The notes below the pieces were generated by a model that was not told the DNA's origin, did not search any database, and worked only from the letters and a program-made list of their open reading frames with translations. Source: Alphaproteobacteria bacterium (GTDB taxonomy: Bacteria; Pseudomonadota; Alphaproteobacteria; Ferrovibrionales; Ferrovibrionaceae). Taken from it: a stretch of 64,000 nucleotides of DNA. The stretch lies in contig CANJGB010000009.1 in NCBI GenBank assembly GCA_947473805.1, positions 36,183 to 100,182 of the forward strand. The letters are read 5' to 3'. Below are positions 1-64,000 of the stretch, piece after piece. The first letter of the stretch is position 1; each line of letters starts with the position of its first letter. The position numbers and the translations under genes were made by a program.

Positions 1-773
1 TTCCGGTCGTGCATACTCTGGGCACCGACCCGCTGTCCGCCCTGCCGCCCGATATCGACTACATTTTCAACTTCGGCGCCATCCTGCCGAGCGGCACCAC
101 GAAATCGGCCTCCACCGTCGATGCGCCAATGGAGATGGTGGGGCGCGTCAACTCGTTGATCCAGGGTGAGATGATGCGCCACTGGCCGAGGCTGAAAGGC
201 TTCGTGCAGGCATCGTCCAGCACGGTGTACCAGTACCAGCCCAAACCGCTGTCGGAAGACGACCCGGTCGGCGCCAATTTCGGCGTCTATTCGGCAACCA
301 AATATGCCGGCGAGATGGTCGCGACCTTTGCCGCCAGCCTGTACGAGATTCCGACGCTGATCCTGCGCATCTTCCATTCCTACGGACCGCGCGGCGGGCC
401 GGTCACCGACCGGCTGAAGCTGATCGCCAGCGGACAGGCCGTGCCGGTCCGGGCGCCGGGGCCGAATATCTGCTGCCCGCTTTATTCCGAGGACTTCCTC
501 CGCATCGCCCTTAATGCCCTGGGGCAAGCGACGCCCGCAGCGCTGGTCATGAATATCGGCGGCGAGCCCGTGACTCAGGAAGACTATGTCGCGATGATCG
601 GCAAGCAGTTAGGTGTCGAGCCGAAGTTCGCGCCCAATCCGGCCATGAACCCGTCGCCGCAGGCGGACCTGACCAAGATGAAGCGGATCGGCGGCCGCCC
701 GCGCATTTCCGTCGAGGAAGGCATCAGGCGCGCGATCGCGTTCAATTTCCCGGAAGGGTTCAGGCCCCGGTAA
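1..773 (+). CDS. NAD-dependent epimerase/dehydratase, 5'-truncated by window edge
   Basis: C-terminal part of an extended short-chain dehydrogenase; the frame is open to the left edge, so the true start and the Rossmann GxxGxxG segment lie outside the window. Visible are the core strand IFNFGA, the catalytic YxxxK as YSATK about 94 residues after the first in-window GTG, and the following RIFHSYGPRG segment typical of sugar-nucleotide epimerases. The substrate cannot be told from sequence. Its stop overlaps by 14 bp the stop end of the convergent enoyl-CoA hydratase gene. Two further epimerase-like genes of this superfamily lie within 11 kb. Confidence 0.85.
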   Translation, partial: PVVHTLGTDPLSALPPDIDYIFNFGAILPSGTTKSASTVDAPMEMVGRVNSLIQGEMMRHWPRLKGFVQASSSTVYQYQPKPLSEDDPVGANFGVYSATKYAGEMVATFAASLYEIPTLILRIFHSYGPRGGPVTDRLKLIASGQAVPVRAPGPNICCPLYSEDFLRIALNALGQATPAALVMNIGGEPVTQEDYVAMIGKQLGVEPKFAPNPAMNPSPQADLTKMKRIGGRPRISVEEGIRRAIAFNFPEGFRPR

Positions 774-1530
774 AGCGCGGCAGGCGTTTCTCGCGGATCG
801 CCTGGATGCCCTCGGCCGCGTCGTGGGTGGTGTTCATCAGCGGGATGGCGAGGCTCTCGTTCGGCAGGAAATCCTCGAGCGTGGCCCAGTTCTTCTGCAT
901 CAGGCGTTTGGACACGCCGATGGCCATGGTGGGACCGGCGGCAAGTTCGGTCGCCATGTCATTGGCCGCGCCATCCAGCTCATTGTCCGGCAGGGTGCGG
1001 AAGGTGACGCCGATCTCGCGCGCCTCGGCCGAGTCGATGATCCTGCTGGTATAGGCAAGATGCTTGGCCATTTGCAGGCCCAGGCGCTGCACCAGCAGGA
1101 ACAATGCGCCGCAATCGCCGACCAGACCGATGCGGCTGAAGGCGTAGGAGAAGCGTGCGGTTTCCGACGCGAGCAGGAAGTCGCAAGCCAGCGCCAGGGA
1201 AAAGCCCGAGCCGACTGCCGGGCCGCGTACGGCCGCGATGACCGGCTTTTCCATGTTGTACAGATTGGTCACGACCGAGTGGGCGCGCGACATCCGCGTG
1301 CGCGCTTCCGCCGGCGTCTTCGGGAAGCTGGCGCCGGTATCGGCGCCGGCGCAGAAGGCCGTTCCCGCGCCAGTGAGGATGACAGCGCGGACATTGCTGT
1401 CCTCGCGCACCTCGGCGGTATAGTCGCCCAGCAGGCGCCAGAGTTCCGGCGTGGTGGCGTTCTTGCGCTCGGGCCGGTTCAGCCGGATGGTGGCCACTGC
1501 ACCGTTCTTCGTCAGTTCGACTTCCGCCAC
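760..1530 (-). CDS. enoyl-CoA hydratase/isomerase family protein
   Basis: Crotonase-fold protein of 256 residues, the usual family length. The oxyanion-hole segments are visible: AFCAGAD near residue 60 and AVRGPAVGSGF near residue 100. The GLVGDCGALFLL stretch resembles PaaG-type hydratase/isomerases, where an Asp replaces one classical Glu, so double-bond isomerisation is as likely as hydration. The start is GTG with a GAGAGGGAG ribosome site upstream. It is the last gene of a minus-strand set: nitroreductase, atypical SDR, then this gene after a 14-nt gap. This suggests a short catabolic operon acting on a CoA thioester; the substrate is unknown. Confidence 0.87.
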   Translation of the reverse strand: MAEVELTKNGAVATIRLNRPERKNATTPELWRLLGDYTAEVREDSNVRAVILTGAGTAFCAGADTGASFPKTPAEARTRMSRAHSVVTNLYNMEKPVIAAVRGPAVGSGFSLALACDFLLASETARFSYAFSRIGLVGDCGALFLLVQRLGLQMAKHLAYTSRIIDSAEAREIGVTFRTLPDNELDGAANDMATELAAGPTMAIGVSKRLMQKNWATLEDFLPNESLAIPLMNTTHDAAEGIQAIREKRLPRFTGA

Positions 1531-1544
1531 GATCTGCTCCCTCT

Positions 1545-2669
1545 CTAGCGTCCCTTTTCGTCGACCTGGCCGCCGACCGACGGTTTTTTCGGATGGGCGT
1601 AGGTGTGGACGGCCTCGAGATTCGGCTTCATCGGCTCGAACTTCGCCGTCAGCGCCTCAAGCTCCGCCTTCACCTTGTCCTCGAGCGCATAGTCGAACTT
1701 GTCGGGGAAGTTGCGGTCGGCCTGCCAGTCGAGCGGGTTCTGCTGGTACCAGCGCACGGTGTCGGCCAGGGCATCGACCGGCTTCACCTTGTCGCGGTAG
1801 TTAAGCAACCGCTTCGCCTTGGAAATGTCGGCCAGCGCCATGTCGGTGACGGTGCCGGCGTAGAACAGGAAATTGGTCACCGTCCAGCGCAGGGCATTCG
1901 GGACATCCACAATGTCGAGCTTCGCGCCCATGGCGCCGGCGATGAGCTCCACCCACTGGGCGAGGGTGTACTGCACCTCATCCGCCGGGTTGAAGATTTC
2001 ACCCCAGGCCGTGTCGCTGTCGAGCGCCAGCATCAGGTAGTGCGCCGCGTTCACCGCCGAACAGCGGCCGTTGGTCACCAGCCCGGCCATGGGCAGGTTC
2101 ACGGACGTGCGGCCATCCTGCACCCGCTTGATGACCGACCATTCGACCGACCCCAGTGCGCGCGGGCCGTAGATGTAGGGGTAGCGGAACAAGGTGGCCT
2201 TGTACGCGCCGGCGCGGTGGCGCGACATGACAGCCTCCTCGGCCGCGTGCATCTTGACGGCGAACCGCTTCGACTTGCTGTCGGGGATATGCGCTCCATC
2301 GCCCAGCGGGCCGTCCTCGGGTGTCAGCAATTGCATGCCGCGCGGATAGGTGCCGGACGGATCGAGATAGCCGGCATAGATCGGCCGGCCACCGACGGTG
2401 ATGAACTTCTCGCAGCGGTGGGCGAATACGTCGGCCAGAACCTCGAGCCGGCCATAGAGGCCGAACACGATGTCGAACTTTTCGCCCCTCAGCGCGTCCT
2501 GCAGCGGCTCGGCGAAATGGCGGTCGGCGTGGATGTGGCGCACGTCGGGCAGGCCCGGCGGTTCATGCACGCCGCGGTGCAGGATTGTCACATCGTGCCC
2601 GCGGTCGAGCAGGTCCTGGATCACGTAGGGACCAGACGGTCCGGTGCCGCCGACGACAAGTGCTTTCAT
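1545..2669 (-). CDS. atypical NAD(P)-dependent epimerase/dehydratase
   Basis: Predicted 374-residue Rossmann protein. I place the start at the ATG at 2669 because a GGGAGG ribosome site lies just upstream and the dinucleotide-binding motif GGTGPSG begins eight residues later; the open frame to 2768 only adds low-complexity residues. FRYPYIYGPRALG matches the extended-SDR core after the active site, but I see no canonical YxxxK: the equivalent segment reads RFAVK. It may therefore be an atypical or non-classical SDR. It sits between a nitroreductase gene (25 nt upstream) and an enoyl-CoA hydratase gene (14 nt downstream) on the same strand. Confidence 0.8.
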   Translation of the reverse strand: MKALVVGGTGPSGPYVIQDLLDRGHDVTILHRGVHEPPGLPDVRHIHADRHFAEPLQDALRGEKFDIVFGLYGRLEVLADVFAHRCEKFITVGGRPIYAGYLDPSGTYPRGMQLLTPEDGPLGDGAHIPDSKSKRFAVKMHAAEEAVMSRHRAGAYKATLFRYPYIYGPRALGSVEWSVIKRVQDGRTSVNLPMAGLVTNGRCSAVNAAHYLMLALDSDTAWGEIFNPADEVQYTLAQWVELIAGAMGAKLDIVDVPNALRWTVTNFLFYAGTVTDMALADISKAKRLLNYRDKVKPVDALADTVRWYQQNPLDWQADRNFPDKFDYALEDKVKAELEALTAKFEPMKPNLEAVHTYAHPKKPSVGGQVDEKGR

Positions 2670-2694
2670 GTTTCCTCCCGGTAGCGGGAGAAGA

Positions 2695-3399
2695 CTAGCC
2701 GCCCGGCGAGGCCGGAGCCAGTGGCAGCCACCTGTCCTGCCAGCCGTCGTCGGGCTGCGCCTCGGCAAAGGACCATGCCGCGCCCCAGCGTTCCATGTAC
2801 ACGGCGCGCTTCACCGGCTTGCGCCGCACGGGACCTTGGCGATCGGTCGGGTATCCGATGGGCAGCAGGCAATAGATGTCGTTGTCGTCAGGGATGGCGA
2901 GCGCCTGCATCAGTTCGGCGCGACCAGCGGTGAGCGGAAAGTTGAAGATGGAACTGCCGAGGCCGAGCGCACGGGCCGCCAGCAAAAGATTCTGCACCGC
3001 CGGGAAAATGCCGCTGCCCGGCGTATTCTGCGTGCCGCGCCGCGCGCAAACGACGATGATGGCCGGGACCTCAGCGAAATTGTCGACGAGATCGGCAGTC
3101 GATTGCAGCGACAGGCGCTGGCCGCGCGGCAAGGTGTCGAGCGCGGCGGGCGTCGCGACATATTTCGCGTAATACGGCCCCCAGGCCGCGGCCGCCCAGG
3201 CCTGCATACGCTGCTTCAGGTCGGGATCGGTGATGACCACGAAGCGCCAGTTCTGGGTGTTGGAATTGCTGGGCGCGCGGATGGCGGCGTCGAACAGCTG
3301 GAACATCACCTCGTCGGGAATGGGATCGGGGCGAAAACGGCGCAGCGCGCGGGTGGTGTACAGCGCCTCGAACAGGCCGAGGACGGGCTTATCCGGCAT
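2695..3399 (-). CDS. nitroreductase family protein (FMN-dependent)
   Basis: A 234-residue protein with the nitroreductase fold signatures: the N-terminal TTRALRRFRPDPIP, where arginines contact FMN, then RAPSNSNTQNWRF, the common FMN/nicotinamide-binding segment, and a C-terminal LPIGYPTD motif. Family members reduce nitroaromatics, quinones, flavins or enones using NAD(P)H; the substrate here is unknown. It is the first gene of a minus-strand trio with an SDR and an enoyl-CoA hydratase. It diverges from the Rieske oxygenase gene at 3562, with a 162-bp shared upstream region in which I see no clear operator. Confidence 0.88.
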   Translation of the reverse strand: MPDKPVLGLFEALYTTRALRRFRPDPIPDEVMFQLFDAAIRAPSNSNTQNWRFVVITDPDLKQRMQAWAAAAWGPYYAKYVATPAALDTLPRGQRLSLQSTADLVDNFAEVPAIIVVCARRGTQNTPGSGIFPAVQNLLLAARALGLGSSIFNFPLTAGRAELMQALAIPDDNDIYCLLPIGYPTDRQGPVRRKPVKRAVYMERWGAAWSFAEAQPDDGWQDRWLPLAPASPGG

Positions 3400-3561
3400 G
3401 GCTTAGTCATCCTGAATCGTGCGGGCGCAGCTTGCCATAAAACCGGCCGGAGGGCCGCTTCCCACATGCTGAAACGGCCTGAAAAGCGCGGCTTGCCGGG
3501 CCCGCGCGTTCGGGCGGATAATACCTGCCGGGCGGAACACGCGACAACGGGCACACAGACA

Positions 3562-4797
3562 ATGGCGGACACGCGACCCCTCACCCAGGCCTTTCCGTTC
3601 CTCGGCACCGGTCCGGTCTCGACGGAGCCCTATACCTCGCCGGAATTCTTCGAGCTGGAAAAGGAGCGCATTTTCCGCCGCGAGTGGCTGAACCTGGCGC
3701 GCGACGAGGAACTTCCGAACCCCGGCGACTTCGTGGTGCGCGAGATCGAGCCGTGCAACGCGTCGATCATCCTGGTGCGCGGCGAGGACAGGGTGGTGCG
3801 CGCCTTCCACAACATCTGCTCGCATCGCGGCAACAAGCTGGTCTTCGCCGAGAAAGGCACCAATTCCAGCTTCATGTGCCGCTATCACGGCTGGACGTAT
3901 GGCCTGGATGGCGCGCTGAAACTGGTCACGGCGCAGGACAAGTTCTTCAACCTGGACCGCGCCGATTGCGCCCTTCCTGCGGTGCATTGCGAGACGTGGA
4001 GCGGGTTCATCTTCGTCAACCTGTCGCAGCCGCGGCAAAGCTTACGCGAATTCCTGGGCGGCTGGGCCGACTTCGCCACGGGTTATCCGTTCGAGCGCGG
4101 CACCGCACCGGCCTACATGTCGTACGAGCTGAAGGCGAACTGGAAGATCGCGGTGGATGCATTCCAGGAGACCTATCACCTGGGCTACCTGCACCGGAAG
4201 ACGATGCGGAACATGTATTTCACGCCGCAAGACCATAGCGGCAGCTTCCTGTCGATCGACCTGTACGGACCGCACCGGCGCTATTCCGTCTGGGCCAATG
4301 GCGACTACAAGCCGCCGGAGAGCGCCACGGTGGAACACCTGGCGCGACGGTTCGGCCGCAACATCAACGCGGGTGCAACGGCCGGCGAAACGCCGATCAC
4401 CGACCTGTGCCCGGGCCTGAACCCGACGCGGGCGAAGAACTGGTGCTGGGAGAACGCGTTCGTGTTTCCCAACCTGGTCGTGACCTTCACACCGGAAATC
4501 TGGATCCTGAGCCGTTTCTGGCCCCTGGCGCAGGACCGCACCCGCTGGGAAAACATCACCTTCTATCCGAAGCCGAAGACGGCCAGCGAACGCTTCTCGC
4601 GCGAATACGGATTCTGCCACCTGCGCGACGTGGCGGCGGAAGATGTGGACACGATGGAGGGCACGACCAAGGCGCTGCTGTCGGGCGCGCGCAAGACGAT
4701 GCACCTGCAGGACAGCGAGATTGGCGTGCGGCATCTGCTGCATACGGTCGAAAACTATGTGCGGCCCAAGCCCGGCCGCGCCGTGGCGGCGGAGTGA
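3562..4797 (+). CDS. aromatic ring-hydroxylating-type Rieske dioxygenase, alpha subunit
   Basis: A 411-residue Rieske non-heme iron oxygenase. The [2Fe-2S] ligands are C86-x-H88 and C106-x2-H109. The mononuclear iron site is seen as H206-x4-H211 in ETYHLGYLH, with a likely carboxylate in MHLQDSEIG near the C-terminus. The ATG at 3562 has a poor ribosome site, but the frame upstream of it lacks family-like sequence. No beta subunit or reductase is nearby, which fits alpha-only Rieske enzymes that borrow electrons in trans. A small protein gene starts 2 nt after the stop and is probably translated with it. The substrate is unknown; neighbours suggest aromatic or alicyclic catabolism. Confidence 0.92.
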   Translation: MADTRPLTQAFPFLGTGPVSTEPYTSPEFFELEKERIFRREWLNLARDEELPNPGDFVVREIEPCNASIILVRGEDRVVRAFHNICSHRGNKLVFAEKGTNSSFMCRYHGWTYGLDGALKLVTAQDKFFNLDRADCALPAVHCETWSGFIFVNLSQPRQSLREFLGGWADFATGYPFERGTAPAYMSYELKANWKIAVDAFQETYHLGYLHRKTMRNMYFTPQDHSGSFLSIDLYGPHRRYSVWANGDYKPPESATVEHLARRFGRNINAGATAGETPITDLCPGLNPTRAKNWCWENAFVFPNLVVTFTPEIWILSRFWPLAQDRTRWENITFYPKPKTASERFSREYGFCHLRDVAAEDVDTMEGTTKALLSGARKTMHLQDSEIGVRHLLHTVENYVRPKPGRAVAAE

Positions 4798-4799
4798 CC

Positions 4800-5132
4800 A
4801 TGCCCTACCTGCCGGAGAAGTATGCCGACCTGGAACAGTTCTGCGCCGAATGGGCGCTGGAGACATCGCAGGAGCGGCACCTGAAGCGGGCGTCGTCCTC
4901 GATGTCGGAGCTGCAGGCGTTTTACGACGCCATAACGCCGCGGGCCGCAGAGATACTCACCTATCTCGACACGTTTCCGCTGGACGCCCTGCCGGCGGCG
5001 GAGCGACGCCTGCTGAACCTCTGCCTGTCGCTGGCCGATGTTTCGCTGTCGGTCGAGAAGTACCGCGTACCGCTGCTGCCCGACGCGCCCTATTCGACGA
5101 AGTTTCGAGCGGACACATCGGCACTAGGCTGA
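4800..5132 (+). CDS. small hypothetical protein paired with Rieske oxygenase
   Basis: A 110-residue acidic, probably all-helical protein. I do not recognise a named domain. It begins two bases after the oxygenase stop and ends 19 bp before the SDR start, so it belongs to this operon. It is too short and too different to be a classical NTF2-fold beta subunit of a dioxygenase. It has no signal peptide or transmembrane segment. Position suggests a helper or accessory subunit for the Rieske protein, but this is inference only. Confidence 0.7.
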   Translation: MPYLPEKYADLEQFCAEWALETSQERHLKRASSSMSELQAFYDAITPRAAEILTYLDTFPLDALPAAERRLLNLCLSLADVSLSVEKYRVPLLPDAPYSTKFRADTSALG

Positions 5133-5151
5133 ACCACCCCGGAGGAATCAC

Positions 5152-5997
5152 GTGAACAATCTACTGGCGGGACAAACCGCCTTCATTACCGGCGGCAGCG
5201 GCAGCATCGGGCTGGCGACCGCGAAGCGTCTGGCTGAGGACGGCGCGGCCGTCCTGCTGATGGGGCGCGGCCAGGCGGCACTGGACAAGGCGCGCGATGC
5301 AGTGCTGCAGCACGCACCAGGCGCGAAGGTCGAGATATTTGCCGGCGACGCCTGTGTCGAGGCCGATGTCGAGGCGGCGGCGAAACAGGCCCATGCAATG
5401 CAGGGGCGGCTGGACATCTTGGTGCCGACCGTCGGCGGCGGCGGCGGCTTCAAGCCGATCCTGCTGAACGACGTGGCCAGTTTCCGCGAGAGCATGGACC
5501 GCAACCTGGTCAGCGCCTTCATCGCGGCCAAGACCTGCGTGCCGCTAATGACCCATGGCGGGGCCATCGTATTCCTGTCGGCCACATCGGCGCGCCTGGG
5601 CATTGCCTGGCTGTCGGCGGGCGCCACGGCGAAGAGCGGCATCGAGGGTTTCATGCGCTCGGCGGCGGAAGAATTCGGCGCGGCGAACATCCGTTGCAAC
5701 GCCGTGCGGCCGGGCCTGACCGTGGGTGGCAACGCAGCACTCATGGCGCCCGAGGTGAAGCAGGCCTATATGGACCAGTCGCCGCTGGCCAAGGCACAGA
5801 ACCGTGTCGGCAAACCGGAAGACATCGCACAGGCGATCCGCTTCCTGGCCGGCCCAGAATCAAGCTGGATTACCGGACAGAGCATCGCCGTCGATGGCGG
5901 CAACGAACTGCGCCGCAACCCGGACCTGTTCGACATGGTGGCGAAGGTTCACGGCAAGCCGGCGATGGACGCGGTGCGGCAGGGGCGCAAGCCATAA
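5152..5997 (+). CDS. short-chain dehydrogenase/reductase (SDR)
   Basis: Classical SDR, 281 residues, NAD(P)-dependent. GGSGSIG gives the cofactor-binding TGxxxGxG-like motif near residue 15, and VPTVGGGGG stands where NNAG normally occurs, an unusual variant. The active-site region reads SATSARLGIAWLSAGATAKSG: the Ser is present but the Tyr of YxxxK appears replaced (AGATAK), so it may be catalytically altered. The start is GTG with GGAGG 6 bp upstream, which supports it over internal ATGs. Third gene of the Rieske operon. Confidence 0.83.
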   Translation: MNNLLAGQTAFITGGSGSIGLATAKRLAEDGAAVLLMGRGQAALDKARDAVLQHAPGAKVEIFAGDACVEADVEAAAKQAHAMQGRLDILVPTVGGGGGFKPILLNDVASFRESMDRNLVSAFIAAKTCVPLMTHGGAIVFLSATSARLGIAWLSAGATAKSGIEGFMRSAAEEFGAANIRCNAVRPGLTVGGNAALMAPEVKQAYMDQSPLAKAQNRVGKPEDIAQAIRFLAGPESSWITGQSIAVDGGNELRRNPDLFDMVAKVHGKPAMDAVRQGRKP

Positions 5998-6024
5998 CTG
6001 CCACGCGCTTTGCCCAAAACCCGT

Positions 6025-6053
6025 TTGACAAATGTTGTCCGGACCAGTCAATT
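6025..6053 (+). promoter_or_regulatory. candidate sigma-70 -35 box with overlapping palindromic operator
   Basis: TTGACA at 6025-6030 is a consensus -35. A 17-bp spacer leads to TCAATT, a weak -10. Inside the spacer, TTGTCCGGACCA (6035-6046) resembles the TTGT-N4-ACAA site upstream of the GntR gene at 23223. A repressor bound there would block the CoA transferase gene that starts at 6083. Confidence 0.4.
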
Positions 6054-6082
6054 CCCCGCCGTAAATCCGCAAGGGGAACGAC

Positions 6083-7231
6083 ATGAACAAGGGACCGCTG
6101 GCCGGCGCAAAGATCATCGAACTGGCCGGTATCGGGCCGGGGCCGATGTGCGCCATGACGCTGGCCGATCTCGGCGCCACGGTGCTGCGCATCGATCGGC
6201 CAACCGCCAGCGACCTCGGCATTCCGCGCCCGGTGAAGTTCGATCTGCTGATGCGCAACCGGCGGGTCATCCGTGTCGACCTGAAGAAACCGGAGGGCGT
6301 GGAGTTTGTCCTGAAGCTGGTCGAGGACTCGGACGCGCTGATAGAGGGCTTTCGCCCCGGCGTCACCGAGCGTCTGGGCCTGGGCCCGGATGTGTGTCTG
6401 GCCCGTAATCCGAAGCTGGTCTATGGCCGCATGACCGGCTGGGGCCAGACAGGACCGTATGCGAAGGCGGCCGGTCACGACATGAACTATATCGCGCTGA
6501 CCGGAGCGCTGGCCGCCATCGGGCGCGCCGGACAACCGCCGACGCCGCCATTGAACTTCATCGGCGACTATGTCGGCGCCATGTACCTCGGCCTGGGCAT
6601 GACGGCGGCCATGTGGGAAGCGAAGACATCGGGCAAAGGCCAGGTGGTCGATGCCGCGATGTGCGATACGTCCGCATCGTTCATGACCAATTTTTACGGC
6701 CTGTTCGCGGCGGGCATGTGGTCGTGCGAGCGCGGCACCAACATCCTGGACAGTGGCGCGCCTTTCTTCGACGTCTATGAGTGCAAGGATGGCAAGTGGC
6801 TGTCGGTCGCCCCGATCGAAGCGAAATTCTACGAGCAGTTCCTGAGGATCGCGGGAATCGATCCGGCGTCAATGAAACCGCAGAACGACCGCCAGCACTG
6901 GGCCGGGAACAAGGTGCGGATCGCCGCCGCCCTGAAGCAGAAGACGCGCGACGAATGGGCAGCGCTGTACGACGGCACCGATGCCTGCGTTTCGCCAGTA
7001 CTGGACTTCACCGAGGCGCCGCAGCACCCGCACTTCAAGGCGCGCCAGACCTTTGCTGAAATCGACGGCGTCATGCAGCCCATGCCCTCGCCCCGCTTCA
7101 GCCGCACCCCACCGGGCGTGCCGACGCCCCCCGACAAGGCGGGCAATGACGAGGCGCACCTGGCGCTGGCGCCGTGGAACCTGGACGAAACGGCGACGGC
7201 GGCGCTGAAGAAAAGCGGCGTTCTGGTCTAG
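6083..7231 (+). CDS. alpha-methylacyl-CoA racemase-like CaiB/BaiF family protein
   Basis: A 382-residue family III CoA-transferase fold protein. It carries the racemase hallmark GHDMNYIALTG with H132 and D162 spaced 30 residues apart, the same spacing as the His126/Asp156 pair of the mycobacterial alpha-methylacyl-CoA racemase. This favours epimerising 2-methyl-branched acyl-CoA (as in sterol or isoprenoid side-chain oxidation) over CoA transfer. The family Asp is also seen in VVDAAMCDTS. An 85-bp gap with a candidate promoter and operator separates it from the upstream SDR. Its stop overlaps by 4 bp the stop of the convergent epimerase gene. Confidence 0.88.
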   Translation: MNKGPLAGAKIIELAGIGPGPMCAMTLADLGATVLRIDRPTASDLGIPRPVKFDLLMRNRRVIRVDLKKPEGVEFVLKLVEDSDALIEGFRPGVTERLGLGPDVCLARNPKLVYGRMTGWGQTGPYAKAAGHDMNYIALTGALAAIGRAGQPPTPPLNFIGDYVGAMYLGLGMTAAMWEAKTSGKGQVVDAAMCDTSASFMTNFYGLFAAGMWSCERGTNILDSGAPFFDVYECKDGKWLSVAPIEAKFYEQFLRIAGIDPASMKPQNDRQHWAGNKVRIAAALKQKTRDEWAALYDGTDACVSPVLDFTEAPQHPHFKARQTFAEIDGVMQPMPSPRFSRTPPGVPTPPDKAGNDEAHLALAPWNLDETATAALKKSGVLV

Positions 7232-8145
7232 TTCTTGATGCGCACGGCGAACTCGGCGACGACCTTGCCGATGTCGTCCTGCGCCGGCTGCCAGCCCCAT
7301 TCCTCGCGGGCATATTTGTCGCTGAAGCGGCGGACCGGGGGCTGGCGCGACGGCTTCTTGGCGAACTCGACCTTGAAGCCCGGATAGAGCTTCTCCAGTT
7401 CCGCGGCCATTTCGGTCGCCATGACCGGGCGCGGGACGCCGAGTACCGAATAACAGTACGTCTTTAGCTGCTCGCGCGGCGCGGCGGCCAGCGCGATGGC
7501 GGCGCGCGCGGCATCGGTGACGGTCATCATGTGCGCGTTGGAACCCGACACGCCCTCGACACACAGGTGCGGCCTCCCGACAAGCGCATCCTCGATCATC
7601 GGCGCAACCCAGTGGTAAGCGGCCCGGTCGCCCGGCGCGATGATCAGGGGATAGCGGATGGTGCGGAAGTCGAGCTTGAAGCGGTCCTGATACCAGCGCC
7701 CCAGATTCTCGCCGAACACCTTGGAGCAGCCGTAGAACGTATTCGGCCGCTGCAGCGAATAGTCGTCGATGACCTCGGCCAGGTCGCGACCGTAAATGCC
7801 GTTGCTGCTGACGTAGAGCACCTGCGGCACGGCGCAGATGCGGGCCGCCTCGAGCACATTGTGCGCGCCAACCACGTTGACCTGGAAGGCCAGCTGGTGG
7901 CGCTCCTCGGCGAGGCCCGTGAGCATGGCGGCGAAGTGGTAGATGCGCGTCGGCTTGCACTCGCGCACCATGTCGAGGAATTCGTTGAAGATCGAGATAT
8001 CGCAGCCGGCGAACGTCACGCCGTCAGGCAGGGCGGCAGCGGGCGGGCGTACATCGGAAGCAATGACCTTCTCGCCGGCCGCGGCCAGCTGCTTCACCAC
8101 TTCCCAACCGATCAGTCCGGCGGCGCCGGTCACCAGCAATGTCAT
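7228..8145 (-). CDS. NAD-dependent epimerase/dehydratase (paralog of 10563-11489)
   Basis: Extended SDR of 305 residues with VTGAAGLIGWE at the N-terminus for NAD binding and the catalytic YGCSK (YxxxK). It is clearly paralogous to the protein at 10563-11489: both share YGRDL..VIDDYSLQRP, FGENLGRWY and a C-terminal ..KYAREEWGWQP-like segment. It lies downstream of the solute-binding protein gene on the same strand, with a good intrinsic terminator between them. The substrate is unknown; related proteins act on nucleotide sugars or sugar acids. Confidence 0.86.
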   Translation of the reverse strand: MTLLVTGAAGLIGWEVVKQLAAAGEKVIASDVRPPAAALPDGVTFAGCDISIFNEFLDMVRECKPTRIYHFAAMLTGLAEERHQLAFQVNVVGAHNVLEAARICAVPQVLYVSSNGIYGRDLAEVIDDYSLQRPNTFYGCSKVFGENLGRWYQDRFKLDFRTIRYPLIIAPGDRAAYHWVAPMIEDALVGRPHLCVEGVSGSNAHMMTVTDAARAAIALAAAPREQLKTYCYSVLGVPRPVMATEMAAELEKLYPGFKVEFAKKPSRQPPVRRFSDKYAREEWGWQPAQDDIGKVVAEFAVRIKN

Positions 8146-8176
8146 CGCTCAACTCCACGCCCGGCAAAAGGGCAGC

Positions 8177-8207
8177 AAAAAGGGCGGGAGCGCGAACGCC
8201 CCCGCCC
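8177..8207 (-). terminator. rho-independent terminator after the solute-binding protein gene
   Basis: A perfect 7-bp GC stem (8201-8207 with 8182-8188) with a 12-nt loop is followed, on the minus strand, by a five-T run at 8181-8177. It ends the transcript from 9442 and probably limits read-through into the epimerase gene. Confidence 0.75.
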
Positions 8208-8221
8208 CAAATGGCAGTCTA

Positions 8222-9442
8222 TCAGGCCTTCTTCAGCAGCGGGCAGTTGGTGTCCGCCAGCGGATAGGCCTCGGCGGCCGGGATCGTGTTGATGTGCTCG
8301 AGATAGTCCCACGGCTCCTTCGAGTCTTCCGGCTTCTTGACGCGCATGAAGTGGATGTCGGCGACCAGCCGGCCATCCTCGCGCAGGAACGCATTCTTCG
8401 CGTAGACGTCGTTGACGCGGGTCTTGCGCATCTGCGCGATCACCGCGGCCGGATCGGTGTTGCCGACATCCCGCACGGCGTTCAGGTAATGGCCCACCAC
8501 CGAGTAGGTCGCTGCCTGCACCGCGTTCGGCATCTGGTTGTGGTCCTTGAAGAGGCGCATCGAGAAGGCGCGCGTCTCCGCATTCAGGTTCCAGTACCAG
8601 GAGTCGGCGAAGCCGAAGCCCTGCGCGATCTTGAGGCCCATGCCGTGCACGTCGTTGACGCTGCTCTGGGTCGCGCAGATCTTCTGCGTCAGCTTGAACT
8701 CGTTGATGGTCTTGACCGAATTGACGACGTCGGGGCCGGCATTGTTGAGGACGATGACGTCGGCCTTCGACTGCTGCGCCTGCAGGATGAAGGACGACAT
8801 GTCCTGTACGCCAAACGGATGCTTCACGCTGCCGACGGTCTTGCCACCCAGTTCGTCGATGATCGGGCGCAGCGCCGCTTCGCCGCCGAGGCCGGTAGCG
8901 TTGTCAACGGACAGGAAGAAGAAGGTCTTCGCGCCCTGCTTGATCATCGCGTTGATGCCGGCCTTGCCGATGGCCGAGGAACTGAACAGCCAGTTCATCG
9001 AATTGTTGTTGCAGGCCTCGTTGGTGATGCGCGGCGAACTGCCGTCGGAACCGATCAGCAGCTTGTTCTTTGCCTTCACCACTTCCTGCACCGCGAACAC
9101 ACAGGCGCTGAGCGGCACGTCGGTGATGGCGTCGACACCGTCCTGGTCGAACCACTTCTGCGCGATGCTCGACGCAATGTCGGGCTTGTTCTGGTGGTCG
9201 GCGACGTAAACCTCTACCGGGATGCCCGGGTTCTTCGCCTGGAAGTCGGCGACAGCAAGACGCACGCACTTCTCGGCAACCGGGCCGGAATAGGCGGCGT
9301 ACTGGCTGGAGAAATCGCCCAGATGGGCAACCTTGATCGGCTTGGTGAAGCGGCTCTGCGCCAGGGGCGAACGCGCGATGAAGGGGGCTGCGAGCGCGGC
9401 CGACGCGGTAACAAGCGCAGTTCTGCGAGTGATCTTGACCAT
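8222..9442 (-). CDS. ABC transporter substrate-binding protein, branched-chain amino acid type
   Basis: A 406-residue type-1 periplasmic binding protein. The start at 9442 is set by GGGAGG upstream; the longer open frame is not protein-like. Residues 1-29 form a probable Tat signal (twin Arg at 6-7, then ALVTASAALAAPF and ending ARSPLAQ). The mature part begins IKVAHLGDFSS and contains the usual lobes (VEVYVADHQNKPDIAS, VLNNAGPDVVNSVKTINEF). Homologs bind amino acids, amides or aromatic acids. No permease or ATPase gene is adjacent, so it is an orphan receptor or serves a transporter elsewhere. Divergent LysR gene 9569-10468 is upstream. Confidence 0.88.
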   Translation of the reverse strand: MVKITRRTALVTASAALAAPFIARSPLAQSRFTKPIKVAHLGDFSSQYAAYSGPVAEKCVRLAVADFQAKNPGIPVEVYVADHQNKPDIASSIAQKWFDQDGVDAITDVPLSACVFAVQEVVKAKNKLLIGSDGSSPRITNEACNNNSMNWLFSSSAIGKAGINAMIKQGAKTFFFLSVDNATGLGGEAALRPIIDELGGKTVGSVKHPFGVQDMSSFILQAQQSKADVIVLNNAGPDVVNSVKTINEFKLTQKICATQSSVNDVHGMGLKIAQGFGFADSWYWNLNAETRAFSMRLFKDHNQMPNAVQAATYSVVGHYLNAVRDVGNTDPAAVIAQMRKTRVNDVYAKNAFLREDGRLVADIHFMRVKKPEDSKEPWDYLEHINTIPAAEAYPLADTNCPLLKKA

Positions 9443-9568
9443 ATTTATGTCCTCCCAGGAGCGCCGCATTTGCGGGCGCATCGTTCGTAGCCATATAGCG
9501 GACGGCGTCCGCATATATCCGGACAGGTTATGCCATAGTGGACGGCACCGGCGCAATCGGAGCAACCC

Positions 9569-10468
9569 TTATGCCGGTGATTTCGCCCCCTTGGAAACAA
9601 TTGAAATGAGCGCCTGCAGCGCCGGGGAAACGCCGCGCGGCAGCCACACCACGGCGAGGTCGGAATAGAGATAGTCCGGCAGATCGGTGACGGTCAGGAA
9701 GGTTACCCCCTCGATCTGCGTGGAGCGCGCCGTTGCCGGCATCAGGGCGACCCCCACGCCGCCTGCGACGAGGCTGAGCATGGTGTTTTCCTGGCGGGAC
9801 TCCTGCGCCACATTCGGTACAAAGCCGGCTTCGCGGCAGGCCGAGATGAGCTTGGACTGCAGGTCGGGACTGGCGACATGCGGCGTTACCACGAAAGGCT
9901 GCCGCGCCAGTTCGTTTAGGCGAATCTTTTTGCGCCGCGCCAAAGCGGAACCGGACGGAACCACGGCGACAAACTCACTTCGTTCGACGGTCTGCAACGC
10001 GAACTCGTCGGTACCCTCGAAGGGAACGTAGAGAAAACCCAGGTCGATCGATCCGTCGCGAAGGGCCCTGACCTGGTCGATGGTCGCCATTTCGTCGAGC
10101 TGAACCTCGACATCAGGCCATTCCTCGCGAAACAGACGGACGGCGCGCGGCAAACCGCAGAACAGGGCGCGGGACACGAAGCCAACGGACAGCCGGCCAA
10201 TCTCGCCCGCCGCCGCGCGGCGGGCGAGCCGGGCGGCACGGTCAACCTGCTGCAAGGCCTGGCGACTCTCGATCAGGAAGACCGCTCCCGCCGGCGTTAA
10301 CGTCACCTGGCGCTTGGTCCGTTCGAACAGGCGCACGCCGATGGAGACCTCAAGCCGCTTGATCGACTGGCTGAGTGGCGGCTGCGCCATGTTCAGCCGC
10401 CGGGCGGCGCGGCCGAAGTGCAGCTCCTCGGCCACGGCGACGAAATGCCTTAAGTGGTGCAGTTCCAT
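9569..10468 (-). CDS. LysR family transcriptional regulator
   Basis: A 299-residue LysR-type regulator. Residues 1-60 hold the winged HTH (MELHHLRHFVAVAEELHFGR, ARRLNMAQPPLSQSIKRLE). The remainder is the inducer-binding domain. The start is placed at the ATG at 10468, where homology to the family begins; the upstream frame is not conserved-looking. It transcribes away from the epimerase gene at 10563 and toward the solute-binding protein gene, so either or both may be its targets. Inducer unknown. Confidence 0.92.
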   Translation of the reverse strand: MELHHLRHFVAVAEELHFGRAARRLNMAQPPLSQSIKRLEVSIGVRLFERTKRQVTLTPAGAVFLIESRQALQQVDRAARLARRAAAGEIGRLSVGFVSRALFCGLPRAVRLFREEWPDVEVQLDEMATIDQVRALRDGSIDLGFLYVPFEGTDEFALQTVERSEFVAVVPSGSALARRKKIRLNELARQPFVVTPHVASPDLQSKLISACREAGFVPNVAQESRQENTMLSLVAGGVGVALMPATARSTQIEGVTFLTVTDLPDYLYSDLAVVWLPRGVSPALQALISIVSKGAKSPA

Positions 10469-10562
10469 CGGTGAGACTGTCCGTGTCTTACAAAGCCCGG
10501 ATTTGATATTAGGCACTTGTGGGGGCGGATAGTAGTCTTGCCGCCAACAAGGGAGGAAAAAC

Positions 10563-11489
10563 ATGGCTGTCATCGTCACCGGGGGTGCCGGCATTATCGG
10601 CGCGGAAACCGTTCGCCAGCTTGTCGCGCGCGGCGAAACCGTGGTGGCCGCCGACCTTCGCCCACCGAAACTGCCCGTCGACATAGCCGGCAAGGTGCGC
10701 TTCGCCCGCGTGGATGTCAGCATTTTCGAGGAAGTTCTGGACCTCGTCATGGAGGTCAAGCCGACGCGGATCTACCACTTCGCCGCCATGCTGAGCCAGG
10801 AGGCCGAGCGGCGCCATGCCCTCGCCTTTCGTGTCAACGTCATGGGCGCGCACAACATCATGGAGGCGGCGCGCATCGGCGGCGTGCCGCGCCTGCTGTA
10901 CGTCAGCAGCATCGGCGTCTACGGCCGCGACCTGCCGGACGTCATCGACGACTATTCGCTGCAGCGCCCGGACATCCACTATGGCTGCGCCAAGCTGTTC
11001 GGCGAAAACTTGGGACGCTGGTATTTCGACAAGTTCAAGCTGGACGTTCGCGCCATCCGCTACCCCATGGTGGCAGGCGTGGGTGATCGCGCGCTCGCGC
11101 ACTGGTCGGCGCCGATGATCGAGGATGCGATCGCACGGCGACACCACACCTGCGTGGAAGCCGCGCGCAACTCCACCTCGATCCTGATCACGGAGGCGGA
11201 TTCAGGGCGCGCCGCGATTGAACTGCTGGAGGCGCCGGTCGAAAAGATCAAGACCCGCTGTTACACCGTGCTCGGCATGAAGCAATCGACGGTGGTCGAG
11301 GATCTGGGCCGCGAACTGGAGAAGCGGTACCCCGGCTTCAAGGCCGAATATACCCGCGAGCAGAAGCCGAAACTGTTCCGCGTCATCGACGACCGCTACG
11401 CCCGCGAGGAATGGGGCTGGAAGCCGTCGCACGACACGCTGGACAAGCTGCTGGCGCACTTCGAGGCGCGGGTGAAGGAAGCCGCCTGA
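10563..11489 (+). CDS. NAD-dependent epimerase/dehydratase (paralog of 7228-8145)
   Basis: Extended SDR of 308 residues. N-terminal VTGGAGIIGAE binds NAD; YGCAK is the catalytic YxxxK. GGGAGG just upstream supports the ATG. It shares long segments with 7228-8145, indicating duplication and then divergence on opposite strands around the LysR and solute-binding genes. The 94-bp region shared with the divergent LysR gene is the natural place for LysR control. Substrate unknown. Confidence 0.88.
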   Translation: MAVIVTGGAGIIGAETVRQLVARGETVVAADLRPPKLPVDIAGKVRFARVDVSIFEEVLDLVMEVKPTRIYHFAAMLSQEAERRHALAFRVNVMGAHNIMEAARIGGVPRLLYVSSIGVYGRDLPDVIDDYSLQRPDIHYGCAKLFGENLGRWYFDKFKLDVRAIRYPMVAGVGDRALAHWSAPMIEDAIARRHHTCVEAARNSTSILITEADSGRAAIELLEAPVEKIKTRCYTVLGMKQSTVVEDLGRELEKRYPGFKAEYTREQKPKLFRVIDDRYAREEWGWKPSHDTLDKLLAHFEARVKEAA

Positions 11490-11502
11490 GCCGAGGTCTC
11501 AA

Positions 11503-11529
11503 CGGCCGCGGGGAAAGACCGCGCGGCCG
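11503..11529. terminator. GC-rich hairpin between convergent genes
   Basis: A perfect 8-bp inverted repeat (11503-11510 with 11522-11529) with an 11-nt loop lies between the convergent stops at 11489 and 11539. There is no clear T-run, so termination is a guess from position. Confidence 0.35.
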
Positions 11530-11538
11530 CCCCTGGCC

Positions 11539-13269
11539 TTACACCCTACGGATCGCCTTGGTGACCGAGTGGGTGCCGCCGATGAAGAACAGGCTGCGGC
11601 CGGCGTCGCCGCCAACCACGATGATGTCGAAGCATTCCGGGCCGTTATAGACCGGCACTTCAGTCTCGGGCCGGTCCAGCAGCCAGGTCATCTTCGGATG
11701 CAGCGTGGTGAACAGGTCCTGCGGCTTGTTCAGCATCAGCTTGCCGAACGGCATCTTGCTCTGCTTGTAGAGCTTCATCTTGATGTCATCGGTCGACCAG
11801 CCGGCATCGGCGAACACCTGGGCGTGTTCCGGGCACATCATGATGAGGTTCTGGAACAGGCCGTTGAACGGGTAGCCGGAATCGCGCGGGCCGCCCTTCT
11901 TGATCAGCCACATGCCCGAGTTCGGGCTGGCGCAGGCGTTCGACGTGACGGTGGCGAAATTCTCGATCAGCTTTTCGGCATCGGAATTGTGGAAGTCGAA
12001 GAACTCGGTCTGGCCGTAGGGCACGTTGATCGTGACCGTCGATTCCGAAGCATCAAAGCCCTGCTCGACGCGATAGGGCTTCCACGGGTTGCGCGCCTCG
12101 TTCTCGGCGACGCAGGCGGAGAACTTGCCGGCGCTGCCGATGGTGTCCATGTCGCTGACGCCCGGATAGGAATGGCCGACATTCATCATGATCAGACGCA
12201 GCGCACGGCCGATGCTGACATTTACCTGCGAGATGGAGCCCGGCCCCAGCGCGCAGACGCCGCTGTTCATGCCGATTTCCTTGGTGATCGCTCCCGATAC
12301 CAGGACCAGCGGGAATTGCGGACCGGTGGACATGGCCCAGGTGCGCAGGCCGATGGAGGCATCGAGCGCGCAATCCATCATCGCCATGATGACCGGCATC
12401 GCCGCCGGCTTGCAGCCGGCCATAACGGCGTTGGCGGCGATCTTGCTGACCGTTCCGATGCCGAAGCCCGGCGCGAACTTACCGACGACCTCGTCACCCG
12501 GCCGGCCCGAGGCCTTGATCATGGCCGCGACCTTTTCCGGCGTCGGCGGGACCAGCGGCATGCCGTCGCTCCAGCCGCGCTTGATGAAGTCGGTCGTCAT
12601 GTTGTCCCAGGCGTCGAGCTGGTCGAGGCCATCATAGTCCAGTTCCGGCGCCTGGCCGATGACCACGTGCTCGAACTGCGGCAGGGCGGCCATGGCCTCG
12701 CGGTCCTTGGTCAGGCCTTCGATCACCTTCTCGAACGAATCATCGACCAGCTTCTGCAGCTCGGGCTCGGTGCGATTGGTGAACGTCTGCGGCACGATGA
12801 CCGGGCAGGCCTCGGGCACGCCGAAGGTCTTGCAGCTGAAATGGGCGTCCTCGTCGAATACCTCGGCGGTGTAGCCGACAGTGGCGATGCCACGGCGCTC
12901 CAGTTCGCACATGTCGCGGATCAGCCACGAGGTACACGACCCGCAATCCGCAGTCGTCGCGATGCAGACGTCGATCTCCTGCTTCATCATGTCAAGCTGG
13001 GCGGGCGACGCGTAGCGCGTGATGCCGCCGTTCTCGCCGACGATGAAGTTGAAGGTCACGTTCTTGAACCGCTTGGCCAACTTGTCCTGGACCATGCGCA
13101 GCGCGATGTCGCCGTTATTCTTACCGTTCCAGTACAGGCCGATGCGCTTGCCATCCAGCGTCTTTGGCCGCTTGGCGGCGGGATGCCTCTCGGCATCCGC
13201 CTGGTCGGCCGCGCCGTCGGCGACGGGGTTGATAATCTTGAGCGTGGTTTGCACCATTGCCTTGTCCAT
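11539..13269 (-). CDS. fused protein: CGSC-type UGSC-family domain plus partner domain
   Basis: A 576-residue two-domain protein. Residues about 38-180 match the UGSC-family (seleno)protein: GKRIGLYWNGKNN, then C109-G-S-C112 in ATTADCGSCTSW and a following helix RDMCELERRGI. Residues about 185-576 are homologous to the separate protein at 47741-48838 (shared GW(S/T)DG(M/L)P(L/I)VPPTP, NAVMAG, RALRL). So this gene fuses, in Cys form, the two proteins encoded separately, in Sec form, at 47165-48838. Function is unknown; the CxxC-like motif suggests thiol redox or covalent chemistry. It is last in an operon after an alpha/beta hydrolase and an LLM flavin oxidoreductase, hinting at a catabolic role. 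Start supported by GGGAGG 7 bp upstream. Confidence 0.85.
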   Translation of the reverse strand: MDKAMVQTTLKIINPVADGAADQADAERHPAAKRPKTLDGKRIGLYWNGKNNGDIALRMVQDKLAKRFKNVTFNFIVGENGGITRYASPAQLDMMKQEIDVCIATTADCGSCTSWLIRDMCELERRGIATVGYTAEVFDEDAHFSCKTFGVPEACPVIVPQTFTNRTEPELQKLVDDSFEKVIEGLTKDREAMAALPQFEHVVIGQAPELDYDGLDQLDAWDNMTTDFIKRGWSDGMPLVPPTPEKVAAMIKASGRPGDEVVGKFAPGFGIGTVSKIAANAVMAGCKPAAMPVIMAMMDCALDASIGLRTWAMSTGPQFPLVLVSGAITKEIGMNSGVCALGPGSISQVNVSIGRALRLIMMNVGHSYPGVSDMDTIGSAGKFSACVAENEARNPWKPYRVEQGFDASESTVTINVPYGQTEFFDFHNSDAEKLIENFATVTSNACASPNSGMWLIKKGGPRDSGYPFNGLFQNLIMMCPEHAQVFADAGWSTDDIKMKLYKQSKMPFGKLMLNKPQDLFTTLHPKMTWLLDRPETEVPVYNGPECFDIIVVGGDAGRSLFFIGGTHSVTKAIRRV

Positions 13270-13323
13270 GGCTTTTCCTCCCGGGCCTGGTCCGCGCGTC
13301 CGCGGCCAGCCTTATTTTGCAGT

Positions 13324-14505
13324 CTATTCCGCCGCCGCACTCAGGTGCAGTTCCTTTAGGCGCGGCACTACCTCGCTTCCGAACAGGTACAGGCTGTCGC
13401 GGTTTTCCTCGTCTTCCAGCATGCCGCCCATCTGGACGATCATGTTGCCGACACCGCCCATGGCGGTCGAGAAGCGCATGATCTGTTCGGCGACCTGGTC
13501 CGGTGTGCCGCAGAACAGCATCCCGGCCTGGACGAACTCGTCGATCGTCGGCGGGTTCGACATCTTGCGGCCGTCCGGCAGCGTCTTGTTGTAGAAAAAG
13601 CTGATCGCGCCCTGGTTTGGCAGCAGCCGGGCATTGTCTGCCACGCTCATATAGCCCGGCGGATTGAGCTTGGCCGGCGGCGTACGCTCGGTCGCATGGG
13701 CATAGGAAGCGACCCGGGCTCCGCGCTCCCGCGCCGTCTTCTCGTCCTTGGCGACGGCGACCATGCCGAGATAGGCGATGCGCTCTGGCGGCGCCGCCCG
13801 GCCGTGCGTCTGGGCAAAGGTCTCACGATAGGCGTCGAACACGCCCTTCGAGCCGTAGCCCGTGGTGAATGTGGCCATGGTATAGCCGCGCCGGGCGATT
13901 TCGCGCGCATTGTTGCCGCTGAACGTCGGCATCCAGATCGGCGGATGCGGCTGCTGGAAGCAGCGCGGGATGACGTTGATGTTGCGGTACTGGTAGTTCT
14001 CGCTTTCCCAGCTTACGGGCCCGTCGTGGCTGGTAAAGGCCTTCAGCAACAGGTCGTGCGCCTCCCAGAACCGGTCCATGTTGCGGACCGGGTTCTGGTT
14101 GGAAATCGGCAATTCGTAACCAGCGCCCTTGACCAGGCCGAGTTCCAGCCGGCCGCCCGACATGGTGTCGACATAGGCAGCCTCTTCCGCGACGCGGTAG
14201 GGGTCGGGCCGGTTGAACAGCGGCACGCCCAGCGCCAGGAGGCGCGCATTCTTGGTCACGCGCGCCAGAATGCTCAGGGTGAGCATGCACGACACGGACA
14301 TACAGGTGTACGAGGCGTGGTGCTCGTTCACCATGATGTTCATGCCGAGCTGGTCGGCCAGCGTCCATTCGTCGATGCAACGGTTCAGCAGGCGGTGGGC
14401 GACCGCGGGTTCGGCCAGCTTGCTGCCGGGATCGGTGCGCAGCGGACCCTGGATTTCATCCCAGACCGGGTAGTAGCCCTGCTCGGAAAAATAATAGAAC
14501 TTCAT
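13324..14505 (-). CDS. LLM class flavin-dependent oxidoreductase
   Basis: A 393-residue luciferase-like monooxygenase (bacterial luciferase superfamily TIM barrel). MKFYYFSEQGYYP starts the barrel; MVNEHH is the characteristic NEHH active-site segment; the later GRLELGLVKG and MPTFSGN segments are typical flavin-binding parts. These enzymes use reduced FMN or F420 supplied in trans. The ATG at 14505 overlaps the hydrolase stop in ATGA, implying translational coupling. Next downstream on the same strand is the fused CGSC protein. Confidence 0.9.
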   Translation of the reverse strand: MKFYYFSEQGYYPVWDEIQGPLRTDPGSKLAEPAVAHRLLNRCIDEWTLADQLGMNIMVNEHHASYTCMSVSCMLTLSILARVTKNARLLALGVPLFNRPDPYRVAEEAAYVDTMSGGRLELGLVKGAGYELPISNQNPVRNMDRFWEAHDLLLKAFTSHDGPVSWESENYQYRNINVIPRCFQQPHPPIWMPTFSGNNAREIARRGYTMATFTTGYGSKGVFDAYRETFAQTHGRAAPPERIAYLGMVAVAKDEKTARERGARVASYAHATERTPPAKLNPPGYMSVADNARLLPNQGAISFFYNKTLPDGRKMSNPPTIDEFVQAGMLFCGTPDQVAEQIMRFSTAMGGVGNMIVQMGGMLEDEENRDSLYLFGSEVVPRLKELHLSAAAE

Positions 14506-15302
14506 GCCCGGATTCCTTTCCGGCTGGGCGTCGCGGCGCCCGCGAAGCGCACGACGTGATCGGCGAACGTCGCCACCTGTTCGACATGAGGAAGGTGGCC
14601 GCAGGACGGAATGACCTCGAGCGACGCGGACGGCAACGTACCGGCCAAGGCGCGGCCGTAGTCGAGATTGACCACGCGGTCGTTGGCGCCCCACAGGACG
14701 AGGGTTGGCAGATCGACGCGGTGCAGCCGCTGGCGCAGCTTGGGGTCGTAGAGGGTCGGTGACCAGCTGAACAGGGTAAAGGCCTCGCGGTTGCGGGCAA
14801 TGCGGGCCAGTTGGGGTTCCGGAACCTTCGTATAGTCGACAGCGAAACGCGCGACGTCATGGAACAGCAGCGGCGGAATCTCGGCCGGCGTCAGGGCAAA
14901 CAGGTCGGCAATATCGCGCGTGTCGCGGCTGCCGAACTTCACGCCGACGGCATCAGCCAGGACGAGGCGCGACAGGCGCGCGGTCGACTTGATCGCCATT
15001 TCCATCGCCAGCCAGCCGCCGAACGAGGCGCCGCACAGCACGACATCCGTCAGATCCAGCTCGTCGAGCAGGTCGAGATAGAAATAGGCCAGGTCGTCGA
15101 TGGTCGAGAAATTCGCCGGCAGGTCGGTTCCACCGAAACCGGGGTGCGACGGGGCAATCACGTCGAACGACTTTGACAGCAGGTCGATGGCCGGCTGGGC
15201 CGCCTCGACGCCATCGCCGGAATGGAGGAACAGCAGCGCCGGGCCGCTGCCCTTGCGCACCATTTCAACCGACAGGCCGGCTATCTGTATTTTGTCTGCC
15301 AT
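14502..15302 (-). CDS. alpha/beta hydrolase
   Basis: A 266-residue alpha/beta hydrolase. The nucleophile elbow is GASFGG (Ser near residue 96), the oxyanion segment is LFLHSGDG, an acid is expected after LVLWGANDRVV, and the His lies in CGHLPHVE. The ATG at 15302 is chosen because AGAGGGAG precedes it; an upstream in-frame GTG at 15320 is less likely. It heads the minus-strand operon hydrolase, LLM oxidoreductase, CGSC fusion. It diverges from the dienelactone hydrolase-like gene at 15474. Substrate unknown. Confidence 0.87.
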   Translation of the reverse strand: MADKIQIAGLSVEMVRKGSGPALLFLHSGDGVEAAQPAIDLLSKSFDVIAPSHPGFGGTDLPANFSTIDDLAYFYLDLLDELDLTDVVLCGASFGGWLAMEMAIKSTARLSRLVLADAVGVKFGSRDTRDIADLFALTPAEIPPLLFHDVARFAVDYTKVPEPQLARIARNREAFTLFSWSPTLYDPKLRQRLHRVDLPTLVLWGANDRVVNLDYGRALAGTLPSASLEVIPSCGHLPHVEQVATFADHVVRFAGAATPSRKGIRA

Positions 15303-15473
15303 CGCTCCCTCTGGCGTCACGTCGATTACTCGATCTCGGTCAAGGGTAGCGCAGGAAATGTCTTGTATCCAATATCAATTACGCCAGTTTTAAGACTAAT
15401 TGCATATCAATAAACCGCGACGTCTTGGCAAGTCTTTCCGCCGTGCTATTGCTTCGTCCTTGGAGGAACCGCC

Positions 15474-16196
15474 ATGCGCAATGAAACCATAAGCTACCGG
15501 GACGGCGACGCCGACCTGCGCGGCCAGCTTTATTTCGACGAGACCAAGACTGGCAAAAGGCCAGGCATCCTGGTCATGCCGCCGGGATCGGGCCTGGGCG
15601 AGCACAGCAAGGAGCGCGCCCAGCGGCTGGCGAAGCTGGGTTATGTCGCGCTGGCGGGTGATCCGTTCGGCGGTGGCGCGGTGGCCGGCAATTACGAGGA
15701 AGCGGAGAAGTTCGCCGCCCTGTTCCGCGACGACGCGCTGCGGTTCCGCCAGCGCGTGCGCGTGTCGCTGGATGCCTTGGCCGCGCGGCCCGAAGTGGAC
15801 AGCACGCGGATGGGTGCGATCGGCTTTTGCATGGGCGGCACGTTCGTGCTGGAACTGGCGCGCAGTGGCGCGCCTGTCAAAGGCGTCGTGACATTCCACG
15901 GCCTTCTGGAGGCGAAGCGGCCGGCGCAGGCCGGCGAGATCAAGGCGAAGGTGCTGGTCTGCAACGGCGCGGAAGACCCGCTGGTACCGCAAACAGCCAT
16001 CGACGGCTTCACGGCGGAAATGACGGCGGCGCAGGTGGACTGGCAGATCATCAACTATGCCGGCGCGAAGCACAGCTTTACCAATCCGCTGGCCGGCAAC
16101 TACGGACGGCCGGACCTGGCCTATCACGAACATGCGGACACGCACTCCTGGACAGCGATGACGCGCTTCTTCGCCGACCTGTTCAGCGTCCGATGA
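15474..16196 (+). CDS. dienelactone hydrolase family protein
   Basis: A 240-residue alpha/beta hydrolase with a cysteine nucleophile in GFCMGG, the dienelactone hydrolase signature, plus an Asp in CNGAEDPLVP and a His in GAKHSFTNP completing the triad. GGAGG 7 bp upstream supports the start. Family members open dienelactones in chloroaromatic catabolism, but many act on other esters. The stop overlaps the next hydrolase gene in ATGA. Confidence 0.9.
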   Translation: MRNETISYRDGDADLRGQLYFDETKTGKRPGILVMPPGSGLGEHSKERAQRLAKLGYVALAGDPFGGGAVAGNYEEAEKFAALFRDDALRFRQRVRVSLDALAARPEVDSTRMGAIGFCMGGTFVLELARSGAPVKGVVTFHGLLEAKRPAQAGEIKAKVLVCNGAEDPLVPQTAIDGFTAEMTAAQVDWQIINYAGAKHSFTNPLAGNYGRPDLAYHEHADTHSWTAMTRFFADLFSVR

Positions 16197-17083
16197 CACC
16201 CGACCTGTCGGCGGTGCCGCAAGCGGCGCCCGGGCGCAGCGCGGCCGAATACATCGCCGGAATCGAGAAACTGTCCTTGTTGCGGCACACGTCCCTGCCC
16301 TATGGCGGGCAGATGACGTGGCGCGTTTGGCAAAGCGATCCGGCCCTGCCCGTCCTGCTGCTGTTTCACGGCGGCGGCGGCTCGTGGCTGCACTGGGTCC
16401 GCAATGTCGTGCCGCTGTCGCGGCATTTCACCCTGATGGTTGCCGACCTGCCGGGTCTCGGCGACAGCGACCCGCCTGACGACCTGAAGGACATCTGTTC
16501 GGTAGCGCGCGGCGTGGCGCACGGCATAGATCAGATCGTACCGGCGGGACGGGGCTATGACATTTGCGGCTTCTCGTTCGGCGCCATAGTCGGCGCCCAT
16601 GTCTCGACGCTGGTGGACCAGCGCCTGCGCAGCGTGGTGCTGACCGGGCCAGGCGGCCTGGAGCTGAGCGAGAAGCCCTGGGCGCCGCCAGTGCCGATGA
16701 AAGCGAGCATGGCACCCGACGAACTGGTGAACGCCGCGCGGCGTAACCTGGAAATCCTGATGCTGGCCGACCCGGCTCAGGTGGACGGCGTGGCCATCTA
16801 CAGCCAGATCGCCGGCGTCCTCAGCGCCCGGACGAAAAGCCGGCACATGTCGCGCACCTGGATGCTGAGCAAGTGCCTGCCCCAGGTGACGACGCGGATG
16901 CATGCGATCTGGGGCGAGCTGGACGTGACCGCCCATCCCTATATGCACGAGCGCGAGGCTCTGCTGCGGAAGTACCAGCCGGACATCGCCTTCCGGGTCA
17001 TTCCCGGCGCCGGCCACTGGGTCGCCTATGAAAAGGCCGACCAGTTCAACGAGACACTGGTCGGCCTGATCGGCGGAAAATAG
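16193..17083 (+). CDS. alpha/beta hydrolase
   Basis: A 296-residue hydrolase translationally coupled to the preceding gene by an ATGA overlap. The oxyanion segment is LLFHGGGGSWLHW, the nucleophile elbow is GFSFGA, the acid is likely in WGELDVTAH, and the His in GAGHWVAYE. Similar enzymes cleave C-C bonds of meta-ring-fission products or hydrolyse esters; the substrate is not evident. Convergent with the acyl-CoA dehydrogenase gene, whose stop is 9 bp away. Confidence 0.88.
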   Translation: MTPDLSAVPQAAPGRSAAEYIAGIEKLSLLRHTSLPYGGQMTWRVWQSDPALPVLLLFHGGGGSWLHWVRNVVPLSRHFTLMVADLPGLGDSDPPDDLKDICSVARGVAHGIDQIVPAGRGYDICGFSFGAIVGAHVSTLVDQRLRSVVLTGPGGLELSEKPWAPPVPMKASMAPDELVNAARRNLEILMLADPAQVDGVAIYSQIAGVLSARTKSRHMSRTWMLSKCLPQVTTRMHAIWGELDVTAHPYMHEREALLRKYQPDIAFRVIPGAGHWVAYEKADQFNETLVGLIGGK

Positions 17084-17091
17084 ACGCGCGA

Positions 17092-18327
17092 CTAGAGGTC
17101 GACGTCGCCGTCGAGGAGCGACTTCACGATCTGGCGGCGCATGATCTCGCGGCTGCCATCGGCAACATTGATACGCCGCAGCATGATGTAGGCCTCGGTC
17201 AGGTACATCTCGTTGGTGAAGCCGATGGCGCCATGGGTCTGGATGACCTGGTCCAGGCAGCGCGCGCCGATCTCGGCGGCGTAGGACTTGGCCATGGAGA
17301 GTTCCTTGGTCGCCGGCAGGCCACGGTCCAGCAGCTCGGCGGCATTGCGGCCCATCAAGTGGGCAGCATGCACCTCGGTCGCACGTTCCGCGAGCGGGAA
17401 CGTGACGCCCTGGTACTCGCTGATCGGCTTGCCGAAGGTATGGCGAATCTTGGTGTAGTCGAGCGCCATTTCCAGGCCCCAGCGGCACACGCCGATGGCG
17501 CGCGACGCATTGTACAGGCGGCCCAGCGAGACGCCGAGCATGGCCGTACGGAAACCCTTGTGCAGTTCGCCGATCAGCTGGTGCGGCTCGACGCGCACAT
17601 TGTCGAAGCGCAGGATGCCCTCGTCGCCGCCGGCATGGCCCCACATCTTGATGACGGACTCGACCGAGAAGCCCTCGGACTTGGTCGGCACGATGAAGGC
17701 GCTGATGCCGCCCTTGCGCTTCGCGGCCAGCTCAGGCTCGGTCACCGCGAACACGACGACGTAATCGGCCTGCGGGCTGTTCGAGGTCCAGATCTTGCCG
17801 CCGGTGATCCGCCAGCCGTCACCATCGGGCACGGCGCGGGTTTTCATCGCCATGGCGTCGGAACCGGCATCAGGCTCCGACATGCCGAAGCACATCGTCG
17901 TCTTGCCTTCCATCAGGCCCGGCAGATATTCGTCCTGCGCGCGCTTGGTGAGGTTGCGCAGCACCGGGCTGGGCCCCTTGGCCCAGTGGCTGACCATGTA
18001 GTGGCCGATCCAGTACTTCATGCCGCAGAGGTGATAGATGCGCTCCCAGGCGGCGTAGTAGGCGAGCAGACCCAGGCCGCCGCCACCAAACTCGGCCGGC
18101 GCGCTCATCTGGTAGAAGCCCGCCTTGGCCGACGCCTGGCGCACTTCGCTGACCAGCTGCCAGACTTCCTTGCTATAGGCGCCGTTGGCGCCGTACTTGC
18201 GGCGCTCGTCATCGAACAGGGCCGCGTGCTTTTCGTGGCGCGGGAACACTTCGGCGCGGATGAAGGACTCGATCGCGCTGCGGATGTCCTGGATGTCCTC
18301 GGAATATTCGTGGGCTATGGCCACCAT
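17092..18327 (-). CDS. acyl-CoA dehydrogenase family protein
   Basis: A 411-residue FAD-dependent acyl-CoA dehydrogenase. It contains CFGMSEPDAGSDAM and TGGKIWTSNSPQ (FAD and substrate segments), RHTFGKPISEYQ, and THGAIGFTNEM. Where many members have Glu-Gly-Thr near the C-terminus this protein has VADGSREIMRR, so an Asp may be the base, as in DGPDEVH-type members. Start at 18327 fixed by GGGAGG upstream. It is the last gene of a six-gene minus-strand operon that begins at 23071. Confidence 0.9.
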   Translation of the reverse strand: MVAIAHEYSEDIQDIRSAIESFIRAEVFPRHEKHAALFDDERRKYGANGAYSKEVWQLVSEVRQASAKAGFYQMSAPAEFGGGGLGLLAYYAAWERIYHLCGMKYWIGHYMVSHWAKGPSPVLRNLTKRAQDEYLPGLMEGKTTMCFGMSEPDAGSDAMAMKTRAVPDGDGWRITGGKIWTSNSPQADYVVVFAVTEPELAAKRKGGISAFIVPTKSEGFSVESVIKMWGHAGGDEGILRFDNVRVEPHQLIGELHKGFRTAMLGVSLGRLYNASRAIGVCRWGLEMALDYTKIRHTFGKPISEYQGVTFPLAERATEVHAAHLMGRNAAELLDRGLPATKELSMAKSYAAEIGARCLDQVIQTHGAIGFTNEMYLTEAYIMLRRINVADGSREIMRRQIVKSLLDGDVDL

Positions 18328-18401
18328 GAACGCGTCCTCCCTGCCGGCTCCGGCTGTTGCGGGCCGAAAGCAAAAATCAAATGAGCGGTGATACCCGCAG
18401 C

Positions 18402-18788
18402 CTACTTCACCGGCGCGAACATGGGAATGGCCACGCCGTTGTCCGCTTGACGGAACGTCAGCGCCACATCCATGCCGATATGCACCTCGCCGGCATCGAC
18501 GATGTGGGTCAGCATGGTCGGCCCCTCGGCCAGCGTCACGTAGGCGATGGTGAAGGGATCGGCCTTCGACGCCATTGTGCTGTGGGAATAGATCCTGGCC
18601 TTGCCGCTGCCCTCGGCCCATTCGGTCTTGTCGCTGAAGCAGAATGGGCAGACGGCGCGCGGGTACCAGTGGGCACGGGTGCAGGCCGTGCACTTGCGCA
18701 CCAGGAACTTGCCGGTCGCGGCGGCGGCGTAGAATTCCTTGGCGATCGGGTCGTTGACGTCCGGGCCGGGGATCGTGCTGGTGGTCAT
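18402..18788 (-). CDS. Zn-ribbon/OB-fold (DUF35-type) protein partnering the thiolase-like protein
   Basis: A 128-residue protein with a rubredoxin-like zinc ribbon (C33, C36, C47, C50 in CTAC..CPFC) followed by an OB-fold CoA-binding domain (RIYSHSTM..FTIAYVTLAEGP). DUF35 proteins form complexes with thiolase-like partners such as Ltp2. It starts 5 bp after the thiolase-like gene stop, so the pair are co-translated. Role: probably a required acyl-CoA-binding subunit of a thiolase or aldolase complex. Confidence 0.88.
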   Translation of the reverse strand: MTTSTIPGPDVNDPIAKEFYAAAATGKFLVRKCTACTRAHWYPRAVCPFCFSDKTEWAEGSGKARIYSHSTMASKADPFTIAYVTLAEGPTMLTHIVDAGEVHIGMDVALTFRQADNGVAIPMFAPVK

Positions 18789-18793
18789 GTCGG

Positions 18794-19960
18794 TCACTCG
18801 CGCTCGAGGATCAGGGTCGCGCTGCCGTGGCGCGCGGCCAGCATGCCGCCGATGCCGTTGACGGCGGCGAGGTTGCAGTTCTTCACCTGCACCGCAGGAT
18901 GCGCCTCGCCACGCAACTGGCGTACGGCCTCGACGATCTTGGTCATGCCGCCGCGGTTCGACGGATGGCTGCTGCACAGGCTGCCGCCATCGGTGTTGAA
19001 CGGCAGCTTGCCGACGCCAGAGATCAAATTGCCGTCGGCGACGAACTTGCCGCCCTCGCCCTTGGCGCAAAAGCCCATGTCTTCCAGCTGCATCAACACG
19101 GTGATGGTGAAGCTGTCGTAGATGCCGGCATACTTGATGTCGGCCGGCTTCACGCCGGCTTCCGCAAATGCGATCGGGCCGGAAACCTTCGCGCCACAAT
19201 AGGTGAGGTCGATATCGCCACCGCCCGTACCCTTGATCGCCTCGCCCGCGCCCAGCACCTTGACCAGCGGGCGCTTGAGGCTTCTGGCGATTTCCGGGCG
19301 GGTGACAATCACCGCGCCGCCGCCGTCGCTGACCACGCAGCAGTCGAGGCGATGCAGCGGATCGGACACGAACGGGGAGTTGATCACCTCGTCGACGGTG
19401 ACCACCTTGGGCAGCATGGCGTTCGGGTTGTACTGCGCGTGCTGCGAGGCCGCGACCTTGATCCAGGCCAGTTGCTCGCTGGTGGTGCCGAACTCGTGCA
19501 TGTGCCGGCGCGCGCACATCGCGTACATGTTGATGGTCGCCGGGCGGAACGGGCTGTCCCACACCGCTTCGGGGCCGGGTGAGCCGACGACGCGGGGCTT
19601 GGTGCCGCTGCGCCCCTCGCTGCGGGCCCGGCCGGCAAGGGTCACCAGTGCGACATTGCATTTGCCCGCGGCAATCGCCTGGGCCGCATGGCTGACGTGG
19701 GCCAGGTAGGACGAACCGCCGAACTCGGTGGAATCGGCGTGGCGAACCTTCAGGTTCATGTAATCGATCATGGAGAGCGGGCCGAGGCCCGCCGCATCGC
19801 CGGCGCAGAAATAGCCGTCGATATCATCCTTGCTGAGGCCCGCATCGGCGAGCGCGCCGCGCGCGACCTCGGCGTGAAGCTGTGGACTGCTCTTCTCGGG
19901 CGCCATCCGGGTCGGATGCTCGAATGCGCCGACGATATATGCCTGACCCTTGATGCTCAT
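18794..19960 (-). CDS. thiolase-like protein (SCP-x/Ltp2-type), probable CoA-ester aldolase
   Basis: A 388-residue thiolase-fold protein. The usual nucleophilic Cys position reads EFGGSSYLAHV (Ser83/Ser84), the second motif reads YDSFTITVL rather than HDAF, and the C-terminal motif is NGIGGMLAARHG with no Cys. These are features of non-classical thiolase-like proteins, some of which (Ltp2 with a DUF35 partner) catalyse retro-aldol cleavage of steroid-side-chain CoA thioesters instead of thiolysis. The DUF35 gene follows immediately and a MaoC hydratase lies in the same operon, which fits hydration followed by retro-aldol cleavage. The actual substrate is inference. Confidence 0.87.
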   Translation of the reverse strand: MSIKGQAYIVGAFEHPTRMAPEKSSPQLHAEVARGALADAGLSKDDIDGYFCAGDAAGLGPLSMIDYMNLKVRHADSTEFGGSSYLAHVSHAAQAIAAGKCNVALVTLAGRARSEGRSGTKPRVVGSPGPEAVWDSPFRPATINMYAMCARRHMHEFGTTSEQLAWIKVAASQHAQYNPNAMLPKVVTVDEVINSPFVSDPLHRLDCCVVSDGGGAVIVTRPEIARSLKRPLVKVLGAGEAIKGTGGGDIDLTYCGAKVSGPIAFAEAGVKPADIKYAGIYDSFTITVLMQLEDMGFCAKGEGGKFVADGNLISGVGKLPFNTDGGSLCSSHPSNRGGMTKIVEAVRQLRGEAHPAVQVKNCNLAAVNGIGGMLAARHGSATLILERE

Positions 19961-20004
19961 GCCCGTTCCTGACGTTTCCTGCGCTGCTTCCTATACTGAA
20001 GGCC

Positions 20005-21381
20005 CTAGGGAGCGGCAAGGGCCTGACGCAAAGCGGCCATGTCAGGCTGCTTTTCCAGGTCCATGACGACGGCCAGCAGGCGCTCGACCCGGTCCGGCCC
20101 AAAGCGGCGGCCGGCATTGGCGCGATATTTTTCGACGATATCGGCCGCCGACAGTGGCCTGGCATCGGCGCCACGGTTGATGGATTCGCGGTGGCGAATC
20201 TCTCGTCCGCCGGTCATCGCGATCACAAGCTCGCCGGAATAGTAACGGGGGTACGGGCTGTCCGGATCGAGAATATAGGAGACCTTGCCCGCCAGCGCTG
20301 CGGCGCGCGGATCGGTCCGCGCCGGCGGCTCCAGTTCATCCAACGTGAAGCGTCCACGCAGCAGCGCGGTGGCCACGGCATATTGGAGGCTGAATTGCGC
20401 CTCGTAGGCACTTTGCGGCGCGTGCTTCGCCGCTTGCGGCTCGCACACCACATCGACAATGCCGGCAGGCACCAGGGCGGTGATTCCGGTAATGGCCCCG
20501 GGATCGACTTCGTCGCGCAGCGCCAGCGCGGCATCGATGAAGGCGTGATTGAAGTGACAGGCGGGGAACGGCTTGATCGCCACCTTGCCGGTTTCCCAGT
20601 CGTCGCCGAGGCGTTCGAAGAAGGTAGCGTCGAAGGTTGCGCCAGCTGCGTAAGTTTTGAACAGGCCGAAGCGGCCCTCATAGGCCTGCGACGGCCCCTT
20701 GAAGCCCGCCTTCGCGAACGCCGCCGCGGTCACGCCCGCCATGGCGGCCCAGCCCGGATGCAGGCGCTTGGTCCAGGCACCATCGGACAGGAATTCCAGG
20801 CCGCCCGACGCCATGGACAGCGCGATGCCCTGCGCATCCACAAGCTGGTCGGTGCTGAGCCCGGTCAGCCGGCCGGCGGCAAGGACAGCGCCGAAAGCGT
20901 TGACCACGCCGGTCGGGTGGAAACCCGCCTTGTGGAACGCACCCCCAGCTGCCGCACCAATGCGGGCCGAGGTCTCGACGCCGATGATGTAGGCGGCGAG
21001 CAGATCACGACCGTCGAGGCCATGTTCGCAGGCAAGGCCGAAAGCCGCAGGAAAGATGCCAGCGGAGGTATGCACCACGCTGGCCGTGTGGGTGTCGTCG
21101 TAGTCGAGGCCGTGGACCAGCAGGCCGTTCATCGCCACCGCGTCGCGCAGCGGCAGGCCCTCGGAAAACCCGATGACCGCATGCGAACCGGAGCCACCGA
21201 GGCCCTGCAGCGCCTTGAGCGTGACGGCGGCGAAGTCGTAGCCGCCGGAAGCCATCGCGATACCGAGCGAGTCCAGGATGTGCAGCCTCGCGCGCTCGCG
21301 GATTCCAGCCGGCACGTCCTCCAGCCGCAAGGTTGCGGCGAAATTCGCCAGCGTCCGCGACAGGGAGGCCTTGTCGTCCAT
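20005..21381 (-). CDS. MmgE/PrpD family protein
   Basis: A 458-residue member of the MmgE/PrpD fold, normal length. LDSLGIAMAS, the HGLDYDDTH motif near residue 90, and GFHPTGVVNAFGA are typical. Characterised members dehydrate 2-methylcitrate or act on itaconyl-type and related acids. Here the neighbours are acyl-CoA enzymes, so a hydratase or isomerase step on a polar acid or CoA intermediate is possible. It lies 3 bp after the MaoC gene and 44 bp before the thiolase-like gene. Confidence 0.88.
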   Translation of the reverse strand: MDDKASLSRTLANFAATLRLEDVPAGIRERARLHILDSLGIAMASGGYDFAAVTLKALQGLGGSGSHAVIGFSEGLPLRDAVAMNGLLVHGLDYDDTHTASVVHTSAGIFPAAFGLACEHGLDGRDLLAAYIIGVETSARIGAAAGGAFHKAGFHPTGVVNAFGAVLAAGRLTGLSTDQLVDAQGIALSMASGGLEFLSDGAWTKRLHPGWAAMAGVTAAAFAKAGFKGPSQAYEGRFGLFKTYAAGATFDATFFERLGDDWETGKVAIKPFPACHFNHAFIDAALALRDEVDPGAITGITALVPAGIVDVVCEPQAAKHAPQSAYEAQFSLQYAVATALLRGRFTLDELEPPARTDPRAAALAGKVSYILDPDSPYPRYYSGELVIAMTGGREIRHRESINRGADARPLSAADIVEKYRANAGRRFGPDRVERLLAVVMDLEKQPDMAALRQALAAP

Positions 21382-21383
21382 GC

Positions 21384-21866
21384 CTATTTAGCGCGACCCG
21401 AGGGACCTGACGCACGCTTGGGGATGAGGCTGATGCGCTCGAACGTCATGAAGACCGTACCGTCAGCCTTGTAGCCCTCGGTCTTGGTCGTCACTACGCC
21501 GGCGCCAGGGCGGGAACCACTTTCGCGCACGTCGATGACGGTGGAGCGCGCGTATATGGTGTCGCCCGGAAACACCGGCGCAGTCAGCCGGATGTCGCGC
21601 CAGCCCAGATTGGCAATTGCGTTGATGCTGATGTCGGCGACGGTCATGCCGACGACGATGGCCAGCGTCAGCGTGCTGTTGACGAGCGGCTTGCCGAACT
21701 CGGTCCCTGCCGCGAAGTTTGCATCGCAGTGCAGCGGGTGCTGGTTCATGGTCAGCAGGCTGAAATGGATGTTGTCAGTTTCGGTGATCGTCCGGCCCGG
21801 CCAGTGCTTGTAGGTATTGCCGGTCTTGAAATCCTCGAAGAAATTGCCGCGCGGTTCGTCGCTCAT
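21384..21866 (-). CDS. MaoC family dehydratase
   Basis: A 160-residue single hot-dog protein. The start MSDEPRGNFFEDFKTGNTYK matches MaoC-like (R)-specific hydratases, and the catalytic helix is seen as SLLTMNQHPLHCDANFA with Asp and His equivalents. It would hydrate an enoyl-CoA produced by one of the operon's acyl-CoA dehydrogenases. It starts 5 bp after the upstream dehydrogenase stop. Confidence 0.9.
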   Translation of the reverse strand: MSDEPRGNFFEDFKTGNTYKHWPGRTITETDNIHFSLLTMNQHPLHCDANFAAGTEFGKPLVNSTLTLAIVVGMTVADISINAIANLGWRDIRLTAPVFPGDTIYARSTVIDVRESGSRPGAGVVTTKTEGYKADGTVFMTFERISLIPKRASGPSGRAK

Positions 21867-21871
21867 TCTGC

Positions 21872-23071
21872 TTAGGCCTTCTTGCCGCTCTTGCTGCGTT
21901 CCAGTACCTGCCGCGCGATGATCATGCGCTGCATCTCGTTGGTGCCCTCGCCGATCACCAGCAGCGGCGCGTCGCGGTACAGGCGCTCGACGATGAACTC
22001 CTTCGAATAACCGTAGCCGCCGTGGATGCGCATCGATTCGGCCGCGTTCTCCATCGCCGCCTCGGTGGCGAACAGTTTGGCCATGCCGGCCTCCATGTCG
22101 CAGCGGCGGCCGGCGTCGTAGGCCTCGGCGGCGTACTGGACCAGCAGGCGGCTGGCGTGGACGCGTGTGACCATATCGCCCAGCTTAAGCTGGATCGCCT
22201 GGTGCTCGCAGATCGGCTTGCCGAAGGTGTGGCGGATCTGGCTGTACGACACCGCTTCGTCCAAAGCCGCCTGGGCCACGCCGACGCCGCGCGAGGCGAC
22301 ATTGATGCGGCCGAGTTCCAGCCCGCCCAGCGCGTGCTGCAGTCCCCTGCCCTCGACGCCGCCGATCAGGCAATCGGCATCGATCTTGTAGTCCTCGAAG
22401 ATCAGTTCGGCGGAATCAATACCCTTGTAGCCCAGCTTCTCCAGCTTGCGGCTGACGCGAAAGCCGTCACGCTTCTCGGCCAGGAACAGGCTCATGCCCT
22501 TGTGGCGCGGGTTGGCCGCCGGGTCGGTCTTCACCAGCAGGGCGAAGCACTGGCCATAGATGCCGTTGCTGATCCACGTCTTGGTGCCGTTGATGGTGTA
22601 GTTCCCGTCGGTGCCCTTTTTTGCGAGCGTGCGCACCGCCTGCAGATCGGTGCCGCAATCGGGTTCGGTCAGGGCCAGGCCGCCGCGAATCTCACCGGTG
22701 GCGAAGCGCGGCAGGAAGCGCTGCTTCTGTTCCGCCGTGCCGAAGCGCTGCACCGCGCTGGCCATGATCAGGTGCGAATTGAAAATGCCGGTCAGCGACA
22801 TCCACACCGTGGCGATGCGCTCGACGATCTTGGCATAGACCGAAGCAGACAGGCCGAGGCCGCCATATTCCTGCGCGATGATGGCGCCGAACAGGCCCAG
22901 TTCCTTCATGTGGCCGACAATTTCCTCAGGGTAAATGTCGTCGTGTTCCAGCTTCTGCGCATAGGGGCGGACATGCCGTTCCAGGAAGCGGTCAACACTG
23001 TCGAGGATGATTGCGGTCTGCTCGGAATCCGCTGCGGACGTCGTGTCGCTACCGGCCACGTGGGACCTCAT
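21872..23071 (-). CDS. acyl-CoA dehydrogenase
   Basis: A 399-residue acyl-CoA dehydrogenase. GLALTEPDCGTDLQAVRT and NGTKTWISNG are the FAD/substrate segments; RHTFGKPICEHQ and HGGYGYSKEF are conserved; LVIGEGTNEMQR supplies the catalytic Glu in the standard position. First gene of the minus-strand operon of six, divergent from the GntR regulator at 23223, with a TTGT-N4-ACAA palindrome between them. Confidence 0.92.
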   Translation of the reverse strand: MRSHVAGSDTTSAADSEQTAIILDSVDRFLERHVRPYAQKLEHDDIYPEEIVGHMKELGLFGAIIAQEYGGLGLSASVYAKIVERIATVWMSLTGIFNSHLIMASAVQRFGTAEQKQRFLPRFATGEIRGGLALTEPDCGTDLQAVRTLAKKGTDGNYTINGTKTWISNGIYGQCFALLVKTDPAANPRHKGMSLFLAEKRDGFRVSRKLEKLGYKGIDSAELIFEDYKIDADCLIGGVEGRGLQHALGGLELGRINVASRGVGVAQAALDEAVSYSQIRHTFGKPICEHQAIQLKLGDMVTRVHASRLLVQYAAEAYDAGRRCDMEAGMAKLFATEAAMENAAESMRIHGGYGYSKEFIVERLYRDAPLLVIGEGTNEMQRMIIARQVLERSKSGKKA

Positions 23072-23112
23072 TCTTGCCTGGAAAGAACCGCAGGGGTTTT
23101 GCCCTGTTTTTG

Positions 23113-23124
23113 TTGTTCGGACAA
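23113..23124. promoter_or_regulatory. candidate GntR operator
   Basis: TTGTTCGGACAA, symmetric in its outer bases (TTGT-N4-ACAA, containing GT-N4-AC), lies in the 151-bp divergent region between the acyl-CoA dehydrogenase operon and the GntR gene. GT..AC-type half-sites are typical of GntR/HutC regulators. A similar TTGTCCGGACCA occurs at 6035. Confidence 0.45.
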
Positions 23125-23222
23125 ATTATTTTTGACGCCGCGGCGACGCTGGCGCAGCCGTGCGACGGAATTGCCGGTAGAATGGCCGCGCGCCAGACGG
23201 GCGCAAAGGGGAAACGGCACAA

Positions 23223-24011
23223 ATGCCAGTCAGGGCAGGTAAAAAGACGGGACCGGGCAGGGCGATCGACGCCGCCGGCCCGCTGTACATGAAGATCGTC
23301 CGTGCGCTGTCGGCAGACATCCTTTCAGGAAAGATGGCAGTAGGCGCCCGCCTGCCGACGGAAGCCGCGCTGTGCCGCCAGTTCAATGTGAGCCGGCACA
23401 CCTTGCGCGAGGCGTTGCGGCACCTGCGCGAGGCGGGGCTGATCTCATCGCGGCAGGGCTCGGGCTCGGTCGTGACGGGATCGGGAGAGCCGCGACGCTA
23501 CGTCCATGCAGTGTCGTCGCTGTCGGAGCTGCTGCAATACGCCCGGGACACCCGCTTCGAGATTGACCGCACGGCGATGGTGACCGCGGATGGCAAGCTG
23601 GCGGCACGGCTGAACTGCAGTCCGGGACGCCGCTGGCTGTATGTGACCGGCTATCGCTACGTGCAGGCGGACGAGCCGCCGATCTGCTGGGTCGAGGTCT
23701 ATATTCACGCCAGCCTCGCGCGTGTTGGCACGCTGCTGAAGCGCAATACCGGCTCGGTCTTCGGCCTGATCGAGAAGCAGTCGGGCGAGCGGATCGAGGA
23801 AGTGGGGCAGACGCTGCGCGCGGCTGTCATCCCCAGGGCAGTCGCCACGGGGCTGGACGCCAAAGCGGGCTCGGCGGCGCTGGAGATCGAGCGCGTCTAC
23901 AAATCAGCAAAGCAGCGCGTGCTGGAAGTCTCGTTCAGCCTGCACCCGCTGGACCGGTTCAGCTATTCGATGGTGATCCGGCGCGAACCGAGTGGCAGGA
24001 AGCGAGCCTGA
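23223..24011 (+). CDS. GntR family transcriptional regulator (HutC-type, UTRA domain)
   Basis: A 262-residue regulator. Residues about 20-90 form the GntR winged helix (IVRALSADILSGKMAVG, LPTEAALCRQFNVSRHTLRE, GLISSRQGSGS). The remainder is a UTRA ligand domain (WLYVTGYRYV.., VEVYIHASLARVG, GLIEKQSGERIEEVGQTL). It is divergent from the acyl-CoA dehydrogenase operon and most likely represses it until a CoA-ester or acid intermediate accumulates. Its stop is immediately followed by the stop end of the convergent enoyl-CoA hydratase gene (24012). Confidence 0.92.
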   Translation: MPVRAGKKTGPGRAIDAAGPLYMKIVRALSADILSGKMAVGARLPTEAALCRQFNVSRHTLREALRHLREAGLISSRQGSGSVVTGSGEPRRYVHAVSSLSELLQYARDTRFEIDRTAMVTADGKLAARLNCSPGRRWLYVTGYRYVQADEPPICWVEVYIHASLARVGTLLKRNTGSVFGLIEKQSGERIEEVGQTLRAAVIPRAVATGLDAKAGSAALEIERVYKSAKQRVLEVSFSLHPLDRFSYSMVIRREPSGRKRA

Positions 24012-24788
24012 TCAACGGCCCTTGAAGTCGGGCTTGCGCTTGGCGCGGAATGCGGCGAGTCCTTCCTGATGATCTTCGCTTTCCATCAGCTGGGGCTGGA
24101 TCAGCAGTTCGGCTTCGAGATATTCGTCCAGCGTCGTCGCATCGCTGACGTGGAACAGGCGCTTGGTCAGCTGATAGGCAAAGGTGGCCCCTGCCGCGAA
24201 ATCAGCTGCCATCTTGCGCGCGGTCGGCAGCAGGTCGGCATCGGGAAGCACCTGGTTGACCAGGCTGGACTGCAGCGCCTCTTCCGCCCCGATGGTGCGA
24301 CCGGAGAAGACGAGGTCTTTTGCCTTGGTCAGACCGGCGCGACGGGTGAGGAAATAGACCAGGCCGCCATCGGGAGCGAGGCCAAGCCGGGTAAAGGGCG
24401 AGCCGAACCGCGCCGAGGCGCCAGCCAGGATGATGTCGGAGGCAAGCGCCAGGCTCCAGCCGATGCCGACCGCCGGGCCAGCCACGGCGGCAATAACCGG
24501 CTTGTCGAATTTTGCCAGCGCACGAACGAACGGCAGGACTGCGTCGCGATAACGCGCGCGGGCGCCGGTAATGCCGCGCTGCTTCAGGTGATCGACATCG
24601 ACGCCGGCACAGAACATGCCGCCCGCGCCCGTCAGGATGAGGGCGCGCACATTGTCGTCGGACATGGCGGCGCGGAGGTGATCTTCCATCTGGCGACGCA
24701 TGTCGGCGGTCAGCGCGTTGCGCTTTTCCACGTGATCGATGGTCAGGGTCGCAAAACCCGCTGTATCCAGTTCGAGAGCGACTTTCAC
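24012..24788 (-). CDS. enoyl-CoA hydratase/isomerase family protein
   Basis: A 258-residue crotonase. Start chosen as GTG 24788, where the family fold begins (VALELDTAGFATLTI); the in-frame extension to 24860 is not family-like. AGGMFCAGVDV and AVAGPAVGIGWS form the oxyanion hole. GLAPDGGLVYFLTRRAG is the PaaG-like catalytic stretch with Asp, suggesting an isomerase or hydratase. It is a single gene between GntR (convergent) and nasT (divergent). Confidence 0.87.
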   Translation of the reverse strand: MKVALELDTAGFATLTIDHVEKRNALTADMRRQMEDHLRAAMSDDNVRALILTGAGGMFCAGVDVDHLKQRGITGARARYRDAVLPFVRALAKFDKPVIAAVAGPAVGIGWSLALASDIILAGASARFGSPFTRLGLAPDGGLVYFLTRRAGLTKAKDLVFSGRTIGAEEALQSSLVNQVLPDADLLPTARKMAADFAAGATFAYQLTKRLFHVSDATTLDEYLEAELLIQPQLMESEDHQEGLAAFRAKRKPDFKGR

Positions 24789-24875
24789 CTGGCACCGTCC
24801 CCTTAGTCCCGCGCAAACGCGGGCGAAGCTAACAGCGGGGTCGCACCGCGACAAGCGCACCTGATATCATGCCAG

Positions 24876-25520
24876 ATGGTGGCACGGCTCTTGCTGCCTA
24901 TATCCCACTTTACCAAATCGGACGATCACAACTTGAGTGGCCTGCGCATTCTCCTGGTGGACGAGAACCCCGACCGTGCCGCATGGCTGGACGAGGCGCT
25001 GCGCGGCCACGGCTACGACCTTGTGGCGCAGGTATTGCCCAACATGCTGACGGCGGCCAAGGTCCGCGACACGTCGCCGGACGTCATCATCGTCGATATC
25101 GAATCGCCGAGCCGCGACACCATCGAGAGCATGCGCCAGATCAATGCCGAGCAGCCGCGGCCGATCGTCATGTTCGTCGACCAGTCGGACGAGGGAAACA
25201 TCCAGCAGGCCATGCAGGCAGGCGTTTCCGCCTACATCATCGACGGGCTGGACCCCAAGCGGGTGAAGCAGATCCTCGACGTCGCCATCGCCCGGTTCCG
25301 CGAATTCCAGGCGTTGCGCGACGAACTGAAGAAGACCAAGGACACCCTCGCCGACCGCAAGCTGATCGACCGCGCCAAGGCGATCCTGATGCGCGAGCGC
25401 GGCCTGACCGAGGAGGCCGCGCATGCCGCGCTGCAGCGCCTGGCCATGGACCGGCAGCAGCGGCTGGGCGAAGTGGCCGAGGCGCTTATCGCCTTTGCCG
25501 GCGTGCTGAAGAAAAAATAG
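24876..25520 (+). CDS. nasT: NasT: ANTAR-domain nitrate-responsive antiterminator
   Basis: A 214-residue protein: a receiver-like domain (residues about 22-140, LRILLVDENPDRAAW, DVIIVDIESP) with a C-terminal ANTAR RNA-binding domain (about 150-212, DRKLIDRAKAILMRERGLTEEAAHAALQ split around the coiled-coil). NasT binds a two-hairpin leader RNA to prevent termination and is held inactive by NasS without nitrate. This gene directly precedes such a leader (25666-25777), and nasS is in the downstream operon. An internal TTG at 24933, just before LSGLRILLVDEN, is an alternative start; the first 18 residues are not family-like. Confidence 0.92.
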   Translation: MVARLLLPISHFTKSDDHNLSGLRILLVDENPDRAAWLDEALRGHGYDLVAQVLPNMLTAAKVRDTSPDVIIVDIESPSRDTIESMRQINAEQPRPIVMFVDQSDEGNIQQAMQAGVSAYIIDGLDPKRVKQILDVAIARFREFQALRDELKKTKDTLADRKLIDRAKAILMRERGLTEEAAHAALQRLAMDRQQRLGEVAEALIAFAGVLKKK

Positions 25521-25637
25521 GCCGCTGCACAGGGTGAAAGCATAACCGCCCCTTTTTTGTGCACTGCAATATCTGGCCTGAAATTTAGACGCCCGATTAA
25601 CTTATTGAAAAATATCAACTAACCCGCACATCGGCGA

Positions 25638-25654
25638 CTGGCACGGTTACTGCT
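25638..25654 (+). promoter_or_regulatory. sigma-54 (-24/-12) promoter of the nitrate assimilation operon
   Basis: CTGGCACGGTTACTGCT matches the RpoN consensus: GG at 25640-25641 and GC at 25652-25653, exactly 10 bp apart. Transcription would begin near 25664, right before the first leader hairpin (25666). Sigma-54 control through NtrC fits nitrogen-limitation regulation. Confidence 0.75.
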
Positions 25655-25665
25655 TAGTTAAGTTT

Positions 25666-25736
25666 GTGCGGCGCAATGGCGCGTCGTGCGGCGGAACCCC
25701 AGCGGTTCCAGAAATTGAATTCGGACAATGGCGTCC
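25666..25736 (+). promoter_or_regulatory. ANTAR-target leader RNA (two hexaloop hairpins)
   Basis: Hairpin P1 is 25666-25674 paired with 25681-25689 (9 bp, three GU) with loop AATGGC. Hairpin P2 is 25723-25726 paired with 25733-25736 (GGAC/GTCC) with the same loop AATGGC. Both loops have A at position 1 and G at position 4, the ANTAR-RNA signature. The 3' part of P2 is also the 5' arm of the terminator, so the two structures exclude each other. NasT binding would favour read-through into nrtA. Confidence 0.85.
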
Positions 25737-25777
25737 AGCGATGCTGCCTTTTGGCAGTGGTTGCGGACGCCTTTTTT
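25730..25777 (+). terminator. regulated intrinsic terminator in the nitrate operon leader
   Basis: Outer stem GGCGTCC (25730-25736) pairs with GGACGCC (25765-25771); an inner stem CTGCC/GGCAG (25744-25748 with 25753-25757) extends it; six Ts follow (25772-25777). It lies 40 bp before the nrtA start and overlaps ANTAR hairpin P2, so it acts as a switch rather than an end-of-gene terminator. Confidence 0.88.
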
Positions 25778-25816
25778 ATTGCCCGCCGCGTGGGGCGGCA
25801 CAGACGGAGAGCAACG

Positions 25817-27145
25817 ATGAGCAAGCCGGGCGACATGGTGCTGAACAAGGGCGTGGGGTTTAACCGTCGGAGCGTTTTGAAGGGTGGCGCGGGCGCACTG
25901 GCGCTGCTGGCCGCGACACGGGCGCAATTCCCGTCGGGTGCGTTTGCGCAGGCCGCGGGGCCCGAGGTCAAGGGTACCACGCTGGGCTATATCGCGCTGA
26001 CCGACGCCTCGCCGCTGATCATCGCGCAGGAAAAGGGCCTGTTCGCGAAGTACGGCCTGACCGAGATGAACATCGCCAAGCAGGCCTCGTGGGGCGCCAC
26101 GCGCGACAATATCGAACTGGGCGCGGGCAGCGGCGGCATTGACGGCGCCCACATCCTGACGCCGATGCCCTACCTGATCAGCACCGGCAAGATCACCAAG
26201 GGCAACGTAAAGATCCCGATGTCGATGCTGGCGCGACTCAACACCAACGGCCAGTCGATCTCGGTCTCCAAGACGTACGCCAACATGGGCGTGACCACCA
26301 ACGCCAAGACCCTCGGCGCCGCCTTCAAGAAGGCCAAGGCGGACGGCAAGGAAATCAAGTGCGCGGTGACCTTTCCCGGCGGCACCCACGACATGTGGAT
26401 GCGCTACTGGCTGGCCGCGAACGGCATCGATCCGGAGAAGGACGTCTCGACCATCACCGTGCCGCCGCCGCAGATGGTGGCCAACATGAAGGTCAACACC
26501 ATGGAGGCCTTCTGCGTCGGCGAGCCGTGGAACTCCCAGCTCGTCCACCAGGGTATCGGCTTCACCGCGCTGGTGACCGGCGAGTTGTGGAAGGACCACC
26601 CTGAAAAGTCGCTGAGCATCCGCGCCGACTGGGTGGAGAAGAACCCGAAGGCGACGAAGGCCATCATCATGGCCGTCCAGGAAGCGCAAATGTGGTCGGA
26701 CAAGCCGGAGAACAAGAAGGAACTCTGCACCATCGTCGGCGGCCGCGACTGGTTCAAGGTGCCGGTCGAGGACATTCTCGACCGCCAGAGCGGCGAGATC
26801 GACTACGGCGACGCCGGCCGGAAGGTGAAGGTGGGTCTCGACAGCCCGCTGGTCATGAAGTTCTGGCGTGACTTCGCGTCCTACCCGTACCAGAGCCACG
26901 ACCTGTGGTTCCTGACCGAGAACATTCGCTGGGGCTACCTGCCGGCCGACACCGACACCAAGGCACTGATTGCCCAGGTGAACCGCGAGGACCTGTGGCG
27001 CGATGCGGCGAAGTCGCTGGGCGTCGCCGCGGCCGAGATCCCGACCTCAACCTCGCGCGGCAAGGAAACCTTCTTCGACGGCAAGGTCTTCGATCCGGCC
27101 AACCCTGCCGCCTACCTGAAAAGCCTGGGCATTACCCGCGTCTAG
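25817..27145 (+). CDS. nrtA: nitrate ABC transporter substrate-binding protein
   Basis: A 442-residue CmpA/NrtA family periplasmic binding protein. The N-terminus has a Tat signal (RRSVLKGGAGALALLAATRA, residues about 17-36) before the mature protein. LGYIALTDASPLIIAQEKG, GSGGIDGAHILTPMP, GTHDMWMRYWLAANGIDPE and FCVGEPWNSQ are NrtA hallmarks for nitrate/nitrite or bicarbonate binding. The nasT/leader context and nirB-nasA downstream identify nitrate. The start at 25817 has GGAGA 6 bp upstream; the frame before it is leader RNA, not coding. Confidence 0.93.
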   Translation: MSKPGDMVLNKGVGFNRRSVLKGGAGALALLAATRAQFPSGAFAQAAGPEVKGTTLGYIALTDASPLIIAQEKGLFAKYGLTEMNIAKQASWGATRDNIELGAGSGGIDGAHILTPMPYLISTGKITKGNVKIPMSMLARLNTNGQSISVSKTYANMGVTTNAKTLGAAFKKAKADGKEIKCAVTFPGGTHDMWMRYWLAANGIDPEKDVSTITVPPPQMVANMKVNTMEAFCVGEPWNSQLVHQGIGFTALVTGELWKDHPEKSLSIRADWVEKNPKATKAIIMAVQEAQMWSDKPENKKELCTIVGGRDWFKVPVEDILDRQSGEIDYGDAGRKVKVGLDSPLVMKFWRDFASYPYQSHDLWFLTENIRWGYLPADTDTKALIAQVNREDLWRDAAKSLGVAAAEIPTSTSRGKETFFDGKVFDPANPAAYLKSLGITRV

Positions 27146-27159
27146 AGACGGAGCTTCGC

Positions 27160-28026
27160 ATGACGATCAAGGCAGATACTTTCGCCAAGTCCGGCCTGGG
27201 CGAAGGCCTGCTTCCCGCCAGCCTCGTCCCCCGGCTTGTCGCCGGGGGCAAGGCGGCGGCGGCGCGGGTGGTCCCCCCGCTACTATTCCTCGCCCTCCTG
27301 CTCGCGATCTGGGAGATCGCCTGTTCGCGCGCCGGCTCGCCGCTGCCGCCGCCGTCAAAGGTGGTCAGTGACACCTGGACACTGATTGTCGATCCGTTCT
27401 TCGACAAGGGCGGCATGAACAAGGGCCTGTTCTGGCACCTGGCGTCGAGCCTGAAGCGCGTCGCCATGGGCTTCTCCATCGCCGCCGTCGTGGGTATCGC
27501 GCTGGGCGTGCTGGTCGGCCAGTCGACCTTGGCCTTCCGCGGTCTGGACCCGATTTTCCAGGTGTTTCGCACCGTGCCGCCGCTGGCCTGGCTGCCGCTG
27601 TCGCTCGCCGCGCTCAGGCAGGCGGAACCTTCGGCAATCTTCGTCATCGCCATCACGGCGATCTGGCCGATCATCCTGAACACCGCAGTCGGCATCCGGA
27701 ACATTCCGCAGGACTACCGCAACATCTCACGCGTGCTGCAGCTCAATGGCGCCGAATATTTCTTCAAGATCATGCTGCCGGCGACGGTGCCGTTCATGTT
27801 CACGGGCCTGAAGATCGGCGTCGGCCTCAGCTGGCTGGCCATTGTTGCGGCCGAAATGCTGATCGGCGGCGTCGGCATCGGCTTCTTCATCTGGGATGCC
27901 TGGAACAGTTCGTTGATCAGCGAGATCATCCTGGCACTCATCTATGTCGGCCTTGTCGGCTTCATCCTCGACCGCATCATCGCGATGATCGGCAAGTGGG
28001 TGAGCGGCGGCATGTCGGCCGGTTGA
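27160..28026 (+). CDS. nrtB: nitrate ABC transporter permease
   Basis: A 288-residue inner-membrane permease with about six hydrophobic helices (for example VVPPLLFLALLLAIWEIA near residue 40). The EAA-loop segment GAEYFFKIMLPATVPFMFTG is where the ATPase docks. FRTVPPLAWLPLSLAAL and ITAIWPIILNTAVGI are typical of NrtB. It follows nrtA by 14 bp and precedes nasS. Confidence 0.93.
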   Translation: MTIKADTFAKSGLGEGLLPASLVPRLVAGGKAAAARVVPPLLFLALLLAIWEIACSRAGSPLPPPSKVVSDTWTLIVDPFFDKGGMNKGLFWHLASSLKRVAMGFSIAAVVGIALGVLVGQSTLAFRGLDPIFQVFRTVPPLAWLPLSLAALRQAEPSAIFVIAITAIWPIILNTAVGIRNIPQDYRNISRVLQLNGAEYFFKIMLPATVPFMFTGLKIGVGLSWLAIVAAEMLIGGVGIGFFIWDAWNSSLISEIILALIYVGLVGFILDRIIAMIGKWVSGGMSAG

Positions 28027-28036
28027 GGACGCGACC

Positions 28037-29296
28037 GTGACCGTCAAGGCGCCGGCCATCCTGAAGCGCAGCCCTCTCCGTCTGGGGTTCATCCCCCTGA
28101 TGGACGCGGCGCTGCTCTTCGTCGCCGCCGAGCAGCGGCTGTTCCAGAAGCACGGCCTGGAGGTTGAACTCTCGCCCGAGCCATCCTGGGCCAATATCCG
28201 CGACAAGGTCGCCCTCGGCGCGCTGGACGGCGCGCACATGCTGGCGACCATGCCGCTGGCCGCCACGCTCGGCATCGGCAATATCCGCAAGGCGCAGGTG
28301 ACGGCGTTCGTGCTGAACCTGAACGGCAACGCCATCACCGTCGCCAACCATGTGGCGGAGCGGATGGAGGCAGCCGATGCGCCCGCCTGTGCCGGCCGCA
28401 TCAATTCGGCCCGCGCCCTGAAGAAGGTGATCGACCAGGACAAGGCGCAGGGCAAGGCGCCGCTGACTTTCGCGGTGACGTTCCCCTTCTCCACGCACAA
28501 TTACGAACTGCGCTACTGGATGGCATCGGCCGGCATCGACCCGGACCGTGATGTGCGCCTGGTCGTCGTGCCGCCGCACCGCATGTTCGAGAACCTGGCA
28601 TCCGGCTCCATCGACGGTTACTGCGTTGGCGACCCGTGGAACCAGCAGTCGGTGCTGGTCGGCCTCGGCCGCATCGCGGTGACCACATACGAGCTGTGGA
28701 ACAACCGCGCAGAGAAAGTTTTCGCCGTCAACCAGGACTGGGCCGACCGCAATCACTCAACGCACGTGGCACTGCTGATGGCGCTGCTGGAAGCGGCGCA
28801 ATGGATCGACCGGCCGGAGAACCGCCTTGAGGCCGCCACGTTCCTGGCCCGGCCGGAATATGTCGGTGCCTCGTTCGAGGTGCTGAAACTGCCGCTGCTC
28901 GGCAACGTGCTGTACCAGAGCGGCAGCCTGCCGGAATCCTCGCCCGATCACATCGTCTTCCACCGCTACGCCGCCAACTTTCCGTGGCGGTCGCAGGCGG
29001 AATGGTGGCTGCAGCAGATGCGGCGCTGGGGCCACCTGGATGCCGGCACCGATATCAATGCTGCGGCCGATGCTGTCTATCGTACCGACATCTATCGCGA
29101 GGCCGCGCGCGGCCTGGACCTGCCGTACCCCACCATCGACCGCAAGCCCGAAGGCATCCACGCGGGCCAGTGGCTGATGGCAGCTGCCACCGGCCCCATC
29201 GCCATGGGCCCGGATGCGGCGTTCGACGGCGCCACCTTTCCTGCAACCGATTCCGTTCCCGCGCAGCCCGCTGCGAAGCGGGATGCGATTGCCTGA
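28037..29296 (+). CDS. nasS: NasS: cytoplasmic nitrate/nitrite sensor (NrtA-like, no signal peptide)
   Basis: A 419-residue NrtA-fold protein that lacks a signal peptide: its fold starts at residue 12 (SPLRLGFIPLMDAALLFVAA) in place of an export signal. ASWANIRDKVALGALDGAHM-like and ITVANHVAERM segments match NasS, the cytoplasmic sensor that sequesters NasT until nitrate or nitrite binds. It starts with GTG after GAGGAC. It is encoded between the transporter permease and ATPase genes, so sensor, transporter and enzymes share one transcript under the NasT leader. A duplicated transporter receptor is an alternative but would need export. Confidence 0.85.
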   Translation: MTVKAPAILKRSPLRLGFIPLMDAALLFVAAEQRLFQKHGLEVELSPEPSWANIRDKVALGALDGAHMLATMPLAATLGIGNIRKAQVTAFVLNLNGNAITVANHVAERMEAADAPACAGRINSARALKKVIDQDKAQGKAPLTFAVTFPFSTHNYELRYWMASAGIDPDRDVRLVVVPPHRMFENLASGSIDGYCVGDPWNQQSVLVGLGRIAVTTYELWNNRAEKVFAVNQDWADRNHSTHVALLMALLEAAQWIDRPENRLEAATFLARPEYVGASFEVLKLPLLGNVLYQSGSLPESSPDHIVFHRYAANFPWRSQAEWWLQQMRRWGHLDAGTDINAAADAVYRTDIYREAARGLDLPYPTIDRKPEGIHAGQWLMAAATGPIAMGPDAAFDGATFPATDSVPAQPAAKRDAIA

Positions 29297-29308
29297 CCTG
29301 GAGCCATA

Positions 29309-30109
29309 ATGAGCGCATATCTCAGCATTTCGGGCGTCGGCGTTACCTTCAGCGGGCAGAATGGCCCCTATGTCGCGGTGCGCGACATCAACCTCAATGT
29401 CGCCAAGGGCGAGTTCATCTCGATCATCGGCCATTCCGGCTGCGGCAAATCGACGGTGCTGAATGTTGTCGCCGGGCTCAACCGCGCGACCACGGGTGGC
29501 GTCATCCTGGGGAGTACCGAGGTCACCTCGCCCGGACCCGACCGCGCGGTCGTGTTCCAGAACCATTCGCTGCTCCCGTGGCTGACCGTCTACGACAACG
29601 TGAAACTGGCGGTGGACAAGGTGCACGGCAAGAGCAAGAGCGCCGCCGAACGCGATGCCTGGGTCCGGCACAACCTGGCCCTGGTCGGCATGGACAATGC
29701 GCTGGAAAAGCGGCCGCACGAAATCTCGGGCGGTATGAAGCAACGCGTCGGCATTGCCCGCGCGCTGGCCATGGAACCCAAGGTCCTGCTGCTGGACGAG
29801 CCGTTCGGCGCGCTGGATGCGCTGACCCGCGCGACGCTGCAGGACACCGTCATGGAGCTGCATGCCAAGCTGGACAACACCGTCATCATGATCACGCACG
29901 ACGTGGACGAGGCGGTGCTGCTGTCCGACCGCGTGGTGATGATGACCAACGGGCCGGCGGCGACAATCGGTGAAATCCTCGACGTCCGCCTGCCGCACCC
30001 GCGCGACCGGCTGAAGCTGGCGGGCGAGCCGGAATATGCCCGCTGCCGCCAGGCCATCATGGAGTTCCTCTATGCCCGCCATCGCGCGCCCAAGGCGCAC
30101 GCGGCATGA
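29309..30109 (+). CDS. nrtD: nitrate ABC transporter ATP-binding protein
   Basis: A 266-residue ABC ATPase: Walker A GHSGCGKST (near residue 43), Q-loop VVFQNHSLLPWLTV, signature SGGMKQR, Walker B LLLDEPFGALDA, and H-loop ITHDVDEA. The C-terminal DVRLPHPRDRLKL matches NrtC/NrtD nitrate transport ATPases. It has no fused receptor domain (as NrtC does), hence nrtD. Its stop overlaps nirB in ATGA. Confidence 0.9.
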   Translation: MSAYLSISGVGVTFSGQNGPYVAVRDINLNVAKGEFISIIGHSGCGKSTVLNVVAGLNRATTGGVILGSTEVTSPGPDRAVVFQNHSLLPWLTVYDNVKLAVDKVHGKSKSAAERDAWVRHNLALVGMDNALEKRPHEISGGMKQRVGIARALAMEPKVLLLDEPFGALDALTRATLQDTVMELHAKLDNTVIMITHDVDEAVLLSDRVVMMTNGPAATIGEILDVRLPHPRDRLKLAGEPEYARCRQAIMEFLYARHRAPKAHAA

Positions 30110-32568
30110 CCCAGGCACCCGTCATGAAGCAGAAGCTGGTCATTGTCGGCAACGGCATGGCGCCGGGGCGCATGCTGGAAAAGCTCGTCGAACAGGCACC
30201 CGACCGCTATGCCGTGACCATCTTCAACGCCGAGCCGCGGGTGAATTACGACCGCATCATGCTGTCGCCCGTGCTGTCAGGCGAAAAGACCTACGAGCAG
30301 ATCGTCATCCACGGCGATGGCTGGTACATCGAACACGGCATCACCCTGCACAAGGGCACCCGCGTCACCGCCATCGACCGCGCCGCCAGGACGGTCAGCA
30401 CCGATAACGGCCTGACCGTGCCCTACGACAAGCTGGTGATCGCCACCGGCTCGGTGCCGTTCATCATCCCGGTGCCGGGCCACAACCTGCCTGGGGTCCT
30501 GACCTACCGCGACCTCGACGATGTCGATGCGATGATTGTGGCCGCCAAGTCGCGCGGCCAGGCTGTCGTGATCGGCGGCGGCCTGCTGGGCCTGGAAGCG
30601 GCTGCCGGCCTGGCCGAGCAGGGCATGAAGGTGACCGTCGTGCACCTGATGCCGACGTTGATGGAACGCCAGCTGGACCCCGCCGCGGGCTACCTGTTGC
30701 GCAAGGCCATCGAGGATCGCGGCATCCGCGTGCTCACCGGCGCCAATACCAAGGCGATCCTGGGCGAGGACAAGGTGCAGGCCGTCGAACTGGAAGACGG
30801 CACCCGCCTTCCCGCCGACCTGGTGGTCATGGCCATCGGCATCCGGCCGAACGGCGCGCTGGCCAAGGACGCGGGCCTGACGGTTAATCGTGGCATCGTA
30901 GTCGATGACCAGATGGTCACCTCCGATCCGGACATTCTTGCGCTCGGCGAATGCGTCGAGCATCGCGGTGCCTGCTACGGGCTGGTTGCGCCGCTCTATG
31001 AAATGGCGGGTGTGCTGGCCAAGACACTGATGAATGAGCCCGTTGCCTATAGCGGCTCGGTAACGGCGACCAAGCTGAAGGTCACCGGCATCGACCTGTT
31101 CTCGGCCGGCGATTTCGCCGAGGCCAAGGACCGCGAGGAGATCGTGCTGCGCGACGCGGCACAGGGCGTCTACAAGCGGCTGGTCATCAAGGAAAACCGC
31201 ATCATCGGCGCCGTGCTGTATGGCGATACTGAGGATGGCGCGTGGTTCTTCCAGAAGCTGCGCGAGGGCGCGGATATTGCCGACCTGCGCGACACCTTGA
31301 TCTTCGGCCAGAGCTTCGCGGGAGGCACCCAAGCGGACCCTTTGGCAGCCGTTGCAGCCTTGCCGGATGATGCGGAAATCTGCGGCTGCAACGGCGTCTG
31401 CAAGGGCAAAATCGTCACCGCCATCCAGCAGAACAAGCTGACCGATGTCGACGGCGTGCGAAAGACGACCAAGGCCTCGGCCTCGTGCGGCTCGTGCACC
31501 GGCCTGGTCGAGAAGCTGCTGGCATTGACGCTGGGCGATGGCTTCAAGGCAGTGGAATCGGTCGCCATGTGCGGCTGCACCGATCTGGGGCATGACGACG
31601 TGCGGCGGCTGATCGTCGCCAAGGGCCTGAAGACCATTCCCGCCGTCATGCAGGAACTGGAGTGGAAGACCAGCTGCGGTTGCCACAAGTGCCGTCCGGC
31701 GTTGAACTACTATCTCATCGCCACCTGGCCCGGCGAATATGTGGACGACAGCCAGTCGCGTTTCATCAACGAGCGCGTGCACGCCAACATCCAGAAGGAC
31801 GGCACCTATTCGGTCGTGCCGCGCATGTGGGGCGGCGTGACCACACCGAACGAGCTGCGCGCCATCGCCGACGTGGCGGACAAGTTCAACATCCGCACCG
31901 TGAAGGTGACCGGCGGCCAGCGCATCGACCTTTTGGGCGTGAAGAAGGAAGATCTGCCGGCCGTCTGGGCCGATCTGAACGCGGCCGGCATGGTTTCGGG
32001 TCACGCCTATGGCAAGGCGCTGCGCACGGTGAAGACCTGCGTCGGCACCGAGTGGTGCCGCTTCGGCACCCAGGATTCCACCGGCCTCGGCATCAAGATC
32101 GAGCGCTTCACCTGGGGCAGCTGGACACCGGCCAAGCTGAAGATGGGTGTCTCCGGCTGTCCGCGCAATTGCGCGGAGGCGACGGTCAAGGACATCGGCA
32201 TTGTCTGCGTCGAGTCAGGCTACGAGATCCACATTGGCGGCGCCGCCGGCCTGCACGTGCGGCAGACCGACCTGTTGTGCAAGGTCGCGACCGAGGCCGA
32301 GGTCATGGAATATTGCGGCGCGCTGATGCAGATGTACCGCGAACAGGCCCGCTACCTGGACCGCATCTGGAAATGGATGGAGCGCATCGGGCTGGACCAT
32401 GTGCGCACCCAGATCGTCGATGACGGCGAGCGCCGGCGCGCCTTGTTCGGCCGCTTCGTCTATTCGCAGCGGTTCGCCCAGAGCGACCCATGGGCTGAGC
32501 GCACGACCCCGGCCTTCGATCGCGAGTTCAAGCCGATGGCCGACCTCAGCATGCTGGAGCCTGCATAA
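30106..32568 (+). CDS. nirB: assimilatory nitrite reductase (NADH), large subunit
   Basis: An 820-residue enzyme reducing nitrite to ammonium. An FAD/NAD oxidoreductase part occupies residues about 1-400 (VGNGMAPGRML, GGGLLGLEAAAGLAEQG). A Bfd-like [2Fe-2S] region starts at C426 (CGCNGVCKG, ..SCGSCTG). The siroheme/[4Fe-4S] half has the ligands C645..C651 (CVGTEWCRFG) and C685..C689 (SGCPRNCAEA). Start overlaps the nrtD stop; stop overlaps the nirD start (TAATG). Confidence 0.96.
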   Translation: MTQAPVMKQKLVIVGNGMAPGRMLEKLVEQAPDRYAVTIFNAEPRVNYDRIMLSPVLSGEKTYEQIVIHGDGWYIEHGITLHKGTRVTAIDRAARTVSTDNGLTVPYDKLVIATGSVPFIIPVPGHNLPGVLTYRDLDDVDAMIVAAKSRGQAVVIGGGLLGLEAAAGLAEQGMKVTVVHLMPTLMERQLDPAAGYLLRKAIEDRGIRVLTGANTKAILGEDKVQAVELEDGTRLPADLVVMAIGIRPNGALAKDAGLTVNRGIVVDDQMVTSDPDILALGECVEHRGACYGLVAPLYEMAGVLAKTLMNEPVAYSGSVTATKLKVTGIDLFSAGDFAEAKDREEIVLRDAAQGVYKRLVIKENRIIGAVLYGDTEDGAWFFQKLREGADIADLRDTLIFGQSFAGGTQADPLAAVAALPDDAEICGCNGVCKGKIVTAIQQNKLTDVDGVRKTTKASASCGSCTGLVEKLLALTLGDGFKAVESVAMCGCTDLGHDDVRRLIVAKGLKTIPAVMQELEWKTSCGCHKCRPALNYYLIATWPGEYVDDSQSRFINERVHANIQKDGTYSVVPRMWGGVTTPNELRAIADVADKFNIRTVKVTGGQRIDLLGVKKEDLPAVWADLNAAGMVSGHAYGKALRTVKTCVGTEWCRFGTQDSTGLGIKIERFTWGSWTPAKLKMGVSGCPRNCAEATVKDIGIVCVESGYEIHIGGAAGLHVRQTDLLCKVATEAEVMEYCGALMQMYREQARYLDRIWKWMERIGLDHVRTQIVDDGERRRALFGRFVYSQRFAQSDPWAERTTPAFDREFKPMADLSMLEPA

Positions 32569-32927
32569 TGGACAGCACGGCGACCGGCTTCGAGATCGGC
32601 GACTGGATCAAGATCGGCGTGGTGTCGGATATACCAGCGCGCGGCGCCCGAGTTGTGAAGACGGCGCAAGGCGACGTGGCCGTGTTCCGCACCGCCGACG
32701 ATCGGATTTATGCGCTGTTCGACCGTTGCCCGCACAAGGCCGGACCACTATCCCAGGGCATCGTGCAGGGTCAGACCGTGACGTGCCCGCTGCACAACCT
32801 GGTGATCAACCTGGCGACCGGCGCCGCCGAGGGCGAGGACGCGGGCTGCGCCAATCGCGTCGCCGTGCGGGTCGAGGACGGCCGCATCCTGATGTCGCTG
32901 GCCGCGTTCGCCCGCCGGGCCGCCTGA
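32568..32927 (+). CDS. nirD: nitrite reductase small subunit, Rieske-type
   Basis: A 119-residue NirD. Unlike NirD proteins that lost the cluster, this one has a full Rieske ligand set: C-P-H in DRCPHKAGPL and C-P-L-H in TVTCPLHNLVI, predicting a [2Fe-2S] centre. It stabilises NirB or carries electrons in it. Coupled to nirB by TAATG overlap; nasA starts 8 bp later. Confidence 0.93.
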   Translation: MDSTATGFEIGDWIKIGVVSDIPARGARVVKTAQGDVAVFRTADDRIYALFDRCPHKAGPLSQGIVQGQTVTCPLHNLVINLATGAAEGEDAGCANRVAVRVEDGRILMSLAAFARRAA

Positions 32928-32935
32928 GCACGGCA

Positions 32936-35617
32936 ATGCTCGTCACCCCGCGCGAGCCACTGGAAACCAAAACGACCTGCCCCTATTGCGGCGTCGGCTG
33001 CGGACTGGTCGTGCGGCCGAGCGGGACCGGCGGCGTAACGGTGTCGGGCGACGAGAGCCATCCCGCCAATCTTGGCCGGCTGTGTTCAAAGGGTTCGGCG
33101 CTATCTGAAACTATCGGGTTGGAAGGCCGCCTGCTGTATCCGATGGTCGGTGGCCGGCGCACCGGCTGGACCGAGGCCCTCGACCTAGTTGCCGGGAAGC
33201 TGGCCGATACCATCAAGCGCCACGGCCCTGATTCAGTCGGCTTCTATGTTTCCGGCCAGTTCCTGACCGAAGACTACTACGTCGCCAACAAGCTGATGAA
33301 GGGCTTCATCGGCTCGGCCAATATCGATACCAATTCTCGCCTGTGCATGGCGTCCGCCGTCGCGGGACACAAGCGGGCGTTCGGCGCCGATACCGTGCCC
33401 GGCACCTATGCCGACCTGGAACTGGCCGACCTCGTCGTCCTCGTCGGTTCGAACCTGGCCTGGTGCCACCCGGTCCTGTTCCAGCGCCTGGCGGCGGCGA
33501 AAGCGGCGCAACCCCACATGCGGCTCGTGGTGATCGATCCGCGCCGCACCATGACGGCCGAGGCCGCCGATCTGCACCTGCCGCTGGCGCCAGGATCGGA
33601 CGTGGCGTTGTTCAACGGCCTGCTGGCGCATCTTGAGGCCGGCGGGCATGTGGACCGCGCCTTTGTCGACGGCCATACGTCCGGTGCGCCGCCAGCACTC
33701 GCCACTGCCCGCAAGCAGGACCTCACCGCGGTCGCCGCCGCGACCGGCCTGGAGATCGACAACCTCAAGATCTTCTACGACCTGTTCACCCGCACCGAGC
33801 GCGTTGTAACTGCCTTCTCGCAAGGCGTGAACCAGTCGAGCAGCGGCACCGACAAGACCAACGCCATCATCAACTGCCACCTGTTCACCGGCCGGATCGG
33901 AAAGCCTGGCATGGGGCCGTTCTCCATCACCGGCCAGCCCAACGCCATGGGCGGGCGCGAGGTCGGCGGCTTGGCCAACCAGCTGGCCGCGCACATGGAC
34001 ATCGAGGACCCGGAGCATCGACGCATCGTCGGCGGGTTCTGGCACGCGCCACGTATGGCCGACCGGCCAGGCCTGAAGGCGGTCGACCTGTTCCGCGCCG
34101 CGCACGAGGGCAAGGTGAAGGCGATCTGGATCGCCGGCACCAACCCGGTCGACAGCATGCCGAATGCCGATTTCGTCCGCGCGGCCTTGCATGCCTGCCC
34201 GTTCGTGGTCGTGTCTGACGTGGTGCGGGACACCGACACGACGCGCACCGCCGATGTCCTGCTGCCCGCCGCCGCCTGGGGCGAGAAGGACGGCACCGTC
34301 ACCAATTCCGAACGCCGCGTTTCGCGCCAGCGGGCCTTCCTGCCGCTGCCGGGCGAAGCCAAGCCCGACTGGTGGATCTTCGCCGAGGTGGGCAAGCGCC
34401 TCGGCTGGACCAATGCCTTCGCCTACCAGAACGCGGCCGAGGTGTTCGCCGAGCATGCCGAGCTGTCCGGGGTCGAGAATAGCGGCCGACGCGACTTCGA
34501 CATTTCGCCGCTGGCCGGCATCAGCCGCGACGAGTACGAGGTGATGCAGCCGTTCCAGTGGCCGCTGCACGCGAAGCCGGTGGCCGGCGCACCCGACGTG
34601 CGCCTGTTTTCCAATGGCTCTTTCTACACGCGCGACAAGCGCGCGCGTCTGGTGCCGACGCCGTTCAAGGCGCCGGCCTCGGCCACCTCGCCCGAGTTTC
34701 CGCTGGTGCTCAACACCGGCCGGGTACGTGACCAGTGGCACACGATGACGCGCACAGCGCGTTCGCCGCGCCTGATGGGCCACATCGCCGAACCGTTCGC
34801 CGAACTGCATCCGGACGACGCGGCGGCGCGTGGCATAAGCCCGGCCTCGCTGGTGGAAATCGTCAGCGCCCAGGGCCGCGTCATTGTGAGGGCGCAGATA
34901 TCGCCCGGCCAGCGGCGCGGCTCGGTGTTCGCGCCGCTGCACTGGACCGACCGGCAGGCGTCGAACGCGCGGGTAGACGCGCTGACCGGCTCGCATGTCG
35001 ATCCGATTTCCGGCCAGCCGGAACTGAAATTCACGCCCGTCGAGGTGCGCCTGTTTACCGCCGCCTGGTACGGCTTCGCCGTGCTCGACCGGGAGCCGCG
35101 CCAGATCGACGCCGGGTACTGGGTCGTGGCGAAGGCCGAGGACGGCTGCCGGGTGGAGCTGGCCGACCGCCGCGCTGTCGTCGACTGGCATGCCTTTGCC
35201 CGCGACCTGTTCGGCATCAACACCGAATTGTTGGCCTATCATGACACTGCGGGAAAAAGGCACCGCCTGGCCGCGTTCGATGGCGACCGCCTGGCCGGCG
35301 CGCTGTTCGTGGCGCCGGAACCGGTGGCCCTGTCGCGCACATGGCTGGCGGCGCAATTGGGTCTGCCCGCCATCACGGCCAAGGACCGCCTGCGCCTGCT
35401 GGCCGGCCGCACGGGCAACGCCGCCGATGATCCGGGCCCCATCCTGTGCGCCTGCCTTGGCGTCGGCCTGAACCAAATCAACCGCGCGATCACCGACGAT
35501 GGCTGCACCACCGTCGAGGCCGTAGGCGAAAAGACGCGCGCCGGCACCAATTGCGGCTCGTGCCGCAGCGAAATCCGAAAGATGATCGATGCAAAAGCCC
35601 TCCAGAACGCCGTCTGA
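32936..35617 (+). CDS. nasA: assimilatory nitrate reductase, molybdopterin catalytic subunit
   Basis: An 893-residue molybdopterin oxidoreductase reducing nitrate to nitrite. N-terminal [4Fe-4S] motif C15-x2-C18-x3-C22 plus the Cys in LGRLCSKG. NTNSRLCMAS carries the likely Mo-ligand Cys (not Sec). QPNAMGGREVGG and the C-terminal MoCo domain follow. The last 60 residues form a Bfd-like [2Fe-2S] domain (CACLGVG..NCGSCRSE), common in NADH- or ferredoxin-linked Nas enzymes. The ATG at 32936 is chosen over the long in-frame extension, which overlaps nirD. Its 3' end overlaps cysG by 29 bp. Confidence 0.95.
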   Translation: MLVTPREPLETKTTCPYCGVGCGLVVRPSGTGGVTVSGDESHPANLGRLCSKGSALSETIGLEGRLLYPMVGGRRTGWTEALDLVAGKLADTIKRHGPDSVGFYVSGQFLTEDYYVANKLMKGFIGSANIDTNSRLCMASAVAGHKRAFGADTVPGTYADLELADLVVLVGSNLAWCHPVLFQRLAAAKAAQPHMRLVVIDPRRTMTAEAADLHLPLAPGSDVALFNGLLAHLEAGGHVDRAFVDGHTSGAPPALATARKQDLTAVAAATGLEIDNLKIFYDLFTRTERVVTAFSQGVNQSSSGTDKTNAIINCHLFTGRIGKPGMGPFSITGQPNAMGGREVGGLANQLAAHMDIEDPEHRRIVGGFWHAPRMADRPGLKAVDLFRAAHEGKVKAIWIAGTNPVDSMPNADFVRAALHACPFVVVSDVVRDTDTTRTADVLLPAAAWGEKDGTVTNSERRVSRQRAFLPLPGEAKPDWWIFAEVGKRLGWTNAFAYQNAAEVFAEHAELSGVENSGRRDFDISPLAGISRDEYEVMQPFQWPLHAKPVAGAPDVRLFSNGSFYTRDKRARLVPTPFKAPASATSPEFPLVLNTGRVRDQWHTMTRTARSPRLMGHIAEPFAELHPDDAAARGISPASLVEIVSAQGRVIVRAQISPGQRRGSVFAPLHWTDRQASNARVDALTGSHVDPISGQPELKFTPVEVRLFTAAWYGFAVLDREPRQIDAGYWVVAKAEDGCRVELADRRAVVDWHAFARDLFGINTELLAYHDTAGKRHRLAAFDGDRLAGALFVAPEPVALSRTWLAAQLGLPAITAKDRLRLLAGRTGNAADDPGPILCACLGVGLNQINRAITDDGCTTVEAVGEKTRAGTNCGSCRSEIRKMIDAKALQNAV

Positions 35618-37001
35618 AACAGGCGCGCCGCGCATCCAGGCACTGGCCAAGCTGCCGGTGTTCCTGGACCTGCACGGCCGCCGCGCCGTCGTGGCCGGCG
35701 GCAGCGAGGCGGCAGCGTGGAAGGCCGAGTTGCTGGTGGCAGCAGGTGCGGCTGTGGACGTCTATGCCGCCGATCCATGTGCGGAGATGCGGGCGATGGA
35801 TGTTTGCCTGATCGAGCGCGACTGGCAGGCGGCAGACCTGGCCGGTGCGGCCATGGCGATTGCCGATTGCGCGAACAACGACGAAGCAGAGCGTTTCCGC
35901 AGGGCAGCCCGGGAGGCCGGCGCCCTGTGTTCAGTGATCGACCGGCCGGCCTTTTGCGACGCGCAGTTCGGCTCCATCGTCAACCGCTCGCCGGTCATCG
36001 TGTCGATCTCCACCGACGGCGGCGCGCCAATCCTGGGCCAGGCGATCCGGCGGCGGATCGAGGCGCTGCTGCCGGCACAGCTGTCGGACTGGGCGGCGCT
36101 CGCGAAGTCCGTCCGCGCCGATATTGCTCGGCGGTTCCCGGACATGGCGCAACGCACCGCGTTCTGGACCCGCTTTGCCGACCTCGCCTTCATCGCCAAG
36201 ACGCCGGCGACGCTGACCAGCCTGCTGTCGCAGGCGCAGCCAACGAGCAGCGGCCGCGTGACCCTGGTCGGTGCCGGGCCGGGCGACGCGGACCTGCTCA
36301 CCATCAAGGCGCTGCGCGCGCTGCAGAACGCCGACGCGATCCTGTTCGACGACCTGGTATCCGACGAGGTGCTGGACCTGGCGCGGCGCGAGGCCAAAAG
36401 ATTCATGGTCGGCAAGCGCGGCGGCCGCGAAAGCTGCCGCCAGGACGATATCAATGCCCTGATGATCAAGCTGGCGAAGAGTGGCCGGCGCGTGGTGCGC
36501 CTGAAGTCGGGCGACCCGATGATCTTCGGTCGCGCGGGCGAGGAGATCGCGCAACTGGAAGCGGCCGGCATCGCCGTCGATGTGGTGCCCGGCATCACCA
36601 CCGCACTCGCCGCGGCGGCCAGCCTCGGTGTATCGTTGACCCACCGCGACCATGCCCATTCGGTGCGCTTCGTCACCGGCCATGCGCGCAATGGCGAACT
36701 GCCGGAAGACCTGGACTGGCGGGGCCTTGCCGACGCGCAGACCAGCCTGATCTTCTACATGGCCGGCCGCACCAGCCGCGCCGTGGCCGACAAGCTGCAC
36801 AGCCACGGCCTGGCGGACTCGACGCCGGTCGTCGGCATATCCGGTGTCTCACGCCCCAACGAGCAAAGGTGGTGCGGCACGCTGGGCGAGATGGCCCGGG
36901 CCGCCTTGCCACTGGACACCACGCAGCCAACTTTGGTCGGGATCGGCACGGTGTTTGCCGCTGCAATGGCGCAACCGCTACGCCTGGCATCAGCCGGCTG
37001 A
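35589..37001 (+). CDS. cysG: siroheme synthase (CysG-type, multifunctional)
   Basis: A 470-residue CysG. The N-terminal part (about 1-210) is the precorrin-2 dehydrogenase/ferrochelatase (VVAGGSEAAAWKAELLVAAG). The C-terminal part (about 215-465) is uroporphyrinogen-III C-methyltransferase (VTLVGAGPGDADLLTIKALR, LKSGDPMIFGRAGEE, GITTALAAA). It makes the siroheme needed by NirB and is the last gene of the nitrate operon, overlapping nasA by 29 bp. Confidence 0.94.
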   Translation: MQKPSRTPSETGAPRIQALAKLPVFLDLHGRRAVVAGGSEAAAWKAELLVAAGAAVDVYAADPCAEMRAMDVCLIERDWQAADLAGAAMAIADCANNDEAERFRRAAREAGALCSVIDRPAFCDAQFGSIVNRSPVIVSISTDGGAPILGQAIRRRIEALLPAQLSDWAALAKSVRADIARRFPDMAQRTAFWTRFADLAFIAKTPATLTSLLSQAQPTSSGRVTLVGAGPGDADLLTIKALRALQNADAILFDDLVSDEVLDLARREAKRFMVGKRGGRESCRQDDINALMIKLAKSGRRVVRLKSGDPMIFGRAGEEIAQLEAAGIAVDVVPGITTALAAAASLGVSLTHRDHAHSVRFVTGHARNGELPEDLDWRGLADAQTSLIFYMAGRTSRAVADKLHSHGLADSTPVVGISGVSRPNEQRWCGTLGEMARAALPLDTTQPTLVGIGTVFAAAMAQPLRLASAG

Positions 37002-37106
37002 ACTTTGCCGCCAGGGTATTGAACCCGGCGCCGCAATAGTCCATCACTTGCCCCAACAAGCGTAGCCCGCAGGCCGCGCTCATCATGGCATGTGAGGGAG
37101 GAGCCA

Positions 37107-37919
37107 TTGTTTTCCTTGTCGGGCAAAACCGTTCTCGTGACCGGCGGCGGCCGCGGTGTCGGCCGCGGCATCAGCCGCGCCATGGCAAAGGCCGGGGCCA
37201 ACCTGGTCCTGTCAGGTCGCACGGCTTCGTACCTTGAGGAAACGGCCAAGGAAACACGCGGCCTGGGCGCCAAGACGCTCGTCGTGCCGACCGACATCAC
37301 GAGGGGCGAAGATCGCGAGCGCATGGTCAAGCAGGCCATCGACACGTTCGGCTATGTCGATTGCCTGGTGAACAATGCCGGCAGCGCCGACCCGAAGGAT
37401 GTCGGTCCGCTACTGGACATCGACGAGGGACAGTTCGACCGCGTTGTCGGCCTCAACCTGAAGGCGGCGGTATTCACCGCACAGGCCGTGGCGCGCACGA
37501 TGAGCCGCGGTGGCTCGATCATCAACATCTCGTCGCGCAGCGGCGCCTTCCCCTGCCCCAATACCGGCCACTACGGTGCGGCCAAGGCGGGGCTGGAGGC
37601 GATCACCGCGACCATGGCGACCGAGTGGGGCCATATGGGCATCCGCGTCAACGCGATCCCGCTGGGCATCGTGCTGACCGAGAACAGCACCAGCGCGCGC
37701 TCGCCCGGCCGCGCCAAGCGCAATATCGACATCACGCCGATGCACCGGCTGGGTGAGGTCGATGACGTCGGACCGTTGTGCGTCTATTTCGCCGCCGATG
37801 AATCGTCGTGGACGTCGGGCGCCATCGTGCGGCTGGACGGCGGCGCGCGCCTGCCGGTCGGCTACCTGACCTATTTCCACAACATCAACAAGAAGCTGGA
37901 AGAGCAGCAAACGGCATGA
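37107..37919 (+). CDS. short-chain dehydrogenase/reductase (SDR)
   Basis: A 270-residue classical SDR: TGGGRGVGRG cofactor motif, NNAGSAD, catalytic Ser in NISSRSG and YGAAK (YxxxK). The start is taken as TTG at 37107 because GGGAGGAG lies 5-12 bp upstream; a GTG at 37092 precedes that site and is less likely. Similar enzymes oxidise 3-hydroxyacyl or alicyclic alcohol groups. The stop overlaps the acyl-CoA synthetase gene in ATGA, so the two probably serve one acid-activation pathway. Confidence 0.88.
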   Translation: MFSLSGKTVLVTGGGRGVGRGISRAMAKAGANLVLSGRTASYLEETAKETRGLGAKTLVVPTDITRGEDRERMVKQAIDTFGYVDCLVNNAGSADPKDVGPLLDIDEGQFDRVVGLNLKAAVFTAQAVARTMSRGGSIINISSRSGAFPCPNTGHYGAAKAGLEAITATMATEWGHMGIRVNAIPLGIVLTENSTSARSPGRAKRNIDITPMHRLGEVDDVGPLCVYFAADESSWTSGAIVRLDGGARLPVGYLTYFHNINKKLEEQQTA

Positions 37920-39388
37920 CCCACCTCGCGGCATTGCACCCGCACGATGCCGACGCGCCCGCGCTGGAATTTGCGGGGCAGTGGTACGCTTGGCGCTGGT
38001 TCGGCGACGCAGTGGCGGCCTTCGACGCCATTCTCGCCAATGCCGGCCTGCCACACGGGACGCAGGTGGCCCTCGTCGCGCGCAATCGGCCAGCGCATAT
38101 CGCCGCGATGGTTGGCGCGGTGGCGGCGGGACGGCGGCTCAGCATGGTCTATTCCGCGCAGGCGACCGCCCGCATCGCCGACGATGTGCGCCGCATGGGC
38201 GCGCCGGTGGTTGCCGCCGACCCGGCGGACTGGACGCCGGAGCTGAAGGCGGCCGTGCGCGAAACAGGCGCCATCGGCATCGAGTTGCGGCACGATACGG
38301 ACAGCGCGGCGACAGTAGTTACCGGCCTAGAGAAACCCGGCAGCAATGCAAACATCGAAACCAATACCGGCATCGCCTTCGACCTGCTGAGCAGCGGCAC
38401 GACCGGCGCGCCCAAGCGGGTGCCGATCAAGACTTCGACCTTCGAGGAAGTGGTGCGCGACAGCACCAAGGTCCACGCCATCGGCGCTACGCACACCGCC
38501 GAGGCACCGGGCATTTTGGTCTACCCACTCGGCAATATTGCCGGCCTTGTCTACACCATCCCGCTGATGTTCGGCGGCCAGCGGCTGGTCCTGTTCGAGA
38601 AGTTCCAGCTGGACTCGTGGCTCGATACCGTGCGCCGCTACCGGCCCAACCGCATCGCTTTGCCCGTCGCCGCCCTGCGCGCCATCCTCAACGGCAATGT
38701 GCCGGCGGCGGACCTGGAAAGCGTCAAGATCGCCGGTGTCGGTGGCAGCATGCTGCCGGTCGATCTGCAGACGCGGTTCGAGGACACCTACGGCATCACC
38801 TTGTCCTGTTCGTTCGGCGCGACCGAGTTCTGCGGCGTCATCGTCGGCTGGACGCCGGAGCTGCTGGCAGAGTGGAGCCGCAAGAAGCGTGGCAGCGTTG
38901 GCCTGCCGCGCCCCGGCGTCACCATCCGCGTCGTCGATGCCGACAGCGGCAAGTATTTGCCCACCGGCACGACCGGCATCATGGAGGCCCGGGTGCAGCG
39001 CGTGGGTCCGGACTGGATCCGCACGACCGACCTCGCCTCGCTCGACAGCGACGGCTTCCTCTACATCCACGGCCGCGCCGACCAGGCGATCAACCGCGGC
39101 GGCTTCAAGGTGCTGCCCGACACGGTGGCCGACGCACTGCGCAAGCACCCCGACGTTGCCGATGCCGCGGTGCTGGGCGCGCCTGATGACCGGCTGGGCC
39201 AGGTGCCGGTCGCCTTCGTGGAACCTGTCGAAGGCCGCCGGCCCGACGCGGCGGAGCTGCGCGCCTTTGCCGGGCAGCACCTGCTGGCCTACCAGGTGCC
39301 GGCGCGGGTCATCGTGCTGGACAAGTTGCCGCGCACGCCGTCGATGAAGATCCGCCTGGCCGATCTGGAGCCGCTTCTGCGCACGTGA
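37916..39388 (+). CDS. AMP-dependent acyl-CoA synthetase/ligase
   Basis: A 490-residue adenylating enzyme. The P-loop is FDLLSSGTTGAPKRVP; the adenylate motifs are GATEFCG and the hinge/FLYIHGRADQAINRGGFKV; the catalytic Lys is in TPSMKIRL. It activates a carboxylic acid (fatty, aromatic or alicyclic) to its CoA thioester; the acid is unknown. It is translationally coupled to the SDR. The frame extends upstream inside the SDR gene; the ATG in ATGA is the true start. Confidence 0.92.
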   Translation: MTHLAALHPHDADAPALEFAGQWYAWRWFGDAVAAFDAILANAGLPHGTQVALVARNRPAHIAAMVGAVAAGRRLSMVYSAQATARIADDVRRMGAPVVAADPADWTPELKAAVRETGAIGIELRHDTDSAATVVTGLEKPGSNANIETNTGIAFDLLSSGTTGAPKRVPIKTSTFEEVVRDSTKVHAIGATHTAEAPGILVYPLGNIAGLVYTIPLMFGGQRLVLFEKFQLDSWLDTVRRYRPNRIALPVAALRAILNGNVPAADLESVKIAGVGGSMLPVDLQTRFEDTYGITLSCSFGATEFCGVIVGWTPELLAEWSRKKRGSVGLPRPGVTIRVVDADSGKYLPTGTTGIMEARVQRVGPDWIRTTDLASLDSDGFLYIHGRADQAINRGGFKVLPDTVADALRKHPDVADAAVLGAPDDRLGQVPVAFVEPVEGRRPDAAELRAFAGQHLLAYQVPARVIVLDKLPRTPSMKIRLADLEPLLRT

Positions 39389-39421
39389 CGTAGGGCTGGC
39401 CTCTCTCCTATTGTGGCGGCC

Positions 39422-40828
39422 ATGGAGAAACGCCCCAATCTGGCCGGCCTGCCATCGGTCGACCGCATCCTCAACTGGCCCGGGATCGCCGCGCTGGCTG
39501 ACCGCCATGGGCGTGCGCCCGTATTGATGGCGGTGCGCGACCTGCTGGCCGAGGTGCGCGCGGCGGCGCAGCACGGTGGCCCCCTTCCCGCCCTCGATGA
39601 AGCCACGACCGTCGCGACCATCGGTACCCGTCTGAATGCCCAGGCCGCCTCGCGCCTGAAGCGGGTGTTCAACCTCACCGGCACGGTGCTGCACACCAAT
39701 CTCGGCCGCGCGCTGATGCCCGACGAGGCAGTGGCCGCCGTCGTCGCCGCCATGCGCGGTGCAGTCGCGCTGGAATACGACCTGGACGATGGCGGGCGCG
39801 GCGACCGCGACGATGTGGTGACGCCGCTGCTGGCCGAACTCACCGGCTGCGCCGGTGCGACCATCGTGAACAACAATGCCGCCGCCGTGCTGCTGGCGCT
39901 CAACACCCTGGCGCAGCAGCACGAGGTGATCGTCTCGCGCGGCGAGTTGATCGAGATCGGCGGCGCGTTCCGCCTGCCCGACATCATGGCGCGCGCCGGC
40001 TGCCGCCTGGTCGAGGTTGGCACCACGAACCGCACTCATCTGAAGGACTATGCCGAGGCTATCGGGCCAAAGACGGCGCTCATCCTGAAGGTGCACACCA
40101 GCAACTATGCGGTTCAGGGCTTCACCGCCAGCGTGCCTGAAGCCGAACTCGGCGCACTGGCACGCGAACGCGGCGTGCCGCTGATGGTCGACCTCGGCAG
40201 TGGCGCACTGGCCGACATGGCGCGCTGGGGCCTGCCGCGCGAGCCGCGCCCGCAGGACGCCATCGCCGCCGGGGCCGATGTGGTGACCTTCAGCGGCGAC
40301 AAGCTGCTGGGCGGGCCGCAGGCGGGGCTGATCGTCGGCCGCGCCGACCTGATCGCGCAGATCAAGAAGAACCCGCTGAAGCGCGCGCTGCGCGTCGGCA
40401 AGATGACGCTGGCGGCGCTGGAAGCGGTGCTGCAACTGTACCGCGACCCCGACCGCCTGGCCGAGCGGTTGACCACGCTGCGCCTGCTGACGCGCACGCG
40501 CGCCGATATCCGCGCGCAGGCAGAGCGCGTGTTGCCGGTCCTGCAGGTAGCACTCGGCGCTCATGGCGATGTGACCGTCGAGGACTGCGCCAGCCAGATC
40601 GGCAGTGGCGCCCTGCCCGTCGATCTGCTGCCCAGCGCCGGTATCGGCATCCGGCCACCAAAGCGCGGCGGCGGCCGTACCTTGCGCGCCATCGAGGCGG
40701 CATTCCGCGAAGCTACAGTGCCGGTGATCGGCCATATCAAGGAGGGCGCGTTCCACCTGGACCTGCGCTGCCTCGACGACGAAGCCGCCTTCGTCGCGCA
40801 ACTGGACGGGATCAAGCCCGCGCCATGA
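39422..40828 (+). CDS. selA: L-seryl-tRNA(Sec) selenium transferase
   Basis: A 468-residue PLP enzyme that converts Ser-tRNA(Sec) to Sec-tRNA(Sec) with selenophosphate. The PLP Lys is K294 in [12 protein letters not shown] (equivalent to Lys295 of E. coli SelA). [13 protein letters not shown] and [14 protein letters not shown] are SelA hallmarks. The ATG at 39422 is chosen; a GTG at 39413 is also possible, and neither has a strong ribosome site. The stop overlaps selB in ATGA. Starts the selenocysteine block that includes selB, selC and selD. Confidence 0.95.
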
Positions 40829-42711
40829 TCGTCGGCACGGCCGGCCATGTGGATCACGGCAAGACCGCGCTGGTCCGCGCGCTGACAGGAGTCGATACCG
40901 ATCGCCTGAAGGAAGAGAAGGCGCGCGGCATTTCCATCGACCTGGGCTTCGCGTACCTGCCGCTCGAAAGCGGCGAAGTGCTGGGCTTTGTCGATGTACC
41001 GGGGCACGAGCGCTTCATCCACAACATGCTGGCAGGTGCGACCGGCGTGGACTTCGTCCTGCTGGTGGTTGCCGCCGATGACGGGCCGATGCCGCAGACG
41101 CGCGAGCACCTGCAGATCCTGAACCTGCTGGGCCTCAGCCGCGGCGCGGTGGCGCTGACCAAGAGCGACCTGGTCGATGCGGCGCGCCTCCTGGCGGCGC
41201 AGGACGAGATCCGTGCGCTGCTGGCCGGCACCGCGCTGGCGGATGCGCCGATCCTGCCGGTATCGGCCACGACCGGCGCCGGCGTGGATGACCTGCGTAC
41301 TCACCTTGCCAGTGCCGCGAACGAGATGGTGCCGCGATCCGCGGCGGGCCACTTCCGCCTCGCCATCGATCGCTGCTTCACCCTCAGCGGCGCCGGCACC
41401 GTGGTGACGGGCACCGCCTTTGCCGGCACGGCGAAGGTTGGCGACACCATGACCCTGTCGCCCGGCGGCATCGGGGTACGCATCCGCTCGATCCATGCGC
41501 AGAACCGCGCGGTCGAGACCTGCCGGACGGGCCAGCGTTGCGCGCTGAATCTCGCAGGGCTGGACAAGGACAAGGTGCTGCGCGGCGCGTGGATCGTCGA
41601 CGGGGCGCTGGACGCGCCGACCGCACGGTTCGACGCGGTGCTGCACCTGCTGCCGGCCGAGGCGCGGAACCTGCGCGACCAGGCACAGGTGCATGTGCAT
41701 CTCGGCGCGACGCATGCACTGGGCCGCGTCGCGGTGCTGGATGCCAAGGCCGTGGAGCCCGGCGGCACCGTGCTGGCGCAGGTCGTGCTGGACCGCCCCA
41801 TCGGCGCCCTGGCCGGCGACCGCTTCATCATTCGCGACGCGTCGGCGACGCGCACCATTGGCGGCGGCAGGGTGCTGGACCCGTTCGCGCCCGCACGCAA
41901 CCGGCGCAAGCCGGAGCGGCTGGACTGGCTGCGGGCGCGGCGCGAAGGGCCCGGCGTGGCGCTGGCGCGCGCGGCCGGCCGCGCCACGGGCGTCGATCTC
42001 GACCGGATCGCGATTGCCGAGAACCTGCGCAGCGACGAACTCGATGGGCTGGTCAAGCAGACGAACCTTCATGCCGTGGCCGGCCATGTGTTCACCCCTG
42101 CGCGATGGCGTGCGCTCGGCGAAGGCGCGCTCGCCGTGCTGGCCGCCGCGCACAAGCGCGCGCCCACCGATGCCGGCGTCGACCGCGAGCGGCTGCGCAA
42201 GCTGGCCGCGCCCGCTTTGCCCGTACCCGTGTTCGACGCGCTGCTGGCCGATCTGCGCAGCAGCGGCGCCGTCGCCGTCACCGGCAAGTGGCTGCACCTG
42301 CCCGCGTTCCGGCCCGTGATCGATCCGGCGGAGCAGCGCGAACTGGAGCGCGTACTGGCCCTGTTGCGCGAGACGCCACTGGCGCCGCCCGGCCTGCACG
42401 ACACCGCGAAGCGCCTGCGCCTGCCGGAGCAGAAGGTGCGCCGCCTGCTGGCCAAGCTGGTGCGGCAGGGCGAGGTTGTTGCCGCCGGCGACGATCTGCA
42501 CTTCACCACGGGCGCCATCCGCACCTTCGCCGCCGCGGTGAAGACCGACATCGAGGCGGCGGGCGAAACGACAGTGGCCCGCCTGCGCGACCGCCTGAAC
42601 GTCGGCCGCCGCCGCGTGGCCCCGCTGCTCGACTACCTCGACCGCGCCGGCTACACGCGCCGGGTCGGCGACGCTCATGTCATGCGTGACGCGAAGGCGC
42701 TGGAGAAGTAG
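40825..42711 (+). CDS. selB: selenocysteine-specific elongation factor
   Basis: A 628-residue SelB. GTPase motifs G7-HVDHGKT (G1), DVPGHE near residue 57 (G3) and TKSDL (G4); beta-barrel domains follow; the C-terminal ~200 residues hold winged helices that bind the SECIS hairpin ([49 protein letters not shown]). It delivers Sec-tRNA to UGA codons followed by a SECIS such as 47487-47507. Coupled to selA. Its 3' end overlaps the convergent PaiB-type gene by 32 bp. Confidence 0.95.
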
Positions 42712-43312
42712 CCGCGACCATGGCGTCAGCCAGCGCCAGGTTCCCCTCGTCCCCGAGATTTCGCAGATGGGCAATCGCGCCATCGACATCGGCCGATGGG
42801 CGGTTCTGGCTCAGCTTGAACTTGCCCTCGAGACGCGTCACAGCGATCTCGATCCCGACAATGCCGCGCAGCAGGCCAGCGGCGAAGCTCTCCGGCTCGT
42901 CGGCGAGCTTCCAGCCAGCCGGGCCTTCATATCCGGCGGTGAGACGCTCAACCAGCGCGCGGAGCACCGCCGGTTCGCGCGTCGTCCGCGCCGTGCCATA
43001 GGCATGGACGGCCTGGTAGTTCCAGGTCGGCACAGCAGGCTTCTTCGCGTACCAGGTCGGCGAGATGTAGCCGTGCGCGCCCTGGAAGATGCACAGCACT
43101 TCCTGCCCCTCCACGAGGGTGGCCTGCGGATTAGCGGCGGCGAGGTGGCACAGCAACGTGCCGCTGTCGCCGCGCGCGCGGTCGAGCAGGAAGGGCACGT
43201 GACTGCCGGTCATGCCGCCGGCGGAGGACAGCAGCAAGCCGAAGGCGTGCCGCTCGACGAGGTCGAACAGTGCGTGCTTGTCAGGCTGGGAAAAGGCGGC
43301 GGGGATATACAC
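42680..43312 (-). CDS. FMN-binding negative transcriptional regulator (PaiB family)
   Basis: A 210-residue PaiB-like flavin split-barrel protein: MYIPAAFSQPD at the N-terminus, FLLDRARGDSGTLLCHLA, FQGAHGYISPTWYA, and the C-terminal KFKLSQNRP, all typical. PaiB in Bacillus affects protease and sporulation genes; in proteobacteria the role is often undefined. It lies between selB (convergent, 32-bp overlap of 3' ends) and selC (64 bp upstream, divergent). No link to selenium is evident from the protein itself. Confidence 0.9.
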   Translation of the reverse strand: MYIPAAFSQPDKHALFDLVERHAFGLLLSSAGGMTGSHVPFLLDRARGDSGTLLCHLAAANPQATLVEGQEVLCIFQGAHGYISPTWYAKKPAVPTWNYQAVHAYGTARTTREPAVLRALVERLTAGYEGPAGWKLADEPESFAAGLLRGIVGIEIAVTRLEGKFKLSQNRPSADVDGAIAHLRNLGDEGNLALADAMVAATSPAPSRHA

Positions 43313-43376
43313 GGCACACTCCGGGTGACTCGTTTTCGTTGACGACAGAAGGTCGAAAATCTACCACTGACATGAC

Positions 43377-43471
43377 GGAAGGAAATCGTCCCTGGTGGGG
43401 CGGCCGGTCTTCAAAACCGGTTGGGGCCGTTCACGGTCCCGGGTGGGTTCGACTCCCATTTCCTTCCGCCA
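43377..43471 (+). tRNA. selC: tRNA-Sec (anticodon TCA)
   Basis: A 95-nt tRNA with the features of bacterial tRNA(Sec): an 8-bp acceptor stem (GGAAGGAA with TTCCTTCC), anticodon stem CCGGT/ACCGG with loop CTTCAAA and anticodon TCA at 43411-43413, a long variable arm, GGTTCGACTCC T-arm, discriminator G and encoded CCA at 43469-43471. The sequence is very like E. coli selC. It reads UGA and completes the Sec pathway with the flanking selA, selB and selD. Confidence 0.97.
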
Positions 43472-43484
43472 ATCCTCTCTGCGC

Positions 43485-43565
43485 CCCTCACCCTTCGACA
43501 CGCTCAGGATGAGGGTCTACTGAAATGTCTAAACAGCCTCATGCTGAGCCTGTCGAAGCGCGAGG
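43485..43565. repeat. extragenic inverted repeat invading the selD 3' end
   Basis: Two about 29-nt arms (43486-43514 and 43537-43565) are inverted copies of one another with a 22-nt spacer. Cores CTTCGACA and CTCAG.ATGAGG match the palindromic repeat common in alphaproteobacterial genomes. The right arm lies within the last codons of selD (stop at 43529), so the repeat supplies its C-terminus. Confidence 0.75.
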
Positions 43566-45727
43566 CGCACGCGCGGCATGCCCGCCTCCGCCCGACCGAT
43601 GATGGCCGCATGCACGATGCCGGCGGCATGTAGCGCGGCAACACAGGATTCGGCGCGGTCCGCCGGCACGCCGGCCAGCAAGCCGCCGGCGGTTTGGGGG
43701 TCAAACAGGATGGCCTTCAACGCGTCGGGCAATACACCGGCAACGAAGCCTTCGTTGGCGAGGTTGTCGGGCAGCAGTGTCGAGGCGAAGCCCTGCGCCG
43801 CGAGGTCGGACACGCCGGCATAGAGCGGCACCGCGGCGGCATCCAGTGTCGCGGCCATGCCGGACGCCGACAGCATTTCCGCCAGGTGGCCGATAAGGCC
43901 GAAGCCGCTGACGTCGGTGGCGGCGGTCGCACCATGGTCCAGCAGCGCCTGCATCGCGGCGCGGTTGGAGGTGCACATTTCGGTCAGCGCGGCCTCGATC
44001 CAGCGCGCGCGGGCGCGGGCACGCATGTCGGCGGCGAACAGGATGCCGGTGCCGAGCGGACGGGTGAGGATCAGCGCGTCGCCTGCCTGCAACCCGCTTT
44101 TGCGCAAGGCTCGGTCAACCTCGACGAACCCGGTAACGCTGAAACCGCAGGCGAGCTGCGCTCCCTCGCCCGAATGGCCGCCGGCCAGTTGCACCCCTTC
44201 GGTATCGAAACATGATTTCGCGCCGGCGAGGACCTGGAACAAGGTCTCCGCCGTGCCGGACGCGCGGCCTGGCGGTACGGTGACGATGGCCAGCGCGTGG
44301 TGCGGCGTGCCGCCCATGGCGAAGACGTCGTTCAGCGCATGGTTGGCCGCGACCTGGCCGAACACAAACGGGTCGCCGATGAAGTCGCGGAAAAAATCGA
44401 CAGTCTGGACGAGTGAACGGCGGTCACTCGGCACCGGTATGATCGCGGCGTCTTCACGTGGTGCAGCGCCGCTCAGCCGTTCCAGTGCGTTGGCCAGCGG
44501 CGCAGGCCCAACCTTGGCAGCGCAGCCGCCGCAGCGCATGTCATCGTCCACCGGCATCGGCGGCATCGGCATGGGCTGGATGTCGCGGTACATGGCCATG
44601 AAGCGCTGGTCGATGACATCCTTCAGACGCCACAGCCATGCGCTTTCGAGCTTCAATGCGCCGCGCGAGGCGATGGCGTAGCGCGTGCCGGTGGAGATCA
44701 AGGCGAGATGGCTGGCCTGCGGGCGATACGGCGACAAATCCTCGCCGCGCGCGCGGGCCAGCAGGTTGCGCGCCAAAGGCGGCCCCTGGCGCACGGCAAA
44801 CACGCCGGCCTTTTCGCGCGGGCTGCCGGTCATGGATGCGCAGTCACCGACGGCGAAGACATCGGCATCGTTCGTGCTCTGCAAGGTCGGCGTCACGGCG
44901 ATAAAGCCGCCGGTGTCGAGGTCCAGGCCCGTGGTGCGGAACCAGGCCGGGGGCGCGGCACCGGTGACGAGCAAGGCGGCATCGCAGGGCACAGCGGTGC
45001 CGTCGTCCAGTGTCAGGCGGTCGGCATGGACAGATGCGACACGCCTGTCATGCACCGTGACGCCCGCATCACCCAGGACGCGGCCAAAGGCGGCGCGCAC
45101 CGCCCGATTGTGGCCGGCCAGCAGGCTGCCGCCAGTTACCAGCGTAAAGGCGAAAGCCTCAGGATCGAGGCCGGCAATGCGGGCCTCGTCCCGCAGGCGG
45201 GTGCGGACCGATAGCAGCAGTTCCACGCCACCGGCGCCGCCGCCGATCATGGCGATGCGGCGCGGTCCATCCGGTGCCGCGCAGCGCGCGCGCAATGCAT
45301 CGAACCGCGCCAGGAACGAACCGATGGGCTTCACCGCCAGGGCATGTTCCGCCGCGCCCGGAATGGCATCCGCCGGCGGCACGATGCCGGTATCGAGCGA
45401 CACAACGTCATAGGCGATTGGCGCGCGGCCCTGCAGCAGCACGCGCTTCGCCGCGCGGTCGAGGCCCACGGCCTCCGCATGGATCAGCCGCGTATTGGTG
45501 GCGCGGGCCAGTTGCTGCAGGTCGATATGAATGTCGTCGCGGTCGTACAGGCCGGCGACATGGCCGGGCAGCATGCCGGAATAGGGCGTTTCGAGATCGC
45601 GGGCGATAAGGGTCAGGCGCACGGCGGGATCGGGCTGCATGCCGAAGGCGCGCATGACATGGACATGGGCATGACCACCGCCGACCAGCACCACGTCCAC
45701 CACCTTGCGCTCCGTTGCGTGCACCAC
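43529..45727 (-). CDS. selD: bifunctional: NADH dehydrogenase-like flavoprotein fused to selenide, water dikinase
   Basis: A 732-residue fusion. Residues about 1-375 form a pyridine nucleotide-disulfide-type flavoprotein (VVLVGGGHAHVHVMRAFG, IAMIGGGAGGVELLLSV, DVFAVGDCASM). Residues about 390-732 are SelD, which makes selenophosphate from selenide and ATP; the active-site Cys pair is C399-x2-C402 in RCGGCAAKVG (Cys, where other SelD have Sec). The flavoprotein may reduce selenium to selenide for SelD. The start is GTG 45727 with GAGG upstream. The promoter at 45929-45957 and a 200-nt leader with 20-bp repeats lie upstream. Confidence 0.93.
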   Translation of the reverse strand: MVHATERKVVDVVLVGGGHAHVHVMRAFGMQPDPAVRLTLIARDLETPYSGMLPGHVAGLYDRDDIHIDLQQLARATNTRLIHAEAVGLDRAAKRVLLQGRAPIAYDVVSLDTGIVPPADAIPGAAEHALAVKPIGSFLARFDALRARCAAPDGPRRIAMIGGGAGGVELLLSVRTRLRDEARIAGLDPEAFAFTLVTGGSLLAGHNRAVRAAFGRVLGDAGVTVHDRRVASVHADRLTLDDGTAVPCDAALLVTGAAPPAWFRTTGLDLDTGGFIAVTPTLQSTNDADVFAVGDCASMTGSPREKAGVFAVRQGPPLARNLLARARGEDLSPYRPQASHLALISTGTRYAIASRGALKLESAWLWRLKDVIDQRFMAMYRDIQPMPMPPMPVDDDMRCGGCAAKVGPAPLANALERLSGAAPREDAAIIPVPSDRRSLVQTVDFFRDFIGDPFVFGQVAANHALNDVFAMGGTPHHALAIVTVPPGRASGTAETLFQVLAGAKSCFDTEGVQLAGGHSGEGAQLACGFSVTGFVEVDRALRKSGLQAGDALILTRPLGTGILFAADMRARARARWIEAALTEMCTSNRAAMQALLDHGATAATDVSGFGLIGHLAEMLSASGMAATLDAAAVPLYAGVSDLAAQGFASTLLPDNLANEGFVAGVLPDALKAILFDPQTAGGLLAGVPADRAESCVAALHAAGIVHAAIIGRAEAGMPRVRLALRQAQHEAV

Positions 45728-45794
45728 GCCCGACCTCGTAAAAAATTGGCCCTGTAGAAGTGGCGGAAATCCGCCATTTCCGCCCGGAAAGCCA

Positions 45795-45894
45795 GCTTAA
45801 ATCCGCTATTTCCTGCTTAGATTCACGGCGCCTCGCTTAGATTCGCCGTGTCTGGCTTAGATTCGGCGACTTCGGCTTGTTTCCGCTGTTTCGT
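45795..45894. repeat. five tandem 20-bp units in the selD leader
   Basis: Units begin at 45795, 45815, 45835, 45855 and 45875, each starting GCTT; the middle three start GCTTAGATTC. The period is exactly 20 bp. The array lies in the transcribed leader of selD (minus strand). The 338-bp gap between selD and the Bug gene (45728-46065) also holds a small GGCGG/CCGCC hairpin (45762-45775), an AT-rich stretch near 45928-45941 and the selD promoter; no protein gene is seen in it. Confidence 0.8.
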
Positions 45895-45928
45895 CCCGGC
45901 AGCCGCGACGACCTGTCGATCAAAGGAA

Positions 45929-45957
45929 TATATACATATATCGGGAACATAAGTCAA
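45929..45957 (-). promoter_or_regulatory. sigma-70-type promoter for selD
   Basis: On the minus strand: -35 TTGACT (45957-45952), 17-bp spacer, -10 TATATA (45934-45929). Predicted start near 45922 gives a 5' leader of about 195 nt that contains the five 20-bp repeats before the selD GTG. Confidence 0.6.
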
Positions 45958-46065
45958 GGATGATTGGTGGCCCGGTCAAGCCGGGCCACGTCACTTATTG
46001 CCTGTTGCCTCTTCGAATATCCGGCTTGCCCGGGCTATCCAGTGGCCGCGTTCAGCGGTGCTGCT

Positions 46066-47028
46066 TCACTCCGGCTTCCAGCCGAGGGAGTCGGCGATTT
46101 CGCCGTAGCGCTTGGCGTCGTTCGCGACTTTCTGGCTGAACTGCTCCGGCGTGGTGCCGGGGAAGGTGATCGCGCCTTCGGCCTCGCGCTTTTTCGCCTC
46201 GGGACTCCTGGCGTAGTTCGCGACCTCGGCGGCGATGCGGTCGATGATCGGCTTCGGCGTGCCGCCGGGCGCAAACAAACCGGTCCAGGTGCCGGTGGGA
46301 ATGTTCAGGCCCTTGTCGGTCAGCGTCGGCAAAGCGGGATAGAGGACCGACTTCGCGGTGCCGTTGATCATCAGCGGGCGCAGGCCACCGGCATCGATCT
46401 GGCCCTTGGCGAAGCTGATCGGCGCCTGAATCAGATGCACCTCGTTGGCGATGGCGGCCTGAGTGAATTGCGGCGTGCCGGGATAGGGCACCTCGACCAG
46501 GTTGATGCCGAGGTCACGCTTCAGCGCCTCCATCGCCAGCACGATGGAATTGCGGCCGGCGGACGCGTAGTTGAGCTTGCCGGGATTGGCCTTCGCATAG
46601 GCGATGAACTCGCCCATCGTCTTGAAGTCGGCCTTGCCTGACGTGAGGTAGAGCCCGACGAAATCGGAAAACTGCGAGATCGGCGCGAGATCCTTGAGCG
46701 GATCGAAGCTGAGATCCTTGATCAGGACCTTGAACGTGGTCACGCCGGGGCCGCTGCAGAACAGGGTGTAGCCATCGGGCGCGGCGCGCGCGACGGCGGC
46801 GGCCGCGAGACTGCCGCCAGCGCCAGGGCGCGGCTCGACGACGAAGGGCTGCTTCAGCGCCTCCTCGAGATACTTCGCGACCGCGCGGCATTCGAGATCA
46901 GTCGCGCTGCCGGCACCAATGGACGTCAGGACGGTGACCGGCTTGGTCGGATAGATCTGCGCCATGGCGGCGCCCGACAGGACACCGAGCGCGGCCAGCG
47001 CCGCAGCGAGCGTGCGAAATGTGTTCAT
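46066..47028 (-). CDS. tripartite tricarboxylate transporter (Bug family) substrate-binding protein
   Basis: A 320-residue Bug/TctC receptor with a Sec signal peptide (hydrophobic LAAALAALGVLSGAAMA, residues about 7-23). IYPTKPVTVLTSIGAGSATD is the usual mature start, and GGGLRP-like IDAGGLRPLMI, LNYASAGRN, and APGGTPKPIIDRIAAEV are typical. It binds a carboxylated solute in the periplasm. No TctA/TctB membrane partner is adjacent. It diverges from the selenoprotein gene at 47165 across a 136-bp shared upstream region, so both may respond to one signal. Confidence 0.92.
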   Translation of the reverse strand: MNTFRTLAAALAALGVLSGAAMAQIYPTKPVTVLTSIGAGSATDLECRAVAKYLEEALKQPFVVEPRPGAGGSLAAAAVARAAPDGYTLFCSGPGVTTFKVLIKDLSFDPLKDLAPISQFSDFVGLYLTSGKADFKTMGEFIAYAKANPGKLNYASAGRNSIVLAMEALKRDLGINLVEVPYPGTPQFTQAAIANEVHLIQAPISFAKGQIDAGGLRPLMINGTAKSVLYPALPTLTDKGLNIPTGTWTGLFAPGGTPKPIIDRIAAEVANYARSPEAKKREAEGAITFPGTTPEQFSQKVANDAKRYGEIADSLGWKPE

Positions 47029-47164
47029 TGTTGCCTCCCCGGTTTTTTGCAGCCTGCATTAAAGGCGAAATCCACCGGGCGGGAAAGCGGCGTGCATGCC
47101 TTGACACCCCGCAGGGGCCGGACCAGCATTGCGCAAAGGCCATCACCAAGGCCCGGAGGACGCC

Positions 47165-47731
47165 ATGCCAATGATCACCCTAGACCCGACATTCGAGGCC
47201 TTCACCGCGAAGGAGCGCCTGGCGAACAGCCGCGCCTCGGCCCCCGCGCCGAAGGGCCTGAACGGCCTGCGCGTCGGCCTGCTGGCGAACGGCAAGCACA
47301 ACAGCCGCGAGCTGCTGGACGCGCTGTTCGCGGAGCTGGGCCAGGTTGATGGCATTACGCTTTCGGGCGAGCCGATCAAGGTCTGCAAGGGCAGCGTGTC
47401 GGTGCCGCCGGAGCCGGAGGATTTCAGAAGGCTCGTGGCAGAGACCGACTTCGTCCTGGTGGCGATCGGCGATTGAGGCTCGTGCACGTCGCGTAGTGTA
47501 CGCGACGCCATCGAACTGGAATGGGCCGGGCGACCGGCCGTGGCCATCATTACCGATGCCCTATTGGGCGCGGCCGAAATGATGAAGCGGGTGTCGCGGA
47601 TGCCGGACTATCCCTATGTGCTTACCGAATTTCCGGTGGGGAACCTGAACGCCGAGGAACTGCGCGCGCGGGCCAAGGGGCTGATCCCCGAAGTGGTGCG
47701 CCTGCTGACGCAGAACCGGCCGCAGGACTGA
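47165..47731 (+). CDS. UGSC-family selenoprotein (in-frame TGA read as selenocysteine)
   Basis: A 188-residue protein when the TGA at 47474-47476 is read as Sec (U104), giving U-G-S-C107 in LVAIGDUGSCTSRSVRD. The paralog at 11539-13269 aligns there with ATTADCGSCTSWLIRD, i.e. Cys in place of Sec. The frame is open from the ATG to the TGA and again to 47729, with no frameshift. GGAGGA (47155-47160) precedes the ATG at 47165; an ATG at 47171 is possible. A SECIS-like hairpin follows the TGA. Function unknown; the U-x-x-C motif suggests selenol redox or covalent chemistry. The partner gene begins 9 bp downstream. Ordinary gene callers would give two fragments (to 47476, and from 47540). Confidence 0.93.
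47474..47476 (+). other. selenocysteine UGA codon
   Basis: In-frame TGA followed by GGC TCG TGC (Gly-Ser-Cys). It aligns with Cys109 of the fused paralog and is the only stop in an otherwise intact conserved frame. Confidence 0.93.
47487..47507 (+). promoter_or_regulatory. bacterial SECIS element
   Basis: A perfect 9-bp stem, CGTCGCGTA (47487-47495) with TACGCGACG (47499-47507), caps in loop GTG. The stem starts 10 nt after the UGA and the loop G is 19 nt after it, inside the range seen for bacterial SECIS. The hairpin lies within coding sequence, as expected for bacteria, and would be bound by SelB. Confidence 0.82.
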
Positions 47732-47740
47732 GGAGCGGAG

Positions 47741-48838
47741 ATGGCCGACAAGCCGGACACCCAGCCAGAGATCGCGGTCGACCCGTACGATTGCGGGCCG
47801 GAGGCGTGCAGCATCACCGCCAGCCAGCTGACCGCGGCGCGGGTCGAATCCGCCGACCCGTTCGAGGCGATGGAAACCTATTTCGAGCGCGGCTGGACCG
47901 ACGGCCTGCCCATCGTGCCGCCGACGCCGGCACGCGTTGCCGACATGCTAGATGCCGCCAACATCGCACCGCACGAAGTGCTGGCGCGGGTGGAGACCCG
48001 CGAGAACGTGGAAGTCACAGCCGAGAAGCTGGCCATCAACGCGGTCATGGCGGGCGCGAAGCCAGAATACATGCCGGTGATCGTGGCGGCGATGCGCGCG
48101 CTGGCCGACCCGATGCACAACCTGCATTCGCACACCGCGACGCTTATGGGCGCGGTGCAGGTGGCGATCATCAACGGCCCGGTGCGGCAACGCCTGAACA
48201 TCAACTCGACCGATGGCGCTTTCGGCCCGGGTTTCCGCGCCAATGCCACGATCGGCCGCGCGCTGCGCCTGACCATCCGCAACGTGCTGCGCTCGGTGCC
48301 GGGCGAGTTCGACCGCGCCGCCTTTTCCCATCCCGGCCGGTTCAGTTGGTGCTTCGGCGAGGACGAGGAGGAATCACCCTGGGCCACGGTTTCCGAGGAC
48401 CAGGGCTTTGCGCGCGGCCAGGACACGGTGACGATGTACGCCACCGGCTGGCAGAGCACCATCGTCGGCGACACGCGCGACGCGAAGGAGCTGGTGCACA
48501 ATATCGGCTGGGGCGCGCGGCAGGCGAACCTGTCGGGCTGGCGCCACATGAACGACCTGGACAAGAGCAACTTCTCCAGCTTCCGCGACGGGCGGAAGTT
48601 CCTGTTCGTGACGGGGCGCGAACATATCCGCGTGCTGCACGGCGCCGGCATGGACAAGCGCGCGGTACAGGAGGAAATCTACCGCTGCTTCACCGCAGCG
48701 CATGCCGACCTGCCGGAAGTGGCGGTGGCGAAACCGGAGAACATCCTGATCGCCTGCGTACGCGGCACGGCCATGTACCAGACGTTCTTTTTCTTCCCGT
48801 TCCACAGCTCGAACCCGATCACGCGCCTGATCGGGTAG
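47741..48838 (+). CDS. uncharacterised partner of the UGSC selenoprotein
   Basis: A 365-residue protein without signal peptide or membrane helices. It is homologous to residues about 185-576 of the fused CGSC protein at 11539-13269: shared RGWTDGLPIVPPTP near residue 50, INAVMAGAKPEYMPV, and IGRALRLTIRNV. I recognise no characterised domain. The gene starts 9 bp after the selenoprotein stop with AGGAGCGGAG upstream, so they form an operon, and the fusion paralog indicates they work as one complex or enzyme. Substrate and reaction are unknown. Confidence 0.85.
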   Translation: MADKPDTQPEIAVDPYDCGPEACSITASQLTAARVESADPFEAMETYFERGWTDGLPIVPPTPARVADMLDAANIAPHEVLARVETRENVEVTAEKLAINAVMAGAKPEYMPVIVAAMRALADPMHNLHSHTATLMGAVQVAIINGPVRQRLNINSTDGAFGPGFRANATIGRALRLTIRNVLRSVPGEFDRAAFSHPGRFSWCFGEDEEESPWATVSEDQGFARGQDTVTMYATGWQSTIVGDTRDAKELVHNIGWGARQANLSGWRHMNDLDKSNFSSFRDGRKFLFVTGREHIRVLHGAGMDKRAVQEEIYRCFTAAHADLPEVAVAKPENILIACVRGTAMYQTFFFFPFHSSNPITRLIG

Positions 48839-48846
48839 GTGCACAT

Positions 48847-48912
48847 TCGTCGCCCCCGCGAACGCGGGGGCCCAGTCGCTGCGCTGGATTCCCGCTTGCG
48901 CGGGAATGACGA
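48847..48912. repeat. extragenic palindromic repeat (two hairpins)
   Basis: Hairpin one pairs CCCCCGCG (48853-48860) with CGCGGGGG (48863-48870); hairpin two pairs TTCCCGC (48889-48895) with GCGGGAA (48900-48906); short outer arms TCGTC/GACGA close the unit. It resembles the CCCCGCG..GCGGGAATGACG repeats widespread in alphaproteobacteria. It sits between convergent genes and may also end transcription. Confidence 0.75.
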
Positions 48913-48926
48913 TGATGGACTACCGG

Positions 48927-50348
48927 CTATGCTGCGGGAATCTGCACCACGCGCAGGTTGTTGGTGGTGCCGGCGCGGCCGAAGGGGACGCCGGCGACCA
49001 CGACGATGAGGTCGTTGGGGCGGGCGAAATCCTCCGCCGTGGCGTGCTGCACCGCGCGGCGAACCATTTCCTCGTAGGAGTCTATTTCTTCGGAACGCAC
49101 GCTGTGCGCGCCCCAGAGCAGGCACAGCTGGCGCGACACCTTCTCGTCCGGCGTGGCGGCGAGGATGGCGACTTCCGGACGCTTGCGCGCGATGCGAGCG
49201 GCCGTCGTGCCGCTCGACGTGAAGGCGACAATGGCGGTGGCATTGATCGCCTGGGCCAGGTCGGCCGCCGCGGCGGCGACCGCATGCGGCGCGCTCTCCT
49301 CGATCTCGGGCGCCAGCGCCGCGACGATGGAGCGGTAGGCGGAGTGCTTCTCGGTGCGCGCAATGATGCGGTCCATCATCGCCACCGCCTCGACGGGATA
49401 TTTGCCCGAAGCGGTTTCCGCCGACAGCATGACCGCATCGGCGCCATCGTACACGGCGGTGGCGACATCGGACGCCTCGGCCCGCGTCGGCACCGGCGTG
49501 TTGACCATGGAATCCAGCATCTGGGTCGCAATGATGACGGGCTTCACCGCCAGCCGGCACAGGCGGACGAGTTCCTTCTGGCGGCCGGGCACTTCTTCCG
49601 GCGGGATTTCGACGCCGAGGTCGCCGCGCGCGACCATGATGCCGTCGCTGAGGCGGACGATGTCCTCGATATGCGACAGCGCAGCAGGGTTCTCGATTTT
49701 CGCCACGATGCCCGCCCGGCCAGCGATGAGGCCCCGGGCCTCCAGGATGTCGGCCGGCTTCTGCACGAACGACAGCGCCACCCAGTCGACGCCGAGGTCG
49801 AGGCCGAAGGCGAGATCGGCGCGGTCCTTGTCCGTCAGCGGCGAGAGCGGCAGGACGGTGGCCGGCAGGTTGACGCCCTTGCGGTTGGAAATGACGCCGC
49901 CGACGACGACGCGCGCGTCGAGCGCATCGTCACCGACGCCGGTGATTTCGACCCGCACGCGGCCATCGTCGATCAGCAAGGGGTTGCCCGGCAGGATGGC
50001 GGCAAATACTTCCGGATGCGGGAGGGGAATGGCATCGGCGTCGCCGTCGACACCCTTCAGCACGAAGCGGACATTCTGGCCCGGCTCCAGCGCGAAGCGC
50101 CCGTCCTTCAACGTGCCGATGCGAATCTTCGGGCCCTGCAGGTCCTGCAGGATGCCGATGGGGCGGCCCAGTTCGCGCTCCAGCGCGCGAAGCGCCGTGA
50201 CCACCGCCTGATGCTCGGCCTGCACACCGTGGCTGAAGTTCAGGCGAAAGGTATCGACGCCGGCGAGGAACAGTTCGCGCAGCTTCGCCGGCGACGAACA
50301 GGCGGGGCCAACAGTGGCAACGATCTTGGCATGGCGATGACGGCGCAT
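48927..50348 (-). CDS. pyk: pyruvate kinase
   Basis: A 473-residue pyruvate kinase, normal length. KIVATVGPA at the N-terminus, GRPIGILQDLQGPKIR, VAKIENPAALSHIEDI (active-site Lys-Glu), VARGDLGVE, and QMLDSM..PTRAEASDVATAV with SAETASGKYP are all diagnostic. It makes pyruvate and ATP from phosphoenolpyruvate in the last glycolytic step. It is transcribed alone, convergent to the selenoprotein operon and divergent from the gene at 50454. Confidence 0.97.
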   Translation of the reverse strand: MRRHRHAKIVATVGPACSSPAKLRELFLAGVDTFRLNFSHGVQAEHQAVVTALRALERELGRPIGILQDLQGPKIRIGTLKDGRFALEPGQNVRFVLKGVDGDADAIPLPHPEVFAAILPGNPLLIDDGRVRVEITGVGDDALDARVVVGGVISNRKGVNLPATVLPLSPLTDKDRADLAFGLDLGVDWVALSFVQKPADILEARGLIAGRAGIVAKIENPAALSHIEDIVRLSDGIMVARGDLGVEIPPEEVPGRQKELVRLCRLAVKPVIIATQMLDSMVNTPVPTRAEASDVATAVYDGADAVMLSAETASGKYPVEAVAMMDRIIARTEKHSAYRSIVAALAPEIEESAPHAVAAAAADLAQAINATAIVAFTSSGTTAARIARKRPEVAILAATPDEKVSRQLCLLWGAHSVRSEEIDSYEEMVRRAVQHATAEDFARPNDLIVVVAGVPFGRAGTTNNLRVVQIPAA

Positions 50349-50453
50349 GGCCGGAGTCTAACATGCAGGCGGCAAAGATAAAGTTTTTGTTCCCAGTGTA
50401 ACGACGCCGAAGGCGCTGGCGCTGGACCCCGCGGGGGTGATGCAATCGCCGCC

Positions 50454-51554
50454 ATGCGAATCGTCCCGTTGACCGAAGACCTGGTGCCGGCCCTGCGCGC
50501 GTTCCTGGCGCGCCTCACGGCTGCGGGACGGCGCGAGACATTCAATTCGACGCCGAACACGCCGTGGCCCGAGGGGCCGCTGCCGCCGCCCTATGCGCGG
50601 CAGAATTATGTCGTGCTGCAGGACGATGTGGTGCGCGGCGCCTATGGCCTGCGCTACGACCATTTCCAGTTCGGCGAGCGGGTGCTGGCCCTGGCCAATT
50701 ATGCGATGCCGCTGTCGGAAGGGATTATCGACCGTCGGTTCGCACTCGTCGGCGTGCTGATGCTGCAGGACGCGATGAAGCGCGAACCGCTGCTGTACGG
50801 GATCGGCGGTGGCGGCACGGGTGGCAGCTCGCCCCGGCTGGTGCTGCGCCTGAAATGGCAGGCGCACGATATTCCATTCTATTTCCGCCTGCTGCGCGGC
50901 GGCAGTGCGGCGGGTGAAATCCGCGCGTTGCGGCAACATCGGCGGATCGGCCCGGCACTGCGGCTGCCGGGCGGCGCAATGCTGGCGAGCCTCGCCTTGC
51001 AGGCGGCGGCGCTGCGCCTGCCCGTTTTCACCCGCGGTGCGGAGACCCGCGTCATCGACTCCTTCGGCCCTGAGGCGGATGAGCTTTGGGATGCAGCGCG
51101 GCATGGCTACGCCCTCCTCAACGTGCGCGCAGCCAGCCATTTACGGTTGAACTTCCCGGCGGCAAGCCGGTCGCTGACACGGCTTCTGGTGTCGCGCAAC
51201 GGCCGGACGCTCGGCTTCGCGGTGTTGAAGGTGGGCGTGCTGCAGGAACATTTCGGCGCCCTGCGCGTCGGCACCATTGTCGACCTGTTCGGCCATGTCG
51301 AAGAAGCGGACGTGGTGGCGAAGCTGGCGGTCGAGCACCTGCGCACGGCGGGCGCCGGCATCCTGGTCACCAACCAGCTGCATCCCGCCTGGCGGCAGGC
51401 GATGGTGCGCAATGGCTTCCTGCCGGGCCCCAGCCAGTATCCATTCTTCGCCTCTCCCGCGACCGTGGCGCTGCTGGCGCCCTTCGATGGCGTCATGGCC
51501 CGGGCGCATTTCACCCGTGGCGACGGCGACGGCGTGCGCGGCGAGATCAGCTAG
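50454..51554 (+). CDS. GNAT-fold-like acyltransferase, hypothetical
   Basis: A 366-residue protein beginning MRIVPLTEDLVPALRAFLAR, as many GNAT acetyltransferases do, with two acyltransferase-like halves: VLQDDVVRGAYGLRYDHF early, and later a second region (RTLGFAVLKVGVL..GTIVDLFGHVE..AVEHLRTAGAGILV). Double-GNAT proteins of this length often modify lipids, peptides or amino sugars. It ends 4 bp overlapping the stop of the convergent KAS III gene. Role unknown; proximity to KAS III and ACP genes suggests acyl-chain transfer. Confidence 0.65.
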   Translation: MRIVPLTEDLVPALRAFLARLTAAGRRETFNSTPNTPWPEGPLPPPYARQNYVVLQDDVVRGAYGLRYDHFQFGERVLALANYAMPLSEGIIDRRFALVGVLMLQDAMKREPLLYGIGGGGTGGSSPRLVLRLKWQAHDIPFYFRLLRGGSAAGEIRALRQHRRIGPALRLPGGAMLASLALQAAALRLPVFTRGAETRVIDSFGPEADELWDAARHGYALLNVRAASHLRLNFPAASRSLTRLLVSRNGRTLGFAVLKVGVLQEHFGALRVGTIVDLFGHVEEADVVAKLAVEHLRTAGAGILVTNQLHPAWRQAMVRNGFLPGPSQYPFFASPATVALLAPFDGVMARAHFTRGDGDGVRGEIS

Positions 51555-52597
51555 GCCGTAAAGGCCGGACTCCACTCGACGACCACGGCCGCCGAGGACA
51601 GGCCGACGCCAAACCCGGCGAGAAGCAGCTTCGAGCCCGCGCGAATGCGGCCGGCATCGACCGCCTGGCGCAACGCGATGGGAATGGTCGATGACACGGT
51701 ATTGCCGATGCTCGCGATGTCGTTCCAGTAGCGCTCGGGCTCGATGGCCATCTTCTTGCGCAGGGTCTCCAGCATGAAGGCATTGGCCTGGTGCATGACG
51801 AACAGGTCGATCTCCGCCGACCCTGTATTCGCCCGCGACAGTGCCGCCTCGACGATCCTGGGCACCTCGCGCAGCGTGAAGGCCATGACAGCCTGGCCAT
51901 TCATGTGCAGGTGGGGTGAAGGTGCTGTGCCGCCCGCCTGCACGATGGCGCGCTCGCGAAAGGCGCCGCCTTCGACGATCAGGTCGGCAGCGCCCGACCC
52001 GTCGGTTGCATAGGCCGGCACGGCGATGCCGGGCGCACCGCCCCCAACCGCCTCGATCAAAGTCGCCGCGGCGCCGTCACCGAAGATGGTGCGGGTACTG
52101 CGGTCGTCAGGATGGATGTACTTGCTGTAGGTCTCGGCGGTCAGCAGCAACACCGATCCTGCCTGGCCGGTCTCGATCAATCCCTTGGCAAGACCGAGGC
52201 CGACGACAAAGCCCGAGCAACCCTGGTTGACGTCGATCGCGCCGCAGCGCGTGGACAGTCCCAGCCGGTGCTGGATGGTGCAGGCGGTGGTCGGCAGGAA
52301 GTAATCCGGCGACTGGGTGCAGAGGATGACATAGTCGATGGACGCGCGGGCGCCAGGACGTGTCGAAAAAAACTTTTCCGCCGCGGCTACCGCCAGGTCT
52401 CCGGCGGTCTCAGTCTCAGCGGCGATATGACGAGAAGAAATTCCGGTTTTGGCGGCAATACGCTGTACGTCCCAGTCCGGCTGCTCCCGCGAAAGCTCCG
52501 CGAGAGAAACCTCGCGAGACGGTAAATAATAGGAGAGGCCGGAAATGACGCTTGTAGAAATAGTAGGGGGAACATCGCAGCGCGAGTTCTCAAGCAT
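51551..52597 (-). CDS. 3-oxoacyl-ACP synthase III (FabH-like)
   Basis: A 348-residue KAS III. The catalytic triad is C127 in DVNQGCSGFV, His in FVMHQAN and Asn in SIGNTVSST. Short-chain-starter condensing enzymes of this type start fatty acid chains or make specialised acyl products. The ATG at 52597 is preferred (GAGG upstream) over a TTG at 52600. It is downstream of a dedicated ACP gene on the same strand and converges on the GNAT-like gene, suggesting a small acylation cluster rather than housekeeping FabH. Confidence 0.9.
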   Translation of the reverse strand: MLENSRCDVPPTISTSVISGLSYYLPSREVSLAELSREQPDWDVQRIAAKTGISSRHIAAETETAGDLAVAAAEKFFSTRPGARASIDYVILCTQSPDYFLPTTACTIQHRLGLSTRCGAIDVNQGCSGFVVGLGLAKGLIETGQAGSVLLLTAETYSKYIHPDDRSTRTIFGDGAAATLIEAVGGGAPGIAVPAYATDGSGAADLIVEGGAFRERAIVQAGGTAPSPHLHMNGQAVMAFTLREVPRIVEAALSRANTGSAEIDLFVMHQANAFMLETLRKKMAIEPERYWNDIASIGNTVSSTIPIALRQAVDAGRIRAGSKLLLAGFGVGLSSAAVVVEWSPAFTA

Positions 52598-52699
52598 CAA
52601 ACCACCTCGTCAATAGCATACTACGAATTTTCGAAGCTCACCAAACGCAGAAAATCTGAGGCCTTTTCAAAACACTCGTCAATCAATCCCCAGAGCACA

Positions 52700-52930
52700 T
52701 CACCCCGCGCGGCGGCGGGCGGTTTCGAAGAGGTCCCTGACTGTTGCGCATTTTTCGATGTCGTCGGCGGAGACGGCGGCATTGTAGGTCAGGTCGGCGA
52801 AGGCGATGAAGGCGACGACGCTGACGGAGTCCCACTCGCCGATCTGGTCGAGCGGCAGATCGGCGTCCGTGGTGCCGGCAGGGCGTTCGATCGCCTCTTC
52901 AAAGCCCTTGATAAATGAAGGTAATTCCAT
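52700..52930 (-). CDS. acyl carrier protein
   Basis: A 76-residue ACP. The phosphopantetheine Ser is S35 in GEWDSVSVVA (variant of the usual DSL). Low charge on one face and length match specialised ACPs. It lies 102 bp before the KAS III start on the same strand, with no obvious gene between, so it likely serves that enzyme. Confidence 0.85.
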   Translation of the reverse strand: MELPSFIKGFEEAIERPAGTTDADLPLDQIGEWDSVSVVAFIAFADLTYNAAVSADDIEKCATVRDLFETARRRAG

Positions 52931-53014
52931 TGGTGCTCCATGCGCGCGCGCGAGCCGGCGCGTGGGCGGAACAATACGTGAAAATCAACCCCAGCCGCAA
53001 GCCGCAGGCCGGCC

Positions 53015-53764
53015 TCAATTGTTGCCTACGACCGCCCCCATCGTGTCGCCAATGGCGCGATGGAGGACGAGGTCGGCGAGTTCGTCCTGATCGGTCTCAT
53101 CGCGGTTGACGATGACCAGCGTGGCGCCGTTGCGCTTGGCCAAAGCGGGGAATCCGGCCGCGGGATAGACCACGAGGGATGAACCGAGCACGATGAACAG
53201 ATCGGCCGCGAGGGTCTCGGTCTCGGCGCGCCGCATCGCGCCCTCGGGCATGGCCTGGCCGAAGGACACGGTCGCTGTCTTCACCATGCCGCCGCAGGCA
53301 TCGCAATAGGGGACCAGTCCGTCGGCTTCGAAAGCACGGCGGATCGCCTCGATCTCATACCTCTCGGCACAGGCCAGACAATGGGCGTAGGTCGTATTGC
53401 CATGCAATTCGATCACCTTGTCGTCCGGCACGCCGGAGGCCTGGTGCAGGCCGTCAATATTCTGGGTAATGACCGCCGACACCGTGCCGCGCGAAACAAG
53501 CGTCGCCACGGCGCGATGGCCGCGATTGGGCGCGGCCTTGGTGAAGGTCTTGTCGAGCTCGAACTTGCGGCGCCAGGTTTCACGCCGCATTTCCTCGGAG
53601 CGCACGAAGTCGCGGAAGTCGATCGGCGCCATCTTCGTCCACAGGCCGCCGGGCGAGCGGAAATCGGGAATGCCCGATTCGGTGCTGATGCCGGCGCCGG
53701 TAAACACCACCGCGCGGCGGGCACGCCGGATCATGTCGGCCAGTTCGGCAACGTCGCTGTCCAT
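53015..53764 (-). CDS. cobB: NAD-dependent protein deacylase, SIR2 family
   Basis: A 249-residue class III deacylase: FTGAGISTESGIPDFRSPGG for NAD binding, TQNIDGLH, catalytic His in ELHGN, Zn cysteines in CLAC and CDAC, and GSSLVVYPA. It removes acyl groups from lysine residues. The ATG at 53764 is the family-consistent start; the open frame upstream is not conserved-looking. It lies 84 bp upstream of the ACP gene on the same strand. Confidence 0.93.
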   Translation of the reverse strand: MDSDVAELADMIRRARRAVVFTGAGISTESGIPDFRSPGGLWTKMAPIDFRDFVRSEEMRRETWRRKFELDKTFTKAAPNRGHRAVATLVSRGTVSAVITQNIDGLHQASGVPDDKVIELHGNTTYAHCLACAERYEIEAIRRAFEADGLVPYCDACGGMVKTATVSFGQAMPEGAMRRAETETLAADLFIVLGSSLVVYPAAGFPALAKRNGATLVIVNRDETDQDELADLVLHRAIGDTMGAVVGNN

Positions 53765-53807
53765 GCGCGATGATCGCAAAGCGCCGGCACGGGGGCAAGC
53801 GCGGCGG

Positions 53808-54698
53808 CTAGGCCCGGGCGTGCGACGCGAGCCAGTCGGCGGCATCGCCCCAGATGCTGAGCGGCATAGACTTGCGGAAGAAACCGAAATGATCGATTGC
53901 GACGATGCCGAGCTGCGCCGGACTCAACCGGTCGACCCGCCTTATCGCGTTGGGATAGTAGCTGTCGAGGTCGATCTCCGCGCCCGGCGGAACGATACGG
54001 TCGTCGCTGAACGTGACGAGGCGCAGCGGCGCGCGGAGCTTGTCATTGAAGGGGCGCAGGGGCTGCCCTGCCGCGTCGGAGAAGAAGTGCGGCGAGCGGC
54101 TGAAGCGCATGGTGTCGCGCGCGATGCCGGGCGGCGTGTTGGCGCCGCGGCCGCGTACCCAGCCCGGCAGGTAGCCAAACAGCGGCACGGCAATCGGCGC
54201 GACGACGCGCCAGACCCAGAGGCGGGCAAGCCGGCCGCGCCGGGTCGGCCAAGCGCGCCACCAGCCCTGCCCCGAGCAGATGAGCAGGGCGGCGCGGATG
54301 TCACCAGCGTGGCGCGACAGGCCCAGCAATTGCCCGCCCATGGAATGGCCCACCACCGCCAGGGGACGGTCCGCGAAATGTGTGCGCAGGAATGCCGACG
54401 CGGCCGCCTGGTCGAGGCCGCCCCAGGCCAGCAGGCTGGCGGGATTGTCGCGCGTGCGCTGGCCACCAGTGCCGCCGACTCCACGATAGTCATAGGTGAG
54501 GACGACGAAGCCGCGGTCGGCCAGAAAGCCGGCAAAGCTTGCGTAATAGCGGCGCGGCGTCGAACTGGCGGGATTGACCTGGACGGCTACGCCGTTCGGT
54601 CGCGACGGCATGTACAGGGTCGCGGCCAGACGATAACCGTCTGACGCGACCAGTTCGATGTCGCGGCCCGCGCCCTCCCTGCCCCGGTTTCGTTCCAT
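53808..54698 (-). CDS. alpha/beta hydrolase (S33-like)
   Basis: A 296-residue serine hydrolase: nucleophile in VVGHSMGGQ, oxyanion region VQVNPASSTPRRYY, acid in TFSDDRIVPPG, His in IDHFGFFRK. The DRGFVVLTYDYRGVGGTGG stretch is typical of S33-family-like lipases/thioesterases. Substrate unknown. It diverges from the SDR gene at 54832. Confidence 0.86.
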   Translation of the reverse strand: MERNRGREGAGRDIELVASDGYRLAATLYMPSRPNGVAVQVNPASSTPRRYYASFAGFLADRGFVVLTYDYRGVGGTGGQRTRDNPASLLAWGGLDQAAASAFLRTHFADRPLAVVGHSMGGQLLGLSRHAGDIRAALLICSGQGWWRAWPTRRGRLARLWVWRVVAPIAVPLFGYLPGWVRGRGANTPPGIARDTMRFSRSPHFFSDAAGQPLRPFNDKLRAPLRLVTFSDDRIVPPGAEIDLDSYYPNAIRRVDRLSPAQLGIVAIDHFGFFRKSMPLSIWGDAADWLASHARA

Positions 54699-54831
54699 GC
54701 GGCGTCGGTTTGACTTTCAAATCGTTGCCGGTACGAAACACCACAGGGTGACGATTGACAAGCGAGGGAGGCGTGCCACGATGCGGTGTCCCTGCACAAA
54801 TGCCGGGGCGGGGAAACACCAAGAGGAAAAA

Positions 54832-55761
54832 ATGGCACTTCTGGACGGAAAAGTGGGCATTGTCACCGGCGCCGGGCGCGGCTTGGGGCGCGAACACGCG
54901 CTGGGCCTGGCCAAGCGCGGCGCAAAGGTCATCGTCAACGACCTGGGCACGGCGGTCGATGGCCGCGGCACCGACAACATGCCAGCCGAGCAGGTGGTGG
55001 CCGAGATCAAGGCCGCTGGCGGCGAGGCTATTGCCAATTATGCCGACGTGACGAATTGGGAACAGTCCGAAGCGCTGATCCAGCTGGCCTACGACACGTG
55101 GGGCAAACTGGATATCCTGGTGAACAATGCCGGCATCCTGCGCGACCGCATGATCTGGAACATGACGGAAGACGACTGGGACGCGGTGATGAGCGTGCAC
55201 TGCAAGAGCACGTTCGTCTGCACCCGCCATGCCTCGGTGCGCTGGCGCTCGGAATTCAAGAAAACGAACAAGCCGGTCAACGGCCGCATCATCAACACCG
55301 TGTCGGGCGCCATGTTCGGCTCGACCGGCCAGTCGAACTACGGCGCGGCGAAGGCGGCGATCATGGGCTTTACCCTGGCCAGCGCGCTGGAATTCGCATC
55401 GATGGGCGTGACGGTGAACGCCATTCGCCCCAGTGCGCAGAGCCGCATGAGCGGGTCGATCCCGCCGACCGGGGCGCTGGCCGAGATCGCGGCCAAGGTG
55501 AAGGCCGAGGCCGAGGCCAAGGGCCTGTCGATGACGCACGGGCCGGAGCTGGTGTCGTACCTCGCCTCCGATGCGGCGAGCTTTATTTCGGGTCAGTTGC
55601 TGATGCTGAACAAGGATGTGCTGGAACTCGACAAGGGCTGGCACGTGCACAACACCGTCGCCAACCGGGGCGGCAAGTACTGGACCGCCGAGGACCTGGT
55701 CACTGGCGCGCCGAAAGTGTTCGGCGCCGGCGCGGTCGGCCTGATCGAGTTCATTACCTGA
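54832..55761 (+). CDS. SDR family NAD(P)-dependent oxidoreductase (peroxisomal-MFE-2-like)
   Basis: A 309-residue SDR: GAGRGLGREHAL cofactor site, NNAGILRDRMIW as in 17-beta-hydroxysteroid dehydrogenase type 4/MFE-2 N-domains, Ser in TVSGAM, and YGAAK as the YxxxK. Such enzymes oxidise 3-hydroxyacyl-CoAs. AAGAGGAAA supports the ATG at 54832. Followed by a strong terminator (55785-55807), so it is separate from the operon that starts at 55954. Confidence 0.9.
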   Translation: MALLDGKVGIVTGAGRGLGREHALGLAKRGAKVIVNDLGTAVDGRGTDNMPAEQVVAEIKAAGGEAIANYADVTNWEQSEALIQLAYDTWGKLDILVNNAGILRDRMIWNMTEDDWDAVMSVHCKSTFVCTRHASVRWRSEFKKTNKPVNGRIINTVSGAMFGSTGQSNYGAAKAAIMGFTLASALEFASMGVTVNAIRPSAQSRMSGSIPPTGALAEIAAKVKAEAEAKGLSMTHGPELVSYLASDAASFISGQLLMLNKDVLELDKGWHVHNTVANRGGKYWTAEDLVTGAPKVFGAGAVGLIEFIT

Positions 55762-55784
55762 CAGAGGCCACAGACCGGCGAGAA

Positions 55785-55807
55785 AGCCCGCGCAAGCGGG
55801 CTTTTTT
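55785..55807 (+). terminator. rho-independent terminator after the SDR gene
   Basis: AGCCCGC (55785-55791), loop GCAA, GCGGGCT (55796-55802), then Ts to 55807. A textbook intrinsic terminator 23 bp after the stop. Confidence 0.9.
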
Positions 55808-55953
55808 GTGCGCCGCGCCCCAGTTGCGCAAAACGCATTGGCAGCGACGAAAAGAGCATCGAGTCCGGCGATTGACAAGGCGACCTGCTGTGCGACGATG
55901 CCGGTGACGAAGCCGCGCCCCGCGCAAGAGGCCGGCACGATCGGGAGAACGCC

Positions 55954-57168
55954 GTGACGGCACCATCAGCTCATCGGCAGACGGCCTACCGGCTCGTCGA
56001 TGCGGACATGCACTATTACGAGCCGGATGACTGCTTCACGCGGCATCTGGAGCGGAAATATGCCGAGCGCGCGGTGCGTGTGGTGAAGGGCAAGGATGGC
56101 CTGGGCCGCGTCTATTTCGGCGACCGGCGCATCCGCTATATCAGCGTGACGCCGACCGACTTCACCAGCCCGCCGGGGGCGTTCGCGAAGTTCATGGCCG
56201 GCCTGGAAGAACGGCCGATCATGGAGAACAACACCATCTCGCCGGCGCAAAGCCACCCGGAATGGGTCGGCGACCGGAAGGCGCGGCTGGCGCAGATGGA
56301 TGCCCAGAATGTGGAAGCGGCCATCATGCTGCCGACGCTGGCAGTGACGGTCGAGTACGAGCTGAAATCCGACCCTGACGCAGCCTATGCCGCGATCCGC
56401 GCATTCAACACCTGGGTGGAGGAGGACTGGGGCTTCGGCCAGGACCGGCGCATCTTCGGCGTCGCGGTGTTGTCACTGTTCGACCTTGACCAGGCGCTGC
56501 GGGAACTGGACCGCGTGATCGGTCGCGGGGCGAAGCTGATCTGGCTTCGCGCCGGGCCGATCAATGGCCGTTCGCTGGCGGACCCCTATTTTGATCCGTT
56601 CTGGGCGCGGATACAGGAAGCCGGCATCCGCACGATCTTCCACATCGGCAATTCCGGCTACACCGACATCTATTCCGGCGCGTGGAGCGAGGATCCCAAT
56701 CCGCCGTCGCACAAGATCACCGCGTTCCAGCACATGGTCTGCCAGTTCGACCGGCCGGTGCTGGATGTATTGACTGCGGTCATCCTGCAGAACCTGCTGG
56801 GGCGATTTCCAAAACTGCAGTTCATGAGCATCGAGAACGGCAGCGACTGGGTGGCCTATCTGCTCAAGCGGATGGACAAGTCGTTCCGCGCGCAATGGCG
56901 GGTGCCGAGCATCGGCGGCCCGTTGAAGGACCTGCCGAGCGACCTGTTCAAGCAGCATGTCAGCGTGGCGCCGTTCCACGAGGACGATGTCATGGCGCTG
57001 GTCGGCAAGATCGGCGCCGGGCGGGTGCTGTTCGGTTCGGACTATCCGCACCCGGAAGGGGTCGCTGAGCCAATGGAATTCCTGGACAAGATCGAGAGCC
57101 TGCCGGCGGATGCGTATCGCCGGGTGGCGCGGTCGAACACCGCCGCGCTGCTGGGCCTGGCGGCCTGA
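55954..57168 (+). CDS. amidohydrolase family protein (TIM-barrel metal-dependent)
   Basis: A 404-residue amidohydrolase-2-type barrel: LVDADMHYYEP near the N-terminus (metal His), FHIGNSGYTD mid-barrel, and VLFGSDYPHPEGV near the C-terminus (metal Asp and His). Such proteins can be hydrolases or decarboxylases (ACMSD-like). GTG start with GGGAGAA 5 bp upstream. First gene of a tightly packed plus-strand operon with two acyl-CoA dehydrogenases, enoyl-CoA hydratase, SDR and CoA transferase. Confidence 0.88.
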   Translation: MTAPSAHRQTAYRLVDADMHYYEPDDCFTRHLERKYAERAVRVVKGKDGLGRVYFGDRRIRYISVTPTDFTSPPGAFAKFMAGLEERPIMENNTISPAQSHPEWVGDRKARLAQMDAQNVEAAIMLPTLAVTVEYELKSDPDAAYAAIRAFNTWVEEDWGFGQDRRIFGVAVLSLFDLDQALRELDRVIGRGAKLIWLRAGPINGRSLADPYFDPFWARIQEAGIRTIFHIGNSGYTDIYSGAWSEDPNPPSHKITAFQHMVCQFDRPVLDVLTAVILQNLLGRFPKLQFMSIENGSDWVAYLLKRMDKSFRAQWRVPSIGGPLKDLPSDLFKQHVSVAPFHEDDVMALVGKIGAGRVLFGSDYPHPEGVAEPMEFLDKIESLPADAYRRVARSNTAALLGLAA

Positions 57169-58385
57169 TGAACATCGCCACCACGGTGGATACGTCGGCG
57201 GCGGAGGGCCAGGCCTTCCGGCTGGAGTTCCGCGCCTGGCTGGAAGCGAACATTCCGCACGAATGGCGACCCGCGGGTTTCTGGCACATGATGGACGACC
57301 AGGGGGCCATCGCGCTGCGCCGCGAATGGGAGCGCAAGAAGTATGACGCCGGCTGGGCCGGCATCGATTTCCCGGTGGAGTATGGCGGGCGTGGCGGTAC
57401 GCCGCTGCAACGGGCCATCTACGAGGAAGAGATGGCGCTGGCGAATGCGCCAGAAACAGCCAACCCGCAGATTCCGATCATCGGGCCGTCGCTGCTGCTG
57501 TTCGGCGAGGAATGGCAGAAGAAGCGCTTCATCAAGCCGCTGCTGCGCAGCGACGAATTGTGGTGCCAGGGCTTTTCCGAGCCCAATGCCGGCAGCGACC
57601 TGGCATCGCTCCGCACCAAGGCGGAATTGCAGGGCGACCATTTCGTCATCAACGGACAGAAGATCTGGACCTCGTTCGCGCCGATCTGCGACTGGATGTT
57701 CCTGCTGGCGCGCACGACCTCGACCGGCAAGAAGCACCAGGGCCTGACCCTGTTCCTGATTGACATGAAGACGCCGGGCATCGACGCGCGTTTCATCAAG
57801 CACATGACCGGCCGGCTGGACTTCGCCGAGGTGTTCCTCGACGACGTGAAGGTACCGGCGGAGAACGTGCTGGGCGGCGTGGACCAGGGCTGGAAGGTGA
57901 TCAACGGCCTGTTGCGCGAGGAGCGGGTCGCGCGCATCGGCCAGTACGCGTTTTATCGCCGCCACCTGGAGCTGCTGGTGCGGTTTGCCAAGCAGGCGAA
58001 GCGCAACGGGCGGCCAGCGGCGGAAGATCCCGTGCTGCGCCAGAAGCTGGGCCAGGTCTGCGTGGACATGGAATTGCTGCGCATCCATTCACTGGAGACC
58101 ATGGCGGCGATCGCCAACGGCGCCGGGCAGGACCAGGACGCGCCGCTGACCAAGTACAGCTATGGCGAGACGCACCAGGACATGGGCGAGGTGTTCACCG
58201 ACCTGGCCGGTGCGATGTGGCACCTGCACGAAGGCGACCCCACGCAGGGCGACGTGGACCAGGGCCTGCTGCGCGAATTGCAGTTCATCTTCATGCGCAC
58301 GCGGGCAGAGACCATTTCCGGCGGCACGGCGCAGATCCAGCGCAACATCATCGGCGAGCGGGTCCTTGGCCTGCCGCGTGCCTAG
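57168..58385 (+). CDS. acyl-CoA dehydrogenase, subunit lacking the C-terminal Glu
   Basis: A 405-residue acyl-CoA dehydrogenase: QGFSEPNAGSDLA, NGQKIWTSFA, GRLDFAEVFLDDVKVP. Near the C-terminus, where many members have EGT, this has ISGGTAQIQRNIIGERVLG, as in heteromeric FadE-type steroid/alicyclic dehydrogenases where the active site is shared. Start overlaps the previous stop (TGATG). The next gene encodes the probable second subunit. Confidence 0.9.
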   Translation: MNIATTVDTSAAEGQAFRLEFRAWLEANIPHEWRPAGFWHMMDDQGAIALRREWERKKYDAGWAGIDFPVEYGGRGGTPLQRAIYEEEMALANAPETANPQIPIIGPSLLLFGEEWQKKRFIKPLLRSDELWCQGFSEPNAGSDLASLRTKAELQGDHFVINGQKIWTSFAPICDWMFLLARTTSTGKKHQGLTLFLIDMKTPGIDARFIKHMTGRLDFAEVFLDDVKVPAENVLGGVDQGWKVINGLLREERVARIGQYAFYRRHLELLVRFAKQAKRNGRPAAEDPVLRQKLGQVCVDMELLRIHSLETMAAIANGAGQDQDAPLTKYSYGETHQDMGEVFTDLAGAMWHLHEGDPTQGDVDQGLLRELQFIFMRTRAETISGGTAQIQRNIIGERVLGLPRA

Positions 58386-58394
58386 GAGAGACCG

Positions 58395-59483
58395 GTGACG
58401 GCGGCAAATGCGGAAGAGCGCGTCCTGGCCGAGGACACAGCGCGGCGCTGGCTGGAACAGCATTGCGACCTGAAGGCCGTGCTGGCGGTGGCGGAAGATG
58501 CGAACGGCGCGGGCCACCCGGCACAGGTATGGCGGGCGGCAGCCGACATGGGCTGGCTGGGCACGCTGATCCCCGAGAAATATGGCGGGCTGGGCCTGTC
58601 GCTGGCGGATGCGGTGACGGTGCTGCGCGCGCTGGGCAGCGGCGTGATGCCGGGGCCGTACCTGGCGACCATGCTGGCGGCGGAGGCGATCCGGCTGGGT
58701 GGCACGGCGGCGCAGCAGGCGCGGCTGTTGCCGGATATCGCGGCGGGACGTGTGGTCGCGACGGTGGCCGGGGCGCGGCTGGATGAATTGGACATCACTG
58801 CCGGCAGCGGCGGAAAACTGAGCGGCGCCTGTGGCGCGGTGGCCTATGCATCTCTTGCGCAGATCTTGGTCGTGCCGGTGCGGAACGGCGCGGCGACCAA
58901 TTTGTGGCTGGTCGACGCAAAAGGCCCGGGCGTCACGGTTGCACCGTGCCAGTCGGTGGACGGCACCTGGCGGGTGGGCTTTGTCACGCTGCACGGTGCG
59001 CCAGGCGAGCGGCTGGAGGGGGACCCCGATGCATGGTGGCGCTTCATCCGCCACGGCGCGGTGCTGACCGCCGCCGACCAATTGGGCCTGGCGGGTCGCG
59101 CGCTGGATATCACCGTGGACTATGTGAAGCTGCGCGAACAATTCGGCCGGCCGGTCGGCGCCAACCAGGGTGTGAAGCATCCGCTGGCCGAGGTCTATGT
59201 CGCCATCACCATGGCGCGCAAGGGCCTGTTCCACGCGGCCGACGCGCTGGAGCGGCGCGAGCGCGATGCGTTCATGTCAGCCTCGGTCGCCAAGGCGAAG
59301 TGCAACGACGCGGCGCGCGACGCGACGGCCGCGATGATCCAGTTCCACGGCGCCATCGGCTTTACCTGGCCGCACCCGGCGCACCTGTTCTTCAAGCGCG
59401 CCAAACGGCAGGAATACGAGTTCGGCGATTCCACCTGGCACCGCGAGCGCGTGGCCGACCACTGGCTCAAGGAAACGGCCTGA
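58395..59483 (+). CDS. acyl-CoA dehydrogenase, short partner subunit
   Basis: A 362-residue acyl-CoA dehydrogenase-fold protein with degenerate FAD segments (DELDITAGSGGKL replaces the usual TEP/NG motif). The C-terminal half is conserved: KLREQFGRPVGANQ, AMIQFHGAIGFTW. GTG start with AGGAGAG upstream, 9 bp after the preceding gene. Together with 57168-58385 it likely forms an alpha2-beta2 dehydrogenase. Alone it may be inactive. Confidence 0.88.
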   Translation: MTAANAEERVLAEDTARRWLEQHCDLKAVLAVAEDANGAGHPAQVWRAAADMGWLGTLIPEKYGGLGLSLADAVTVLRALGSGVMPGPYLATMLAAEAIRLGGTAAQQARLLPDIAAGRVVATVAGARLDELDITAGSGGKLSGACGAVAYASLAQILVVPVRNGAATNLWLVDAKGPGVTVAPCQSVDGTWRVGFVTLHGAPGERLEGDPDAWWRFIRHGAVLTAADQLGLAGRALDITVDYVKLREQFGRPVGANQGVKHPLAEVYVAITMARKGLFHAADALERRERDAFMSASVAKAKCNDAARDATAAMIQFHGAIGFTWPHPAHLFFKRAKRQEYEFGDSTWHRERVADHWLKETA

Positions 59484-59484
59484 C

Positions 59485-60384
59485 ATGACCAAGCTGCACC
59501 TGGACCCCGCGCGCTACGACTCGCTGAAGATCGCGCTCGACCGCGGCGTCGCCACCGTCACCATCGACCGGCCGCCGCGCAACGCGCTGGTGCCGACGAC
59601 CATGATCGAAATCCGCGACGTGATGGCGCGGCTGGGCGCGGACGAGGACGTGCGCTGCATCGTCATCACCGGGGCGGGAAAGTATTTCTGCAGCGGCGCC
59701 GACCTGACGCGGCCCGGCCTGCTGGACCCGCAGACCGGCGCGGTGGATCGCGTGCTGATGAAGAAGCTGCGCGCCGACCATCGCGAGTCCCGTAACATGA
59801 TCAACCGCGATTTGCCCGAGTTGCGCGTGCCGGTGATCGCGGCGATCAACGGCTCGGCGGTCGGTGGCGGCCTTACGCTGACGCTGGCGGCGGACATTCG
59901 CCTGATCGCGGAAGACGCCAAGATCAGCTTCGCCTTCGTGCAGCGCGGCCTGGGGCCGGAGCATGGCATGACCTGGCTGCTGCCGCGCCTGGTCGGCACA
60001 TCGGTCGCCATGGAGCTGCTGCTGACGGGGCGGCAGATCGACGGGCGGGAGGCGGCGCGGATCGGCCTGGCGTCGCGCGCGCTGCCGGCCGCAGAGGTTC
60101 TGCCCGCCGCGCTGGAGATGGCGCGGACCATTGCCGACAAGTGTTCCCCGCTGGCAGTCGCGGTGACCAAGCAGATGACCTGGGCGCATGCGGGCGAGCC
60201 GTCGTTCGTGCGGGCGACGCGCAACGAGAAGGCGGTGGTCGACTGGATTACCCAGCAGCCCGACGCGCAGGAGGGCATCAATTCGTACATGGAGAAGCGG
60301 CCGGCGGCGTGGAAGTCCAATGGCCGCGAGGAAATGCCGAGCTTTGTCGCCAGCCTGTTCGAGACCGTGGTTGAGGAATACTGA
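59485..60384 (+). CDS. enoyl-CoA hydratase/isomerase family protein
   Basis: A 299-residue crotonase, somewhat long. GKYFCSGADL and AINGSAVGGGLT form the oxyanion hole; FVQRGLGPEHGMTWLLPRLVG is the catalytic stretch, nearer to PaaG-like isomerase forms than to classical Glu/Glu hydratases. Starts one base after the previous stop. It acts on the enoyl-CoA made by the dehydrogenase pair. Confidence 0.88.
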   Translation: MTKLHLDPARYDSLKIALDRGVATVTIDRPPRNALVPTTMIEIRDVMARLGADEDVRCIVITGAGKYFCSGADLTRPGLLDPQTGAVDRVLMKKLRADHRESRNMINRDLPELRVPVIAAINGSAVGGGLTLTLAADIRLIAEDAKISFAFVQRGLGPEHGMTWLLPRLVGTSVAMELLLTGRQIDGREAARIGLASRALPAAEVLPAALEMARTIADKCSPLAVAVTKQMTWAHAGEPSFVRATRNEKAVVDWITQQPDAQEGINSYMEKRPAAWKSNGREEMPSFVASLFETVVEEY

Positions 60385-60385
60385 C

Positions 60386-61252
60386 ATGAACGTACTGGCC
60401 GGCAAGAGCGCCATCGTCACCGGCGCCGGACGCGGCCTGGGACGCGCCTATGCCATCGCCCTGGCGGCGGCGGGCGCGAGCGTCCTGGTCAACGACATCG
60501 ACGTGGACGAGGCAGCGAGCGCGGCGGCCGAGATCAAGGCCGCCGGTGGCAGGGCCGAGGTCAACGGCGACGATGTCGGCAAGTGGGCCGCGGCCAAGCA
60601 CCTGGTCGACCAGTGCGTGAGCGCGTTCGGCGGCATCGACATCCTGGTCAACAATGCCGGGCTGACGCGCGCGGTGCCGATCTGGCAGGAGACCGAGGCA
60701 GCGTTCGACCAGCTGACCAACGTGAACCTGAAGGGCACGTTCGCGGTGACGCGGCACGCGCTGGACCACATGATGCCGAAGCGAAGCGGCAGCATCATCA
60801 ATGTCAGCTCGGGCGCGCAGGCAGGTGTCGCGCCACGGTCCGTCTACGGCGCGACCAAGGGCGGCGTGTCGAGCGCGACCTATATCTGGGCGATGGAACT
60901 GGCCGAGCATGGCATCCGCGTGAACGGCCTGTCGCCGGTGGCCGAGACACGCATGTCGCCGGTGCCGGTGGCGCCGGGAACGCCCATTCCGCCGCACCGC
61001 CGGCCCGATTACGTAGCGCCGCTGGTCGTGTACCTGGCCAGCGATGAATCGCGCTGGATCACCGGGCAGATCTTCCGCCTGAACGGCAGGAAGCTGAGCC
61101 TGTTCTCGCACCCCAAGGCGATCCACGAGGTGGAAGACGCGCGCGGCTGGAGCCTTGAGGTACTGCGCGAGCGCATCCCGCGCGACCTGGGCAACCGGCT
61201 GGAGGCCGTGGGCGTGACGGCGACATCGTACATCTACGGCACGCCCGCATGA
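60386..61252 (+). CDS. SDR family oxidoreductase
   Basis: A 288-residue SDR: TGAGRGLGRA, NNAGLTRAVP, Ser in NVSSGAQ and YGATK. It probably oxidises the 3-hydroxyacyl-CoA formed by the hydratase. Starts one base after the enoyl-CoA hydratase stop and ends overlapping the CoA-transferase in ATGA. An extended C-terminus (RDLGNRLEAVGV) is unusual. Confidence 0.88.
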   Translation: MNVLAGKSAIVTGAGRGLGRAYAIALAAAGASVLVNDIDVDEAASAAAEIKAAGGRAEVNGDDVGKWAAAKHLVDQCVSAFGGIDILVNNAGLTRAVPIWQETEAAFDQLTNVNLKGTFAVTRHALDHMMPKRSGSIINVSSGAQAGVAPRSVYGATKGGVSSATYIWAMELAEHGIRVNGLSPVAETRMSPVPVAPGTPIPPHRRPDYVAPLVVYLASDESRWITGQIFRLNGRKLSLFSHPKAIHEVEDARGWSLEVLRERIPRDLGNRLEAVGVTATSYIYGTPA

Positions 61253-62466
61253 CCGGCCTGCTGAGCGGCCTGCGGGTTCTCGATTTCAGCCGCGTCCTGT
61301 CGGGGCCGTGGGCCAGCCAGATGCTGGCCGACCTCGGCGCCGAGGTGGTGCGCATCGAACAGCCGGGCAACCTGGACCAGTTCCGCGTGGTGCCGCCGCA
61401 GCTGATGGACGCCGAAGGCAAGCGCAGCTGGGAATCTGCGCTGTACCTCGGCACCAACCGGAACAAGAAATCGGTCAGCCTCGATTTCTCGAAGCCCGAG
61501 GGCAGGGCGGTCATCGAGAAGATCGCGGCGCAGTCGGACATCGTGCTGGAGAATTTCCGCGCCGGCTATCTGGGCCGCCGGGGCCTGGGTTACGACGACC
61601 TGAAGAAGATCAATCCGGGCCTGATCTATTGCTCGATCTCGGGCTTTGGCCAGGACGGGCCGTACAAGGACCGCGCCGGCTACGATTCCACCTTCCAGGC
61701 GGTCAGCGGCATGATGAGCTTCACCGGCCAGCCGGACGGCACGCCGGGCGACGGGCCGATGCGCACGGGGCCGAGCTTCTGCGATTTCGGCGCCGCCATG
61801 TACGCGGTGATCGGCATCCTCGCCGCGCTGCACCACCGCACCGCCACGGGCCAGGGCCAGTATATCGACGTGTCGATGATGGACACGACCCTGGCCATGA
61901 TCTCGCACCACGTCATGAGCTTCATGGTCGGCGGCGAGATGCCGAAGCGCGTCGGCAATGACAGCCCGTTCGCCGCACCGCTGGGCGTGTTTCCCTGCGC
62001 CGACCAGCTGGTGACCATCAATGCGGCGGCGGAGGACAAGTTCCTGGCGCTGTGCGATGCGCTTGAGGCGCCGCAGCTGAAGACCGATCCGCGGTTCGAG
62101 CGCCGGCTGCGCGTCGGCAACAAGGCGGCGCTGAATGCCGAGATCGAGCAGCGCACCAAAACCTGGAAGGCCGCCGACCTGTTGCAGGTGCTGGCCGACA
62201 AGGGCGTGCCCAGTGCGCCGATCAACGATATCGGCCAGGCGCTGAACGACCCGCAGACCAAGCACCGCAACATGGTGCGCGAGGTACCGCACCCGCTGGC
62301 GCCGGACCTGAAGATGGTCGCCAATCCCTTGCGCTTCTCGGCAACGCCGCTGACCCGCTACGACGCGCCGCCGCTGCTGGGCCAGCATACGGACGAGGTG
62401 CTGCGCGACCTGGCCGGCGCCTCACCCGACGACATCGCGCGGCTGCGCGGCAATGGCCTGATCTGA
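61249..62466 (+). CDS. CaiB/BaiF CoA-transferase family protein
   Basis: A 405-residue family III CoA transferase: LSGPWASQMLADLGAEVVRIE at the start (split), NRNKKSVSLD, and the catalytic Asp in YIDVSMMDTTLAM. It lacks the racemase GHDMNY motif of the gene at 6083, so genuine CoA transfer onto an acid substrate is likely. It is the last tightly packed gene of the operon and couples to the SDR by ATGA. 119 bp separate it from the second amidohydrolase. Confidence 0.9.
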   Translation: MTGLLSGLRVLDFSRVLSGPWASQMLADLGAEVVRIEQPGNLDQFRVVPPQLMDAEGKRSWESALYLGTNRNKKSVSLDFSKPEGRAVIEKIAAQSDIVLENFRAGYLGRRGLGYDDLKKINPGLIYCSISGFGQDGPYKDRAGYDSTFQAVSGMMSFTGQPDGTPGDGPMRTGPSFCDFGAAMYAVIGILAALHHRTATGQGQYIDVSMMDTTLAMISHHVMSFMVGGEMPKRVGNDSPFAAPLGVFPCADQLVTINAAAEDKFLALCDALEAPQLKTDPRFERRLRVGNKAALNAEIEQRTKTWKAADLLQVLADKGVPSAPINDIGQALNDPQTKHRNMVREVPHPLAPDLKMVANPLRFSATPLTRYDAPPLLGQHTDEVLRDLAGASPDDIARLRGNGLI

Positions 62467-62585
62467 TGGCCGATGCGCTAATGCGATTGCGGCAACAGGG
62501 AAATAGCATTTGCCGCATCGGCCAACGGACCGTTTATTAGGCGCCAACGAAGCGGCGCCGCAGGCGCCCCGGGAGGAGTGAGACC

Positions 62586-63746
62586 ATGGCCTACAAGGTG
62601 ATTTCCGCTGACTCGCACATCGTCGAGCCGCCGCATCTCTGGGACACCTACCTGCCCAAGGAATTCCAGAAGTTCGCGCCGAAGCTGGTCAAGGACCAGG
62701 ACGGCGGCGACGCCTGGCAGCTGGGCGAAGGCGTGGTGGCCCCTATCGGCCTCGTCGCGGTGAAGCGCGGCCGCAAGCACAGCGATCCCGACTACAAGTG
62801 GACCGGGCTGCAGATGAAGGATGCCAACCAGGGCTGCTTCTATCCTGAGGCGCGCATCAAGGAGCAGGACGAGGACGGCGTCGATGCCGAAATCCTGTTC
62901 GGCCCCAACCGCACCATCATGTACTTCACCGGCCTCGGCAACCACGAGGTCGCGCTGGCCGCGGTGCAGGCCTACAACAACTGGATGGCCAAGGAATTCT
63001 GCGCCGGCGCGCCGACGCGCCTGTTCGGCCTGTGCATGATCCCGAACACCGGCATCAATGATGCCATCGCGGAACTGAAGCGCGGCCATGCCATGGGCAT
63101 GAAGGGCTGCGCCATCTGGGCGTGGCCTTCGGGCGGCGACGGCATCAGCGCGGCGGACGACGCCTTCTGGGCCGAGGCGCAGCGCCTGAAAATGCCGATC
63201 AACATCCATGTGCGCATGCCGGGCAGCAAGGGCGGCCTGATGGGCACGCAGCGCGCCGGCTCGATCCAGGGCCAGAAGCTGACCCGCAGCCCGTTGATCG
63301 GCATGTCGTGCTCGCCGGTCGAGGAAATGCCGCAGATCCTGTGCGAGACGATATTCAACGGCCTGTTCGACCGCTTCCCCGACCTGCAGTTCGTCGGCGC
63401 CGAAGTGAATATCGGCTGGGTGCCGGAAATTTTGCAGATGATGGACGACGCCTTCGAGCGCGACCGCTACTGGACCAAGACCGAGCTGAAGAAGAAGAAC
63501 CCCAGCGATTACTGGTTCTCGAACTGGTCGTGCACTTTCCTGATCGACTATTTCGGCGTCGCCAGCCGCAAGTGGATCGGCGTCAAGAACGCACTGTGGT
63601 CCAGCGACTATCCGCACCACCGCACCGATTGGCCGCATTCGACCCCGCTGATCGACAAGCTGATGCAGGACGTGCCGGCCGACGAGCGCCAGCTGATGCT
63701 CGCCGGCAACGCCATCCGCCTCTACAATTTGCCGAAGGCGGCGTAG
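62586..63746 (+). CDS. amidohydrolase family protein (TIM-barrel metal-dependent)
   Basis: A 386-residue amidohydrolase-2-type protein: ISADSHIVEPPHLW at the N-terminus, INIHVRMPG mid-barrel, and LWSSDYPHHRTDWPHS at the C-terminus. It is related in type to the product of 55954 but not a close copy. GGGAGGAGTGAG upstream supports the start. It closes the operon region and is followed by the transposase. Confidence 0.88.
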   Translation: MAYKVISADSHIVEPPHLWDTYLPKEFQKFAPKLVKDQDGGDAWQLGEGVVAPIGLVAVKRGRKHSDPDYKWTGLQMKDANQGCFYPEARIKEQDEDGVDAEILFGPNRTIMYFTGLGNHEVALAAVQAYNNWMAKEFCAGAPTRLFGLCMIPNTGINDAIAELKRGHAMGMKGCAIWAWPSGGDGISAADDAFWAEAQRLKMPINIHVRMPGSKGGLMGTQRAGSIQGQKLTRSPLIGMSCSPVEEMPQILCETIFNGLFDRFPDLQFVGAEVNIGWVPEILQMMDDAFERDRYWTKTELKKKNPSDYWFSNWSCTFLIDYFGVASRKWIGVKNALWSSDYPHHRTDWPHSTPLIDKLMQDVPADERQLMLAGNAIRLYNLPKAA

Positions 63747-63749
63747 CGG

Positions 63750-64000
63750 GAGCGCCTCTCAGAGCCGTTCCGGAAAGTTGTTGAGTCGGAGGAATCAGTT
63801 GTGATTCGCTTACGGGCATCCGAATCGGATGTGGGAGATGCCCGATGTGGACGCCCGAACACCGCCGCGCAGCTGACCGGCGCGGCCTGCGTTACCCGCG
63901 CGACCTGATCGACGCCGAATGGGCGCTGGTGGAACCGATGATCCGGCCCGCCAGGCGCGGCGGTCGCCGCCGGTCGGTGGATGTACGCGAGGTGCTGAAC
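63750..64000 (+). mobile_element. IS5-type insertion sequence, left part (truncated by window)
   Basis: Begins just after the amidohydrolase stop; the transposase gene starts at 63845. The upstream part contains an inverted pair GGGCATC/GATGCCC (about 63804 and 63835). The exact left terminus and target duplication cannot be set because the right end is outside the window. Confidence 0.6.
63845..64000 (+). CDS. IS5 family transposase, N-terminal part
   Basis: 52 codons to the window edge. DLIDAEWALVEPMIRP and RRGGRRRSVDVREVLN match the DUF4096 N-terminal domain of IS5-family (ISxxx IS4-like) transposases. The DDE catalytic region would lie outside the window. Confidence 0.9.
   Translation, partial: MWTPEHRRAADRRGLRYPRDLIDAEWALVEPMIRPARRGGRRRSVDVREVLN

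Follow-up and report, generated by a model that had tools for sequence, protein, structure and literature searches.

A UGSC-family gene with a likely selenocysteine codon, a GrdB/PrdB-type selenocysteine domain and a constant partner: a predicted two-part reductase

The gene at 47165-47731 on the forward strand of the window, i.e. the 64,000-nucleotide stretch of alphaproteobacterial DNA analyzed here, likely encodes selenocysteine (Sec) at an inner UGA and specifies a Sec domain of the type present in GrdB and PrdB; on balance, its product and that of the gene directly downstream are predicted to make up a reductase of two parts, which thioredoxin would recharge. The UGSC-containing selenoprotein family itself has been on record since 2008 with its function unassigned, and it belongs to the most abundant selenoprotein families of aquatic metagenomes, accounting for 8.2% of marine selenoprotein genes (PMC9402790). 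New here are the homology of the Sec domain to GrdB and PrdB, the constant partner, and the presence of trxB/trxA beside some relatives. Through the tie to GrdB and PrdB and the constant partner, an orphan family becomes a two-component enzyme that can be tested and that has a likely electron donor; the partner, a large family so far outside Pfam coverage, is thereby named.

An earlier sequence-only reading had claimed that one frame stays open both before and after the TGA at 47474-47476 and gives U-G-S-C upon read-through, which is borne out by the translation of 47165-47731: the start codon ATG at 47165 is preceded by GGAGG about 8 nt upstream, the single inner TGA falls on codon 104 within the motif environment IGD-U-GSC-TSR, in which U104 and Cys107 delimit the U-G-S-C motif, and the frame runs on to the final stop TGA at 47729-47731, yielding 188 residues. 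The read-through protein matches PF24696 with 160.4 bits (cut-off 25), and since residues 6-183 align with positions 3-172 of the 172 profile positions, both flanks of the TGA form one domain. Judged by its sequence, the gene is a full-length member of the UGSC family (PF24696/NF041046), with which it has the whole domain, the Sec position and the U-G-S-C motif in common, although it reaches only 115.8 bits with NCBIfam NF041046 and thus scores under the cut-off of that model (125); the 188-residue selenoprotein of this family proposed earlier is supported by the PF24696 score and by the intact frame past the TGA. Automatic annotation had been expected to break the gene at this codon, and a protein database indeed carries a 103-residue product stopping at the TGA (P0003; 100% identity over 54% of the query), hence gene calling did truncate it.

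All four genes on which, according to the same reading, Sec insertion at UGA depends along with a SECIS are found within 8 kb of the UGSC gene. These are selA (39413-40828, +; TIGR00474, 585.8 bits, cut-off 267.9), selB (40825-42711, +; TIGR00475, 439 bits, cut-off 242.25), selC encoding tRNA-Sec with the anticodon tca (43377-43467, +; RF01852, 87.7 bits, and ARAGORN), and selD as part of a fusion with an NADH-dehydrogenase-like (Ndh) moiety (43529-45727, -; TIGR00476 selD, 277.9 bits, cut-off 125; TIGR03169, 447.8 bits, cut-off 310). The Ndh-SelD fusion scores 481 with TIGR04369, under the cut-off of 700.

Among 385 genomes of the same class, 38 together contain at least 100 PF24696 matches, a lower bound with at most eight candidates scored per genome; 93 of these 100 hold exactly one in-frame TGA and seven hold none, which is more than expected by chance. 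The motif was read in 46 copies from 43 sources, comprising 40 regions chosen from those genomes, two extra regions of the own genome, and the window. Whether homologs carry Sec or Cys at the TGA column, as the earlier reading had proposed to check, is answered by U or C in 46 of 46 copies (41 TGA, 5 Cys), and in an alignment of 40 UGSC sequences the second motif Cys hardly varies. A divergent family member (L083:2790-3347) features C-G-L-C in place of U-G-S-C. Moreover, of 372 class genomes, 53 have a tRNA-Sec scoring at least 66 bits, the next match having 54.9 bits, and such a tRNA is present in 33 of the 35 genomes bearing a TGA-type UGSC; the two genomes lacking a tRNA-Sec above 66 bits are 77% (G028) and 98% (G380) complete.

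The SECIS anticipated alongside the sel genes has a counterpart directly 3' of the TGA in a SECIS-type hairpin at 47488-47506 (+), GTCGCGTA-GTG-TACGCGAC, whose eight pairs (47488-47495/47499-47506) flank a GTG loop (47496-47498), with AGT at 47495-47497 as loop codon. Over 34 TGA sequences, 90.1% of the cells of the eight stem pairs are paired, compared to a shuffle mean of 86.7% (0 of 500 shuffles as high), while sliding the stem partners out of register reduces pairing to less than 50%. At least seven of the eight pairs are formed in 32 of 42 Sec sequences versus 12 of 61 Cys sequences, and the loop begins with GT in 37 of 42 versus 2 of 61. Within the same 42 Sec sequences, the loop codon specifies Ser 33 times, 32 times as AGT and once as TCG, and is TGT in all five Cys cases, whereas AGT accounts for 31 of 827 Ser codons (3.7%) in the neighboring partner genes and for none of the 15 Ser cases listed among Cys homologs (13 AGC, 2 TCG). 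This bias in the Sec set indicates a constraint at the RNA level. Counting against it, the window hairpin is unremarkable by folding energy as such (z -0.9), and 1466 of 5000 synonymous recodings match or exceed its stability, although no more than 110 of the 5000 retain all eight pairs. Codon conservation, RNA constraint and adjacent machinery strongly support Sec, and the inner UGA likely encodes it. The own genome harbors a second TGA-type UGSC-partner pair (L005:2671-4277, -), in which the RNA following the TGA is devoid of the common hairpin and folds differently.

Directly downstream of the UGSC gene lies the partner gene (47741-48838, +; 365 residues), whose product is a homolog of the C-terminal region in a fused paralog. 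The latter, of which the sequence-only reading had noted the C-G-S-C motif, is present in the window at 11539-13269 (-) as a 576-residue fusion to the partner domain with the Cys codon at 12943-12945; the downstream partner, the two-part nature of this paralog, and the homology to GrdB and PrdB were absent from that reading. Genes for a CoA-transferase III (6083-7228), a periplasmic binding protein (8222-9565) and a luciferase-like monooxygenase (13324-14694) surround the fused paralog.

Searches of Pfam and NCBIfam at E 0.001 gave no match for the partner, and eight of its relatives have no Pfam match at E up to 5; nevertheless, the family is large, with at least 7986 homologs among the 7999 scored candidates listed. 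In 44 of the 46 copies, the partner resides on the UGSC strand, near or fused (43 within 203 nt, one at 933 nt), with 30 upstream and 14 downstream positions; in L060 and in L075, which is at a contig edge, no partner was detected. A second, independent collection comprises 54 Cys-type loci of named genomes, among them Actinomycetota, sphingomonads, haloarchaea and Methanobacteriaceae, and shows the partner on the same strand in 53 cases, with one gene between UGSC and partner in L141 and L143 and no partner found in L146. The partner family is a constant companion of UGSC. In the Methanobacteriaceae (L134, L141, L143, L146), the CGSC gene adjoins a lysyl-tRNA synthetase-like gene, and the partner is situated downstream in the three loci where it was found. 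A fusion of UGSC with a domain termed 'Unknown_1' was reported in 2008 (PMC2398784). The accessible portions of the UGSC literature contain no mention of a constant partner or of a relation to GrdB, and those sources naming both UGSC and GrdB, as far as they are accessible, draw no link between these two families.

Comparison by hhalign of the 40-sequence UGSC alignment with a GrdB alignment (36 of 120 listed proteins) yielded a probability of 95.3%, E 2.4e-8 and a score of 62.4 with the Sec columns superposed, while 200 column-shuffled decoys scored at most 27.95 and a reversed alignment 20.6. When the four motif columns were masked in both profiles, a score of 44.7 (E 1.2e-5) over 150 columns was retained. 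A single PrdB sequence likewise matched the UGSC profile (33.0, E 1.9e-4), with 200 shuffles of PrdB reaching at most 19.9. On the other hand, hmmscan run to E 10 gave no PF07355 (GrdB) match for any of the 40 UGSC sequences, thus the relation is remote. By profile comparison, the UGSC Sec domain is a homolog of PrdB and of the Sec domain at the C-terminus of GrdB, and not of thioredoxin, for which two TrxA sequences gave no match to the UGSC profile (E 0.12 and 0.023).

The likeness to the selenoprotein B subunits of glycine, sarcosine and betaine reductase (GrdB/GrdF/GrdH, PF07355) comprises the homologous Sec domain with aligned Sec columns and trxB/trxA neighbors at some UGSC loci. In contrast, the N-terminal half of GrdB (~215 residues) is absent from UGSC by length, with E 0.076 for UGSC against that half, and the partner is unrelated to GrdE/GrdG. 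Glycine and proline reductases are enzymes of anaerobic bacteria, and PrdA is a pyruvoyl proprotein. The carriers of UGSC, unlike those of GrdB, lie largely outside the anaerobic amino-acid fermenters. PrdB of D-proline reductase resembles UGSC as a small Sec subunit with a UxxC motif that works with a second subunit, but this second subunit, PrdA, is annotated as a proprotein, and no relation between it and the partner of UGSC could be detected. Specifically, profile comparison of the partner with the GrdE-type subunits (GrdE/GrdG) and PrdA gave E 0.39 to 0.78, whereas the control of GrdE-type subunits versus PrdA gave E 3.9e-14 in the same set-up; comparison with the N-terminal half of GrdB revealed no relation either. 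Assignment of the pair as a glycine or proline reductase was rejected on the grounds that the partner is unrelated to the GrdE-type subunits and PrdA, and its chemistry would consequently differ from that of the pyruvoyl subunits. A match to PF09338, sought as a sign of a pyruvoyl proprotein partner, was obtained in 0 of 289 class genomes, in a search in which no positive control matched.

Genes for trxB or trxA are close to the pair in seven of the 54 Cys loci (L095, L098, L104, L113, L115, L123, L142; L128 and L140 doubtful) and in three of six plasmid loci read (L085, L086, L087), these being raw counts. Cys forms are present on plasmids of Variovorax and Roseovarius strains. In a further plasmid locus (L088), trxB is about 9 kb away and adjoins selA, and in the first set of loci a TrxB-like gene occurs in L065, L066 and L078. 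No such gene turned up in the vicinity of the four UGSC copies of the own genome, and most loci lack one. The arrangement beside some relatives resembles the glycine/betaine reductase cluster of Enterococcus gilvus, where trxB and a thioredoxin gene (trxA) precede grdA-grdC-grdD. The commonest neighbors at 103 loci are CoA-transferases of family III (22), SDR proteins (17), acyl-CoA dehydrogenases (16) and AMP-binding ligases (15), followed by ABC ATPases (13), LysR regulators (13), enoyl-CoA hydratases (11) and TrxB-like proteins (9), while the SelA cluster containing the selA of the window is near six of these loci. In the window, a gene for a TctC-type tripartite tricarboxylate receptor (46066-47028, -) diverges from the UGSC gene; receptors of the TctC type are also repeatedly encoded close to other copies of UGSC.

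The analysis establishes the frame, family membership, SECIS-type signal, Sec machinery, homology and pairing. We infer Sec insertion in the own cell, complex formation, the reaction, its substrate and its electron donor, the cycle being predicted by analogy with GrdB and PrdB as follows. UGSC and the partner product would form one complex, constituting a two-part, Sec-dependent, thioredoxin-fed reductase, with small organic acids or CoA compounds of the acyl-CoA type as candidate substrates held by the partner. The selenolate of Sec104 would attack an activated carbon of the bound substrate; subsequently, Cys107 of the U-G-S-C motif would resolve the selenium adduct, whereby the reduced product is released and an Se-S bond remains. 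Thioredoxin and thioredoxin reductase would then reduce this bond and restore the selenol. In the fused paralogs, the two parts form a single chain, with Cys instead of Sec.

The evidence can be set against other readings of the gene. A reading of the TGA as a mutation or a normal stop codon, with only the 103-residue protein being made, agrees with the truncated form in public databases, but is hardly credible in view of the conserved TGA, the loop-codon constraint, the adjacent Sec machinery, and the intact frame and domain past the TGA. For UGSC, a thioredoxin- or peroxiredoxin-type thiol/selenol redox protein was proposed in 2008, the fold being called likely Trx-like (PMC2398784). The UxxC motif and the trx genes adjoining some copies would fit this proposal, which nonetheless appears improbable: an AlphaFold2 model (pLDDT 92.7) displays an alternating alpha/beta domain of five strands, matched in the PDB by generic Rossmann-like folds, the profile matches GrdB clearly but neither thioredoxin, and a general redox protein is ill-suited to an obligate partner and catabolic neighbors.

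A greater, though still low, probability is assigned to a non-redox lyase, hydrolase, dehalogenase or racemase that would act on organic acids or CoA esters with Sec or Cys as its nucleophile. The recurrent CoA-transferases (22 of 103 loci), acyl-CoA dehydrogenases, ligases and enoyl-CoA hydratases as well as the absence of trxB near most loci speak for such chemistry; however, the second motif Cys is nearly invariant, as expected if it resolves a selenium adduct, and both GrdB and PrdB are reductases. The two-part, thioredoxin-recharged reductase remains the preferred reading.

A broader generalization is offered more tentatively, at slightly less than even confidence: UGSC-partner pairs may represent an unrecognized class of Sec-dependent reductases that combine the GrdB/PrdB Sec module with a new, non-pyruvoyl, substrate-holding partner, and that occur with Sec or Cys in bacteria of aerobic lineages, haloarchaea and methanogens, with as many as eight copies in one genome serving different substrates among organic acids or CoA compounds. 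Up to eight UGSC copies per genome were counted, with at most eight candidates scored in each, and the occurrence of several copies with differing neighbors suggests different substrates. In a tree built from 107 UGSC domains, 43 with Sec and 64 with Cys, for which the Sec/Cys column was set to C in every row, the Sec/Cys label changes 11 times, at least five changes being forced by supported branches; this pattern counts in favor of Sec. The Sec row of the window is placed on a long end branch (1.31) and the fused CGSC paralog groups among other Cys rows; hence, the two genes did not arise by recent duplication.
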